From positions 23,606,074 through 23,670,073 of the forward strand of contig CM060849.1 in assembly GCA_030737835.1 (NCBI GenBank): DNA of 64,000 nucleotides, written 5' to 3'. Made by a program: the position numbers and the translations under genes. This DNA is from Acorus gramineus. Taxonomy: Eukaryota; Streptophyta; Magnoliopsida; Acorales; Acoraceae. The notes below the pieces were generated by a model, which saw only the letters and a list, made by a program, of their open reading frames with translations, searched no databases and was not told the DNA's origin. Position 1 is the stretch's first letter; each line of letters starts with the position of its first letter. This document shows positions 1-64,000 of the stretch, one piece after another.

Positions 1-571
1 AGTTTTTATCCTATATGGAATGCCACTTTGTTTATATGATCGCTCATGTGATGTTAAGTTCAAGGGAGCATTCAGATGTAGGTTCAAGGGATAGTAAATG
101 TGAGGTTTACAATTGGTCATAAAATCTATATCAATCCCTTGTGGAAGTACTTCTGAGTTATGATTGCTTTGTATCTCCATTGCCACCCCTTCTTTCCAGG
201 GCAGATATGATATTTATATTTATGTAATCATGTAACTTAATATATGTATGGAAAATATGTAAATCATGACATTCGTCCTTATTGGCATATTATCATAATG
301 TAAGAATATCTCTCGTATGAAAGACACTAATAATGTTACATGTGTGACATTGGTGGTTGATATTGAACATTGTGGAGATTTTATTTTGTATAGAAATTAC
401 ACATCGACAAATTTTTGTTGGCACTTTTTAACGAGAATGCTAGTTTGGGCTGTTGTGGTGCTCAAATGTTCACTTATAATTTCTTTGAAAATTTGTTCAA
501 AACATGTTTCACACTCTTCTATTGATGGACCACCATTCCATGCCTGATAATGTCTCCTTGTCGTCATGTAG
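1..571 (+). other. intron sequence of adenylosuccinate lyase
   Basis: No coding exon is visible here. The stretch lies upstream of the first recognisable lyase exon, which starts after a TAG acceptor at 569-571, so it is read as the 3' part of a lyase intron. The short open frames in it resemble nothing I know. Confidence 0.6.
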
Positions 572-4001
<3,430 letters not shown>

Positions 4002-4210
4002 GCTATTTTATAGGTTGATAAAAGTTTTGATACATCTCAAATACTGGTGGACCCCTAATGAATAGGACAAGCCTCAGGAGCTGCATTTTGCACTCTAATC
4101 TTATAATTTTTTTCTTGGATTTTTTTATAGTACTGATGCTGGATGTTTCATGGCATTTTTTAGCAAATAATATATGAAAAAATATTATTTATTTACATGT
4201 TGTCAGAGTT

Positions 4211-4216
4211 AATAAA
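4211..4216 (+). terminator. candidate poly(A) signal of adenylosuccinate lyase
   Basis: A canonical AATAAA lies about 210 nt after the lyase stop codon. Plant poly(A) signals are loose and the region is AT-rich, so this is only the best-looking candidate. Confidence 0.35.
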
Positions 4217-4263
4217 ATTGGTTTCTGACATGTGATTGTAATTTATTTCTTCATATATCTTGG

Positions 4264-4497
4264 GTGTTTTTTTATAATGAAAAAGGGAGTGAAGGAGACC
4301 TCATGCTTCTTTTCCCAGATTTCATTAAGTGGTTGGATCAGACTTTCTCAGCTGGGTCTCCAAGACAGGTGATGATAGCACTTTTTACAGGCATTGTTTG
4401 GACAATCTGGAAGGATAGAAATAGTAGATTTCACCTGAAAAATCAGCTTGTACTAACAACCAGTCATGTCAGGTTCCAAGGAAAGGAATTATATTGA
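4264..4497 (+). pseudogene. LINE (L1-type) zinc-finger-end remnant
   Basis: The 77-codon frame contains IVWTIWKDRNSRFHL. The W-x-x-W-K-x-R-N-x-x-x-F pattern is typical of the region after the zf-RVT zinc finger in plant non-LTR retrotransposons. No reverse transcriptase is present on either side and the frame opens and closes arbitrarily, so this is a small fragment just 3' of the lyase gene. The rest of 4500-4900 is AT-rich with nothing recognisable. Confidence 0.5.
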
Positions 4498-4912
4498 TCG
4501 GATTTCAGAAATGCAGGATGCGATTTGCATATGATTAAGGTATTGTATAAAATATATGCGGTATACAAGAGTATATACGGCTCTATAATTTTTTATAAAT
4601 AAAAATATATGATACTTTGATGATGATTTATAAATATAACAAGATTAATATCAGAAGACTAGAAGCATCTAACATTCTATACCCATCATCTAAAAAGGTA
4701 TGCAAAATTAACAATAGAATATAATATAATCATATCATGTTGTTTTCAATAGATAGTATTTGATGTGGTAATTACATTAAAAGAAAAAAATAACGAAGAA
4801 CAGTCAATAACAAAATAACATGTTTTTAGATAATAAAAATAAATTAAATAATAATAGATCAAAACATTTGTCACAAAAGTTGTCACAATTTTAAACCAAA
4901 CAAAATAAAATA

Positions 4913-6224
4913 TAGGGTTAAAGACATCTAAGTCCCTACAAACATGGGAAAACCCATATAAGTCCCTATTAAAATTGGGACAGACGTACGAGTCCCTGAA
5001 AACTCAGAAAAACCCAATTATCATCCCTGAGTTAAATTTTCATCCAAACTTAACGGAATATTCCCAGAATATTCCATCACATATAATTGTGTAGACATTG
5101 AAGTCCTTATAAAAAATTATAAAGACAAATTAGTCCTTGCAAAAGATAAAATTTCTTATAAAAGACTTTTACATTAAATTGTATATACATTGCAGTCCCT
5201 ATAAATAATCATAAAGACAAATTAATCCCCGCAAAAGATAAAATTGCCCCTGAAATATTTTTATATTTAATCGAATAGACATTACAGTCCTTATAAACAA
5301 TCGTAAAGACAAATTGGTCCCTGTAAAAGACAAAAATACCCTTGAAGGATTTTTACATTTAATTGTGTAGACATTGCAGTCCTTATAAACAATCATAAAG
5401 ATAAATAATAAATTTTTTTTTTTTTTTTTCATCTTCTATCCAATTGCTCACACTCCATCTGAAGATCTCAATTTGGATGTAAAAAAAATATTTTAACCGG
5501 AAGAATGTATTTTTTTTACCTTTTTGTTTGTAGGGAAGCAAAAAAATGGCATGAGTTTATTAAAATTCTCTTTGTCAGGAATGTAAATAAACAATTTTTT
5601 TGAAAAATCATGTATAGGTATTTCAAAGCAAGTAAACACCTTAAAGAAAAGAGCATTATTCATTACTTGTTTAGGTGGAGTGTGAGCAATAGAATAAAAG
5701 ATGAAAGAATAAATAAAAAAATTGTATTATTTTTCTTTATGATTGTTTATAAGTAGACTGCAATGCCTACACAATTAAATGTAAAAATCATTTAGGGGCA
5801 TTTTTGTCTTTTACAGGGACCAATTTGTCTTTACGATTATTTATAAGGACTGTAATGTCTATCCAATTAAATGTAAAAATCTTTCAGGGGCAATTTTGTT
5901 TTTTGCAGGGACTAATTTGTCTTTATGATTGTTTATAAGGACTGCAATGTGTATACAATTTAATGTAAAAGTCTTTTATGGGCAATTTTATCTTTTGCAT
6001 GGACTAATTTGTCTTTATGATTGTTTATAAGGATTTCAATGTCTACACAATTATATGTGATGGAATATTCTAGAAATATTCCGTTAAGTTTGGATGGAAA
6101 TTTAACTCAGGGATGATAATTGGGTTTTTCTGAGTTTTCAGGGACTCGTACGTCTGTCTCAATTTTAGTAAGGACTTATATGGGTTTTTCCATGTTTGTA
6201 GGGACTTAGATGTCTTTAACCCTA
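4913..6224. mobile_element. Mutator-like inverted-repeat element (about 1.3 kb) with 10-bp target duplication
   Basis: The ends are TAGGGTTAAAG and CTTTAACCCTA, and the two arms stay complementary for about 540 bp inward (4913-5456 with 5673-6224). The flanks carry the direct repeat AAATAAAATA at 4903-4912 and 6225-6234. A 9-11 bp duplication with very long terminal repeats is the mark of Mutator-like elements. Each arm contains imperfect tandem units of roughly 85-97 bp marked by AAAGACAAATTRGTCC, so the arms are themselves repetitive. The loop at 5457-5672 is AT-rich and codes for nothing. There is no transposase, so this is non-autonomous. The target duplication is low in complexity, which weakens its weight a little. 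Confidence 0.85.
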
Positions 6225-6605
6225 AAATAAAATAAGAACACGTGTCACAAAAGTGGATAGGTGAATGGTGAGTTATCTTGTCCCAATTTAAAATCAAGTA
6301 AAATAATAAATTAATAGGGTTTTTAGTTTTAAATCCTTCTAAATTATATGATTTAGTGATCGATCCCTCACTTTTTCATATTTCGATTCAAAGGATATGT
6401 TTCTTTTTAGTCCTCTGAAGAATCTATTCATAAATTATTTAATTTTTTTTTTAGTATCTAAGAGGGATTAAAAAAATATACCCTTAAAATTTAAATACTT
6501 AAATCAAGTTACGAAGAAGTGAGAATGGATCATTTACAAATACTTACAACTAAAAATCCCATAATTAATATAAAAGAGTGTAATAAAAGTGGTGTCATGT
6601 AGTTG

Positions 6606-6780
6606 TCGTGAGAGAGAGAGAGAGTGTGAGGAGAGGCTGAGAAAGAGAGAGAGACTGAATGACTGATAGAGACATACGGAGAGACAGAGAAACAGAGAGA
6701 GAGAGAGATCAGAGGGAGAGAGGATGAGAGACAGATAGATATGGACATACTGATTGAGGCAGAGAGACAGAGCATTCCCT
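6606..6780. repeat. GA-rich purine tract
   Basis: The stretch is made of short GAGAGA runs mixed with GAC and GAT steps, and is purine-rich over about 170 bp. The antisense open frames over it are low-complexity Ser/Leu strings and are not genes. Confidence 0.8.
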
Positions 6781-7227
6781 GATTTGATCGAAGAAGAAGA
6801 AGAAGACCGGAAGATCGAAGAAAGCTGGCTGTCTCGCTGCTGTCATTGAAGAAGAGAAGATCGGAGGAGATGAAGACTCCCTTTGTTCTATGTAGGTCCG
6901 TCTCAAGATGAACAGGTCGGCTGAAGAAGAAGAAGGCCCCCTTTATTCTCTGTAAAGGCTAGTTGAAGAAGAAGATCACCTCGTGTGTTTTTTTTTTTTT
7001 TTTTTAGTTTTAAAAAACAAAACTTGTGCGAATCGGGCCGCATATACGGAATCGGACCGCATATACGGGCCATACCCACATATGCGATCGCACAGGCAGC
7101 CTTTCAGAAACAGTGCAATTGTCTGATAATTTCACTCCTGATGGAATGAAACTGATGGATAGGCTAGCTGCATAAGCTGATATAACATCAAGTTTTGGAC
7201 TACCATAAAAAATGACAATAAAATTGA

Positions 7228-8641
7228 TGGGTAAACTAGTTGATGGACTTGACAATCTTGGTTTCACAAATGTGAACTTGAAGAATTATTTATGTATAAT
7301 GCGAAAGATTGCAATGAAGAGAGGAGATGCACATGCTGTGACGGAATTATTTCAAACCATGTAAGAACGAAATCTTTCTTATTTTGCTATTCAACTCGAT
7401 GATGAGGCACTGTTAATGAATATCTTTTGGGTAGATTATAAAATGATGGTCGACTATGCACATTTTGGTGACGTTGTTTGCTTTGATACAATATAAAAAA
7501 CCAATAAAGACGAATGACTATTTGGTTTATTTGTTGGTGTAAACCATCACAAGCAATCAGTTGTGTTTGGTGCTATTATGTTATATGATGAGACAATTCC
7601 TACATTCTAGTGGTTGTTCCATATTTTTATTAAAGCAATGAATGGAAAAACCTAGGACTATTATTACTAATCAAGATGTAGCAATGGTGAGTGCAATAGT
7701 TTCAAATTTGTCAAATACATATCATCGACTTTGTGTATGGCATATGTATCAAAATGCTGCTATCAAGATTAATGACGTTTTAAAAAAAAATCCAGAATTT
7801 GTGAATAACATTAAAAGGTGTGTCTATGACTATGATAATGATGAATAGTTTGTAGGGGCATGGAAGAGAATGATTGAAAAATATGATTTACATCAAAATA
7901 AATGGTTACAAAAGAGATTTGAGTGAAGAGAAAAGTGGGCTCTAGCATATGGAAGAAATACATTTTGTGTCGACATGTCCACCACCCAACGAGGTGAATG
8001 CTTGAATGCCTTGGTTAAACAGTATCTTAATAGTGAAACAGATTTGATGCGTTTCCTTGAACACTTCGATAGGTTGTTGAATGATCGACGCTATCAAGAG
8101 TTGGAAGCTGATTTCAAGATGAGCCAAAGCATCCCTTACATGCTTCAACAATGGAAGATATTGAAATATGCAGCATCAATGTACACTCCTACCATGTACA
8201 AGTTGTTTAAAAAACAAATGATCCAGATTGTGGATCTTGATTTTGCTATTGATCTTGTTGAATGAACAAAAACGGAACTCAAAATCATTGATGATGACAA
8301 TAATCGTGAATGAAAAGTCTTATATGACTCATCTAATTATGAGTTTGTTAGTTGTCGAATGTTTGAATTTATGGGGATTGTTTGTAAACATTATCTTAAA
8401 ATATTAGATCGCTTGAATGCCAAGAGTATCCCCGAACGCTATATTATGAAGCGATGGACCAAGAAGTCAAAGGAAGGGATTGTTTTTTATTATCATGGGT
8501 GTGAATTACAGGTTGATCTAGAACGGGATATGTTAGCGAGATACAAAGAATTAAGCAGCATAGTTGTTCAGTTGGTAACAAATGCAACATCTTATGATAA
8601 AACTATTCAAAAATGGTTTTTGGTACTCTTAAGAATGCAAT
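7228..8641 (+). pseudogene. FAR1/FHY3-like (Mutator-type) transposase relic
   Basis: Reading through stops and small shifts gives the FAR1-family order. First comes FTNVNLKNYL and MKRGDAHAV, then IFWVDYKMMVDYAHFGDVV with CFDT, then [18 protein letters not shown], then YHRLCVWHMYQNAA, then DMSTTQRGECLN, and finally a SWIM-like CRMFEFMGIVCKHYLK. FAR1 proteins descend from MURA/Jittery transposases. At least eight stops interrupt the frame (for example near 7363, 7493 and 7846). The Asp expected in the TD motif is Asn (IITNQD), and the SWIM CxC has lost one Cys. It is therefore dead both as transposase and as transcription factor. I could not define terminal repeats for a parent element. Confidence 0.85.
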
Positions 8642-10496
8642 GAAAGAAATTAATGATTGCTTGAAGGAGATGCATCTTGAAAAAAAACAATGTGGAGTTG
8701 TTGAAGAAAATCCTACTGCCAATGATCGTGTTGTGGATGAAGAATGCATTAATGATGAAAGTCTGCATAGGAAAACAGAAGCCATTTCAAAAGGTATCAA
8801 GCAAAAGCTCAAAACAGATGGCCATAAAAGGTGCTATACTTGATAGATAGACGTTGATATTCGGTTGAAGGAGTAGATCGCAAAACAAGTGGTTGTTTTC
8901 CCGACATGCTATGGTGCCTTATTTTGTTGGTTATGAGTTGGTGGGGAGATGTGACCCTCCCTCCGAGTAGGGAGTTTCTGTCATCGGTTAGAGGAGAAGT
9001 GTCAATCGGTAGGCGGAACGTTCTGTCAATCATAGAAGGTTTTTGGTGACAAGACCTGGAGATCTCAGAAGTGAGAATGCTGACATGAGTAACGAGAAAT
9101 CCTGTGAAAAACACGATCGCCTCGCCACCATCGGGAAGTAAGTCCGTCTTTGCTTTCTTTCTTGGGGAAAGTAAGTATACTCTCGCACCTACTCTCTTCT
9201 ATCTATGATATTGTTCTGATCGGCTTTGAATACATACTTGTTCTCTGCTTAAATGACCATTTGCCTTTCATTCTTATTCATGCTTACCACTCCTCTCTCA
9301 CACCTGAACTTCATTCTGTATGCTCAGCATATCACTTGAGTTCGTTAACTAAGGTAGCGTATAATTTCGAGTTTAACACAAGGCTTTCCCTGGAGATGTA
9401 TTCTATTTAATTCACGTCTATTAGAAAGAGCAGCAAAATGATCGGATCAAACAAGGGAGCAGGCCTATTATCTTTATGAAGGTTCCGAATCAAGGTATGC
9501 CTTTTTCTCCGTCTTTATTTGATAAAGTTTCATCTTTCTTGAAGGAATCATTAGGTGCTCTTGAAAAAGCTGTTTCAAAAGTGAGAGCTTCTAAGAATCG
9601 TCATGCAAATAAATCAAATATCAAGGTATTTAAGGAAAATGTCATTTTTCAGTTTGTTTTCATTAACAAATGATTATTCCTAGTGATCTTTTAGTTTTTT
9701 CATTAACACAATTAAACTATGTGTACTTTTTAAAATTTTATAGTCAATTAATCAACAAAATCAAATGCAATCAATGAATTATACCGTCGATGTTTAGTGG
9801 TCATCCTTTACAAATCTTATTCAGGTGCTTATTAAAGTACATATATGTGTGTTATACTTATATAAATGTATATAAGAGGTTCAACCAGGACCCCATTTTT
9901 GCTAATGTATATGATGTAAGTCAACTTTTGATGGTATAAATATATGAGCCCAACTTGGGCCTTTTCACCCACAAAAAAATATAAAATGGAAGAATATATA
10001 TTTATTAATCATAGTTTACATAACGCAATATGTTCAAAATATTCCAATTCTGTTAACCACGGGAGGTTATTTGCATTTGTGATGTGTTTACATAGGATTA
10101 TATGGATATATTGAGATTATAAGGGGTTATATAGATATCAGAAAGATTAGAAAGATTACAGGGGGTTAAATGGATTTTTCCCAAAAAAGAAATAAAAAGA
10201 GTTATGAACCAACACCAAAGAAATGCATGCTTAATACAATGATCGTGATATAATAGACATAATACATAATCAACAGTTATTACATGACATTACTGTGTCT
10301 GCGGCTCCTTAAGGCCACCATTGAAACCCTGACAAACTCTATACACTTTCATGTGAAAAGAAACACAACATCATTTGCTCACACGAACAAAAAAACAAAA
10401 ACAAAAAATGGACCATTACAGAAGCGAATCATGGAGAGAGATTCTTATATGCATACGACTTTCATTGTTGCAGAAGATATCCTTCTTATTTGTTGC
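8642..10496. other. intergenic, no recognised gene
   Basis: Between the transposase relic and the 3' end of the nucleotidase there is no protein I recognise. Positions 8613-8843 continue an open frame just after the relic and may be its acidic C-terminal tail. A 65-codon frame at 9476-9673 (LFDKVSSFLKESLGALEKAV, helical) has no family I can name. The remainder is AT-rich. Confidence 0.5.
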
Positions 10497-10502
10497 TTTA
10501 TT
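10497..10502 (-). terminator. candidate poly(A) signal of the 5'-nucleotidase gene
   Basis: On the minus strand an AATAAA lies about 45 nt after the nucleotidase stop codon at 10546-10548, a plausible distance for a plant poly(A) signal. Confidence 0.45.
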
Positions 10503-10545
10503 TTTCCCTTTGTGTATGTGTGTATCAGTTGTCCTTTTGGGGACT

Positions 10546-13500
10546 TCAAGCCACACTCAAATGCACTGCTCCGACAGCATGAATATCAAATTCGTGAGGC
10601 ATGAAATCTTCGCTGGGCCTGTAGTATTTGTCAGGGGAGTAGAAGCTTAAATTTGTCACTTGGCTGGTGTACAGACAGGCAAACCTCTCTACCTACAGAA
10701 AATTCAATGGAAACATTGGTTATATTGTTGATTAATATCGGATCCATAAAGCTGTGTAAGATTTTTGTGAATTATGTGACTGTACATCAAATATTTGAAA
10801 AATCAACAAGTGCATAGAAAGAGATCTTTAAGATCCACTCCTCAAATAACAAGAGAAATATGGTTCATATGTATCGTTTTACTTCTTTGGAGATTAAATC
10901 TGTCCATAAAAAAAGAGGATGATATCAAAGAAGAGACAGAGACACCTGATGTGCAAAACGTGAGTTCTGGTAGCCGGTTTTCATGAGTTGTCCCCAAACA
11001 CTGTGGAACTGCAACATTCAAAGTGAAAATGGAGTGGAAAATATGGTCAGAAATGAATAAGAGAATACTTGCAGCAATAACAGCAAAGATTTAAATTTAC
11101 TCATGGAATATATAATGATAGATATGGATTGTATGTTAAACTCATCCCTAGATTGAGATGCATGTCGTTTTTGTGGTTGCAAAAAGAAGGGGAAAAAAGA
11201 GCTGGTCTACTGGATGTTCCATAGCAAATTATATTCTAGATAAAATGATGTCCATCAAGAAATGTTTTTTCTAATTTAATTGGATAGATATATGACAAAG
11301 AAATTATGATTACCCAATCATTATGATTTCAATTATGGATTATATATATTAAGCTGAATGACATGGTCTAGATATAAATGTCTGCCAGTTAGAGATAAAG
11401 CTAAAGACCGAAAATCAGGTTTACTTGCTAGCAAGCATGAAATAATTACAACCCCCCTCCCCCACCAAAAAAGAAAAAAAAGAGAACAAAATAAATCAAT
11501 AAATAAGAGCATGTCAAGCATAAATTAACAAGCCTGCTCATTTATGAAGTTTAGGAAATGTGATAGGGGTGAAACTTATCTCAGAAATCTAAATTGATGA
11601 AAAATAGCATGCACAAGGAAAGGGGTTTATCATCTTCCTTCCAAGGAATCATAATCTGAACCCTGACATTTAGTGCATCGGACCAGCACATGGGATCAGA
11701 ACAGTGAAAAAGCCCAGATCGGTGAAAAACAAATGGTCATGTAATGTATTGTAAAGAGCCATCATGTAAATGTCAAAGTGGTTCTTCTGGTTACTTAAGC
11801 TGAAGATAAAGAACTACACAACAAGCTTCACAACAAACTACACTATCCTCTTCTTCCATGTGGTTTGTCGTCCCTCTTGTATGCTTTGGGCCTATGCCCC
11901 TATTTCTAATGAAATAGTGGTAGAACAACATAGACGTTTTCTCAAAAAAGAAGAAAAAAAAAGAATCACAACAACATTTGGTCTATCTCTCACACACAGG
12001 TAAATTACACACTTGGTCTTTTAAGTTTTCAAAGTATCATTGCCCTGGTGTTTCTCAAATGAGAGTGAGTTGATTTGAAAATGATTTTATAAATATGTTT
12101 TTGAGTTGACCAAATTAATTTTGAAAATGTTTTTAAATATATGAAATGTTATTCAAGTAGGTTTATCACTCTGTGAAGCTCTTAATTCTTATTGGGTCAT
12201 TTGAACCATACTCAAAGCAGTTAACAAATTGAGTCTGAAGAGCATAACGTCTGGACTACGAAAGACCTATTCAACCCCCCCTTCTAGGTCTTGCAATTCT
12301 AGATAATGGTCCCAACATCTATCATTGGTAAGTAAGCCATAACGATCTCCTTGGAGCAGTCATAATGATATGCAACATCATTCACTATAATTTTCAAAGA
12401 ATGAATGAAACATTCAAATCGAAGAATAAGTATAGTTCTTTCCCACACAAAAACAGTACCTTTAGGTGACAATCCCGCTGAGCTTGCTGATGAAGGCTCC
12501 GAACATGCTCCCTTTGCGCCTGGTATTGAAAATTTTTTTTATAGGATGCAAGATTAAGGTCAATAATTTTCCACAGAGACATAAAGAAGAATTTGACTGG
12601 AACTGATTTTTAGAGGTATACAATTTGTAAACTTTATGGAACCTATCAAATAAGCAAGAAAAACACCATTTTCTCAAAAAAAAAAAAAAAAAAAAAAAAA
12701 ACAAGAAAAAGACCCAATATATCGACCCCCCCCCCCCCCAAAAAAAAAATAAATAAATAAACGAAACCACTGATTGGTCCATTTTATTGATTCGGCAATA
12801 TATCGATTGATATATCAAAAACTATCAATATATTTTTGATATATCGATAATATGTCGCTAGATGGTAAATGGGAATGAATTTGAAGGCAAATTTTTATGT
12901 AATTTATTGCATAAAGTTGATTTACCAGTAGGATAAAAATATATCAATTCCCACCTCCAATTCATGAAGTTCAGATGACAAATTCTGCCTGTCAGTAGCA
13001 TTCATGTCTTCAAATCTGAACCAATGAACAACAAATCATAAGCGAAGAATGCTCAAAAGCATATGTAGGATGTAAAGTTTTAACATCATAGGAAGCTGGA
13101 AGAACAGCATCTCAGTTGTGTTTTTTACAGATATGCATGCGCGCTTACCGGAGAGACCAATTAAGATGATGTATTTTGTCCTCAACAAGATCACGCTTCT
13201 TCCTTAACAGTAGAAGCTCCTGAAAAATAATGATAGTTAGATCATGCAGTGAGAGAAAATAACATAATATACAAAATTTCATTCCAGGCATGAACTCACA
13301 CCAGAATTGCTCAACAAATTGTGAAGATTATAGGAGCACTCCATATTTTCATCAAGTAGATGATCTGTCCATTAAAAGTATCCACTCACACGCACATAGT
13401 CGAAAAAAATAGGGAAACATAAGTCAGCATCTGATGGCATCCTTTTCAACCTTTCATAATCCGTCTAATAAATGTGTCTATCTGTATCGAACTAAAGCAC

Positions 13501-16500
13501 TGTGCATAGGAGCAAATGGTTTGGATGTTTTCACATTTCCTTTTGCAGAGGTGGCCTTCTAATTTGTCTCAGTAGCAATACGCACGACTGGGAAATTTGA
13601 GCCGAGAAAAACGGTATATAAAAAATACGTCATGTAAGATGCATGCAAAACTGGATAAAAAGTTGCTTGCCGTGATTAAAATTTTCTATAAAAAAAGGCA
13701 AGTGTGATGATCGTAGTAAAATTCTAGCTTGGCAATTGTTTAATGCATTCACTGAGAAATGAATTCAGATTCAGAAATCTTGAAAGACATAATTGACAAA
13801 GTAGATAACATTTCCAAATTGCACCTACCAATATCAGGTTTCAGGGCAGGCAAATGTTAACTAGAAATTCATTTGGTTTTGTATGGATCTTAATTTAGTG
13901 CTTACAACTTCAAACCAAACCAGAAATAAGTATACATTTTGATTGTAGAGAGAGTAATTACTTACTTCTATATAAGGTTTCACCACCAGCATGAACTTCA
14001 CAATTAAATGCAACATTTTTTTGTAATTTAATGCGACAGGTTCGGGAAAGCAATATCACACACCATACCATTGACCACTTCTCAATTCAAATTATATTGA
14101 GTCCTTACATCTACTGAAGTTGAAAAGCAACAAAAGCATGTATACACCCCACATTACAGTCAAGATTAATTACTTTCGTCCATATCAGGAAAAAATCATT
14201 AAAAAAACAGTGGCAATCTGTATAAACCTCTACTTTTCTATCAAAGACTTGTAATCTCAAAAAACTGTAATATCTCTAAACGATATCTCATACTAAGATT
14301 TTTTTTATTGAAGTATGTGGAATTATCCTAATAAATAAAATCTATATTACTGAAAGTAAAAGGTGTTACTATTCAGAAACTCAAATGTCAGTTGCATGTA
14401 TATGCAGTTTATATTGCACCAAAGACGCAGATATCAAAGAATTTGAAAACATAAGATGATTTTCTTGGCACCTTACGTATATCCTTTGTCTCCCAAAGCA
14501 GTTCTACCTCCTTATCAAGTTCTGGAACAACAAGCATAGTTCTCCAACCTATTGAATGATTATCACAATCATAGTTGACAAGACTGCGTATGTGACAGTA
14601 TTCAAGTAAACAAATGAAACACATTTCTCTATATTGCATAATAGCATGAGGAAACAAATCACATAACACCATGCCATTAAATTCTTCTGCAAAACAATAA
14701 GGTATGTTACCAGTAACACTCATCCCTTGTCCCTGTAAACTCTCAGCAAAAAATTCCATTCCACCTTGTGTGGTGTATACCATTCACGCACACAGAACTA
14801 ATATCACAATTAATAAATGAAATTCTTTTGATCTTTTTTTCATCTATGCCCACCTTTTCTTCCTATGCATGCAAGGGATGTGGAGTATAAAATCAGTCAC
14901 ACAGACAAACCCACATATCCTTAATTAACCCTTTCATGTTTCTCACAGAATAGGCAAGTTGCTATAAAGTCTTTCACTTGGGAAAATTTTCAAAGGAACA
15001 ATCCAGCATCACTAGAATCTGAGGAAAGATAGTTGTTGGGTTGATTCCACTACCCATTCTCACAATCTATACATGCATGATAACAAATCACACAGATGCA
15101 ATGACTATTGTAGTGGACATTAGAAAAGTCATGTCACAGCACTTGAACTGACCAAATAAATGAATTAAGACACACTTGAAACCTTTGAGAATGAGGATAT
15201 CCAGAGTAAAATCACACAAAATAAAAATAAAAATGAAAAAATAATAAAATATCCGAGAATTTTTAATGTAGTTACCTAAAACCTTTTTACTGCGCAAAAT
15301 ATCACCATAGATGTGATCTCCAACATAAAGAATCTGTGAGAAAATAAAAAAAAAAACAATCAAGGATTTATTAAGGATTGCGTTTGCAACACCAGTCATG
15401 CTCTAATCACAGTGGAAGACACTTCCAATAATTTCTCCACTAAAATTTTAAACTGAGGAACTAATTTCATGAAATCATATATGGGTTATCAAAGAGAAAT
15501 CCATCTACATGGAAATCTAATAAAGTACCTGAGAACTCGCTTCAATAGCAAGCAATCTATGCAGATGACCCACACTTCCTCCCTACAAGTCCAAGTTCCA
15601 CCACATCATCAGTATATATCTGTAATACAAATCTTTATTGTTGAAAACACATTCACAGATTCATGCATTTTATGAATACAAATCTTTAGTGGTGGAAAAA
15701 GTAAAAAAGATCAACATTTTAAAAAAATTGTTGCAAAAGTGAGTTCATAAAATTAAGATTTTGCCCATTGCACATATAAGGAACAAATTGCAGCAGTACC
15801 TGAAAAACTCTACAAGCTTTCTTTGGCACCTTTGATGGTAATCTCGGTGAGGTACTTCCAATCTTCTTTCAAGAAAAAAGAATCAGTACAAAAAAGAACG
15901 GCAAACACAACAAATAATCCAGCAAACAAAATATTTATTATACTGGCCTGAGGAAGAAGAGTGCCATTATCCGTATTCAGAAGCATCCCAGTCTCAGGTT
16001 CAACTTCAAAAAGGTTTGCTCGATTGTCTTCGTGGAAAAAACTTGGCTTAGAGCTGTTAGCAATCAGAAAGGCATTAGAAAGCTGCATTGTCACATGAAG
16101 CAGAATAAAATAGTCAGATATAACATGATGGACAATATCAAATGGAAATGCAGAGAAAGGGAAGACACATTATGCATATGCATCTTGGCTAAATTTCACA
16201 GTTTTTTTCAGCCCAATGAAGCAAAAATCAGAGGCTATAATTTTGGGGTCTTAAAAGTTGCAAATTTAACATTCATGAAAAACCACGATCCATGACAGAA
16301 TGTACGAGGATTCTGAAATCTACAACGTGAGTTCTGTTCCTTTTTCATTTTTTCAAAGGGTGGCATCACACTTCTATCAAACAGAATGGTGAACTATAAA
16401 TAGATAAACATGACAACAAACTAGACAGAACAAAAACTTAGGATAACTTCTTTTTATGTTTAATTACTTTAAAAGACAATCACGATGAATAAAAAGAGTG

Positions 16501-19500
16501 AGACTGGAAGATGGGGAGATGAATGAAGATTTTTGCATAACATATGGGTCAATTTACATGAGATATCCATCAATTGGCACACCAGAGATTAGAAATATCC
16601 ATAAAACAGTGGTAAAGCTGTTGTATTGGATGGATTGTAGTACAGATTTATCATGTGTAACTCCTATCTATCTAGACAACGACTAAGAGAGATACTGTGA
16701 TGTATAGCAAAAACAAGTAAAGAAAGCCAGAATTAGCCCAACTTAGGGAAACATGGATGGAATTATGTGCAATGGTTGCCACATATGAAAAAGTGTATAT
16801 AAAAAAAGAGCATACCAACTAGATGATTCTGAGGAAAAAAAAGGCACAAAATATAATGGATAGAGAAAGTGAGGATGTAGCAGATAATTAGATCACAGAA
16901 GCACGACCAGAACGACCATGTTCAGAAATATGAGCCAAATGAAATTTAACAAACCATTACAAAAAAATGGGATGATAAAGATGATGGCTACCCAATGCAA
17001 ATATCAAAAAAAAAAAAAAAAATCGAATAAGCCTATATGACAACTAACAATTAATTCAACATGACCAAAAAAAAAATCACAAGTACATCATTTAAAACCT
17101 GGGTCATCATTATAAATAAATAAAAAAACCACGCGAGCATGTGAAAAAATCTATTGTTGGATAGAGCATGCTTGTCCAACTTGTACAATTGTGTAATATA
17201 TTTAGCATGGAATACTTCATTTTGAATACAAGCAACCAAGTAGAGAAAAAGGCGTCTTGAGAAGCATCAAATCATGCAGATTTCAATCTAGTGTGTATCA
17301 TTCTTTTTACACCTATATTAGTACAAAACAAAAGAGATGGTTTTAATGGACTGAACAGAAGAAAAAAGAACAGCAACAAAAGAATGAGAGGAAGAAGAAT
17401 AATTGCCATCAACTGTGAGAAGAGCCATCAGAAAAGTCAAGCCTATAAGGGCCATAAAAAAATAGGATGTTTGACACTTGCATTTAGAAGTAATGAATAA
17501 AAACACATGCACAACAGCTCCGTATGTTACCACAAAAGATACACATTTATACATCCATAATGTGATCAGTATCTGGGGTTTTTTTTATTATTCAAAACAA
17601 AAACAGAAAAGTCAAAGATTTTGGATACCAAATGTGTCGCTATAAGATCACACAGTGCATGTAAAATACTATGGTTCGAGATTTATGAGGTTCAAGTGAT
17701 TTCTTGGAACTCTTCAAAAAGAGTAGTTTTCTTGTATTAAATGAAACCTATGGATGTGAAATATGCGACTTTAGATGTAAACATCACAACCGGGACACCA
17801 TAATGAATATCATAAGGTGCATGTTAACAATACATCAATAAAAAGATCAAAACATAAAATATTTCCAACCACAAAGCTGAAAAGAAATACTAGGAACCAG
17901 ATTCTAGTAATCAAAAACATTATTTTATAGCTCAAAAACATATTGCAAACATTTGTACTGTGAAAAACATATCACACTCAACCAGAAAATTAAATGATAT
18001 GGGCAACATTTTTCACAATAAACAAACCTGCCCGTGATGACCACATCAAAGTTTTCAAGCCAATCATAACTGCAGGATGAGCCATCTTCTTGTGTTCGGG
18101 ACCCACAAAGAAAGTTCATCACAACATTTGTGTAGTCCCACAAGCTGCACATTGATAAAAGAGAAATGAACTCAAAAGAATTATCCATTAGGAAAAAACA
18201 GCATGTCCCAACTTTGCAGTAAGGGTATAGAAAATTGTAACTAGGCATTATACCCCATATTGATCTAGAATACATAGAACATTTGTCATGTGGCTCCCTC
18301 TAGAAGCATATCCAGAATCCATTTCGTTAGGATAATGTATCCTTACCCTAAATTAAAGAATGCCTCACCAGTTTCATAAGTGATTAGGCATGCTATGAAA
18401 GTAACACAGATTCTGCCAACCATTTGCATCTAATCACATGTTTCTCTTACTAGCCAAAAGCAGGAACAACAAAAAAAAATGATGGGAAACAGGATCAAAT
18501 GTATCCTTTTAAATGAATAAATGATGTAAGGATTAATGCAGCAGCACCTATTTGTCACCAGGAATGTCGAACGACCAGAATCTCGAAGCATCTTAAGCAT
18601 TGGTACTATGGATAGATCCTCATTGATATATCTACCAAAAGAACAACAATCAAAGAAAAATAAATAAATGAGTGAATGTAAGTGGCATCATCAATTCATG
18701 GGAAGCTTAATAAGAAAAATAAAGAAATTTCTGGAATTGAAAAGATATGATTTGGAAGATTATAAAAGGAATATTGAAAAACCAATATATTGGAGTTCCA
18801 AAGAATAGCAGTTGGAACAAAAGAAGCATATTCTTGAAAAAGCAAGAAGGCAGAATTCCATAACTGAAAACAGACATACTAATGACAGTTCATGGTTATT
18901 AAATGTACGAGAACTCACGCCTATAATGGATTGGATAAAAAGGAGAAGTCCTCAATCCTCATTCCAAATTTTGTCATGATAAAAGGATCTAACACATGGT
19001 TAAGCAAATGATCTTCTATATCCTAAGACATTTTGTTGACCATTAATCATCATCTCAAGTGTTCCAGATATATGAAGCTAAAGGAACAATTTACAACGGG
19101 GAAAAAACTATGGTAGAGTCACTAGAAAAAGGCCCACGTGTCATAAATAGCTCAGTCCATCAAACACACCCAATCTTAACCTACTACTAAAAGCTTGGAC
19201 ATTCATTAACTCAATGTTTTTTAAAAGATTCGACACATTACATGAAAATCAAATGTAAAAAGTATTAAATATCTAGTACAAAATAAAAAAAAATGAATCC
19301 ATTAGAGTCTTACTTTTTAGGATCCTTTGCAACCATTATCTTCAAAGTTCCATCTCGGTGGCACAAGTCAACAGCAGCTCGTACATCTTTATACATTCTA
19401 CTATAACTGAAAGAAAAAAAATGATTGCCCTTTTCCGTTTAGGTAGAAACACAAAATATGGAAGTAATACAACTATGAGCAGAACTAAATATATAGTTCA

Positions 19501-22500
19501 TAAGAAAAACTATGAATAAAAATAAGACATCTTTATCATGTATTATCAGAAGGTAATCAGGTATACGCTTGACCTGCAATAACATAACATCTTTTTCAAA
19601 GAAAATATATTTGATTGTTGACTAACAAGTATCAACTGTATGATAATATTTAGATGATAACAAATCCATCAAAAACATATTTAGATGATACATCACATTA
19701 TTATTAGCATCAAGTATATATATACACAGGTAACACAAGAAAGTTATGGTCAGACACTTGGGCATTTGTAAATAACATTCAACACCACTATATACAATAG
19801 CGAAGAGTAAATATTTTTCTTAATTTAAATGAACATTCTTTCCTAGTTTTCTTGAGGAATCCTGTCCAATAGAGAAATGTATGGGCAGGTTGACATATCA
19901 GACTTTCAATGCAATGCATGTGCTGTCAAAGAAAATACTCTAAATGGAAATTTATCATGTTTCCTACAAGCATTACATTTGCAGTTTATGATGAAATTTC
20001 AAATTTCTACAAAATAAAATATTCATCAGTAAACAGTTTCAGCAACACAAATCACGGGTTAAAATAACATACTCAGCACCACCAAGAATTTTTCCAGGAT
20101 TGTTATCCTTAAAGTCAACAAGCTGAGCAAAGAGATAGGCTTCAGCAAGAGAGAAAAGTGTATCAATAAGAGCATAGTCAGGCTCATCAAACGAATCTCT
20201 TATCAAGGTGTTTCCATAGTTTGCAACTTTATCTTCTTTAGCCATCTCTTTGAATCCATGGTAGGCGACTTTTACATACTTATGCCGATCCATCTGCAAG
20301 AAACCAGAGGCTCTATTAATGAAATTGAAGTGTTGAAACAGAACAGACAAAAATAAAATAAAATAACATCCATAAACTCAAAACAGAGACTACAACATCA
20401 GAGAGTATTTGCCAACGTACAAGATCTCAAGGGCATCAGCATAATAGACACTCGCCAAGCATGAAATGAACTAAAGAGGAAAGGAAATCAACATAACAGA
20501 GACTCGCCAAGCACAAAATGAACTAAAGAGGAGAAGAGATGGCTTATCTTCCACCAATGATGTCACTCAATTACAGCATTCTACTTCTGTAACCTACCAA
20601 ATATATTCCCCCAACATTTTGTTATTGTAACACACCAAATAAATCTCTTGTGATAGCCAGATACAATAAAATGCACCCACTCAGAATTGCACAACAGTTC
20701 AGACAAAATTAAAATGTGTAGATCAAATATAGATATTTGCATGCAATTAAGTGAAACAAACCTTTAGGATGTTGCCTCTCTTCTTATCGACAACGAGGCC
20801 TCTGACCATATACTTCCAATCAAAAGACCATTCCAATAACTGCATAAAAATCAAATTGCAGTGAACATCACCTCAATAAATTCTATCAAAAACAAAAGTT
20901 GTCTGCCAATATTCAAGGAATATACAAAATAACTCAACAACATAAAATAAATGATGTTTTGGTATGACACATGGCAGGCATTTCAATTTTGGAACAATAT
21001 GAAGACAACAATCCATTTCTGTCAATTTACACCACATAATATTTCTAGATGGGAATTAGTAAATGGGAAATCTTCCGTATTTGAGTGTATTAAATGCACA
21101 AGACGTAAATATTCTTCCTAGTGATTCTACAATGATCTTGTTCATCTTCTCAAAGAAAAAGCATCAAAATGTCTATTTTGGGCTACGCCCTGGACCAGCA
21201 AAACTCACCTCGCTCAAGGGTAGACTTTTCTTCATAAGCAAGGGACAAAAGGAACAAGCACAAAAGAAACCAAGCAAAAATCAAGGAGAAACAAAAATAA
21301 AATGAAAAGAGACTGCAAAATGAGCTAGGACAAACCATTTTATCCATTTGATGGGAAAAACATCTGATATATCATATTAAAGCAGCATCCTCTCTTCAAT
21401 TATTGTTTTTTGATAACTTACTCTTAGAAATGACTTTTTGAACATATCTCATAATCAAGGCTCTACACTGTTCAGCAGACCTGACTCGACACCGGATAGA
21501 CGACCCTGCACAAGGCCAGCGAGGTAGAAGATACATGACGTTCACAAGGTCACTGGTCTCTCTCTCTCTCTACACACACACACATAAAGGCCAAGGACTT
21601 AAACCCAAGTCCTTATAATTGCAAATTATGTTAAACCATTGGTTATGGGTCCAACCCCAGGTCTAATTGATATGGATCTATTACTATAACTGTCATGTTG
21701 CATGAACATATATGCGCCACATGTTCTCTGTCAAGACTGTGAAACCCTGAACGATAAAAATTAGCTTTTGCACAAACATGTGTCCAGGGTGCATTCATCC
21801 TCGAGTGTGAAAGCCCTGGAAAAATACAGCAAACCCCCTATTTTAAATATAAAAAATATTAAAAAGTTCCCTGTAAAATTTACCAAATTTTCCTATAAAT
21901 TACCTTTTTGCCAGCATAATGCGTAGTATTCTAGTTAATTCCAACAGTCTAAAGGCAAGTGTGACTGGCTTTAACTCCTTTTTGCCCTTTTTTCTTCCTT
22001 TTTTTCTTTCTTTCTTCCTTTTTGGGGTATGGTGGAAGGGGTTACATTCATGCTAAGGTTGAAAAACTCAACACTTGACGTATTTGGATGAATTTAAAAT
22101 ATCTCTATCGCACAACTAGATTGCATCCTCTTTCTTCATTTTTTTCAGAAAGAATAGTCGAGCACCATTTTTTATAATATAATGGTACAGTCAAGTGGAA
22201 AGTGACAGGCTAAACCTCCAGAGGTGAAGGGAAAAACAAAATCAGGAGTTAAGAATCTCCAGGGTATCAAGTATATAGCCAGAAAGTGTACTAAAAGACT
22301 GCATTGTCAATTATGTCATAACTAAGAAGTGTCTTGATATCAACGTATCCAAGAAAGACCAGTGGGCAGATTGATTTTCACATAGACTGCAAACTATGGA
22401 TTCAGATATTATTAAGGACGGTCTTTTTTTCCACATAGGTAGCCTTTAAAAATCAGAAGAAAATCTATTACATTTTAAAAAACACTCTACTAACAATTAA

Positions 22501-25500
22501 AAAACTCTCATTTTCTCACACTTAGGTTTAGTAGTATTAGAAAAACTCTCAAATTTTAGACAATTTCAAAGCATCAGGTCTAAGGGTTATGCTATAAAAA
22601 AAAAATTTGACTCAACTACCTTTCATTTATTTCTCGGATCCTTCAAAACAACATGTATAGGGTATATTTTTTTTCCAGTCATCCATTATATCTATAGCTT
22701 TTTTTTGCCAGATCAAATTTTGTGTATTGCAGCATGCATGTTCATATTGAAAAATGTCACGTACTGATCCCATATTTCTAAAGACCATTGTTCTGAAGCA
22801 GAGATTCTTTTCCAGATCAAATGCAGTCTAATTTTTATGCCACTGATGCATCCTTTGGGTCAAATGTAAGATAAAATTCATATCAAAACTTCATCATTGC
22901 TAACGTAGAAAATATATCAACAATGTTCTATAAGCCTAGAGAATAGTAAAACATTAATGTTGTCCTTCAAAAACAAGTCAGTATACAGAGGATCAACAAA
23001 GTTGCCAAGACAAGTGACTAAATAAAACACATTGGCGAAGACAGAAAAGTTCAGGACAACATTTTTCTAGGTAAATCAATAAAAATGAATGATTATAACA
23101 CATACCTCAGGAGGATACCCCAAGTTATATACTAGCTTTCTGATGGTGCCATTGTATGCTAAGGATTCAAAAGTTTCAGGCATGTACTGTGCCAGGGTGT
23201 AATCCATATCAAATCCAACCGCAACGATGCTTTTCATATTTAGTGATCTGTTGCAAAAGATTTGTTTTCCCCTTGCAATATTCTGGCCCCACTCAGGAGA
23301 TGACCAAATATGGCGATCCTCTCGACCAGCATTACATGCATTATGTGGAGGGTACGCCATGTTGTCATCTGCCTCGGGACCACCCATTATATTTCTCGTC
23401 AAAAAGTGACTATATCCTGTAAGAGGATTGTACAGTAGGATCAGCGATGACTACCAAGTGCACGTATCCCATGTCTGTAGAGATAAACAAATTGCATTTG
23501 CAAATCTGCATAACAAGTAACAGGCAAATGAAATTATTTAACATGGACCTGTACCATACTAAACAAATGTCAGGGTGAACATGAGCGAATAACAATTAAA
23601 ACTGTACATCATCAATGATTTAAAAGTAATTGCAACCAATTTAACACAATCCAAATAGAACAATGCAAGGAGTAAGTTATTTTAAATTGTAATTGGTAGT
23701 CCTATAACAATTACACCACAATTAACAAGGATTATATAATATCCATAAATGTGAGAGACCTTAAATACTTGTGTGTAAATTAAGCCGCAAAGATGGTCAC
23801 TTTTATTTGCATGGAAAAAAAAGAAGGCATTTAAGCTTTTATAAGAGATTCAAAGTGATGCTTGCTCATAGAGAAAGGCCAATGTCATCGGTTCAATGAT
23901 ATACTTAATTAACTACATAAATGGAAAAATAAGTATGCTATTAGAGTTCAAACATCATTATGATCGCGCGAGTCCATGAAGTAATGAACTACTGAGATCA
24001 AAAGTTATTTTCTATTTCTTTTCCCCTATTTAAAGCTCTGAAATTTTTTATAGAAGATTTAGAAAAAATCTTGAAATCTCATTATTTTTTATTACAAAAA
24101 AATGATATAAATTGAAACATGAAAAAATAAATAAATAAATATGAGGGAAACGATTAATCCCAAAAATATCCAAAAAAACATTTTTTGACTTAGATTTTAG
24201 GACGACGTTTAAAAACATAACTTCCCAAAAAAAAACCCAAGCAAATCATGCAAAAAAAAAAAAAAACAAATAAATAAATCACTAAAAATATAAAAATCCG
24301 ATTTTTCAACCTTTTTTTTGAAAAAATCTAAGACTCCAAATCTCAAATTTCAATGTTGATACACTCAATCTATTTTTTAGCTCTATTTGCAATTGTCATG
24401 TCAATAATGCAGTCTTAGGATACACTCCATTATAAAAAAATATAAAATATATGCGTGCAATTTGTATGAGTATGTACTTCCTTTTTAAAAAAAGGAATAT
24501 ACCTAATTAGCTAAATATATATTTAAAAAAATTCAAGACATGTGCTATATACAAGTGGGATTGCAAACAAGGCTAAACATAACAATACCCAAACTTTATT
24601 TCCCCTGTGGCTTGGGGGGCCTGGGCCCAGCCCACCCACCCCTTGTCTCTGCCCCTGCCCTTAACATTCCCTTTGAGAAGTGCAGAGGTCCTCATTTTTC
24701 TCTCTACATATTTATGAGGATAAAGAATTGTTAACTATTTTTTTTTAAAAAAAGAAGAAGAAGATGTTTACCCGTGTAAATAACCAAGTCATAAAACAAT
24801 CATCATTTTCCATCAATTATACATGGAAAAGGCGTGCAATTGACCAGCTATATAAACAAGCAAAGGCATGAACACACACACGTCTTATAATTTCATACAC
24901 ACAACCCCTTGATGATCATGCAAAATCTGTGAATATCTGGAAATTAACAAGGCCATGTGGTTTGGCATCACAGAAGCATCTCTATCAGAAGGATGAATCA
25001 TCATTTAATAAAAAGAATGATATGTGAAACCAACTTGAAAATTCAGGATTCAGTCGATGTTAAAAAGACCGGGGATGGATTTTCGTAAAGAGAAATCAGA
25101 CGGGATTAATGACTAATGATCTGAAAATCTGATTGAATAATTTAATGCAAGCAAGATTTTCTTCAGCGTGTTTGGTATATCATCACTTCCATGTGTGGAC
25201 TATGGAGATACTGAAATAGTTCAAACTAGAGGATTATTAATGAGTTTCCTTGATTACATAAAATTATGACCAGATTTGGTTGCAAGAAAACATGAAAAGA
25301 TCAAGCAGAATTGAACCAAGGATCTCATTTTTGCGATGAGCTAACAACAAAAGAATAAGCATAATGATACTCGACAACTCTTTGTGCAACCTCACTGAAT
25401 GAAGTTGATGATACTTGATAATTCAGCAAGTAGGCAAGTTGTTCGGTTCATGATCACTCTCATGACTTATTATGCCCATTATGCCCAATTTCTCTGCGCA

Positions 25501-26354
25501 TAAGAAGTATTTTATTGATCACTGGTCACTCAGGACTAATGGTGCAGAGTCAAAAATAGATTATAACATTAGATAAAGCTAAAGGTTAATAATTGTTAGA
25601 CATAGACTAGTTCAATAGTGACATAAAATTTGGAACACCCTACACTACAAGATTCTAGTATTTGAAGTGTTTCTGAGCCACTATATATCATTCAGTGACA
25701 AGTTTATAATAACCGTACTGGTTATTTGAATTGATAAATCATAATTTAAAACAACAATATCTCATCTTTGAATAAATAGTGCAGCCGTCATGCTGTACTT
25801 ATTCTACACCACAGTGAGTTGAATTAAATCAATGTGAAGTCATTTCAGCTTTTCATGCCACATTTTTTTTTGTTGTTAGTCTGGTAAATATTATGAGATT
25901 TGTATTTGCAGAATCTTATGTATGTGGCTCGAGCCCAATGCAAAGGAATACACACAATCTATCTATCTATCTATCTATCTATCATGCTGATGCAAAACCA
26001 TCGAGCCTCTACTATTGTAAACATCGATCAAAAGATAACCACAAAACTCCCACAATGAAAAAGTGATTAGTCATTGTTACCATACAACAGCACTATCATC
26101 AAAATGTCCTCCTACTCTTGATTTCTACAACTTTTGTTTTGTTTTTTCAAAATCACTCTCTCTGAAACAGAACAAAACATTCACTTCCAACTCAACTTCG
26201 AAACCATCTCCCCTACTCACCACCTCTTCTTCCATATCAAACTCTCCACGAGCCCAATCAAACAACATCAAAAATCAATCCAACAAAGAAACACTAATAT
26301 AAAGAAAAACGCATTCAAAACCTAGCCGAATTCGAGCAAAACCGAAGCAACTGA

Positions 26355-26388
<34 letters not shown>

Positions 26389-26697
26389 ACCTCTACTTGG
26401 CGCAGAAATTCGTCTCCTCCTCCTGCAACCAAAGAAGGACCAATCTTCGGCCGAAGTCGCCGAGAAGAGAGGAGCGAAGACGGACCCCGAATTTATACCG
26501 ATCCGTGGAGCAGAAAAGGCGGTGGACGAAAAAGACAGCGGCCGCTTTAGAATCCGCATCTTCGCCTTAAACAGGCATCTCGGACGATTCGAAAGATGAA
26601 AAAGCGAAGAATCTGTTCTTCGAACGAGTCTCGAATACGTCGTCGTCGTCGTCGTCGTCGCTGTGTTGCTGCGAAGTGGTGTTGTTGCTGGGGACAT
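10546..26697 (-). CDS. cytosolic-type purine 5'-nucleotidase (HAD superfamily, IG subfamily)
   Basis: Seventeen exons, minus strand: 26697-26391, 23416-23106, 20839-20762, 20293-20073, 19406-19314, 18631-18548, 18144-18028, 16053-15948, 15862-15800, 15582-15529, 15333-15276, 14548-14472, 13219-13149, 13015-12955, 12519-12460, 11008-10946 and 10692-10546. All phases close, giving 656 codons, close to the roughly 640 of plant relatives. By family it should dephosphorylate IMP/GMP-type nucleotides. Motif I is VGFDMDYTLAQY, with the nucleophile and acid Asp near residues 172 and 174. Motif II is STFLVTNSLWDYTN, the Lys motif lies in ITGSSKPSFFHEDN, and motif IV is LYVGDHIYGDIL. The C-terminal part (VEDKIHHLNWSLR, then QNSRFAHQVERFACLYTSQ) is characteristic of this subfamily. 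The start is the ATG after a CT-rich leader; 26808 (would translate the CT run) and 26559 are alternatives. The amino end is Ser/Thr/Arg-rich and may be a targeting peptide. The intron after 15948 appears to use a GC donor. Confidence 0.93.
12235..12310. mobile_element. possible LTR-retrotransposon fragment
   Basis: The text GACCTATTCAACCCCCCC followed by CTTCTAGGTC resembles the CTATTCAACCCCCCTCTAG block often seen near the end of plant Copia LTRs. No primer-binding site, polyprotein or second LTR follows, so at most it is a small fragment inside a nucleotidase intron. Confidence 0.3.
12676..12751. repeat. A-run plus C-run/A-run homopolymer cluster
   Basis: An A tract of over 20 bases is followed shortly by about 14 C and then about 9 A. 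It lies in the nucleotidase intron between exons 14 and 15. The 118-codon antisense frame over it mostly translates these runs plus exon 15. Confidence 0.85.
20441..20543. repeat. two-copy 52-bp tandem repeat in nucleotidase intron
   Basis: A block beginning ATAAYAGASACTCGCCAAGC recurs with a 52-bp period at 20441 and 20493, with a handful of mismatches. It lies in the intron between nucleotidase exons 3 and 4. Confidence 0.75.
25957..25983. repeat. (ATCT)n microsatellite
   Basis: About seven tandem ATCT units lie in intron 1 of the nucleotidase gene. Confidence 0.9.
26353..26390. repeat. compound CT/CA microsatellite abutting the exon 1 donor
   Basis: On the minus strand the intron begins GTTCTCTCTC and runs straight into (CT)n then (CA)n. 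The microsatellite therefore starts three bases after the splice junction. Confidence 0.85.
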
Positions 26698-27006
26698 CAC
26701 AGACACATAATTCGTAAAGGATAGAGAGAGAGAGAGAGGATCGGACGGTCCGTGGCGGAGAAATCGCGGAATCAACGGTGGAGGTGGAAGCCTTCGTTTT
26801 CCAACCACTTGCGGTGGTGGTGGACTGTGGTGGTGGTGTGGTGTGGTGTGTGGAAAAGATGTTGTGGGGCAGGATAGCGATACCGTGTTCCGCGAGTGAT
26901 GGAGGGAGAGGAGGTTCTCAACGGAATAAGCGTTGGTTGCGTGGTTTGGGGTCTAGTCCCATTGGATGGACGGGTGTAATTGGTGGACCCCGGTTTTTTA
27001 TGGGCT
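26698..27006 (-). promoter_or_regulatory. 5' leader and promoter-proximal region of the 5'-nucleotidase gene
   Basis: This region is GC-richer than its surroundings and sits directly upstream of the chosen start codon. On the minus strand it contains a (CT)8 pyrimidine patch (26723-26739), a feature common near plant transcription starts. I see no convincing TATA box. The open frame on the plus strand here (26778-27011) is Gly/Val-rich and looks non-coding. Confidence 0.4.
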
Positions 27007-27355
27007 TTTAAACAGCTGTCGGTGATTCTCGCGTGATTTTATATGGCTAGTTGGAGTCGTCAATTAGCACACGTGCACTACAACTTCAACGGTGCATAAG
27101 ATTCTTGATTTAAACATATATATATATATATATAATTTAGTATTTTTATATCCTTGAGCCAAAATGACTTATTATATCATTATCAGGATAATAAGTCATG
27201 TCACCAAACGATGCCCAAGGATATAAAAATACTAAATTATACGTATTTTTAAATCAAGAATCTTATCCATTGATGAAGTTGCAGTGCATGTGTGTTAATT
27301 GATAATTCCAACTAGCCATATAAAATCAAGCGAGAATCACCGACAGTTGTTTAAA
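27007..27355. mobile_element. 349-bp foldback MITE upstream of the 5'-nucleotidase
   Basis: The arms are inverted complements over nearly the whole length. TTTAAACAGCTGTCGGTGAT on the left is matched by the complement of ATCACCGACAGTTGTTTAAA on the right, and both arms pass through TATATGGCTAGTTGGA and TAGTATTTTTATATCC. The centre is near 27185. The palindromic TTTAAA at each end makes it impossible to separate target duplication from terminal repeat, so the superfamily is open. The left arm has gained a short (AT)n run. There is no coding capacity. Confidence 0.85.
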
Positions 27356-28130
27356 TTTGTGGACAAAAAAAGTCAAGTATTATTCAATCGAGATTCCTCA
27401 TTGTAAACATATTGTCATGTATTATTCAATTTAAAGAGGATTTGTGAAGATTTTCATAAGTAAATGATTTTTGTGGACTTTAAAGAGAAAAATATAAAAG
27501 AAAAATTCATTTCAAAATCCCACACCACAAACTTTTACTCTACATTGTGAATATTTTCTTTTTTTACAAAACTCCTTTCATTTTCTATTTTTTATTTTTA
27601 TGTTTTTTTTATGGATGATCGTTATCTCATTTCTTTCATATTTTTCAAATTTTTTTAAATTTCTCTATTAATCACCTCTTCTTCTTTTTTATGAATGTGC
27701 ATATATATGAAATATTGATATCACCTCATATGCTTGATGAATATATGAGAATTGTGGATTTGCTTGTGTTGCAATCAATCATTTCATTATTTTATATTAT
27801 ATAATATATGTCTAGATCATCCACCATGATTTTCTAAAATGTAGATTTATTTTATTATATATTTGATTGTATATGCAATAACTCTATAATATTTGATTTA
27901 ATTTGCATTGATGATGTTTCTATTTCTGTATAATATATATGCCTATATATATTTTTATAATGTTTAGGCATACATAAAATGAAAATTATATTTAGGCATA
28001 TATACATTATATATGTCTCAATATAATGACTGCTTTTATTTAATTTTTTATTTTAAGTAATATAATGACTAATTTTATTTCATTTTATTTTAACTAATAT
28101 AATTTATGATTATTTCATTATATTTCAAGT
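27356..28130. other. AT-rich spacer with a repeat copy
   Basis: No gene is seen. Positions 27690-27845 are a diverged direct copy of 28338-28500, which belongs to the left arm of the palindrome; both contain GAAATATTGATAT and ATATTATATAATATATG. The rest is very AT-rich. Confidence 0.6.
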
Positions 28131-28874
28131 GATGTAATATATGATTATCAAATAATATATATACTTTCTTGTTTTACTATCTTCCTAATTAAGCTCATTC
28201 CTCTCATTTATAAAAGCTTATGAATTTCTCTTTCTATAACAAAAAAAAAAAAGGTTGACTCATTGTGGATTTTCTCAATAGAAGGTACTTTTTCCTCTTT
28301 TTATTTTATATTGATTCATTATCATAAAGAAGAATTTTTCTATGAATGTGCGTATGTATGAAATATTGATATTAACTCATATGTTTAATGAATATGTGAA
28401 CATGGTTCATTTACTTGTGTTGAAATCAATATTTTCATTATTCTATATTATATAATATATGCCTAGATCATCCACTGTTATTTTCCTTTTCAAATTGAAG
28501 CATATTGTGTTTGCATTCATAGATATTGTTGATATCTACAGTGCATTATACGTGTTTATGGAATAACAAACCCTAAATGATGAGTTTATTCTCTTGTTGA
28601 TATTCACTATGCATTCCATGCAACCCATATGGTATAAATACTAGTGCAAGAAGTAACCCCATTGGGCACAAAACATCTAATGCTTGCTTCTAATGCCTCC
28701 TTTTGCTCAGTAGAACATTGGAATGGAGAAGATGTTAGAAACCCATCAACTTGTTCAAGTCATAATTAATAATTACTCATACTCTATCAGACATGGTCAT
28801 TTTATATGTTATTGTTACTAGTACCTATATATACTTATATTTATGTGAACCAAATGAGACATTATGTTTTGTGG

Positions 28875-28878
<4 letters not shown>

Positions 28879-28938
<60 letters not shown>
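28879..28938. repeat. (AT)30 microsatellite, left arm only
   Basis: About 60 bp of pure AT lie in the left arm. The matching place in the right arm (near 30750) has only a short ATATATAT, so the expansion came after the arms separated or was lost from one. Confidence 0.95.
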
Positions 28939-28940
<2 letters not shown>

Positions 28941-29254
28941 TATTGTTTGATAGAATGTATAACGAAATGCTTAGATCATTCTTGTGAATATTTTTTTTAG
29001 CTTTATTGATAATTTCATGTTATTCATGTATGAAAGCATATATGATTAGGTAACCATTGTTTAAATAGCCTAGTTCTTTAAGAATTTTATTATTGCTATT
29101 ATTATAATTTTACGTTAAATTTGTTAAGATCTCTATTTCTTGTATCTTATTATTATTATTATATTTTGAATTGATTAATTTAAAAAATGGATATGAGTAG
29201 AGAGTCTCAAGTATCACAGATGTAAAAGACAAAAATAAAGGCAAAAGGAAAGGC

Positions 29255-29590
29255 AATATCGACACAGCTGGAATGTATAGTCAATGAAATCAAGATGAAA
29301 GTGAAGAATTGTTGGCTTTATTGGTAGATGTTTGTGGTCGTGGATGGTGTGACGCAAGTGGATCTTTATCTAAGCAATTAATTGAGACGAGAATTCTCCC
29401 TCGCCTTAACTCCAAACTTGGGTGTAAGAAAACATTTTCCCAATATCAAAGTCGTACCAAATACTTCAACAGGAGATTTGCCCAATTCGAAGTTCTAATG
29501 TGACAGCTCCTATTTGGGTGAGATCTCAATACAAAAAATTTGACGGTCAAGCTTAAAGTTTGAGAGAACTTTTTTAAGGTGATATTTTTG
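29255..29590 (+). pseudogene. Myb/SANT-like (Myb_DNA-bind_3 type) fragment, left-arm copy
   Basis: The frame reads ESEELLALLVDVCGRGW, then SLSKQLIETRILPRLNSKLG and KTFSQYQSRTKYF, the hydrophobic/Trp pattern of plant Myb/SANT-like domains. It continues through a TGA to a LLFG-stop-DLNTK and KV-stop-ENFFKVIF segment. Compared with the right-arm copy, both stops in that segment replace Trp codons (TGG to TGA). It points toward the palindrome centre. No amino-terminal start is convincing and no transposase follows. Confidence 0.7.
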
Positions 29591-30117
29591 AATTAGAACA
29601 TATTTTCTTTAACATTACGGTGTTTATTAAATATTAACATTAATAAATATATTTATTTGCTAAAATGGCCCTAAAGCCAGATACCTCCACATCGAGACTG
29701 TTGCAGATTTTGAGAGTTCGATGGCTGTGTTCGGGAGTGGTAGTGTTTTACAAAAGTCTATAACTTAAAATAATGTTCATAGAAACCCACCAAAGTCCGA
29801 ATCGAATATACCCCATTAATCAACTCCCCCAAATTGAGTATTTCACGAGGCTCGAGACTACTAGTTACGGTATGAGCGGTTTAACGGTGGTTGATAGTGG
29901 TGCAGCGTTAGCTCCTTCACCACATGACGACAACCCTGGTTTGGAGCTAAGGTGAGGAAGAATTCAAACTCCAGAACACAACCATCAAACTCTCATAATC
30001 CACAACAGTCTCGGTTTAAAGGTGTCTTGCTTTAGTGCGATTCTAGCAAATAAATATATTAATTAATGTTAATATTTAATAAACACAATAATGTTAGAGA
30101 AAAATATGTTCTAATTC

Positions 30118-30440
30118 AAAATATCACCTTAAAAAAGTCCTCCCAAACTTCAAGCTCGACTGTGAATTTTTTTGTATTGGGAGACCACCCAAAACCGAAG
30201 CTATATCAAATTAGATCTTCGAATGGGACAAATCTCCTCTTGAAGTATTTGATATGACTTTGATATTGGGAAAACGTCTTCTTACACCCAAGTTTGGAGT
30301 TAAGGTGAGGAAGGATTCTCGTCTCAACTAATTGCTTAGATAAAGATCCACTTGTGTCAAGCCATCCGCGACCACAAGCATCTACCAATAAAGCCAACAA
30401 TTCTTCACTTTCATCTTGATTCTATTGACTATACATTCCA
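30118..30440 (-). pseudogene. Myb/SANT-like fragment, right-arm copy (better preserved)
   Basis: The minus strand repeats the left-arm frame: ESEELLALLVDACGRGW, SLSKQLVETRILPHLNSKLG and KTFSQYQSHIKYFKRRF. After one TGA, which both copies share, comes SFGFGWSPNTKKFTVELEVW then EDFFKVIF. The FGW...T..FT...EVW pattern is the usual C-terminal part of this plant domain and keeps both Trp residues that the left copy has lost. It also points toward the centre, so the two copies are tail to tail. Confidence 0.72.
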
Positions 30441-31408
30441 GTGGTGTCGATATTGCCTTTCCATTTTTGCCTTTTTTTATTTGTGATATTTGAGACTCTT
30501 TACCCATATCCATTTTCTAAATTAATAATAATAATAATACACAAGAAATAGATACCATATTTAACAAATTCGATGTAAAATTATAGCAATAGCAATAATA
30601 AAATCCTTAAAAAACTAGGCTATTTAAACAATAGTTACCTAATCATAGATGCTTTCATAAATGTATAACATGGAACTATCAATAAAGCTAAAAGAATGTT
30701 CACAAGAATGATCTAGGCATTTCGTTACACATTCTACCAAATAATACGATATATATTGGACCACAAAACAAAATGTCTTATCTGGTTCACATAAATATAA
30801 GTACTAGTAACAATACCATATAAAAGGACCTGCCTGATAGAGTACGAGTAATAATTAATTATAACTTGAACAAGTTGACAGGTTTCTGACATTCTTCTCC
30901 ATCTCAATGTTCCTAAGCATAACAGAGGTATTAAAAACAAGCATTAGACATTTTGTACCCAATTGGGGGTTGGGGAGGGGGTGGTTTGGTTACTCCTTGC
31001 GCTAGAATTTATACTATATGGGTTGCATTAAATGCACAGTAAATATCAATAAGAGTATGAACCCATCATTCGCGGTTTGTTGTACCATAAACATGTAAAA
31101 TTAATGCACATTAGATATCGACAACATCTAGGAACACAAATAATAATATGTTTCAGTTGAAAAGGAAAATAACAGTGGAAGATTTAAAGCATATATTATA
31201 TAATATACAATAATAAAAATATTGATTTCAAGACAAGTAAATCTACAATTCTCATATATTCATCAAACATATGAGTTAGATATCAATATTTCATACATAT
31301 GCATATTCATAAAAAAAAAATTCCTTTGATAATCAACCAATATAAAATAAAAAAGGAGAAAAAGGTACTTTCTATTGAGAAAATCCACAATGAGCAAACC
31401 TTTTTTTT

Positions 31409-32184
31409 GGAGATTTTATTTTTAAGTTCTTGTAAACTATGCTATTTAGTGATCCATTTCTCTCTTTTTCATATTTATTTTTAAGTCCTCAATTTTAAAC
31501 ATTATTTCGTTATAAGTCCCTCTTTCAAGTATTAGTCTGTTTGGGCTGACGGATAGTTGAAATCCCTACACTACGTACCCCCTTTGAAATTTTTATTTTT
31601 AAATCCTGTAAAGTATGCTATTTGGTGATCGATCCCGCCTTCTTCATATTTTTATTTTTAAGTCCATGTATACCAATAAAAAATTTATAACCAGGATATC
31701 GATTTTCCTATCCAACCTATCTTCAACTTCCATCATTTGATACTTTAAATAAATGATAGTAGCCAAAATTCTATAATAACAACAGAAATGTTGGATCCTT
31801 CATGAATGAGATTTCAAATATAAATAAATAAATAAAAACTAAAATAATAACATCTTAAATGTAAATACATAAATAAATAATATAAATCTGTTTAATTCCC
31901 ATAAAATCACTAAATATCTAATTTAAATTTAAGTTTAGAACTATGCAAAATAAAATTTTCATTGACTGAATACAAACTTTTTAATGACATCTAAATTTTT
32001 AAATTTAAAATTAAAAACACACATAAAATATCTAATTTATATTTTACAATTTTCAACCAAGCAAAAACATTTAAATCAAAATTTAGTAATAAAAAATTCT
32101 TTAAATTTCCTTATGTAATCATTCTTTTTATGGGGATTGATCACTAAATAACATAGTTTATAGAAACTTAAAAAATAAAATTAA
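31409..32184. mobile_element. 0.8-kb inverted-repeat element nested in the right arm
   Basis: The left arm has an uninterrupted poly(A) tract at about 28240-28252. The matching poly(T) in the right arm is split (31401-31408 and 32185-32195) by this segment. Its ends are inverted copies: ATTTTATTTTTAAGTT with TGCTATTTAGTGATC at the left, and the complements at 32140-32180. The left end is partly duplicated inside (31588-31670). A related block, TTTAGTGATCGATCCC, stands alone at 6352-6367. T-rich target duplication, non-coding. Confidence 0.7.
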
Positions 32185-32304
32185 TTTTTTTTTTTGTTAT
32201 GGACAGAGAAATTCATAAGCTTTATAAAAGGGAAGGGATGGATTTAATTAGAAAGAGAATAAAATAAGGAAATATATATTATTTAAAAATCAATATATTA
32301 CATC

Positions 32305-32622
32305 AATCAAAACAAGTTGAACTTTTTGTTTATGAACTGATATCTCAATAGAATAATGCTAAATTTTTTGTCTATGAATTGACGTTCAAATAAGGACGTG
32401 ACTTTTTATACACAAACTAATATCCTTATTAAATAACATAGGATTTACAAATCACCGAGACTTTTTATCCATGAACTCATTTTCTAATTGAACAACTCAT
32501 GATTTACATATCACTACCCCTAATATTATATTTAGGACCGTAAAAATGATAATAGAGCTCAAGAAAATATAAGGGTGAATCCAAACAGTCACTGCACATC
32601 GTTATCCAGGCCAAAACCCGCC
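32305..32622. promoter_or_regulatory. upstream region of the lumen-protein gene
   Basis: AT-rich sequence between the palindrome edge and the start codon at 32623. It holds loose repeats of the phrase TATGAACTGATATC / TATGAATTGACGTTC about 60 bp apart. No clear TATA box or other element could be assigned. Confidence 0.3.
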
Positions 32623-35600
32623 ATGACCGCCTTCGCAACCGGAGGAGCTGGCCTTATCGTCCTGAGCTCGAACTCATCCACGCCGTCCGTTAAACAACCG
32701 ACGCCTCTCCGTCTCTCCCCCTCCAACAGGCCCTCCCAACTCCAAAACCCTAGCTCACTCGCCCACTCCCGTCGAAACCTCTCCTTGCTTTCCCTCCTCG
32801 CTCTCCTCCCCCTCGGGACCCCTCCCGCCATCGCTTTCTCCTTCGGCATCCGTACCACACGCGATCGCAATCTCTCTCTCTCTCTCACTTCCTTCGTCAG
32901 TGCGTGAAACCCTAACGTTCTCTCCCTTTCTGGTCTCCCGCAGAGGGCCCGAAAGAATGGCTGAAGGAGCAGAAGAGGAAGGCTTCGAAGTACGTCCTGG
33001 CGCCGATCGAAGCGTCCCGGCGGAGCCTCCGCTCCGCCTACCTCTTATTGAGTCGGTTCTTCTTCTTCTGCTCTCGTTCTCCTTCTTCTGCTCTGTTTTG
33101 GATCCGATTGTTTTGGTTTTTTATTACAGCTACGGAGGGTTCTGGACGTTCCGAGGAGAGTATTAGAGAAATCACGAGTCTTTTGGATTCCGCGGTGAGG
33201 GATTGTGTTCCGCAGGAGAGGAACTCGTTTGTTGCGTTTCAAGCGCGGACAGGAGTGGAGGTCCTCAATCATTTTTTTTTTTTTTTCTGATCATATTATT
33301 TGGTTATCTGTTTAACATGTGGTGTTGCGGTCTCCCATTTGAAATCTAATGTGGTGCTTTTGAATTGAATGCGAGGTTTATTTGTTATTGTACTAGGAAT
33401 AGAATGGTTGATATACGTGATATCAATTGATAAATTTGACTCCATTTGGTATTTATGATTTGTGATATGGTTATCATACGTGATTTACTTTCCTTGCAGG
33501 TTTGTACATTCAGTCTCATTTTGAAGAATGCGGCTTCTTTGCTTGATGATGGTGATCCCTTAAAGTTGGCTGCTGCAGCTAGCCTAGACGATCTTACGAG
33601 GTGAAGATTGTTAATCATATATATATATATATATATATTTATAATTCTTGCTTGTAATGATTTTTTTAGGTTGTTGAGAAAATCCAAAAACTGTTGCATG
33701 CAACATTAGTCATCTTGCTTTGTTCACCGAGATCTTAGTGCGGATTCCTATGATCAGTTGGCATGGTTCATTTGTTATAATTTTTCTAGATGCATTTTCT
33801 CTCGAGGATACCGTGTTAGTTGCCTTATATTGAAATGACGAAGATGGCTTTCTGTAAATTTATGTTGCTGATCATGTTTTTTTCATCTGACTTGAAACAT
33901 GTAACAAACATGGATCCTATATCCTAAGTTCCTTGACTGCAAATGTCTTGGGATGTTGAATGAGTTTAGAAATTAGAAATTTAGAACTCTTCCTTCCCTT
34001 CTTTGCTTATCCAGTAAGAATGCCTCTTTGCCTTTGTTTTTCTTCACGATACTGTTTCCTACATATGTTTGTCTCTAATTTATCCTATTACCATATAAGT
34101 AATCAGGTAGGTGCATTTTTGGATGCTATTATTTGGATGGTTTATTGAGGGTAATACAGGAAAGTAGATGGATGTAGAAACTTCAATCGATCACGTCAGA
34201 ATGTGACACCATAGTTTGTTACAGACCACCTCTGTTATGCCATTTGACTTCAGTATGCACAATTACATGTTTCAATCTAGGTTTGTGACCCACAAAATAC
34301 TATGCCTTATGTGAATAAAACAGGTGTCAATTTTGTCCATTTAAGTCAACTGAGTAAGAGTAGCAGTGTTCGTTGAAAGGAGAGACGGTTGGCATCTCCC
34401 CTGACAAGGATGGGATTGGCCCTCGGGCTTACCTGTTACCACACATGGTTAAGGCTACCCACCTTTGTTGGATCAACCCAATTTTGGTTATCAAAAACAG
34501 AGTATTTTGTGTGATGCATTGGGAAATTGAAAAGTCTAATCATGCGGCAGATTGATTGCATTCTATCTGTGTTGGATTGTAAAAGGCTATCACTGTTGCT
34601 GATGATTCAATATCTATGTTTTAGATCTTTTAGGCTTCCTTTTTTTTTTTTGGTGGGTATAGGCTTCCTTTTTTATATACCACTTCATACACCTAACTGG
34701 TCTGACACACATGATCATGATTAAGTTCCCATTTCATAATGTGACAACATAGTTTGTGACAGGCCGGCTCTTTTATGCCATTTGGTTTCTGTATGCATAT
34801 TTCTGTTTCATTTTAGGTTTCTGATCTGCAAACATCTATGCTTCATATGCATAAAACAGGTGTCAATTTCATCCATCTGATCTAAGTCAACCGAGTAGTT
34901 GCAGCTTTTCCTCGTTCTAGTATAATTACTTTTCACTCAGAGATCTGCCAATTGTGGTGTTGCATATCATCTCCATTTTTTTTCCTGCATCAGCAATATA
35001 TTTTGATTAGATAAATTTGCTAAGAACTGTTCTCCATATTAATTGGTTGTGGGACTGGATATTGGAAACTCAGTTGGTCAGTTGAGATACTCCTTTATTT
35101 GGTCCAGATTAATGATTCTGGAAATTAATGGTCTAACTAAACAACAAATGGAACTGAATTTGGATCATGGAATATGTTGATGATGCACTGTATACAATTG
35201 TTTTTTACAATTTTGTATTTCATTTTTTTCTCCACAGGTTCTCTCTCCTTTTGCTCTGGACCCTATACTGGATTCTAACTTTTTGTGCATATCAATATTG
35301 AAATTTCTGTCAAATTATTGCAGCTCGTTTGGCTCTCTAAATGATGCTCTAAGGAAAGGCAGTCTTCAGATAGATGAAAACCGGTAAGTGTCTCTCCTAT
35401 ACCACCTGATGTTATGCCTTGTTCATCTTCAATGACAATGTATATCCAAGACTTGTATAAAATGGAATTTTTATTTTTGAAGTATATCGATGATTCTTCT
35501 TTTACCTTCCGCTATGCCTTTGCTGTTTTCCCAAAGGGGTTTCACTTGGCAATCCTTTACTGGTGCTTTTATTTGTCCACATGCCGTTTGATGGCTGTCA

Positions 35601-35940
35601 TTATTTAAAGCAGCTGCTACTGGCCCATTAACTATGTTGTTGGAGTGGCATTTTACCTTTTATTTGCTCTCCCGTGTCTTGTTTTCCCTGTGCAATTTTT
35701 GTGCAGCCATGTCTTCCTTTTTGGAATAACTGATAATTTCCCTCTGTTTTCTTTATTTTATAATTTTATGAGAGAGTAAATCTATCTTTTGTTCATCTCT
35801 CTCTCTCATGGACTCCATCTCAGCTACAAATCTAATATTTACTTATATTTGGCAGGAAGGTGGCGGAAGATGAGTTGACAAGTACCATATCTTCCCTTGA
35901 TAAATTCGAGCAGAACATCAAGGATTGCTTAGGGGTCTGA
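32623..35940 (+). CDS. predicted Tat-routed thylakoid-lumen protein, unknown function
   Basis: Six exons: 32623-32851, 32944-33051, 33130-33260, 33500-33600, 35324-35383 and 35856-35940. All phases close, giving 237 residues. The amino end is Ser/Pro-rich like a chloroplast transit peptide. It is followed by HSRRNLSLLSLLALLPLG and the cleavage-like PPAIA near residue 71: a twin Arg, a hydrophobic core and an A-x-A, the layout of a lumen signal for the Tat route. The mature part (about 166 residues) begins FSFGIQGPKEWLKEQKRKAS and is helical, with LAPIEASRRSLRSAYLLL, CVPQERNSFVAFQARTGVEV and a C-terminal DKFEQNIKDCLGV. Three Cys are scattered. I do not recognise the family beyond a plastid lumen protein. 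The ATG at 32623 is the first in frame; an upstream extension has none. Confidence 0.8.
34199..34918. repeat. about 180-bp direct duplication inside intron 4 of the lumen-protein gene
   Basis: Copies at about 34199-34376 and 34738-34918 share ATGTGACAMCATAGTTTGT at the start and AATAAAACAGGTGTCAATTT-like text near the end, with many substitutions between. The 1.7-kb intron (33601-35323) is otherwise unremarkable, with an (AT)n run at 33617-33640. Confidence 0.75.
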
Positions 35941-37705
35941 TAATTTCACTGACAGTAACGACTCAGTGTTCAGTTGTCATTCAACTGCTGTTGGGGAAGG
36001 CACATCAGATTGAGAGAGGCGGGAAATTTGATCCGATGCAGCATATTCCTCGTTCAACAGGATACTCCTTCGTGGATGCTCTATGCTTGCCCGTGGTTCA
36101 GATTTTGGTCTCTTACTTTATATATTCCTTCACTTTTGTAAATTGTTGCAAGAGTTGGAGCATCTCATTGTGGATTATCTTCATGTAATCCATTTTAAAT
36201 GCCAAAACAAGAGTACTTGTAATGCATCAGTTGTGATGAGATTGGTATGTTCCTTTTTCATTGTTGAATAGAAAATATCCTCAGCTCACTTATATGGCTT
36301 CATACTCTAATATGTTGACTAACTTAAGATGGCTGCAGGTACTAACAACCTCATCTGTATCTTTTGCATTATACTTTGTTAGATAAGTCATTTCAAGATC
36401 ATCTATATATTTTGTTTGATGAATTGTAAAAAAAATTTTATTTGAGAAGTCAGTGATATCCATGGATTATTTGGTGCTTTATGTGCTTAATATGGTGCAA
36501 TGATTTGATTGTCTGGCTAAAATTCTTTCTTATTTTGTGATGGTGTGTAATAAAGGGGTTTTGTGTTTCATGTTATGGTTGTGTTCTGTGTACGTGCTTA
36601 ATAAGTGTTCAGCATACTTTGATATACATTTCATACAGTTTTGTATTAATGGAAAATCCAAAGTTATCGACACTGTTTCTGTTATGTTGGAATCTCTAAA
36701 AACTTTTTGGTTTAAATTTCATAGAGGCAGATACATGTTCACACATTTGAAGCCATTGATTGGAACCCCTTTGAGTCTTTTCTTTTGATATTGTACATTA
36801 CCATGAAGTTTAGTAGAGACATTACATGTGGAACACTTCTTGCTGCATTTTTGGTGCACAAATTGTGGAAGCCTGCTGTGAGTGGTATAGTTGGATGAAT
36901 CTGGCATTTATTTTGATGTGGAAATGAACATTTGTATTATTCTTATGTCTTACAACTGTACAATGGAGCGGTCCAACAGAAGGTACAGCCCTCTACTTTT
37001 TTAGTTGAACTACCTCCAAGCATGGTTATGGGATGCCTGATATTTTAAAAGTGAATGTCATGCAATTCCAGTTATTGTTTTTCAAAAATATCTGATCTCT
37101 CTCTCTCTCTCTCAAAATAAAATAAAATAAAAATTGATTTCTTAGCTTTCAGACAAAAATGTTGCATGTGGTATCTAATAACTACACAGAGACTATTCGG
37201 TTGTCATGAAAGTTTGCATGCTACACTTAGGAACAAAAGTATATGTGTTGTGTTTAAGAGTTAGATAACCGCACATAAGTTTATAAAATTACCATGCACC
37301 ATCTTTTATTGTGTGTTTCCTTGTCATTTTGCCTATTAGTATGATGTGCAGTGAGAGCAGTCACCTGAGATAAAATGTTCATATGTTATAGAATCCTCCT
37401 CTTATAAGTTTCACAGATAAGCCAATCCTGGTAGAAAATAAGACATGAACATAATCCCTTCAAAATTTTGTCATCACAGGTACTACCTAGCATCTTCAAA
37501 GAGTATGTTATGAGATAGATTGATGTCAGGAAATAGAGGGGAAAAACATGAGCATATAATTTTACATATGATGAAAATTGTATGAAACATTACAGTCACA
37601 CTTATTTTGATTCAGAACCAAAATGTGTTACTGGCAATCAATCACTAGTAGAATCCTTATAAATTCATTATCCAATAGCCATGAATGTTGAATATCTTTA
37701 TACTT
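35941..37705. other. intergenic region between two tail-to-tail genes
   Basis: This is the shared 3' flank of the lumen-protein gene and the LCMT-like gene. Its first few hundred bases are presumably 3' UTR. A short (CT)n run lies at 37097-37114. No coding segment is recognisable; the largest open frame (36537-36788) has no family features. Confidence 0.5.
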
Positions 37706-39051
37706 CTACGAGTCACCTTGGCCAGGCGATCCAGAGGATTCGACCAAGTACAACCGTCGGCAAGGTGTCCCATCCTCTGGGTGTGTCTGTACTGATCTAG
37801 GCAGCTTCCGAAGCTTGTTGAACATGTTAAGTGGATCGTGCATCAACCCAAAATGTGCATCGGGGTCTCCAATCTGTGACAGTTTTACATGTGAGAAGCC
37901 CAAAGATGGCAAGAGTTGTTCAGGCCAGTCGCTGTAGAAATGGAAGGTGGATAGTGAGAGTTCAGCGGAAGACTGGTTCATGAAGTCTGCGAGGAGGACA
38001 GTTTGTGTCAAGTCACAGAGAGAAGCTATGGACTGGAGGACCTGCATCGCTTCAGCCTGGGGTAGGTAGTAAATGATGCCTTCCAGCACCCAAACGGTGT
38101 TCTTTTCAGGTACGAAACCACATCTCTGTAGCTTTTCAAGCCAGTCTTTCTCTCTTATGTCTGCTGCAACTCTGATCAATGATTTTGCGGTCATTGTCAG
38201 CCCATTGTGCTTGGCAGATCCCATGACCTCACTGAGGAGAGCCGCCTTCATTTGCAAGAGATCAGGGAAGTCTACTTCAAATACGCTGCTATCCTTCAAG
38301 CAGCTCAGACGGTATGCCCTCGCATCCATGCCTGTGAATTTATAAGCATCAAATCTACATTCATTTTCTACCCTTCGAGTTCACTAACTCGCTTTGAGAA
38401 AATCTTATGACAATCCACTATCCTCTGTTTTGTGTGCATTTACTTGAATTTTTTGTCCAATGTCACCTACTTTGAGTTTCTTCAACTCTATTACCAGCTT
38501 TTTGAGCCTTTCTAATATAGTTTCAATTTTAAAATTTACTTCTGGTTCCATTCCATGACATTGTGAACAATGCTTATAGTCAAAGATAAAGAGCTATTAT
38601 GATTCAGATTGAATTAGCTACTTGACATATATACGAAACTCAAGAACCAATTCAACTAACCGGCACCAAGGAGAACGACTTGTGACCCTTTGTCACCTCC
38701 AAAGGATCCGATGGCAGCCTCGATCTTGGAATCAAACCACAGCGTCCGGACGGCCAGGATCACTCCCGACACCTCCCTCGCATTGTTGATGTGGTCCCTC
38801 CTCATCTTCTCATGGAGGCTCCTCAGATAGCTCGCCCCCGCAAGGACCTCCGCCACCGGGTCCTTCACAACGTGCTTCCACAGAGCCCTCCCCGCGGCTG
38901 TCTGGCACGCGGACCTCCTCAAGGAATCCCACTCTGTGTCAATGGTCTCATGCATCGCCCGCACGGTCTCCGAGGAGGCCAGGAGCTCCGGCAGCTCGAG
39001 CTCCTCGTCGGTGGAGCCTTTCAGGTTGGTGGTCTCTTCATTATTGGACAT
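37706..39051 (-). CDS. LCMT-like S-adenosylmethionine-dependent methyltransferase
   Basis: Two exons, 39051-38661 and 38331-37706, joined in phase 1 across a 329-nt GT-AG intron, encode 338 residues. The join restores VVLLGAGMDARAYRLSC, the SAM-binding motif I of the leucine-carboxyl-methyltransferase fold (Pfam LCM). It is followed by FEVDFPDLLQMK, ADIREKDWLEKLQRCGF and VWVLEGIIYYLPQAEAMQVL, all in family order. The amino-terminal part has TAAGRALWKHVVKDPVAEVL and MRRDHINNAREVSGVILAVR. This group (TIGR00027-like) is separate from true PP2A methyltransferase and its substrate is unknown in plants. The start is the first ATG, after an AC-rich leader. No signal peptide is seen, so it is probably soluble. 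Exon 1 is GC-rich. Confidence 0.88.
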
Positions 39052-39475
39052 GTTATGATGATGATGTAGATAAACAGTAAGTACATGGGGGTGAAAGGGA
39101 GAGTGTATTTAGAGAGAGGGAAGTGGTGGGAGGAGATAAGAAAAGAGAGCCACACAAATATGACATTCAAGAAAGCAAGCTTGGAGACAATGAATCTGGG
39201 TTCCCCTTTGTTTCCTTTTCCAGGCTCTCCAATTTTTGGGCGAAGGAAATCATTCCACGATGATCCATGCAGGGGATAGATTTTTTTTTTTTTTTTTTTT
39301 TGAATTATGTCATCAGTTGCTGCTCCTTATCAAAAGCCCATCGCTTGAAGCTGTTAGATGTGTGGGGTCTGCTGATCGGTCCGTTTGAATCAATGGAAAA
39401 AGGTATTCATTCGAATCTCTGTTGTAGATATTGTGCTTTGTTTTTATGATAACGTTACATCAAGTTCCATTTTCA

Positions 39476-39680
39476 ACCTTAATTCCAGTCTGCGTGTGTT
39501 TGAAATTTTTTAAAAATAGTATACTTCATCTAATAAGGTATATGTTTTTATAAAAAATGAAGCATATATTACAATGAATTGTATAGATGCATTTATAGAA
39601 AATGTAAAAATATTCTTTCAAAGCATATGTTTTGTTAACGTGAACATATGTGTCGTTAATTTTCTATCGACGCACATAGG
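39476..39680. repeat. dispersed repeat, copy 1 (copy 2 at 59131-59310)
   Basis: Shares AATTCCAGTCT, then GAATTTTTTAAAAA-like text with AATAGTATACWTCAT, and ends TTTTCTATCGACGCA with a second copy at 59131-59310 in the same orientation. Both are AT-rich and non-coding; the family is unknown. Confidence 0.7.
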
Positions 39681-40689
39681 ATTGAAAGTGAGGCTGAAAA
39701 TGGATCTGGGTGTAACAGCACCCGCCCCGCCCTTGTTATTATTACTCATATCACGTGGAAAGAGAATGATTTATCTTTTGTACAGTACTATCAGTAACCT
39801 TTATTATTATTATTTTTTAAAATATATATAGTTGTTCATTGAAATACACATTATTATAAAAATTGAAATATATATTGAAATGTATTAGTATATTTAAAAA
39901 AAAAAATTCAATTTTCATACATTGTGATAATGTAGTATACGGCATTATTGTAGTGTGTGGATGGCCATGTGATCATTTTTAGGTTATAGATGATGTTATA
40001 AAATGAATTGAGTGTATATATTTGTTTAATAAAATAAATATTTTTATATAATAAAAAAAAATGAATTAAGTTGAAGTCATGACCAGTGTTTGGGGCTGGT
40101 TCCTTTATGAGACCTAGCATTTCTTCGACCACTCGTTCTTCAAATTGCTCGTGCGCGAAACTGATCAACAAAAAAGAGGCCGGGGTCTCCTTTCTTTGTC
40201 GTTTGTCCAAGAGACAGACACGCCTTTTGGATGGACGTGACTTGTGAGTGCATCTCAAAATTTCCTTCATACCCTTCTGCAACCCATTTTGTTTTGGATT
40301 CCATGAGGGTAAATTTGGTCTTTTACTGCAATCCCATTTGAAATTTTTTTTAATTTTTTTTCTGTTTGTGTGTCAGTGTGTCTGACAATAGACCGTCGTA
40401 TTAATTGAAAGAATCACTTAGAATATAGAATCACTGATAAAATCATATGCATCTTGTAAGTTTGTGGATTCAAACCCTAAACTCATGACTTTAATCCAGT
40501 GGATAATATCATCTTTTGTTCGTTTCTAATTTATGCACAATTCATTATAGTTATTTTTTTCCCTTCAAGCTAGATTTCCTCTCCAACTGTTATATTTTTA
40601 TTTGGCTTTAACGAAAAGTTCTTGGGAAAATGTTAAGATGGGTTAATGTTAATTATAAATTAGTAGTTGACATTGTTGTTGTCCTTAGT

Positions 40690-40745
40690 ACAATTGATTG
40701 CGCAGTTCAATTCATGAACTCTTTTTTTTCACCTAGACCGGTGTT
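40690..40745. repeat. direct repeat, left copy
   Basis: Positions 40690-40719 and 42063-42092 are identical over 30 bp (ACAATTGATTGCGCAGTTCA then ATTCATGAAC). Both are followed by a T-run and CACCTAGACCG; the right copy has about 40 extra bases between. They bracket 1.3 kb. Confidence 0.85.
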
Positions 40746-42062
40746 GTCTTCAACCAATAAAAAGAAGGGCAGGTTGAACCCCACCAGCCAAAATGTTGTT
40801 CCCCCTGATTGTGATCTCACAATCCATACCTTTTGTATTACCTAATCCCACCATTCTTTATACACCAATCGATTAAACCTATGATCCCACCACCCTCCTA
40901 TTTCTCCCAGATTTTCTCTTCTCTCCTCTCTCGTCCTCTCCTCTCCCTCCTAATCGATCTGCCCAAGCCGCCGCTGTTCGGACTTCCTGTTTCCTCCCCG
41001 CGCATTTGTCAGGAGAAAAAGTGAAAACCTGCACGTATTGTCATCCCCGCAAATCACATTGTAGGTAAATTATCATTCCTTCTTCTTCTTGAATCATTGG
41101 TATATTAATGCATTCTTATTCATATATTGGTTTTAGGGTTCAGGAAAACTAAAATGTGGATTGAAAGATTGGTTATTCCATAAAAAAAAAATAGGGTTTT
41201 AAATAGAAACTTAAGGTTATGTTTGGATTGGATTGTGTTTAGGGTTTAATAATGAAGATGAATGTATGTATTTTGTTGACAACTTTCATTTTATTTATAT
41301 TGAAAATCATAGGTACAATAAATTTATTGTGTGAATGAATAAAGTGGTGATTCATGTCCATTAAAAATCTATGTATCTTTAAAAAAAACATTTCAATTTA
41401 TTGAAATTAGAATGATTATGTCATCACGTGGCATTACTTTTAGAATGCTTAACTTTGATGCTTCTTAATAATGAATCAACATTGAATGAAGATTAACACG
41501 ATAATAGATAGATAATAAATTGGTGCCTTTTGGTCGCTTTGCCTGAGATAGGTTTTTATCTCTCATCATTCACAAGTATTCCGTTTAAAAGTCTTTGACT
41601 CCTAAAAAACCTCTATTTATCGATCACATGTTGTCTGATCTTGTTGACCTATTGATCACTCTTCTAGGATGTCTTGATTGTTTAAAAAATTATATGTTAT
41701 ATAGTTGAATGCCAATTTTTAATTCTTTTTATGCAGGATGGCCCCCAAATAATACGTCCCACAAACCGTCTCTCATTGAAGACATTAATTTGAAAAATTG
41801 GTTAAGACTACACCTTCAACATCAATTGTAGTGAAGGATGAAGCGGTGATGTCCGATGAAGAGAGACAAGGAGGTCGAAGAAGAAGAGAGACAAAGTTGG
41901 CCTTTAACATCAATTGTCCTGGGAGCTTGCTTAGTTTTTTGGTTGACATTGATGATATAAGTATGTTCAATGTATTAAACAATGTAATTTGAATATCAAA
42001 AGTGAATATATTGGTTTTCAAAAGAAGAAAACTATCATTTTGGACTTTCTATACTATATCTA

Positions 42063-42155
42063 ACAATTGATTGCGCAGTTCAATTCATGAACCGTGCAGT
42101 TCGACATTGATGGTAGCAAAGGAATCCAAACTCCTTTTTTTCACCTAGACCGATA
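42063..42155. repeat. direct repeat, right copy
   Basis: Partner of the repeat at 40690-40745. It carries an insertion of about 40 bp that itself repeats GTGCAGTTC, so it may be the fuller copy. Confidence 0.85.
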
Positions 42156-42162
42156 TGGTCTC

Positions 42163-42390
42163 GTTTGGTAACACGATTGTGAGAGTGATTCTGTTTTTAA
42201 TTAAGCAAAAAGCTCAAACGTGTTATCAAACGGATTTTAAAAAATCAGCTTAATTAAAACGTTATTTTCAGCTTTTTAATACAAAAAAATCACTTTTTAA
42301 AAAACATAAAAAATACTTTTTTAAAAAATTAAAATTTATTTAAATCATTTTATTCAAAATTTTATTTTTAAAACGTGTTTTCAAACGTGA
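42163..42390. mobile_element. small foldback element (GTTTGGTAAC type)
   Basis: CGTTTGGTAACACG near 42168 is inversely repeated as CGTGTTATCAAACG near 42220, and again more loosely as AAACGTGTTTTCAAACG near 42372. The stretch is T/A-rich with terminal inverted repeats like hAT-type MITEs. I see no clear target duplication. It ends about 300 bp before the next start codon. Confidence 0.5.
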
Positions 42391-42689
42391 CGTGATGCAT
42401 GCACATATATATACAAAATATTCCACTATTACCTGGTTGGTTTTATTTGACGCCACGTGATTCTCGCCGTGCCTGTCAAAAGAAGCTTCAGTTCTCCATA
42501 TCATATCACAACCGTGTGAGATTCTACCGACGAATCGATTCGGATGCGTGTGTGCTCGCGCTTTTAATAATAAAACAACTTTCTCGCATTCTTTTTAAGC
42601 TGTTTGTTCATCCTAACTTCTCTGTCTCCTCTGTCTCTTCCCCATCACTTCAAAATAAATAAACTTCCCAAAGAATAAGAGACAGAGAG

Positions 42690-45600
42690 ATGGATTGCTG
42701 TGGTGGGAGGTTCTGGCTGTCCGTCGCGGTGATCGCAAGCTTAGTATGCTTCGCGGGGATGATGGCGGGGCTGACGCTGGGACTGATGTCCCTCAGCCTA
42801 GTCGACCTAGAGGTCCTCATCAAGTCTGGCCGTCCTCTCGATCGCATCCACGCCTGTTGGTCCTCTCCCGTTCTTGATTTTTTTTTTTTTTTTAGTTCCT
42901 TCAAAATAAAATAATCAAAAACTAATTTTTTGGGTTTTTTTTTTATATATATATATTTTTAATTTGGATATTCAGCGAAGATATTTCCAGTGGTGAAGAA
43001 CCAGCACCTGCTTCTTTGCACCCTGTTGATAGGGAACTCCCTTGCTATGGAGGTGATTATTGTTTTTTTTTAATTATTATTATTATTGATTTTAAATTGG
43101 GCACTATTACATGTCATCTTTATTTATAGTTCCACTTGCAATCTCGTATATCTGATTTGACTATTGCAGTTTCATATCCCTAATCATATTTTATGTGATT
43201 TTTTTACTTTTCTATATATATATATAAAAAATATTCAAAGGATTAGATATCATATCCCCAATAAACAAGATTTGATCAAAAGGGTCTACAATTTCAAAGT
43301 CTTTTTAAATTTGACTTGAAATCATGATTCTGACATATTCAGATAAAAAATAAAATAGATACAAGACTGCTTTGACTGTGCCATTTGAGCATTACGTTTT
43401 TTTATTTCATTAGAGGACATACTTCATAGATATATGCTTTGTAGTGTACAATTAAAAAAACAAAAAAACAAAGTATATGGGGCTGTAGTGAGGGTACTGG
43501 GATTTTCTCCAAGGGGAAACTTGGAGAAATTTACTTGTTATAAAAAACAAAAAAAATCTATAGATTGCACTGTATTATTGATATAAAAATTATTTTCAGC
43601 CAAAAAACAACCTTTTTTCACATTATATCACCTCATTCAATGTCATATGGATTGCACCCTTTTGAAGGAATGAAAAAATAGAAGAGGCTTGGACCCTTTT
43701 GACCTCTCATTTGGACAAGAGAAACAATTCATTGTATAAAAATTGTTGCTATGATAGATAAAAAGACATCTTTTATCTTGTTCATTATTTTATACTTTTT
43801 TCTTAAATTTTTTGAAAGGGTTGCAATGTAGTTATATTTTTTTTCAAATATCAAGCCTTGGGGGGGGGGGGGGGGGGGGGGGGTTACCTCATAATCTATG
43901 CTGCCCCTATGGGGCTATACGCAGGATTGTCCTTAACATTATTCTTTTAAATTTTGTTATTTTTTGGAATTTTTTTTATTATTTATTTGTTTGATTTTTA
44001 TTGTATGGTGGTAGTCGCTTCCAATATTCTTGGACAAGCTGGTACCTCCATGGGCTGCGATCCTGATATCGGTGACTTTGATTCTCGCGTTTGGGGAGGT
44101 GATCACCACTCTTTTTATTTCAGTTCATAATTCTTGCTTCTTTTTTTTGTTATTCTTTCAAGTGTAATTATAGGTGGGTTGAATTGTGCGTGATTTGCAG
44201 ATATTACCACAAGCAATATGCACGCGATATGGCATGAGAGTGGGTGCGATGATGGCTCCTTTTGTGCACGTCCTTCTGATGGTGTTCTTCCCTGTGGCTT
44301 ATCCCATCAGTAAAGTATGTTATATTCATGAACAATAATATCAGGATAATCCACTTTGTTTATCAGTTGTTTGCATGTTATTCGAATCAAGCCTCTTTTT
44401 TTGTAACATTATCAGCAGAACAGTGCAATTTTCAGTTTCTAGTAATTCGTATGGGTTGGCGTTGTACTTCAGTGTGGGTATTGCAAAGGCCCCATTTGGA
44501 ACTGATCATGTGTTTGCAAAATTAGTTTTCAAATAATCAGTGTCAAAGAATATTTTAAATTTATCTATTGGTTTCATATTATGGTTTTTATTTGTTGAAA
44601 TTCAATGAAATAGCTTTTATGAAAAAGCTAGTTCGTGAGCATCCTTCATTAAAAAAACTTGTTGAGAGCATTTTTTAATGAAAAAGCTATTTTTGAATAT
44701 TAGTTCCAAACAAGACCTATTTCGAGTATTATAACATTGATGCCCCTTGGATGGTATATCTTTCCTCTGTTTTTTCTTTGCAGATGCTGGATTGGATGTT
44801 GGGCAAAGGGCATGCTGTCCTTCTACGGAGACCCGAGCTTAAAACATTCATGAACTTTCATGGGAACGAGGTATTTCACTCTACTTAGATTTGAAGGGTT
44901 TTTTTTTTCTTCAGGGAACGACATTGGTCTTGCAAATAGACAGAACTTATTTCCTATCCCTCCAGCACACGGTCTTTAAATCTCTAACAATATGCGTGTT
45001 CATGCACTTAATTGATCCATACTATTGCAATATGAAATATATTCGAAATTCTATTTTCGAAATTCTATTGGTATCAGCTTCTTCTTTGATTTGTTCAGAG
45101 TTTTTTTTTTCATCCAAAAGTTTTAACTGAAATCTAGTGTGAAATGTAGAAGAAATATAACATGATGTGTATTATGAATATAGGCCGGGAAAGGTGGTGA
45201 CTTAACTCGTGATGAAACAACTATAATTGCCGGTGCGCTTGAGTTGACAGAGAAGACAGTGAAGGATGCCATGACCCCCATATCAAAAGCATTCTCTGTT
45301 GACCTCAATGGAATTCTTGATGTGTGGGTGATCAGTCTCTCTATGTTTGGAATGAGTAGTGACAGAACAATCTATCGATTTGCTTTGTTCACCTATATCT
45401 GAAGTGATCACATTTTCTTCTCTTGTCTCAGTCAGATGTTGAACATGATAATGACGAAGGGTCATAGTAGGGTTCCTATTTATTCTGGAAATCCAAGCAA
45501 TATAATTGGAATAATCTTGGTAAGTAACTCCCTTTGTTGTTCATACTTCAAAGTGTTCTATGCTAGTGTTCCTGTTTATTCATACTGTTCTGCCATATGA

Positions 45601-48600
45601 CCTTATCTGTTATAAACAGAATTTTCTGAACATATTAGAAGCGTATTTCTATAACATGGGTATTGAATGAAAATTACTTGGCTCATAATTATGGTGTTAT
45701 TCTTTATTTTTTTGTAGACAAATCTTTTGGTTCACAATGACAGTCACATAACACATTGGCATCAAGTGTTCTTTACTAAGAACAAGTTGTTTTTAGGATA
45801 CATCATGGATTTCATACCGATGTTGAAGCATCTCATACAGGGTTATCTATCATAAAATAATTGGGCATTTTATGAAGAGAATAAACGTTCCACCAGTAAG
45901 GTCTGTAAAAAATCGTGGTCACTTTTAATTCTCAGTTATTACAACTAATAGCTGGGTTTGTTGGAGATCAATATTCTAATTGGGGACATGGTTGTCTAGT
46001 TGCCTACTTTTTAATTTTCTTAGGTCATCAGTTTGTAACAATCCTATAATTGTACTTCTCTCATATATACTAATCATTAGCATTTCTCGAACTGCTGATC
46101 TGGGTATGATGTAAAGAACTTTTAATTTTTCTTCTAAGGTCTTCTATAGAATCCCTGGTCATATTTCCAAATATGTTAGGACTTGTGTTTTGGTTTGTTC
46201 CTCACATATTTATTCACTTTGTTGTTGCAGGTAAAGAACCTGTTAACAGTTGATCCAAAGGACTCTATTCCTTTAAGAAAGATGACTATAAGAAAAATTC
46301 CTAGGTGAGGTATTTTGTGCCTTCTCCAACTCTGAACAAAAAGAAGCATTTTTTAAGCCTTCTGCTTCTGGGATTTTCCACTAGTGTTTGTTTTTCATTG
46401 ATATCTCTATCAAGCTAATATGTTAATCTGAGTTTTACTTATCTATAACTCTCTCTTTCAAATTACTACGTAATACTTTTTCTGAAACTAGGGAGCATTT
46501 GTTGTCATTTGAAACCCTCAGAGAAGCACTGTTTGATGATTTTCTTTCATTCAGACCAATAGATAAATATCAAATATGCGAAGCATTCTACAGTATGAGA
46601 TTAGGCATCCAGTTCTCTATATTTCACTGTTGGACTAAAATGTTATTCATATATTTGTAGCACTCCAGGTTGCCGTACCTTTCATTCCTCAATTCTAGCC
46701 AAAATAAATTTTATACTACAAAAATGAAATGTTTTCCTTATTTTTTTTCCCCCGGAAAAACTTTAATTTCTGTTTAAAAATTACTTTCTCCTACAAAACA
46801 AAAGGACCTTATTGCTTCAGTTATAGCTATCAGATATTAAAGGAGATGTTTTTATTTCTTTTTCCTTTTCTTATCGCTCTGACCCATGATGTATCACTAT
46901 TTTCCCAGTAAAGCTTTCCTGAAACTTTGGATGATGTTATTTGTCAGACATCTTTTTTTGGTTGAAATATATTGTTGAGACTTTGTAGAACGGGGAGCTG
47001 TATCTCTTTGGTTCCCTTTATTTGATTTATTTAAAGTTGTAATTGATGTTCTGTGTCTTTCCAATTTTCAGGGTTTCAGAAAACATGCCTCTTTATGATA
47101 TTCTGAATGAATTTCAGAAGGGTCATAGTCACATGGCGGTCGTTGTTAAGAATCACAATGAGAAGCAACACTTGGTGGAAAATAAATCTCGTACAGAACA
47201 CATTGTGAGAACGAAGAAAAAGCGTGGATCTGTTTCATCATCAAATGAAGGTGAGATTAAGGGACTATTTGGAGTTTTTAAATTTAATGTTACACATTCT
47301 CACTGAATTTATGAGATCTTTGATTAATCTAATATCGGCATTAGTAACCATACAAGCATGCCATCACACAAATGGAATCATCTATAGAAAATGCAATGTG
47401 GACAGCAACATCATCTTTAGATACACTCCACACCAATTCGATATGATTGGGCTCTTGCAATACCAGTTTTATTAACTGAATTGACCATATTTAATCAACC
47501 TTCTTAATATTCCATTCTGCAGCTGTTAAGGGTGAGGGGGGTCGGCAACCAGTGAACCCACCATTTTCACCACCTGTGTTGAAGAAAAGGCACAGAGGTT
47601 GCACTGATTGTGTTTTAGACATCGATCATGCTCCTATTCCAGATTATCCAAACAATGAAGAAGTTGTTGGAGTAATTACAATGGAGGATGTAATTGAAGA
47701 AATCTTACAGGTACGTAGAATGACAACCATTAACAAAATGTGGAGATTCACATACATAATTATCACCATATCCCATAGAACACCAGATTAACAAGTCAAC
47801 TATTTGATATGCTTTTGTTATTTTTCATTGGCATTCTCCATGTCAAAATAATTGAATCATGGATTTAGTCATTCCCAATTTTCATGGATGGTCTCATATT
47901 ATGTGGGTAATTATACCGGTGAGGTTGATTTGTTGGGACTGTTAGCTGAACCCAGAAAGCTATAATCCCTTCTTTTTTTTCAAAATGAAGACAAAGAATC
48001 CCATAAAAAAGTAATGAAATCCCTGCGACCATAAAGTTTCGAACCTTGAAAATCTCAAATTCCACGTGCAATTGTAGGTATGAAACACCTCCTCTTATTC
48101 CCTGTGGAACACCATATTGTGACATTTCTCTGCTGTTCATGTTTTGCAAATATGATGCATGCTACTCATGAGTTATACTGGCTCTTATACTTGAGTAGAT
48201 ATTTATTGAGAAGAAATTGCAGGAATGATAGGTAGATTGGCTAAATTAAAATGAATGATGTGAGATTAAATTTGTGGAAAAGCATGGACTGTGCAGTGGA
48301 GGTATAATTCAGAAATCACACCCCCCCCCCCTCCTCCCCCCGCCCGCAAAAAAAAAAAAACTAAACTTAAATATGGCATCAAACGATATAGATGAGTACT
48401 ATAAGATATTTATCTCCATTTTTAAACTCGTCTTACTAATTCCATGTTCTCGTGTCGTGGTGGAAAAAAATTGTCTGTCGTAGTGATTATTTTTAATTTC
48501 TGTCATATGTTCATTCGCTTCTATCCAATTAGTCTATTTGTTTCTCCTGGTCTTCTCTAATTCGTTAAAACAGGCTATGCTAGGCTGATTTTACTCTGTC

Positions 48601-48779
48601 TTGGTTGAACAGCAATCAGTAGCAACTTCCATCATGTATAATCTCTTTTTTTTGGGTAGATATCACAAAATACTTTTCATATCTCTTAGCAATTCATGCT
48701 GAATCATCTTTTCTCCACTTTAATTATTCAGGAGGAGATTTTGGATGAAACTGATGAATATGTAAATATCCACAACAGG

Positions 48780-48846
<67 letters not shown>

Positions 48847-49008
48847 CCTTTATTCTATTTTGACATCATATTTTTAAAATGATTATGCAGGATTAAGGTG
48901 AATATGCAAGCATCCCAAAATAATACCAAATCTCTTTCACCATCATCATCAGCACTCACAAATGGTACTCTCTCTGAGCTTTCACAAACATCATCACCAA
49001 TGATTTGA
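42690..49008 (+). CDS. CNNM-like DUF21/CBS-domain membrane protein
   Basis: Twelve exons: 42690-42855, 42976-43052, 44015-44098, 44201-44314, 44784-44870, 45184-45323, 45432-45519, 46231-46304, 47072-47250, 47523-47710, 48732-48778 and 48891-49008, encoding 453 residues. The DUF21 part (about residues 8-185) has four hydrophobic segments, including [17 protein letters not shown] and [16 protein letters not shown], with the family motif [14 protein letters not shown]. The CBS pair follows: [34 protein letters not shown], then [20 protein letters not shown] and [15 protein letters not shown]. Related plant and animal proteins (CNNM, CorC, plant CBSDUF/MGR) are linked to magnesium efflux or transport. 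The linker between the CBS halves is basic (RTKKKRG) and probably flexible. The exon 6/7 junction can be drawn two ways. Introns hold a MITE, a G-run and a CT microsatellite. Confidence 0.93.
43860..43883. repeat. poly(G) run of 24
   Basis: Uninterrupted G tract in intron 2 of the DUF21/CBS gene, next to T-rich sequence. Confidence 0.9.
44487..44718. mobile_element. MITE in intron 4 of the DUF21/CBS gene
   Basis: AGGCCCCATTTGGAACT at the left end is matched by the inverse AGTTCCAAACAAGACCT at the right. Inside, ATGAAAAAGCTA and related AGCTTTTATGAAAAAGCT blocks fold on each other. The ends resemble hAT-type GGCCC/TTTGGAAC MITEs. I could not find an 8-bp target duplication, so the class is tentative. 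Confidence 0.65.
48782..48843. repeat. (CT)30 microsatellite filling intron 11
   Basis: The 112-nt intron 48779-48890 starts GTAT and then consists of about 60 bp of CT before reaching a normal TTATGCAG acceptor. Confidence 0.95.
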
Positions 49009-52000
49009 ATATTTCTCATGACATTCTCAATTCTGTGTCACCTATTTCAATTCATTATTAAGGCTCTGAAAAAGTCCAACCTTTCATTTTTGAAAACGAA
49101 AGTCATGTAATTAGTCCTCTATGCAAATTGTGTATACAAATTATTAACAATTAGGTTCATAGGTACCAAGCAACTGTAAAGATTCTATGAATCAACTTTT
49201 CTTATTACAGGTGGGTTATGAATATTTTCAAAAGAAAAAGGATTGTTATATAATTATGTGAAGTTATGATGACTTTATTCGCTTGGGCATGTAAATTGGG
49301 GGCATTATTATAGTCTGCATTATCCAAATCACTTTAATATCTGTTGTGCTGGTGAGAAAATGACACCATCTGTTCAAACTTTGTTAAAAGTGCATTTTCA
49401 TTTGGTAGCTGATGTAGTGATATTTTCTTCTCCAAAGGGTTTGTCTAGAGACACCTGGAGTCCCTTCTACTCTAAGAAACCATTATTTTCTCACAATCCT
49501 TATCCAATTATTGTTCCACAGGTACTTTATTCTTGAAATAATTACAGATATCTGCAAGTGGATTATGATTAAGCCCTTTGGTTAGAGTCATGTTATACAG
49601 TTGGCCACACTATTAACTATTAACGATGCATATATTTCATTAAAAAAAACATGTGATTTTCACTTTATGATTAAAGTGTCCATACAAATACAATTCCTTG
49701 AAATATATATATTTATTTTTTGTGAAGGTAAATACTAAGTTAAATATATATTTATAAAAAAATCAAGGCATGCGGAGGGCTGAAGATGAGGCTGGAAAAG
49801 AGGCTTAGATGCTACAGTTTTCAATTAATAAATGTTGGATTTGCTTTGGTAAAATCAATTTTCAATGTACTCGGTTTTAAATGTGTGTTTTTGAACTTCA
49901 ATTTTTTATTTCAGATTTTCTGTTTTTCCATGTTAAAAAGAAAAATTTTATGAAAAAATTAGTTGAGAGTAGCTTCTCCACAATCAATTTTTTTATTTTT
50001 TATTATCAATATTAAGTTGTATTTAGAAATTAGTCTCAAACGACACGTAGGATGTTTATGTACATCTGTTTATGGGTAAGATTAAAGGGTACACGTATTA
50101 TTAGTCCATAAAATAAGGTATAATGAGAGAGTTTGATTGTTTTAGAGTATATACTCATTTTATCAATATAAATGTATACTATCTTCTGATTGATATGCAC
50201 TAAAAGCATGTATATTTTGAAAAAAAATGATAATTAATATACAATTTTGTAGCACTGGGGTGCTCAATCCTCCTGCCTCGCATAAGTAGTGACAGCTATT
50301 ATGAGATAATAATTATTTCATTATAGATAATTACATATGTGGAATAAATCATTTTATGTTTGATTGTGTTTTTAGTTTTCATTAAAAAATATAATAATAA
50401 TTTTTTTTGTTTGGTTGAAAATTGATAAATTGTGAATAAAATATATATAATACGTGGATAATAATTTATAAAAAAACAAAAAAATGATTTAACATAAAAG
50501 ATGATGACACGTGATTTAACACGTAGATCCCCTTTGTATCAATACAAGAGAGTTGGTGAAATAATACAATTTTATTAAAGACCAAGAAAATTAAGACAAG
50601 CTTATTTTCATTTATTTTGAAACAAACTTTTGACTTATTAATCTATGTTATATCATATTACACATCTATTTTTTATCCAAACAGTGGTCATTGTTGACGT
50701 TTATTTACTTCTTTTAATTTTCCACCATTGCAACTAAATAATAGATATTAATTGATGGAACGCAACACAGTAGACAAAAATATGCTTCTTTACACAATGA
50801 TCAAATGCAGTTCATTATGTAAAAAAGTGGGTGGAAAATGAGTCCACCACTTGCGTCCTTTGCTCGGCGGCCCAAGAAACCGTCCAACATTTGTTGTGCA
50901 AGTGCTCAACAGTGAGACAATTTTAGGGCGATATTGGACGGATGACCAAGTTGGAGACCTTCTTTCACTCCATCGACACACTATAGTAGGGAGAGTGTTG
51001 AAACGGGCTGCCCGTGGTGAGAGAGAGAGGCTACGGTCGCATAGCTAGTTATACCGGCTGGGGCATGGGTGGTTTGGTGTACACGTAACGAGGCAATATT
51101 CAACGGAGCACTTGTTTACCAGGAGAACATGTAGGACATGTTTCATATATCCATGAGGGACTGGGATGTCATATAGCCGGGGTGAAGGGGTTTGCCTTTC
51201 ATGATGGGCACTTGGTTTTCACTACGTAACATGGGTGGTCTGACGTTACCTACAGGTTAAATGACTCTTCTACCCCGGCTCGTCAAACAGGGGGCTTCAT
51301 ATTTATTTCTTTCTTGTACTTTGTAATTGAATATTCAGTAATGAAATCGGATAACAAATATCTACCTTCAATTTCATATATATATTTTTTACTAATTTAG
51401 TTGATGGAATGCAACATTGTAGACAAAAATATGCTTCTTTACTCAATGATCCAACGAAGTGATCAAACTTTTTACTAACGGATTTTAGTGAATAAATTTT
51501 CGATAGATTACAAGGCATATTGAATATCATATAAATATAAACAACGAATCAATGAACACATTAAATGTGACATCTTTTGATAAGATGGTCTCGATAACAA
51601 CTGTTTTGATAAAGATTTGGTTGAATTTCAATAAATTCAGACTCTTTTATTTTATTTTTATTTTAAATGTGATAAGTAAATATTGAGACTCAAACTCATG
51701 ATCTCTTGATTGTAAATTATTTTGTCAACCATTGAGTTACAAGTCCAAACCCCTTTAGTTGTGTGGGAGAATATCTTGTCAATGTGAATGTCACTCCAAA
51801 ATCATTTGTTTATTTTTTGTTCCTTGTAAAATAGACAAACTGGTGTCCTTTCAATTCTGTTATATAAATCAAAGTTCCAAGAGAGATTAGGTTAAAGAAG
51901 AAAGTACAGGTGAGAGAGAAGAAAAAGGCCCCAAGAATACATCAGAATTCTTAGTACACTCCTCACCTGAATTTTTTTTTGCTCCTATAAAGTTTTCTCC

Positions 52001-52699
52001 AAATATTTGATGAGGCTCCTCGTGAAATCTCATAGATTCTCATCATACATTTATTTGCCTCAAAAATTGTCTCATGGTCCTATAATTTATTGACTCGATT
52101 ACTTGTTATTATAGACAACTTTGACTTCCTGTATCAAGATCACGAGATGAGATCCTGTTAATTTGTATTTATCCTAGTTGAATAGGTGAAATTGGATCAC
52201 TTCACATGTTCCTTAAAATAATAATAATAAAAATAAATCAGATTTTCATCTGAGAGAAACTATTTCAATCGCCGATCTAATCGGGCTTTGTGTCCAAACT
52301 CGGACACGATGTGTCCCTCTGACAGCTCCCCCTCAACCGTGTCCGTCATCCATCCAACCCCCGGTAAGTATAACAACATAACCTCACCACACTCGGAATA
52401 CCCCCGCCGTCATCTACAGACTACAGAAGCAGCACTAGCAAAGCGTAATAAAAAAAAAAACGAAGCACCGTATCACTAGCAGATTTTGAAACCATACCTA
52501 TGAAATCTCCCTTCGAAAGACTTCTTTAAAAAATCCAATTTTTTTTTTTTTTTTTTTTTAATACTAGTCGAAATTTATGTAGTGTTTGGTTTACAATTAT
52601 GCTTTCGCAAGGTCCACTCGCTTTACACTTTCAAGAGACACAGCAATATTGTGCTTTTTGGATTCTAGGGTTTTGTTGAGAGGGAGAGAGGGATCAGTA
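49009..52699. other. intergenic region with a LINE fragment
   Basis: Apart from the LINE remnant at 50820-51340 I see only AT-rich sequence. A C-rich to A-rich stretch lies at 52320-52465, and a poly(T) of about 20 at 52540-52559. The last 110 bases before 52700 are probably the 5' leader of the PMT28-like gene. Confidence 0.5.
50820..51340 (+). pseudogene. LINE (L1-type) 3'-end remnant with zf-RVT finger
   Basis: One frame near 50836-50925 reads NESTTCVLCSAAQETVQHLL followed by CKCSTVRQ, matching the zf-RVT pattern C-x2-C...ET..HL...C at the end of plant LINE polymerases. In a shifted frame near 51050-51130 comes AWVVWCTRNEAIFNG, the W..W..RN...F continuation. Frames are broken several times. 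The stretch ends in TTGTACTTTGTAATTGAATA, like LINE 3' tails. No reverse-transcriptase core is upstream, so this is a 5'-truncated insertion. Confidence 0.7.
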
Positions 52700-55600
52700 A
52701 TGGCGGTCGGAAAGCCGGTCCGACACCACAAGCCCCGGACTTTCGGGTTCGTCGCGAAGGTGTCGGTGGCGGTCGTGCTCGGCCTCTGCTTCGTCGTCGT
52801 CTGGTCGGCGTTCTCGTCGCCGTCGACGGCGGTCTCGGAGAAGAGGAGCAGCTTCGGCGACATCAACGAGCCCCCTGCGGTGGATCCGAGGAAGAAGGCC
52901 GCGGTCGAGAAGGAGAAGAAGAAGAAGAAGACGAGGAGCGCGGATTCCGAGGCGGGGGGTGTTGGTTCCCCTCCGAAGGAGAAAGTTAAGGAGAAGGAGA
53001 GCGGACAGGACGCGAATTCCGAGGCGAAGGAGGCGGCAGCGGTGGCTAACGCGACACGGAAGTCGGAGAAATCTGAGAAGGGGGAGGGGGAGGAGGAAGA
53101 GAGAGATGGCAGAGAAGGTAATGGAGATTCTGAACCAGATGTTGATGTTGATGGAGAAAAGGAGGGGCCTTTGGAGGAGAGGATCGAAGAGGAGAAAGAC
53201 GGAGACTTGGCAAGCGATGGAGGGGACGATGATAACAAGACGAAGGGGAAGAAAAAGAAGGTCTTGGGGCCTTTGTTCGAACCGAAGGGGAACTATAATT
53301 GGAGAGAGTGCAATGTAAAGACGGGCCATAATTACATTCCTTGTGTTGACTTGGAAGCTTCAAAATTTCCGAGGTACAGGCATCACGAGAGGAGTTGCCC
53401 CCGGACAGTCCCACATTGCTTGGTGGCTCTTCCCACCGGTTACCAATCTCCGGTGCCTTGGCCCGAGAGTGAATGGAAGGTGGTTTGATTGGGTCTTTTG
53501 TTTGTTTGGGTTTGTGTTTTTTGGTTGTTTAGAATGGAGGGGTGTGGTTTTTGCAGATATGGTATGGGAATGTGGCCCACTCAAAGCTCTCTGCATTCAT
53601 CAAGAGAAGGAGTTGGTTGAATTTGACGGGAGATCACCTCATTTTCAATGAGTCTGAAGGAAGGGCCGTTCACTACCTTAATTCGATTGAAGAAGTAAGG
53701 CCTACCCATACTGGTATTGTTATATTTACTGTTTGAATCCCGCGAGTTGGTGATGTATGGTTTGTCTTGATTTGATTCAATTCCTTGACTTGAGCCCAGT
53801 TTACTAGTACCATAACCTCTACTTCATTGTAGGATGGTTGTGTCAGCGAAATCTTCTTCTTCTTTTTTTTCATAGTTCATCCGTTAAGGCCATGATTAAA
53901 ATGCTTCCCAGGTGGGAAGATGATCCATAGAAAGCCAGAATGAGTACAAAAAAGCATGTTTATCCAGATCCTTATATTTTGTGTTGTTATAATTGCAACA
54001 TCTTAACAACACATCCTATGCATTCACCTTTCTTCTTGTGACGCATTGCATGTTTGTTACTGGAATTGTTATATAAAATAGGGTACATGCTAAAGAAGAT
54101 GTCAAGATGCTTCATGGACTGTGGGTTTGTGGAAATGATTCTCATTTTTCAAAGTTTGTTTGGCTTTGATTAGATGGTACCTGACATCGAATGGGGGAAG
54201 AATATCCGTATCGTACTGGATATTGGATGCTCAGATGCGAGCTTCAGTGCTTCTCTCCTTGGGAAGGAGGTAACGACATTGTCATTGGGACTGATGGATG
54301 ATCAAGTGGATCTAGCACAGGTTGCACTTGAGCGTGGATTTCCTGCAGTAGTTGGCACTCTTGGCAATAGGCGGCTTCCATTTCCCAGTGGGGTTTTTGA
54401 TGCAATCCATTGTGGTGAATGCAACATCAATTGGCACTCGAATGGTTTGTATGAAGTTGTCAAGATTTTTTGGATGATATGACATATCTTGACTGTTCTG
54501 ATGCACTTGGTCCATGACCTTTTTCATTTTTTTGTAGGTGGAAAGCTTCTTGTAGAGATGAATAGGATTTTGCGACCTGGTGGATACTTTGTTCTGGCTA
54601 CAAAACATGGAGAAATTGAAAGAGATGAAGGTGTAGATTCTACTCATGTTCTAATACATGCAAGATTAGAAAATCTTGTCCACTGTATGCTACTCACTTG
54701 CAGCTGTGTCTATGAGAATGCTGGGGTGGATGAGCACACAATGATCTGTTTCTATTTTTTTTTTTCACTTCCAATTGTCGAAGTGATATTTGAATTATTT
54801 TTATTTTTTTTACCGATCAGTAGGTTCTTCACATAATATCATTATTTACCATCTCCAGATCCTTGAAAAGTAGGAATTTAAATAATTAGTCATCCTAAAC
54901 ACTTTGGAAATCATTTATCGTATTTCAAATTTTATGTTCAACATCTTGCATCCTTAATTTGAGTTTTGAAGAAAAAGTGTCTAAATTTTGTATTCAGTTA
55001 TTTCTATCAATATTAATGTTGTTTTGGCCTACACTTTATAGAAATTTTCTTTTCATGGTTTTGAGTTTGTAATTGTTGCTAATCATGATTTTATCTTTGA
55101 CAATAATCTGTCTCACTGATATGATGCTATTTTTTTTCAGCTATGTCAACATTGACTGCATCCATATGTTGGAACATTCTGGCTCATAGAACTGATGAAA
55201 TCAGTGAAGTGGGGGTCAAGATATATCAGAAACCTGCATCTAATGATATATATGAGTTGAGAAGGAAAAAATACCCTCCTTTGTGCAAGGAAAATGAAGA
55301 CCCAGATGTCGCCTGGTAAGTGAATGTAGGTTCAGTTGCTTGGGCACTCTACATCTCTGCTTCTAGCATCAAGAGTGGGAGCTGTATGATATGCATCCCA
55401 GCACATTTTTATTGAATCTTTCTGCAGCGTGTGTTTCTTTTCTCAGTTGTTGCAATTATGTATAGGTATACACCGATCAGAAGTTGCGTGTATACACTAC
55501 CATCTTCCATTGAACAACGCGGTACAGATTGGCCTGAGGAATGGCCCCAGAGGCTCAACAACTTTCCTGAGTGGTTGAGTGATACTCGAGATCACTTAAT

Positions 55601-57412
55601 TGCAGATTCGAAGCACTGGAAGACAATTGTTAACAAATCTTATCTCAATGGAATGGGCATTGATTGGTCAAAAGTCCGGAATGTGATGGATATGAAAGCC
55701 ATCTATGGAGGGTAAAGAAAGATTTTCATCATTTTATATTTTATTTAAATTGATAATATGTGGATTGTATTATTGTTGCAAAAGTATTTATTTAAAACAA
55801 AAACATACAGATTCGCGGCTGCTTTAGCACCACAAAAGGTCTGGGTGATGAATGTGGTACCTGTCCATGCTCCAAGGACGCTTCCCATCATTTATGAACG
55901 TGGGCTTCTTGGCATTTACCATGATTGGTGTGAGTCCTTCAGCACTTACCCCAGATCCTATGACCTTTTGCACGTGGATCATTTGTTCACTCGGCTTAAA
56001 AAGAGGTAAAACCTTGAATATATTGTTTTTCACTGTTTAAATTATACAAACAATTTATGTTATATGTCCTTTTGACTCTAGTATTCTAAAATCTGGTGAC
56101 ATCCATTCTAGAAAATAATTTGCCAAAAACATTATGATAATGCAATCTTGACCACCACTGCTTTGAGCACAACTCTAATTTTAACTACTTCGGTACAAAA
56201 GAAATTCCTGCAGTCAAATGTAGGACTGCAATCTGCAGGAAGACAAATATCCCCATATTCATCATATAAAACTGATAAATAAAAAAGTTTGTTGCAATTT
56301 TTTAACTAAGAACCATAGATTTAAGTGCAGCCGCACATAATGATTTGAGGCTTGATGGCGCTTGAGGTACCATGTTCTGCACATGTGCTATCAATGTACC
56401 ATAGATGTGGCCATGTGCGACATGTGCAGTTCATGTGGGCACACCCTTTTTAACCATTATGTTCCAAACTGTTCGAATGGGATGTTCCATTCAAATGGTC
56501 ATGCTCATTCTAATGGACTCGGGGCCGGGTTGATGGGAGAAAAAAATAAACTGGCTGTTAGGCGTTCAAACGATCTGTTTGCACCAGGCATTGGCCACAT
56601 GTTGGCCAATGTCTGTTGTACCACCTGTCAATACTGACACATGGTGAAACTGTTCTTTATTTAAAAACAAATGACTCTGGTCGAACTATGAATGTGCAAC
56701 CGCATGTACCAAATATGCAGCTGCCCATGTACATGGTGACCGCACATTATATTGAAACATTGCTAAGAACTGAAATGTCAGTGTTCAAACTTATCTGTGG
56801 GTATCACTATTTATCTGTACTAATCATCTTCCACTCAGATCAACTAAATGTATTTTTTCTGTACCAAATATATTCATCCTTAAAATATTTACGTATCTTA
56901 ACTTCGCTTGAAACAGTGATATCTATAAAGCCATCTTCTAGCTATTTAGTGTAAGAAAAGTGGTTTAACTTAGAAAATCAGGGCTTCTGTGTCTGGTGGC
57001 TTTGCTTTTGCAATGTATGAAAGATATATTCCTGAGTGTTATATCGCTTGCCATCAAATTCTAATATCTTTTTATTCAAGCAATAGATGTTTATTTATAG
57101 CGCAAATGTTACCACACATTTTTCCTGGCCATGAAAATTTAATTGATCATTAAAGTGTGTTTCTGTGAAGCATGTCAGTAAATTGCACTCAACTTCGTCA
57201 TTTACATTTGCAGGTGTAACAAACCTGTTGGAATTGTGGTCGAGATGGATCGAATTTTGCGTCCAGGAGGCTGGGCCATTATTCGTGAAAAACAAGAGAT
57301 ATTAAATCCTTTAGAAGCGATCCTGAGATCGTTGCATTGGGAGATCAGAATGACATTCTCCAAGGATAAGGAAGGAATCATATGTGCACAGAAGACAACA
57401 TGGCGACCATGA
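52700..57412 (+). CDS. PMT28: PMT28-like putative pectin/Golgi methyltransferase
   Basis: Eight exons: 52700-53479, 53557-53694, 54174-54444, 54538-54630, 55141-55315, 55466-55711, 55811-56005 and 57214-57412, encoding 698 residues. It starts [17 protein letters not shown], followed by one membrane span near residues 18-38, a type II anchor. A highly charged Lys/Glu linker of roughly 150 residues comes next, then the plant Methyltransf_29 domain from about residue 200. Motif I is [15 protein letters not shown]. Later landmarks are [95 protein letters not shown] and [16 protein letters not shown]. The order and the [11 protein letters not shown] text fit the PMT28 branch of this family. Members (QUA2, TSD2) act in cell-wall pectin formation in the Golgi. 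The ATG at 52700 is preferred over 52586 because it matches the family start. Confidence 0.92.
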
Positions 57413-59587
57413 ATTATCTCATTCAGGCGAAAATATTTTTTTAAAAAAATTCAAGAGTGTGTTTTTTATGTACATAGAGAGGTTAATTTTTTTTTTTTCT
57501 CCCTCTTTTATGGATTGAGAGCCATACACACGGGGGATACTGGTACATGGACGAGTCACGAGCTTCTCCTGGACTTGAAATTGATTTAATTTACATCAAT
57601 TGGAGAGATCATTTCCATGTTGGCAGATTTTGTATATTTATATTTTTTTGGGCCATCAGTGTTTTAAGGCCCTTTGATAAAAATATGTTGTACAACTGAT
57701 TCAGGTAACTGAAACTGTGTTTCTCAAAACAATTGATTCTTGTAGAAGTGTGCCTCTTTCTTTTCTTTTTCTTACTTATCTGAAAAACACAATTTTTATT
57801 TTTATTTGTAATATGAGATTTGTATTACTATATCTGAACAGAATGTCCAAGTGTACATTCAAGAGTTACAAAAAGGAATTCAGGAAATTGTCAAACTCGA
57901 TTCACAAGATAGCCCAAGATGTTTTTGTTTAGGAGATCCCCTTGTAGATTGTCACTGCTATAATTTCCCCCTCTTATCCTATAAGCAATTGTCCCAAAGT
58001 CTTTCAAACGAAAAAGTTATTAATTATTCACCTTAAAGTGTGGCCGGCCGTAGCTTTGAGAAAAAAATCTCACAATATCCAGGTGGGGATTACGATTCTG
58101 TTTTTTTTGAGAGGCTGTCGACAGCTCAGAAATGACCCTCTAAGCTGTGATTTGATTTGTAGCAAAATGAATCAGACCCAAGTTCAGAAACCCCAAAAAT
58201 CCACACGAACTAGGTGGTCCGAGATTTCTTCACTTGCAGTGCAAAGAGGACAGGTATGATGTGGCACAAGTGCTTTTCAAAGAAGACGTGACAATGTATG
58301 TGCTTTATTGAGAAAAAATTGCTAAGCTAGGAAAGATTGTCTTTGGACTCGAATGGGCCTCCAAATCCAGTTAGTCCAAACAAGGGAAGGAGGAGAAAGT
58401 ATCTTTGAAAAAAAACTCATTGTAATTGGACTTGCAAACAACCCTGTTCTACTTGGGGTCCGGATCAAAATATCTGACCTCGAACCCCTACCTTAAGATC
58501 TACCATTTTCCAACCTCAAATGATTGGTTGTCCATTCATTATTATCTCGTTATGAGCATCTGATGTGAGTGCATTGGATTTGAAAATATAATTCTAACAA
58601 TCTCTACTTGGTATGGTGAATCTGAACTTTCTCTACTTGGTATGGTGAATCTAGACTTTCTCAATCTAGAAGCTTTTTGTTCATGTCTTCACCTTACTTT
58701 ACGAAACTCCAACTCATGTATTTGAGAAATTTTTTATTTGGACTTTTACCCCCACTTGATTTATCAGATCCAGTGGTCTATGTATAACACAATTTGAAAA
58801 ATTGAAAAAATTAAAGAGGAAAATGTTCTCCTATCTTTCCCCTTGATCATGTATTATTATATAGATTATGAGGGCCAATGGCAGACCACCATATGACATA
58901 TTCATGAGCCATGTGACACACATGAGGTCATACACAATCTCTCTATTTAGTCATGTTTCTTCAAATCAAATTGACCGGGTCACAATGCAGTTAACCTATC
59001 CAAGTCAACTCTCATATATCACACTCTTCATCCTAACGGATTTTAAAAAGACCCAAATATGTTTGGTCCCATCCCATTGCTAAAAATGAGTTCAACAAAA
59101 TAATATGAATAATGTAACCCATTTTTCTGTCTTAATTCCAGTCTATATATGTTTTGAATTTTTTAAAAAATAGTATACATCATACGTTTTTATGAAAAAT
59201 GAATCATATATTCAAATGAATTGTACAGATCAATTAATAAAAAATGTAAATTTTTTTTTATATAAATATATAATTTGTTAATATAAGCATTTTCTATCGA
59301 CGCATACGTGAATAGAATTATAATTTTAAAAAAAAATTATATAACAATAATCAAACAATATACAATTTTTACAAAGCATATACACATTAAATAAGAATAT
59401 TAATTTAAAAAAATCAAAATATATGATAGAGAAATGTCCCATATGACAATACTCCTGTAATAAAAACCTTCCCCTCCCCCAAAACCCTCTGTCTCTAATC
59501 TCTCTCTCTTCAAAAAACCAAAAACCTGAACACCACCATCACCACATCAACGATTCCCTTAAGGGAAGGGCACAAACAAACCCTAAA
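57413..59587. other. intergenic region before TYW1
   Basis: It begins with the PMT28-like 3' UTR. A two-copy tandem repeat of TCTACTTGGTATGGTGAATC (31-bp period) lies at 58600-58663. The dispersed repeat copy is at 59131-59310. No coding segment is recognised. Confidence 0.5.
59131..59310. repeat. dispersed repeat, copy 2 (copy 1 at 39476-39680)
   Basis: Same orientation and landmarks as the copy at 39476; both end at TTTTCTATCGACGCA. It lies about 280 bp before the TYW1 start codon. Confidence 0.7.
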
Positions 59588-62500
59588 ATGGCCCTTGTGT
59601 CCCCCTCCCGCCTCGCCCTCCTCGCCCTCGTCTCCATCTCCGCCTTCTGCCTCTACAAGTCCCGCCGCCTCCGCCGCCAAAAGAAGCTCCTCCTCCTCTC
59701 CTCCTCCTCCCCAAACCCTAGCCGGGGCAAGATCTTCTTCGCTTCCGAGACCGGGACCTCCAAAACCCTAGCCTCCCGACTCTCCGCCTTCCTCCGCTCC
59801 GAGGGCCTGGACCTCGACCTCGTCGACCCGGCGGACTACGAGCCGGACGACCTCCTCAGGGAAACCCTTGTCGTGTTCGTCGCCTCCACGTGGGAGGACG
59901 GGGGGCCGCCGAGGAACGCGGGGTTCCTCGCGCGGTGGCTTGAGGACGGGTCCGCCGATTTCAGGGTGGGGTCCGCCGCCCTCGCGGAGTGCCGGTTCGC
60001 GGTGTTCGGGGTCGGGAGCCGGGCGTACGGGCTGCGGCGGTTCAACGCCTTCGCGAGGGACTTGTCGGGGTGGATGAGGGGGCTCGGGGCGGTAGAGGTG
60101 GTGCGGAGTGGGGAGGGGGATGTGGATGGTGGTGGGGTTGAGGTGGAGTTTGAGCGGTGGAGCCAGAGGTTGGTCGGGGTACTGAAAGGTGGGGTTTTGG
60201 ATTCTGGGTTGGGTGTTGTGAGTGAGGCTGAGGGCTTTGAAGGTGACGAGGAAGAGGGCACGATTCCGAGGAGGATGTGGAGGCTGAGGAATCGGGGGTT
60301 GTTGATTTGGAGGATATCGCGGGGAAGGGTCCGTCGAGGAGATCTTCTTCAAGCGTGTTGAAATCGATGGTGTTGAATGGCGAGGAGAATGGGTTGAAGG
60401 AGATGGTAACTCCGGTTATCCGTACGAGCTTAGAAAAGCAGGTAATTTGGAATTCCTTTCATGTAGAGCATTTATATTGGTTATGTTAAATGCAATGTAT
60501 TAATGGAGTTAGGAGCTTGAGCTCCGGGTTTTGTGTAACTTTAACTTGAGTGTCATGTATTTGGGCAGGGATATAAAATTATAGGTTCACATAGTGGTGT
60601 TAAGCTTTGTAGGTGGACCAAGTCACAGCTTCGAGGGCGAGGGGGTTGCTACAAGCATTCTTTCTATGGCATAGAGAGCCACAGGTTATGCATCTGTACC
60701 TTATATAATTTTCTAAATCTCTCTGTGCCCTCAGTAACTTGTTTTTCTGCCCATTTATTTTTTACACAACAATAGTTCTATATTTTGAGGTGCAATTTTG
60801 AAATGGAGGTTTAATTAAGTGAGGAAATCATGGTTATTTGGTCACTTAGGTTATTGCATAATTTTAAGTTCTTCATTTAATGGGGTGTGATTTTCTCGTT
60901 GACATTAGTATGGGCTAGCAGCAAATCTCTGATTAATTGGCAGGCTATGGTTGGGGAGGAGACTTGAATCAAATCAAACTATTAATCAACTCAATAAGAC
61001 GTCACTACTGATTTTCACTAACTAGTTCAGAAATGCAAAATTAAGAATATATATGTATTTTAATTGGGTAAAATAAGCATAAATCTATGAACATAGGGAA
61101 AGATATATGGCCAGGCCACCACCCTTTAAATAAGAAATATGTTAGCTGCCTGAATTCCTCCATTCCCCTTCAAGACTGAGGCTGAATCTGGAGGCAATGA
61201 GATGGTTGAAGTGAATTTCCCTCCTGGTCGAGGTCTAAGAATCCCAGCTTGATTTAGAGGATCCGATGAGGATATGGTGATCTGGAAATTGAGGGAGGTG
61301 TTGAACTTCTTTGTGTAGCCTTTCTGCTCGTTGCCTAATAAAGATCTTGACTGAAATCTTCCCATTGTTCAATGCTCAGCTATCCACGCAGATTTGAGGA
61401 GCAACATAAGGATTTCATGTTGCTTCTTTTTCTTGACAAGTTCCTTATTGGAGTAAATACGAATATATAGGCACATGATGAAACATGCTTTGTGAGTTTA
61501 GAGCTTTGTGAAGATTGTTTCATCATCACAAAGCTCTATGTGAAGATCAGTTAGGAAGTGAAAGCTCGCAATAGATGTGGGATTGTGGGAATCTTGTAAA
61601 ACACACACTCACTCTGTGGGGGATTGATTTTGGAAGGAAGAATAAGATTGAGGAAAAAAGTAGGTAGGAATGTTCACTTGATTCATTCCTCACAGGGTTT
61701 GTTTTGGTTTACAAGGAATGATAAATTTTCAAGATGAAGATGTCTTATGCATAGAAAACTGACATTGATCTTTCATTAGGGACTTCAGTTATGCTTAGAA
61801 GGTGATGTTTATGCCCTCCTACTTTTGGAGTTGTACCATATTGATTAGCAAGATTCAGGTGGTGTGCCCACCCTTTTTTATGCAAACTTCTGAAATGGAA
61901 TATATAGTCTATCAAAAAAATACTACAAAGTATAAAATAAGTCAAGGAAATATAATAAGAGGAGATAGAGATGTGAATCATGTGATAGGAGAGGCCTTGC
62001 TTCCTCTCTAAGTTTCTTCTTCTTCTTTTGTGCAAATCGATTTTCATTAAGTATTTGTATGATAATGTAATTTCTGTTTTTCTGTGGGGTATTTTTTGGA
62101 TCCTTCAACCCCCCCTCCCCCCTCCAAGTGTTGTCAATGTCATTCATCTTGAACCAGTCCGCCCTTTTCTGTTTTGATGATGCACAAAATTCTTGAACTG
62201 GTCCATTAACATGAGCGCTGCCCCCCCCCCCCCCCCCCCCAAAAAAAAAAAAAGAAAAAAAAAGGAGGGGTGGGCACATTTACATTTTATTAACATTTGA
62301 TTCTGATGCATGCTTTTATACTTTCTAATGAATCAGATGCATGGAAGCAACCCCTAGTTTGGCATGCGCCAATAAATGTGTTTTCTGTTGGAGGCACCAC
62401 ACAAATCCTGTAGGAAAAAGCTGGAAGTGGAAGATGGATGATCCTCTTGAGATTGTAAATGCTGCAATTGACCAGCATAGAAAAATGATAAAGCAAATGA

Positions 62501-63236
62501 AGGGTGTCCCTGGTAGGTTTAATTTTGTTGTAGTTTAGCTTGTATTGAACTATTGACTTTGACTGCAGTAACTGATAGTCTGATAATGTAACATTGTGCT
62601 GCTAGCATCCATATTTTTTCTTGCCTTCTGTGTACAAGTTGATGATGTAATGAATACTGGTTGTTATACCTTCATTCTGAACAAAAGGAATGCCAGATAG
62701 CGAAGCATATGACCAACCAGTGTCTATTTAGATTATGAGGCTTTCTATTCTGAGCAGTTATTTGTTCTATTATGCAATCTGGCGAAACAATGCATAGCAT
62801 ACATGGTAAAGTGGACTTATGGTTGTTTTATGACTTGCAGGAGTGAATAATGAGCGATTATCTGAAGGTCTCGCTCCCAGGCATTGTGCATTGTCCCTGG
62901 TTGGTGAGCCCATCATGTACCCGGAGATAAATACACTAATTGATGAGCTGCACCGTAGGCGAATTTCATCTTTTCTCGTTACCAATGCTCAATTCCCTGA
63001 AAAGATAAGAGCGTTGAAGCCTGTTACCCAGGTATTCTGACTGCACCTTGAGATTGCAGTTTGACCTTGGAAATGAATACTTTGAAGTTAGAAGTAATTA
63101 ATTGATTTTAGATAATATAGACAAAATTGATCTGTATCAAACCCTGCAGCTGTATGTCAGTGTCGATGCTGCTACAAAAGATAGCTTAAAGGCGATTGAC
63201 CGACCACTCTTTGGAGATTTTTGGGAGCGATTTGTT
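59588..63236 (+). CDS. TYW1: TYW1, S-adenosylmethionine-dependent tRNA 4-demethylwyosine synthase (5' part, frameshifted)
   Basis: TYW1 makes the tricyclic wyosine precursor on tRNA-Phe next to the anticodon. Exons seen: 59588-60441, 60569-60684, 62337-62512, 62841-63031 and 63150-63236; the rest lies beyond the window. The amino end has a membrane span (ALLALVSISAFCLYKSRR). A flavodoxin-like domain follows, with FFASETGTSKTLASRL, VVFVASTWEDGG and FAVFGVGSRAYG. After an acidic linker come KLCRWTKSQLRGRGGCYKHS and the radical-SAM cluster motif CANKCVFCWRHH (C-x3-C-x2-C). Further on are HCALSLVGEPIMYPEIN, FLVTNAQFPEKI and LYVSVDAATKDSLKAIDRPL. Within exon 1 the frame jumps by one base between 60226 and 60275, most simply at the GGG at 60257: upstream reads GDEEEG, downstream DSEEDVEAEESG. 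As written, translation would stop near 60360. It is either a sequencing slip in a G-run or a real disabling mutation. Confidence 0.9.
60685..62336. other. TYW1 intron 2 (1.65 kb) with hairpin and C/A run
   Basis: The intron contains a 12-bp perfect inverted repeat AGAGCTTTGTGA (61500-61511) with TCACAAAGCTCT (61526-61537). It also has C-rich stretches at 62109-62125 and a C-run of about 20 followed by A-runs at 62221-62263. No gene is supported; the antisense 79-codon frame at 61126-61365 has no recognised family. Confidence 0.6.
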
Positions 63237-64000
63237 GTAAGTTTTCTTTTCCTGATATTCAGATTACTTCTGAGAAGACTCGTGTTAGGGTTTTTTGAGT
63301 GTGTGTGATATTGCGATAGGATTTATCTAAGTGCATCCTTTTCTTAAAGCTCTATATAACCAGATCTGCTGAGTTATCGGAACAAGTATCCTAAGTACAT
63401 GAATAGTTTTACACTATATGCTGTGAACCACCGAACCTTAATAATAACAAGTAGTCAAGACCATATCGTAGATCGTCTCATTATGCAAACCAATTTTTCT
63501 TCTGCTGAAGCTTTAAAAAACAAGTATGGTGTTCATTTTCTGACAAGAGTAAAATGACTCCCTATGATTTGCAAGCCTTCTTCAAATTAGAGCTTGTGTT
63601 TTAGTAGGCCCCTCATCTACTTATTATGTTTGATGTGTTTTATGTTTTCTTTTGGAATTTTTGCCCAAATTTTAATAATAGTGCACTGGTACACATTGTC
63701 ATTCATGTCATCATTCTTGCAGCCCTAATTAAGCATGCGATTTCTCTAATCGCATATATACTTGGTTAGGTGAGTATATATTTATTAGGGAAATGCAAAA
63801 AGGGTATGTATTCAATTCCTTTGAGTATATACTTCATTTTTTGTCAGTATTTACCTTTAAATAAAATTGAAAATGTGTTATGACTGTAAGAGGACTGTAG
63901 GAATGACTGTCCCCAACATATTCCTTAATGATACATTAGTGGTAGAATTCCCATCACTTTGTCAAAAATAGAAAAGCTTCTTCAAAGTATTTCATTTGCT
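63237..64000. other. TYW1 intron running off the window
   Basis: After the donor at 63237 (GTAAGT) no further TYW1 exon can be recognised before the window ends. The next expected exon should continue the segment after FWERFV. Confidence 0.6.

Follow-up and report, generated by a model that had tools for sequence, protein, structure and literature searches.

We asked what a multi-kilobase palindrome in a 64,000-nucleotide stretch of Acorus gramineus DNA (the window, here meaning the whole stretch) represents: a foldback element with a captured Myb/SANT-like gene whose hairpin RNA could act on relatives, as an earlier note on this DNA had proposed, or something more ordinary. The earlier interpretation is partly supported. 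The palindrome is real, and it very probably consists of two internally deleted, tail-to-tail copies of a PIF/Harbinger transposon that have kept part of ORF1 and lost the transposase gene, and is likely to be a relic. An apparent captured-gene foldback thereby becomes an ordinary transposon pair, supplied with a parent family and a two-gene relative, L009.

Self-alignment of the window found the two facing arms (Table 1), whose main parts score 1,718, whereas none of 100 dinucleotide shuffles exceeded 51. Their identity of 88.4% (1,237 matches and 163 mismatches in the segment table; JC distance 0.127; 25 gap openings in the arm–arm alignment) lies well above the roughly 60% below which the earlier note would have abandoned the palindrome. 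The outer 120 bp of the arms score 136, with no more than 35 in 200 shuffles. At 229 bp (29739–29967), the loop is close to the proposed 215 bp and not identical to it. The proposed span of 28131..32304 does hold the arms but stops short of the full structure, since homology to the parent element reaches 27356 on the left and 32520 on the right, and 28131 was accordingly rejected as an element end.

Table 1. Features of the palindrome and its immediate surroundings (window coordinates).
Feature	Coordinates	Strand	Basis or remark
MITE-like inverted repeat, 118-bp arms, 87%	27007..27355	.	self-alignment
Left PIF/Harbinger copy, 5′-truncated	27356..29814	+	alignment to other family copies
Left palindrome arm	28131..29738	+	self-alignment
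TATA-like motif TATAAAAGCTTATG upstream of ORF1, left copy	28209..28222	+	motif scan
Segment common to both arms	28565..28830	+	not found in seven aligned loci
Decayed ORF1 exon 1 (Myb/SANT-like), left copy	29187..29578	+	end set by following GT donor
ORF1 intron 1, left copy	29579..29664	+	by-eye comparison with L009; end approximate
ORF1 exon 2, 5′ part, left copy	29665..29746	+	boundaries approximate
Spacer between copies	29815..29967	.	origin assigned for 29933–29965 only
33-bp ORF1-exon-1-like piece adjoining the truncated end of the right copy	29933..29965	-	alignment
Right palindrome arm, inner part	29968..31409	-	self-alignment
Right PIF/Harbinger copy, inverted	29968..32520	-	L015 alignment and arm alignment
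Decayed ORF1 exon 1, right copy	30128..30513	-	alignment to L009, Pfam
Later insertion of another element, right arm	31410..32184	.	TIRs 31414–31457/32136–32179
Right palindrome arm, outer part past insertion	32185..32304	-	self-alignment
Right copy 5′ terminus, GGGGTAGTG on the - strand, and flanking TAA	32512..32523	-	5′ TIR 32512–32520; L015 alignment

A genome search with 28131–29700 as the query, in which 40 of 323 first-look candidates were scored, returned at least 95 matching pieces from the same genome, falling at 10-kb grouping into at least 38 places including the palindrome locus. We examined 20 of the other 37. Judged by these alignments, both arms belong to a single dispersed PIF/Harbinger family. 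Family 5′ ends carry TAGTC beside a G-run or its remnant in 15 of the 18 listed, and 3′ ends carry ACTAC ahead of a C-run or its remnant in 13 of 16; a typical 5′ end reads GGGGTAGTCAATTAGGATTTTCATGG, and the reverse complement of a typical 3′ end reads GGGTAGTCGATACGGACTTTGATGG. Such short, G-rich terminal inverted repeats (TIRs), present also in the right copy, are a PIF/Harbinger trait, as is the 3-bp TTA/TAA target-site duplication found in family copies. Among the 14 copies with both ends read, a script found 9 with a matching TTA or TAA no more than 6 nt from each end, compared with 2.9% of random intervals from the same loci. The five without a shared TWA by script were L024, L026, L027a, L027b and L028; inspected by eye, L024 and L027b have TTA on both sides. 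Subterminal tandem repeats at the 5′ side of the family are offset by multiples of about 42 bp.

The fuller relatives carry coding sequence for two genes. L009 has open ORF1 exons (Myb_DNA-bind_3, E = 7e-17, 62.6 bits; At2g29880_C, E = 9.7e-20), followed by DDE_Tnp_4 transposase pieces (PF13359, cut-off 24.8 bits; E = 1.6e-8 and 6.7e-6, 34.8 and 26.2 bits), and on this domain content it is a two-gene relative. L011, on the same contig outside the window, combines a decayed ORF1 with similarly decayed transposase pieces that match DDE_Tnp_4 at E = 1.1e-5 and 1.6e-5 (25.5 and 25.0 bits). Three of these four DDE_Tnp_4 matches barely exceed the cut-off. The N-terminal transposase pieces had no Pfam match, and the palindrome itself contains no DDE_Tnp_4 piece. 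The Myb-like ORF1 expected of PIF/Harbinger is recognizable in the right arm, L009 and L010 (28.3 bits for PF12776). Thus, the search for a complete parent element that the earlier note had suggested yielded the dispersed family but no complete copy among the loci read: neither terminus is present in L009, and stops abound in L011. With its Myb/SANT-like ORF1 and DDE_Tnp_4 in two-gene relatives, TTA/TAA flanks, G-rich TIRs and many internally deleted copies, the family resembles PIF/Pong/Ping-type elements and their non-autonomous derivatives, whereas the palindrome copies keep part of ORF1 only, each lack one terminus and are mutually inverted.

The earlier note had seen a decayed Myb/SANT-like piece pointing inward in both arms. 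We find it there, starting from ATG 29187 (+) on the left and ATG 30513 (-) on the right; by alignment and domain match, it is the family's own ORF1, intron included, and both arms have kept that intron. The right piece matches Myb_DNA-bind_3 (PF12776, cut-off 23.6 bits) with E = 7e-10 and 40.2 bits, one X standing at a stop, and the left piece, at E = 0.0054 and 18.1 bits, falls under the cut-off. Reading frames are broken in both arms. Left exon 1 has stops at codons 34, 106, 113 and 127 (L009 frame) and deletions of 1 and 3 bp, and the intron behind it retains the GT donor and has lost the AG acceptor; right exon 1 has two of these stops (codons 34 and 106) and has lost 4 bp and 6 bp in two deletions. 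A related solved structure was sought among PDB sequences, of which six reached E ≤ 1; the best (0.0071, a PRDM9 chain, 21 residues) was taken as chance. The dN/dS values (0.77 between the arms, 0.51 for left and 0.40 for right against L009) combine two signals, the past of open copies and the decay of the arms, and we draw nothing from them. C>T and G>A make up 20 of 42 private changes on the left and 17 of 33 on the right, but as the control was mixed (16 of 36 in L011; 7 of 43, with the direction reversed, in L009), this excess is not used as evidence of methylation. Nor is CpG depletion a separate sign of methylation, since observed/expected ratios in the arms (0.53 and 0.54) are no lower than in the whole window (0.53).

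Alignment to the other family copies shows the identity, orientation and truncations of both copies, as far as these can be read from the letters. The left copy, alignable to other copies over 27356–28561, jumps from the 5′ part of ORF1 exon 2 straight to the element 3′ end: 29749–29814 matches L015 and L010 at their 3′ ends, so the loop was rejected as a continuation of exon 2. The 3′ TIR thus sits inside the supposed loop, at its left edge, and is directly followed by ATTA. The 5′ TIR and most subterminal repeats of the left copy are gone, and the MITE-like repeat abuts this truncated side. The right copy has its 5′ end at the outer edge, where the reverse complement of 32303–32527 aligns to the L015 5′ end at 83%; it is 3′-truncated within ORF1 exon 2 and has no equivalent of 27356–28130. 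The TAA beside its 5′ terminus is a candidate target-site copy; taken by itself, the terminal 9-mer has no significance, as it matches 5 times in the window against 4.4 expected. With the 5′ end missing from the left copy and the 3′ end from the right, neither shows a complete target-site duplication. The motif TATAAAAGCTTATG has its sole match in the window here (0.08 expected at up to one mismatch), recurs exactly in 19 of the 28 loci scanned, a set with some overlaps, and may have a promoter role; the right copy's version is one base shorter. The insertion that splits the right arm near this TATA-like region has relatives in L011, L021, L023 and at 6321–6383.

Two short stretches bear on how the copies came together. 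In the spacer, the first 116 bp gave no clear match in 20 family loci (best score 29, small null ≤27). The 33-bp piece at 29933–29965 is identical to 30286–30318 at 29 positions, and the spacer scores 41 against the left arm (≤30 in 500 shuffles); this piece looks like templated filler from repair. The segment common to both arms was not found by alignment in L009, L010, L011, L012, L018, L020 or L024. Its left version scores 25–34 against these loci, with shuffles reaching 40 (n = 200), except for a short AT-rich match in L011 that scores 51, and query positions 460–743 were covered by no other genomic piece among the 40 of 323 candidates scored.

Most likely, the copies took up their facing positions at about the time of the family's radiation, through two neighbouring insertions of the kind that L027 and L018 suggest or through inverted duplication of one copy. 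Subsequently, truncation would have removed the 5′ end of the left copy and the 3′ end of the right one, where a small, apparently templated filler was left; the right copy would also have lost the equivalent of 27356–28130 and gained another element. The locus probably no longer makes protein or transposes.

We give about an even chance to two independent insertions from the same ORF1-bearing subfamily, about 150 bp apart and tail to tail. FastTree and IQ-TREE phylogenies relate the arms to other copies in a nearly star-like manner, and the left copy ends in its own 3′ end followed by ATTA. The tail-to-tail pairs at L027 (spacing about 30 bp) and L018 (about 2.5 kb) look like separate insertions, as the nearest relatives of each copy lie elsewhere and not in its partner, so the palindrome pair may be one too. 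With the window, these make 3 of the 21 places read, which were chosen by similarity to the palindrome and are no unbiased sample. However, ORF1 sequence was found at only four other places (L009, L010, L011 and L012; 40 of 323 candidates scored), which makes a chance meeting of two ORF1-bearing copies unlikely without local or targeted insertion, and the extra segment shared by the arms fits a closer relationship.

That relationship would follow from an in-situ inverted duplication of one ORF1-bearing copy during break repair, for instance abortive gap repair after excision; this would have produced the whole palindrome in one step, and we regard it as a tentative possibility. The shared segment, break points of the two arms in ORF1 exon 2 that lie only about 10 bp apart, the filler beside the right copy's truncated 3′ end and the grouping of left with right in the outer region (support 0.87 in FastTree, 78 in IQ-TREE) all point this way. 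Yet in the ORF1 region the arms resemble each other (0.878) hardly more than they resemble L009 or L010 (0.864–0.901), IQ-TREE places them with support of at most 31 of 100, and four-taxon site counts are 7, 5 and 6. In the outer region, moreover, the left arm is nearer L026 (0.871) than the right arm (0.824). The L027 and L018 pairs and the 3′ terminus retained by the left copy also argue against duplication.

Whichever way the two PIF/Harbinger copies met, could their transcript silence anything? The predicted minimum free energy is −1,985 kcal/mol, compared with about −795 in shuffles (n = 3, a thin control); in this fold, 1,368 of 1,608 left-arm bases pair with bases right of the loop, and 13 uninterrupted helices of at least 21 bp occur in the fold as a whole. 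A hairpin RNA is thus physically plausible by prediction, and the long hairpin envisaged earlier survives as a possible, strongly self-pairing transcript. Read-through from outside is weakened because both neighbouring genes, a 5′-nucleotidase gene on the left and a candidate gene on the right (32623, inferred from an open frame without Pfam match), are transcribed away from the palindrome. A transcript from the element's promoter that crosses the loop would fold back and likely direct local siRNA-directed DNA methylation (RdDM). A dedicated regulatory function is not the likely outcome; the locus is most likely a relic and at most a local siRNA/RdDM source. An Rfam scan of 26500–33500 had no match at gathering score, and a known RNA family was rejected for the palindrome. 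According to an excerpt of a review (PMC12595863), of 885 Arabidopsis inverted repeats, 634 have a gene no more than 3 kb away, and about 486 of these give 24-nt siRNAs, as does a MITE at sunflower HaWRKY6. The palindrome is likewise a TE-derived inverted repeat close to genes, whereas those in the excerpt are mainly MITEs and ours is kilobases long and diverged.

The strongest form of this idea, in which hairpin or antisense RNA over ORF1 silences autonomous family members, has its model in maize Mu killer, made of inverted, partly deleted MuDR. As far as the excerpt of PMC3440606 describes it, Mu killer is a partial inverted duplication with both outer ends from the same element side, an inverted part of about 1.3 kb and a proposed hairpin of about 4 kb. 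Here, too, two inverted, partly deleted DNA-transposon copies face each other across a portion of one of the element's genes, and the arms measure 1.4–1.6 kb. Unlike Mu killer, which belongs to the Mutator superfamily and covers the transposase gene, the palindrome is PIF/Harbinger and covers ORF1, its arms have diverged by 12%, it has lost one outer end, and a 3′ end lies inside the loop. Literature matches listed for inverted Harbinger pairs or Harbinger/Ping hairpins held nothing on point.

We consider a Mu killer-like role in trans improbable. The predicted fold far below the shuffles would suit it, and exact non-simple 21-mers of the arms are most numerous in the ORF1-bearing L010 (54 of 2,853), L009 (50) and L011 (38). 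These counts, the highest in any of 20 relatives, are nonetheless so low that the proposed action of small RNAs on relatives is weakened, and the diverged arms share only 52 such 21-mers exactly with each other. The spread of younger copies (six, with 0.953–0.982 identity to L018b) seems to postdate the divergence of the arms, the insertion splits the right arm and the neighbouring genes lead away. It is equally improbable that the locus is a natural PIF/Harbinger analogue of Mu killer, in which transcription inward from the element's 5′ side would give siRNAs against the transposase's DNA-binding partner, and in which the family would tend to insert beside its own 3′ ends and so recurrently form tail-to-tail pairs. 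Were such pairing real and frequent, Mu killer-like triggers could arise by insertion rather than rearrangement, with a transposon assembling the trigger for its own silencing again and again.

A foldback element with a captured host Myb/SANT gene is very unlikely. Long inverted arms with coding sequence first suggested it, but because that sequence is the family's ORF1, host-gene capture is unsupported: in L009 and L011 the piece accompanies DDE_Tnp_4 transposase pieces, and in L010 it lies within a TIR element, so it is not unrelated to the element's own genes, and a Myb-like ORF1 is standard in PIF/Harbinger, according to an excerpt of PMC2836001. Finally, a mis-joined inverted duplication in the assembly can practically be discounted, since the arms are 12% apart and each has a private insertion, the left a (TA)30 tract and the right the element at about 31410–32184.

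The inverted arms described in the earlier note are borne out. Positions 28131–29738 align with 29968–31409 and, past an insertion, with 32185–32304, at 88.4% identity (1237 matches, 163 mismatches and a JC distance of 0.127 in the segment table). The main arm alignment scored 1718, where 100 dinucleotide shuffles reached 51 at most, and the outer part scored 136, compared with at most 35 in 200 shuffles; homology between the flanks beyond the arm limits was at chance level (score 18 versus a maximum of 32). An assembly artefact is disfavoured because each arm has private features, a (TA)30 tract in the left and an element at approximately 31410–32184 in the right. The palindrome itself is confirmed, and the interpretation first placed on it is partly supported.

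Fuller relatives of the arms were found by own-genome search: loci L009 and L011 hold ORF1, the element's Myb/SANT-like gene, together with DDE_Tnp_4 pieces. In L009, ORF1 exon 1 is an open frame of 135 aa from the ATG (Myb_DNA-bind_3, E 7e-17, Pfam). Exon 2 is likewise open, over 202 aa (At2g29880 C-terminal domain, E 9.7e-20), and DDE_Tnp_4 matches lie downstream (E 1.6e-8 and 6.7e-6). By eye, its transposase frame ends short of the C-terminal tail; neither element end is present, family homology begins near a TATA-like motif, and the copy is possibly truncated or domesticated. L011, on the same contig past the window end, keeps its 5′ terminus, and its ORF1 and DDE_Tnp_4 pieces are decayed. 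L010 is a deletion derivative, with ORF1 exon 1 fused in frame to an apparent transposase C-terminal tail for which no Pfam name was obtained. The linkage of ORF1 and DDE_Tnp_4 in L009 and L011 contradicts the proposal that the Myb/SANT-like piece was a captured gene; it is the element's own ORF1. As described in PMC2836001, a Myb-like-domain ORF1 is needed together with the transposase and the duplication is a 3-bp TTA/TAA; with ORF1, transposase and TTA/TAA features, the copies are therefore filed under PIF/Harbinger.

The search covered the 398.6-Mb genome in which the window occupies C3:23606074–23670073, a plant genome judging by its genes and elements, with 28131–29700 as query, and the best 40 of 323 first-look candidates were scored. 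At least 95 matching pieces fell into 38 places at 10-kb grouping, the palindrome locus included; 20 of the other 37 (L009–L028), most of them high in the ranking, were read. Counting pieces of at least 50 bp, the family unit runs from subterminal tandem repeats (a reverse match to window 32303–32475, present in 15 of 20 loci, the L011 piece being shorter) through the equivalent of 27356–28561 to that of 29749–29814, which closes it in 11 of 20. TAGTC was present in 15 of the 18 5′ ends listed (absent from L013, L015 and L025) and ACTAC in 13 of the 16 3′ ends listed (absent from L025, L026 and L027b). Among the 14 copies read to both ends, 9 had the same TTA or TAA within 6 nt of each end, compared with 2.9% of 20000 random intervals from the same loci. 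No shared trinucleotide was scored in the other five (L024, L026, L027a, L027b and L028); by eye, TTA flanks L024 and L027b on both sides, and neither L027a nor L028 fits such a duplication. The 3′ end of the L026 copy (L026:2658–2717) passes into a run of nearly 60 C's, which may be an artefact of assembly or sequencing. Six copies are 0.953–0.982 identical to L018b and, given similar rates, would have spread after the arms diverged.

Coordinates of the two palindrome copies, adjoining features and family relatives (window positions unless a locus is named)
Feature	Position	Strand	Remarks
Left copy	27356–29814	+	5′ terminus and most subterminal repeats lost
MITE-like inverted repeat	27007–27355		Adjoins left copy's 5′ break
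Left ORF1 exon 1	29187–29578	+	Followed by intron with GT donor
Left ORF1 exon 2	to ~29746	+	Jumps to element's 3′ end
Left copy 3′ end	29749–29814	+	
Right copy	32520–29968	−	Lacks 27356–28130 equivalent; cut within exon 2
Right copy 5′ terminus	32512–32520	−	TAA just outside
Exon-1-like 33-bp piece	adjoins right copy's cut		29/33 identical
Other dispersed element family, short TIRs	31410–32184 and 6321–6383		Also in L011, L021, L023
Family unit, reference copy	L015:2935–5290		
Nearly open two-gene copy (ORF1 and transposase)	L009:4824–7359		Both element ends missing
ORF1 exon 1/putative transposase-tail fusion	L010:3301–3880	−	Open, at least 184 aa

The right 5′ terminus was identified by a 236-column alignment to L015; its nine bases by themselves occur at chance frequency (5 window matches versus 4.4 expected). 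The spacer with the 33-bp piece scored 41, compared with at most 30 in 500 shuffles, and the piece has the look of filler templated during repair of the broken end. For the spacer's first 116 bp, no clear match was seen in the 20 loci (best 29 versus at most 27 in a smaller null).

As the origin of the pair, we rank separate insertion slightly ahead of inverted duplication. Two tail-to-tail pairs occur elsewhere in the family: L027:1128–4347, with 3′ ends approximately 30 bp apart, and L018:2698–9122, whose partners differ in age and lie approximately 2.5 kb apart. L027a and L027b are 0.847 identical (best elsewhere, 0.895 and 0.936) and L018a and L018b 0.703 (0.801 and 0.982); partners are closer to copies elsewhere, which supports separate insertion as a way for this family to form such pairs. 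Within the ORF1 region, identity between the two arms is 0.878. For the left and right arm respectively, identity is 0.864 and 0.874 with L009, 0.901 and 0.883 with L010, and 0.851 and 0.862 with L011; all values were computed over differing column sets. Four-taxon sites number 7 for left with right and 5 and 6 for the alternatives, so close to a star are the relationships there. In the outer region the arms cluster (support 0.87 in FastTree, 78 in IQ-TREE), but the left arm is 0.871 identical to L026 and 0.824 to the right arm. A segment near 28565–28830, common to both arms and missing from seven loci aligned to it, points to one subtype.

Both ORF1 pieces are decayed. In the L009 frame, the left copy has stops at codons 34, 106, 113 and 127, and the right copy has them at codons 34 and 106; both also carry indels. 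Codon 34 reads TGA and TAG in the arms versus TGG, a different break in each; at codon 106 the two arms and L011 all have TGA. C>T or G>A accounts for 20 of 42 private changes on the left and 17 of 33 on the right, with 16 of 36 in L011 and 7 of 43 in L009 as controls. Arm CpG observed/expected (0.53 and 0.54) is at the window level (0.53) and the controls are mixed, so neither measure is taken as a sign of methylation.

The earlier expectation that a transcript crossing the loop would fold stands. Plus-strand RNA from 28131–32304 has a predicted fold of −1985 kcal/mol, compared with −772 to −818 in three shuffles. Of the 1608 left-arm bases, 1368 find a partner right of the loop, and 13 helices in the complete structure reach 21 bp or more, so that such a transcript would be mostly double-stranded. 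Its proposed action on relatives fared less well, few exact 21-mers being common to them: after simple k-mers were removed, the arms had 54 of 2853 in common with L010, 50 with L009, 38 with L011 and 0 to 16 with each of the other 17 loci, and 52 with each other. To the left lies a minus-strand 5′-nucleotidase gene (PF05761, E 4.7e-21 and 2.7e-19) and to the right, from approximately 32623, a plus-strand candidate gene with an open frame, a transit peptide by eye and no Pfam match. Both transcribe away from the palindrome and are ill placed to supply loop-crossing RNA. Transcription from the 5′ region of the element itself would be directed inward. The left copy's TATA-like motif is conserved across the family, and that of the right copy is one base shorter and separated from the copy body by the insertion.

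Mu killer is the closest functional precedent. As described in PMC3440606, it is a MuDR with an internal deletion and a partial duplication, and its inverted part spans approximately 1.3 kb of the transposase gene, with two short antisense transcripts in silencing plants and read-through sense transcripts in non-silencing plants. The palindrome is similar to it in anatomy. Local methylation would be its likeliest present effect, because approximately 486 of 634 Arabidopsis gene-near inverted repeats yield 24-nt siRNAs, according to a review (PMC12595863).

The window also holds a separate foldback element at 4913–6224 (within 4903–6234), with 469-bp arms at 93% and 92-bp tandem repeats in the arms. 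By eye, AAATAAAATA stands on both sides, a 10-bp duplication suggestive of a foldback element of the Mutator-like kind. A decayed local duplication at 34196–34876 consists of direct repeats of 73 and 69 nt (79% and 83%, spacing 536–538 bp). On the minus strand, 37706–38380 is an open frame with a leucine carboxyl methyltransferase match (PF04072, E 1.6e-28).
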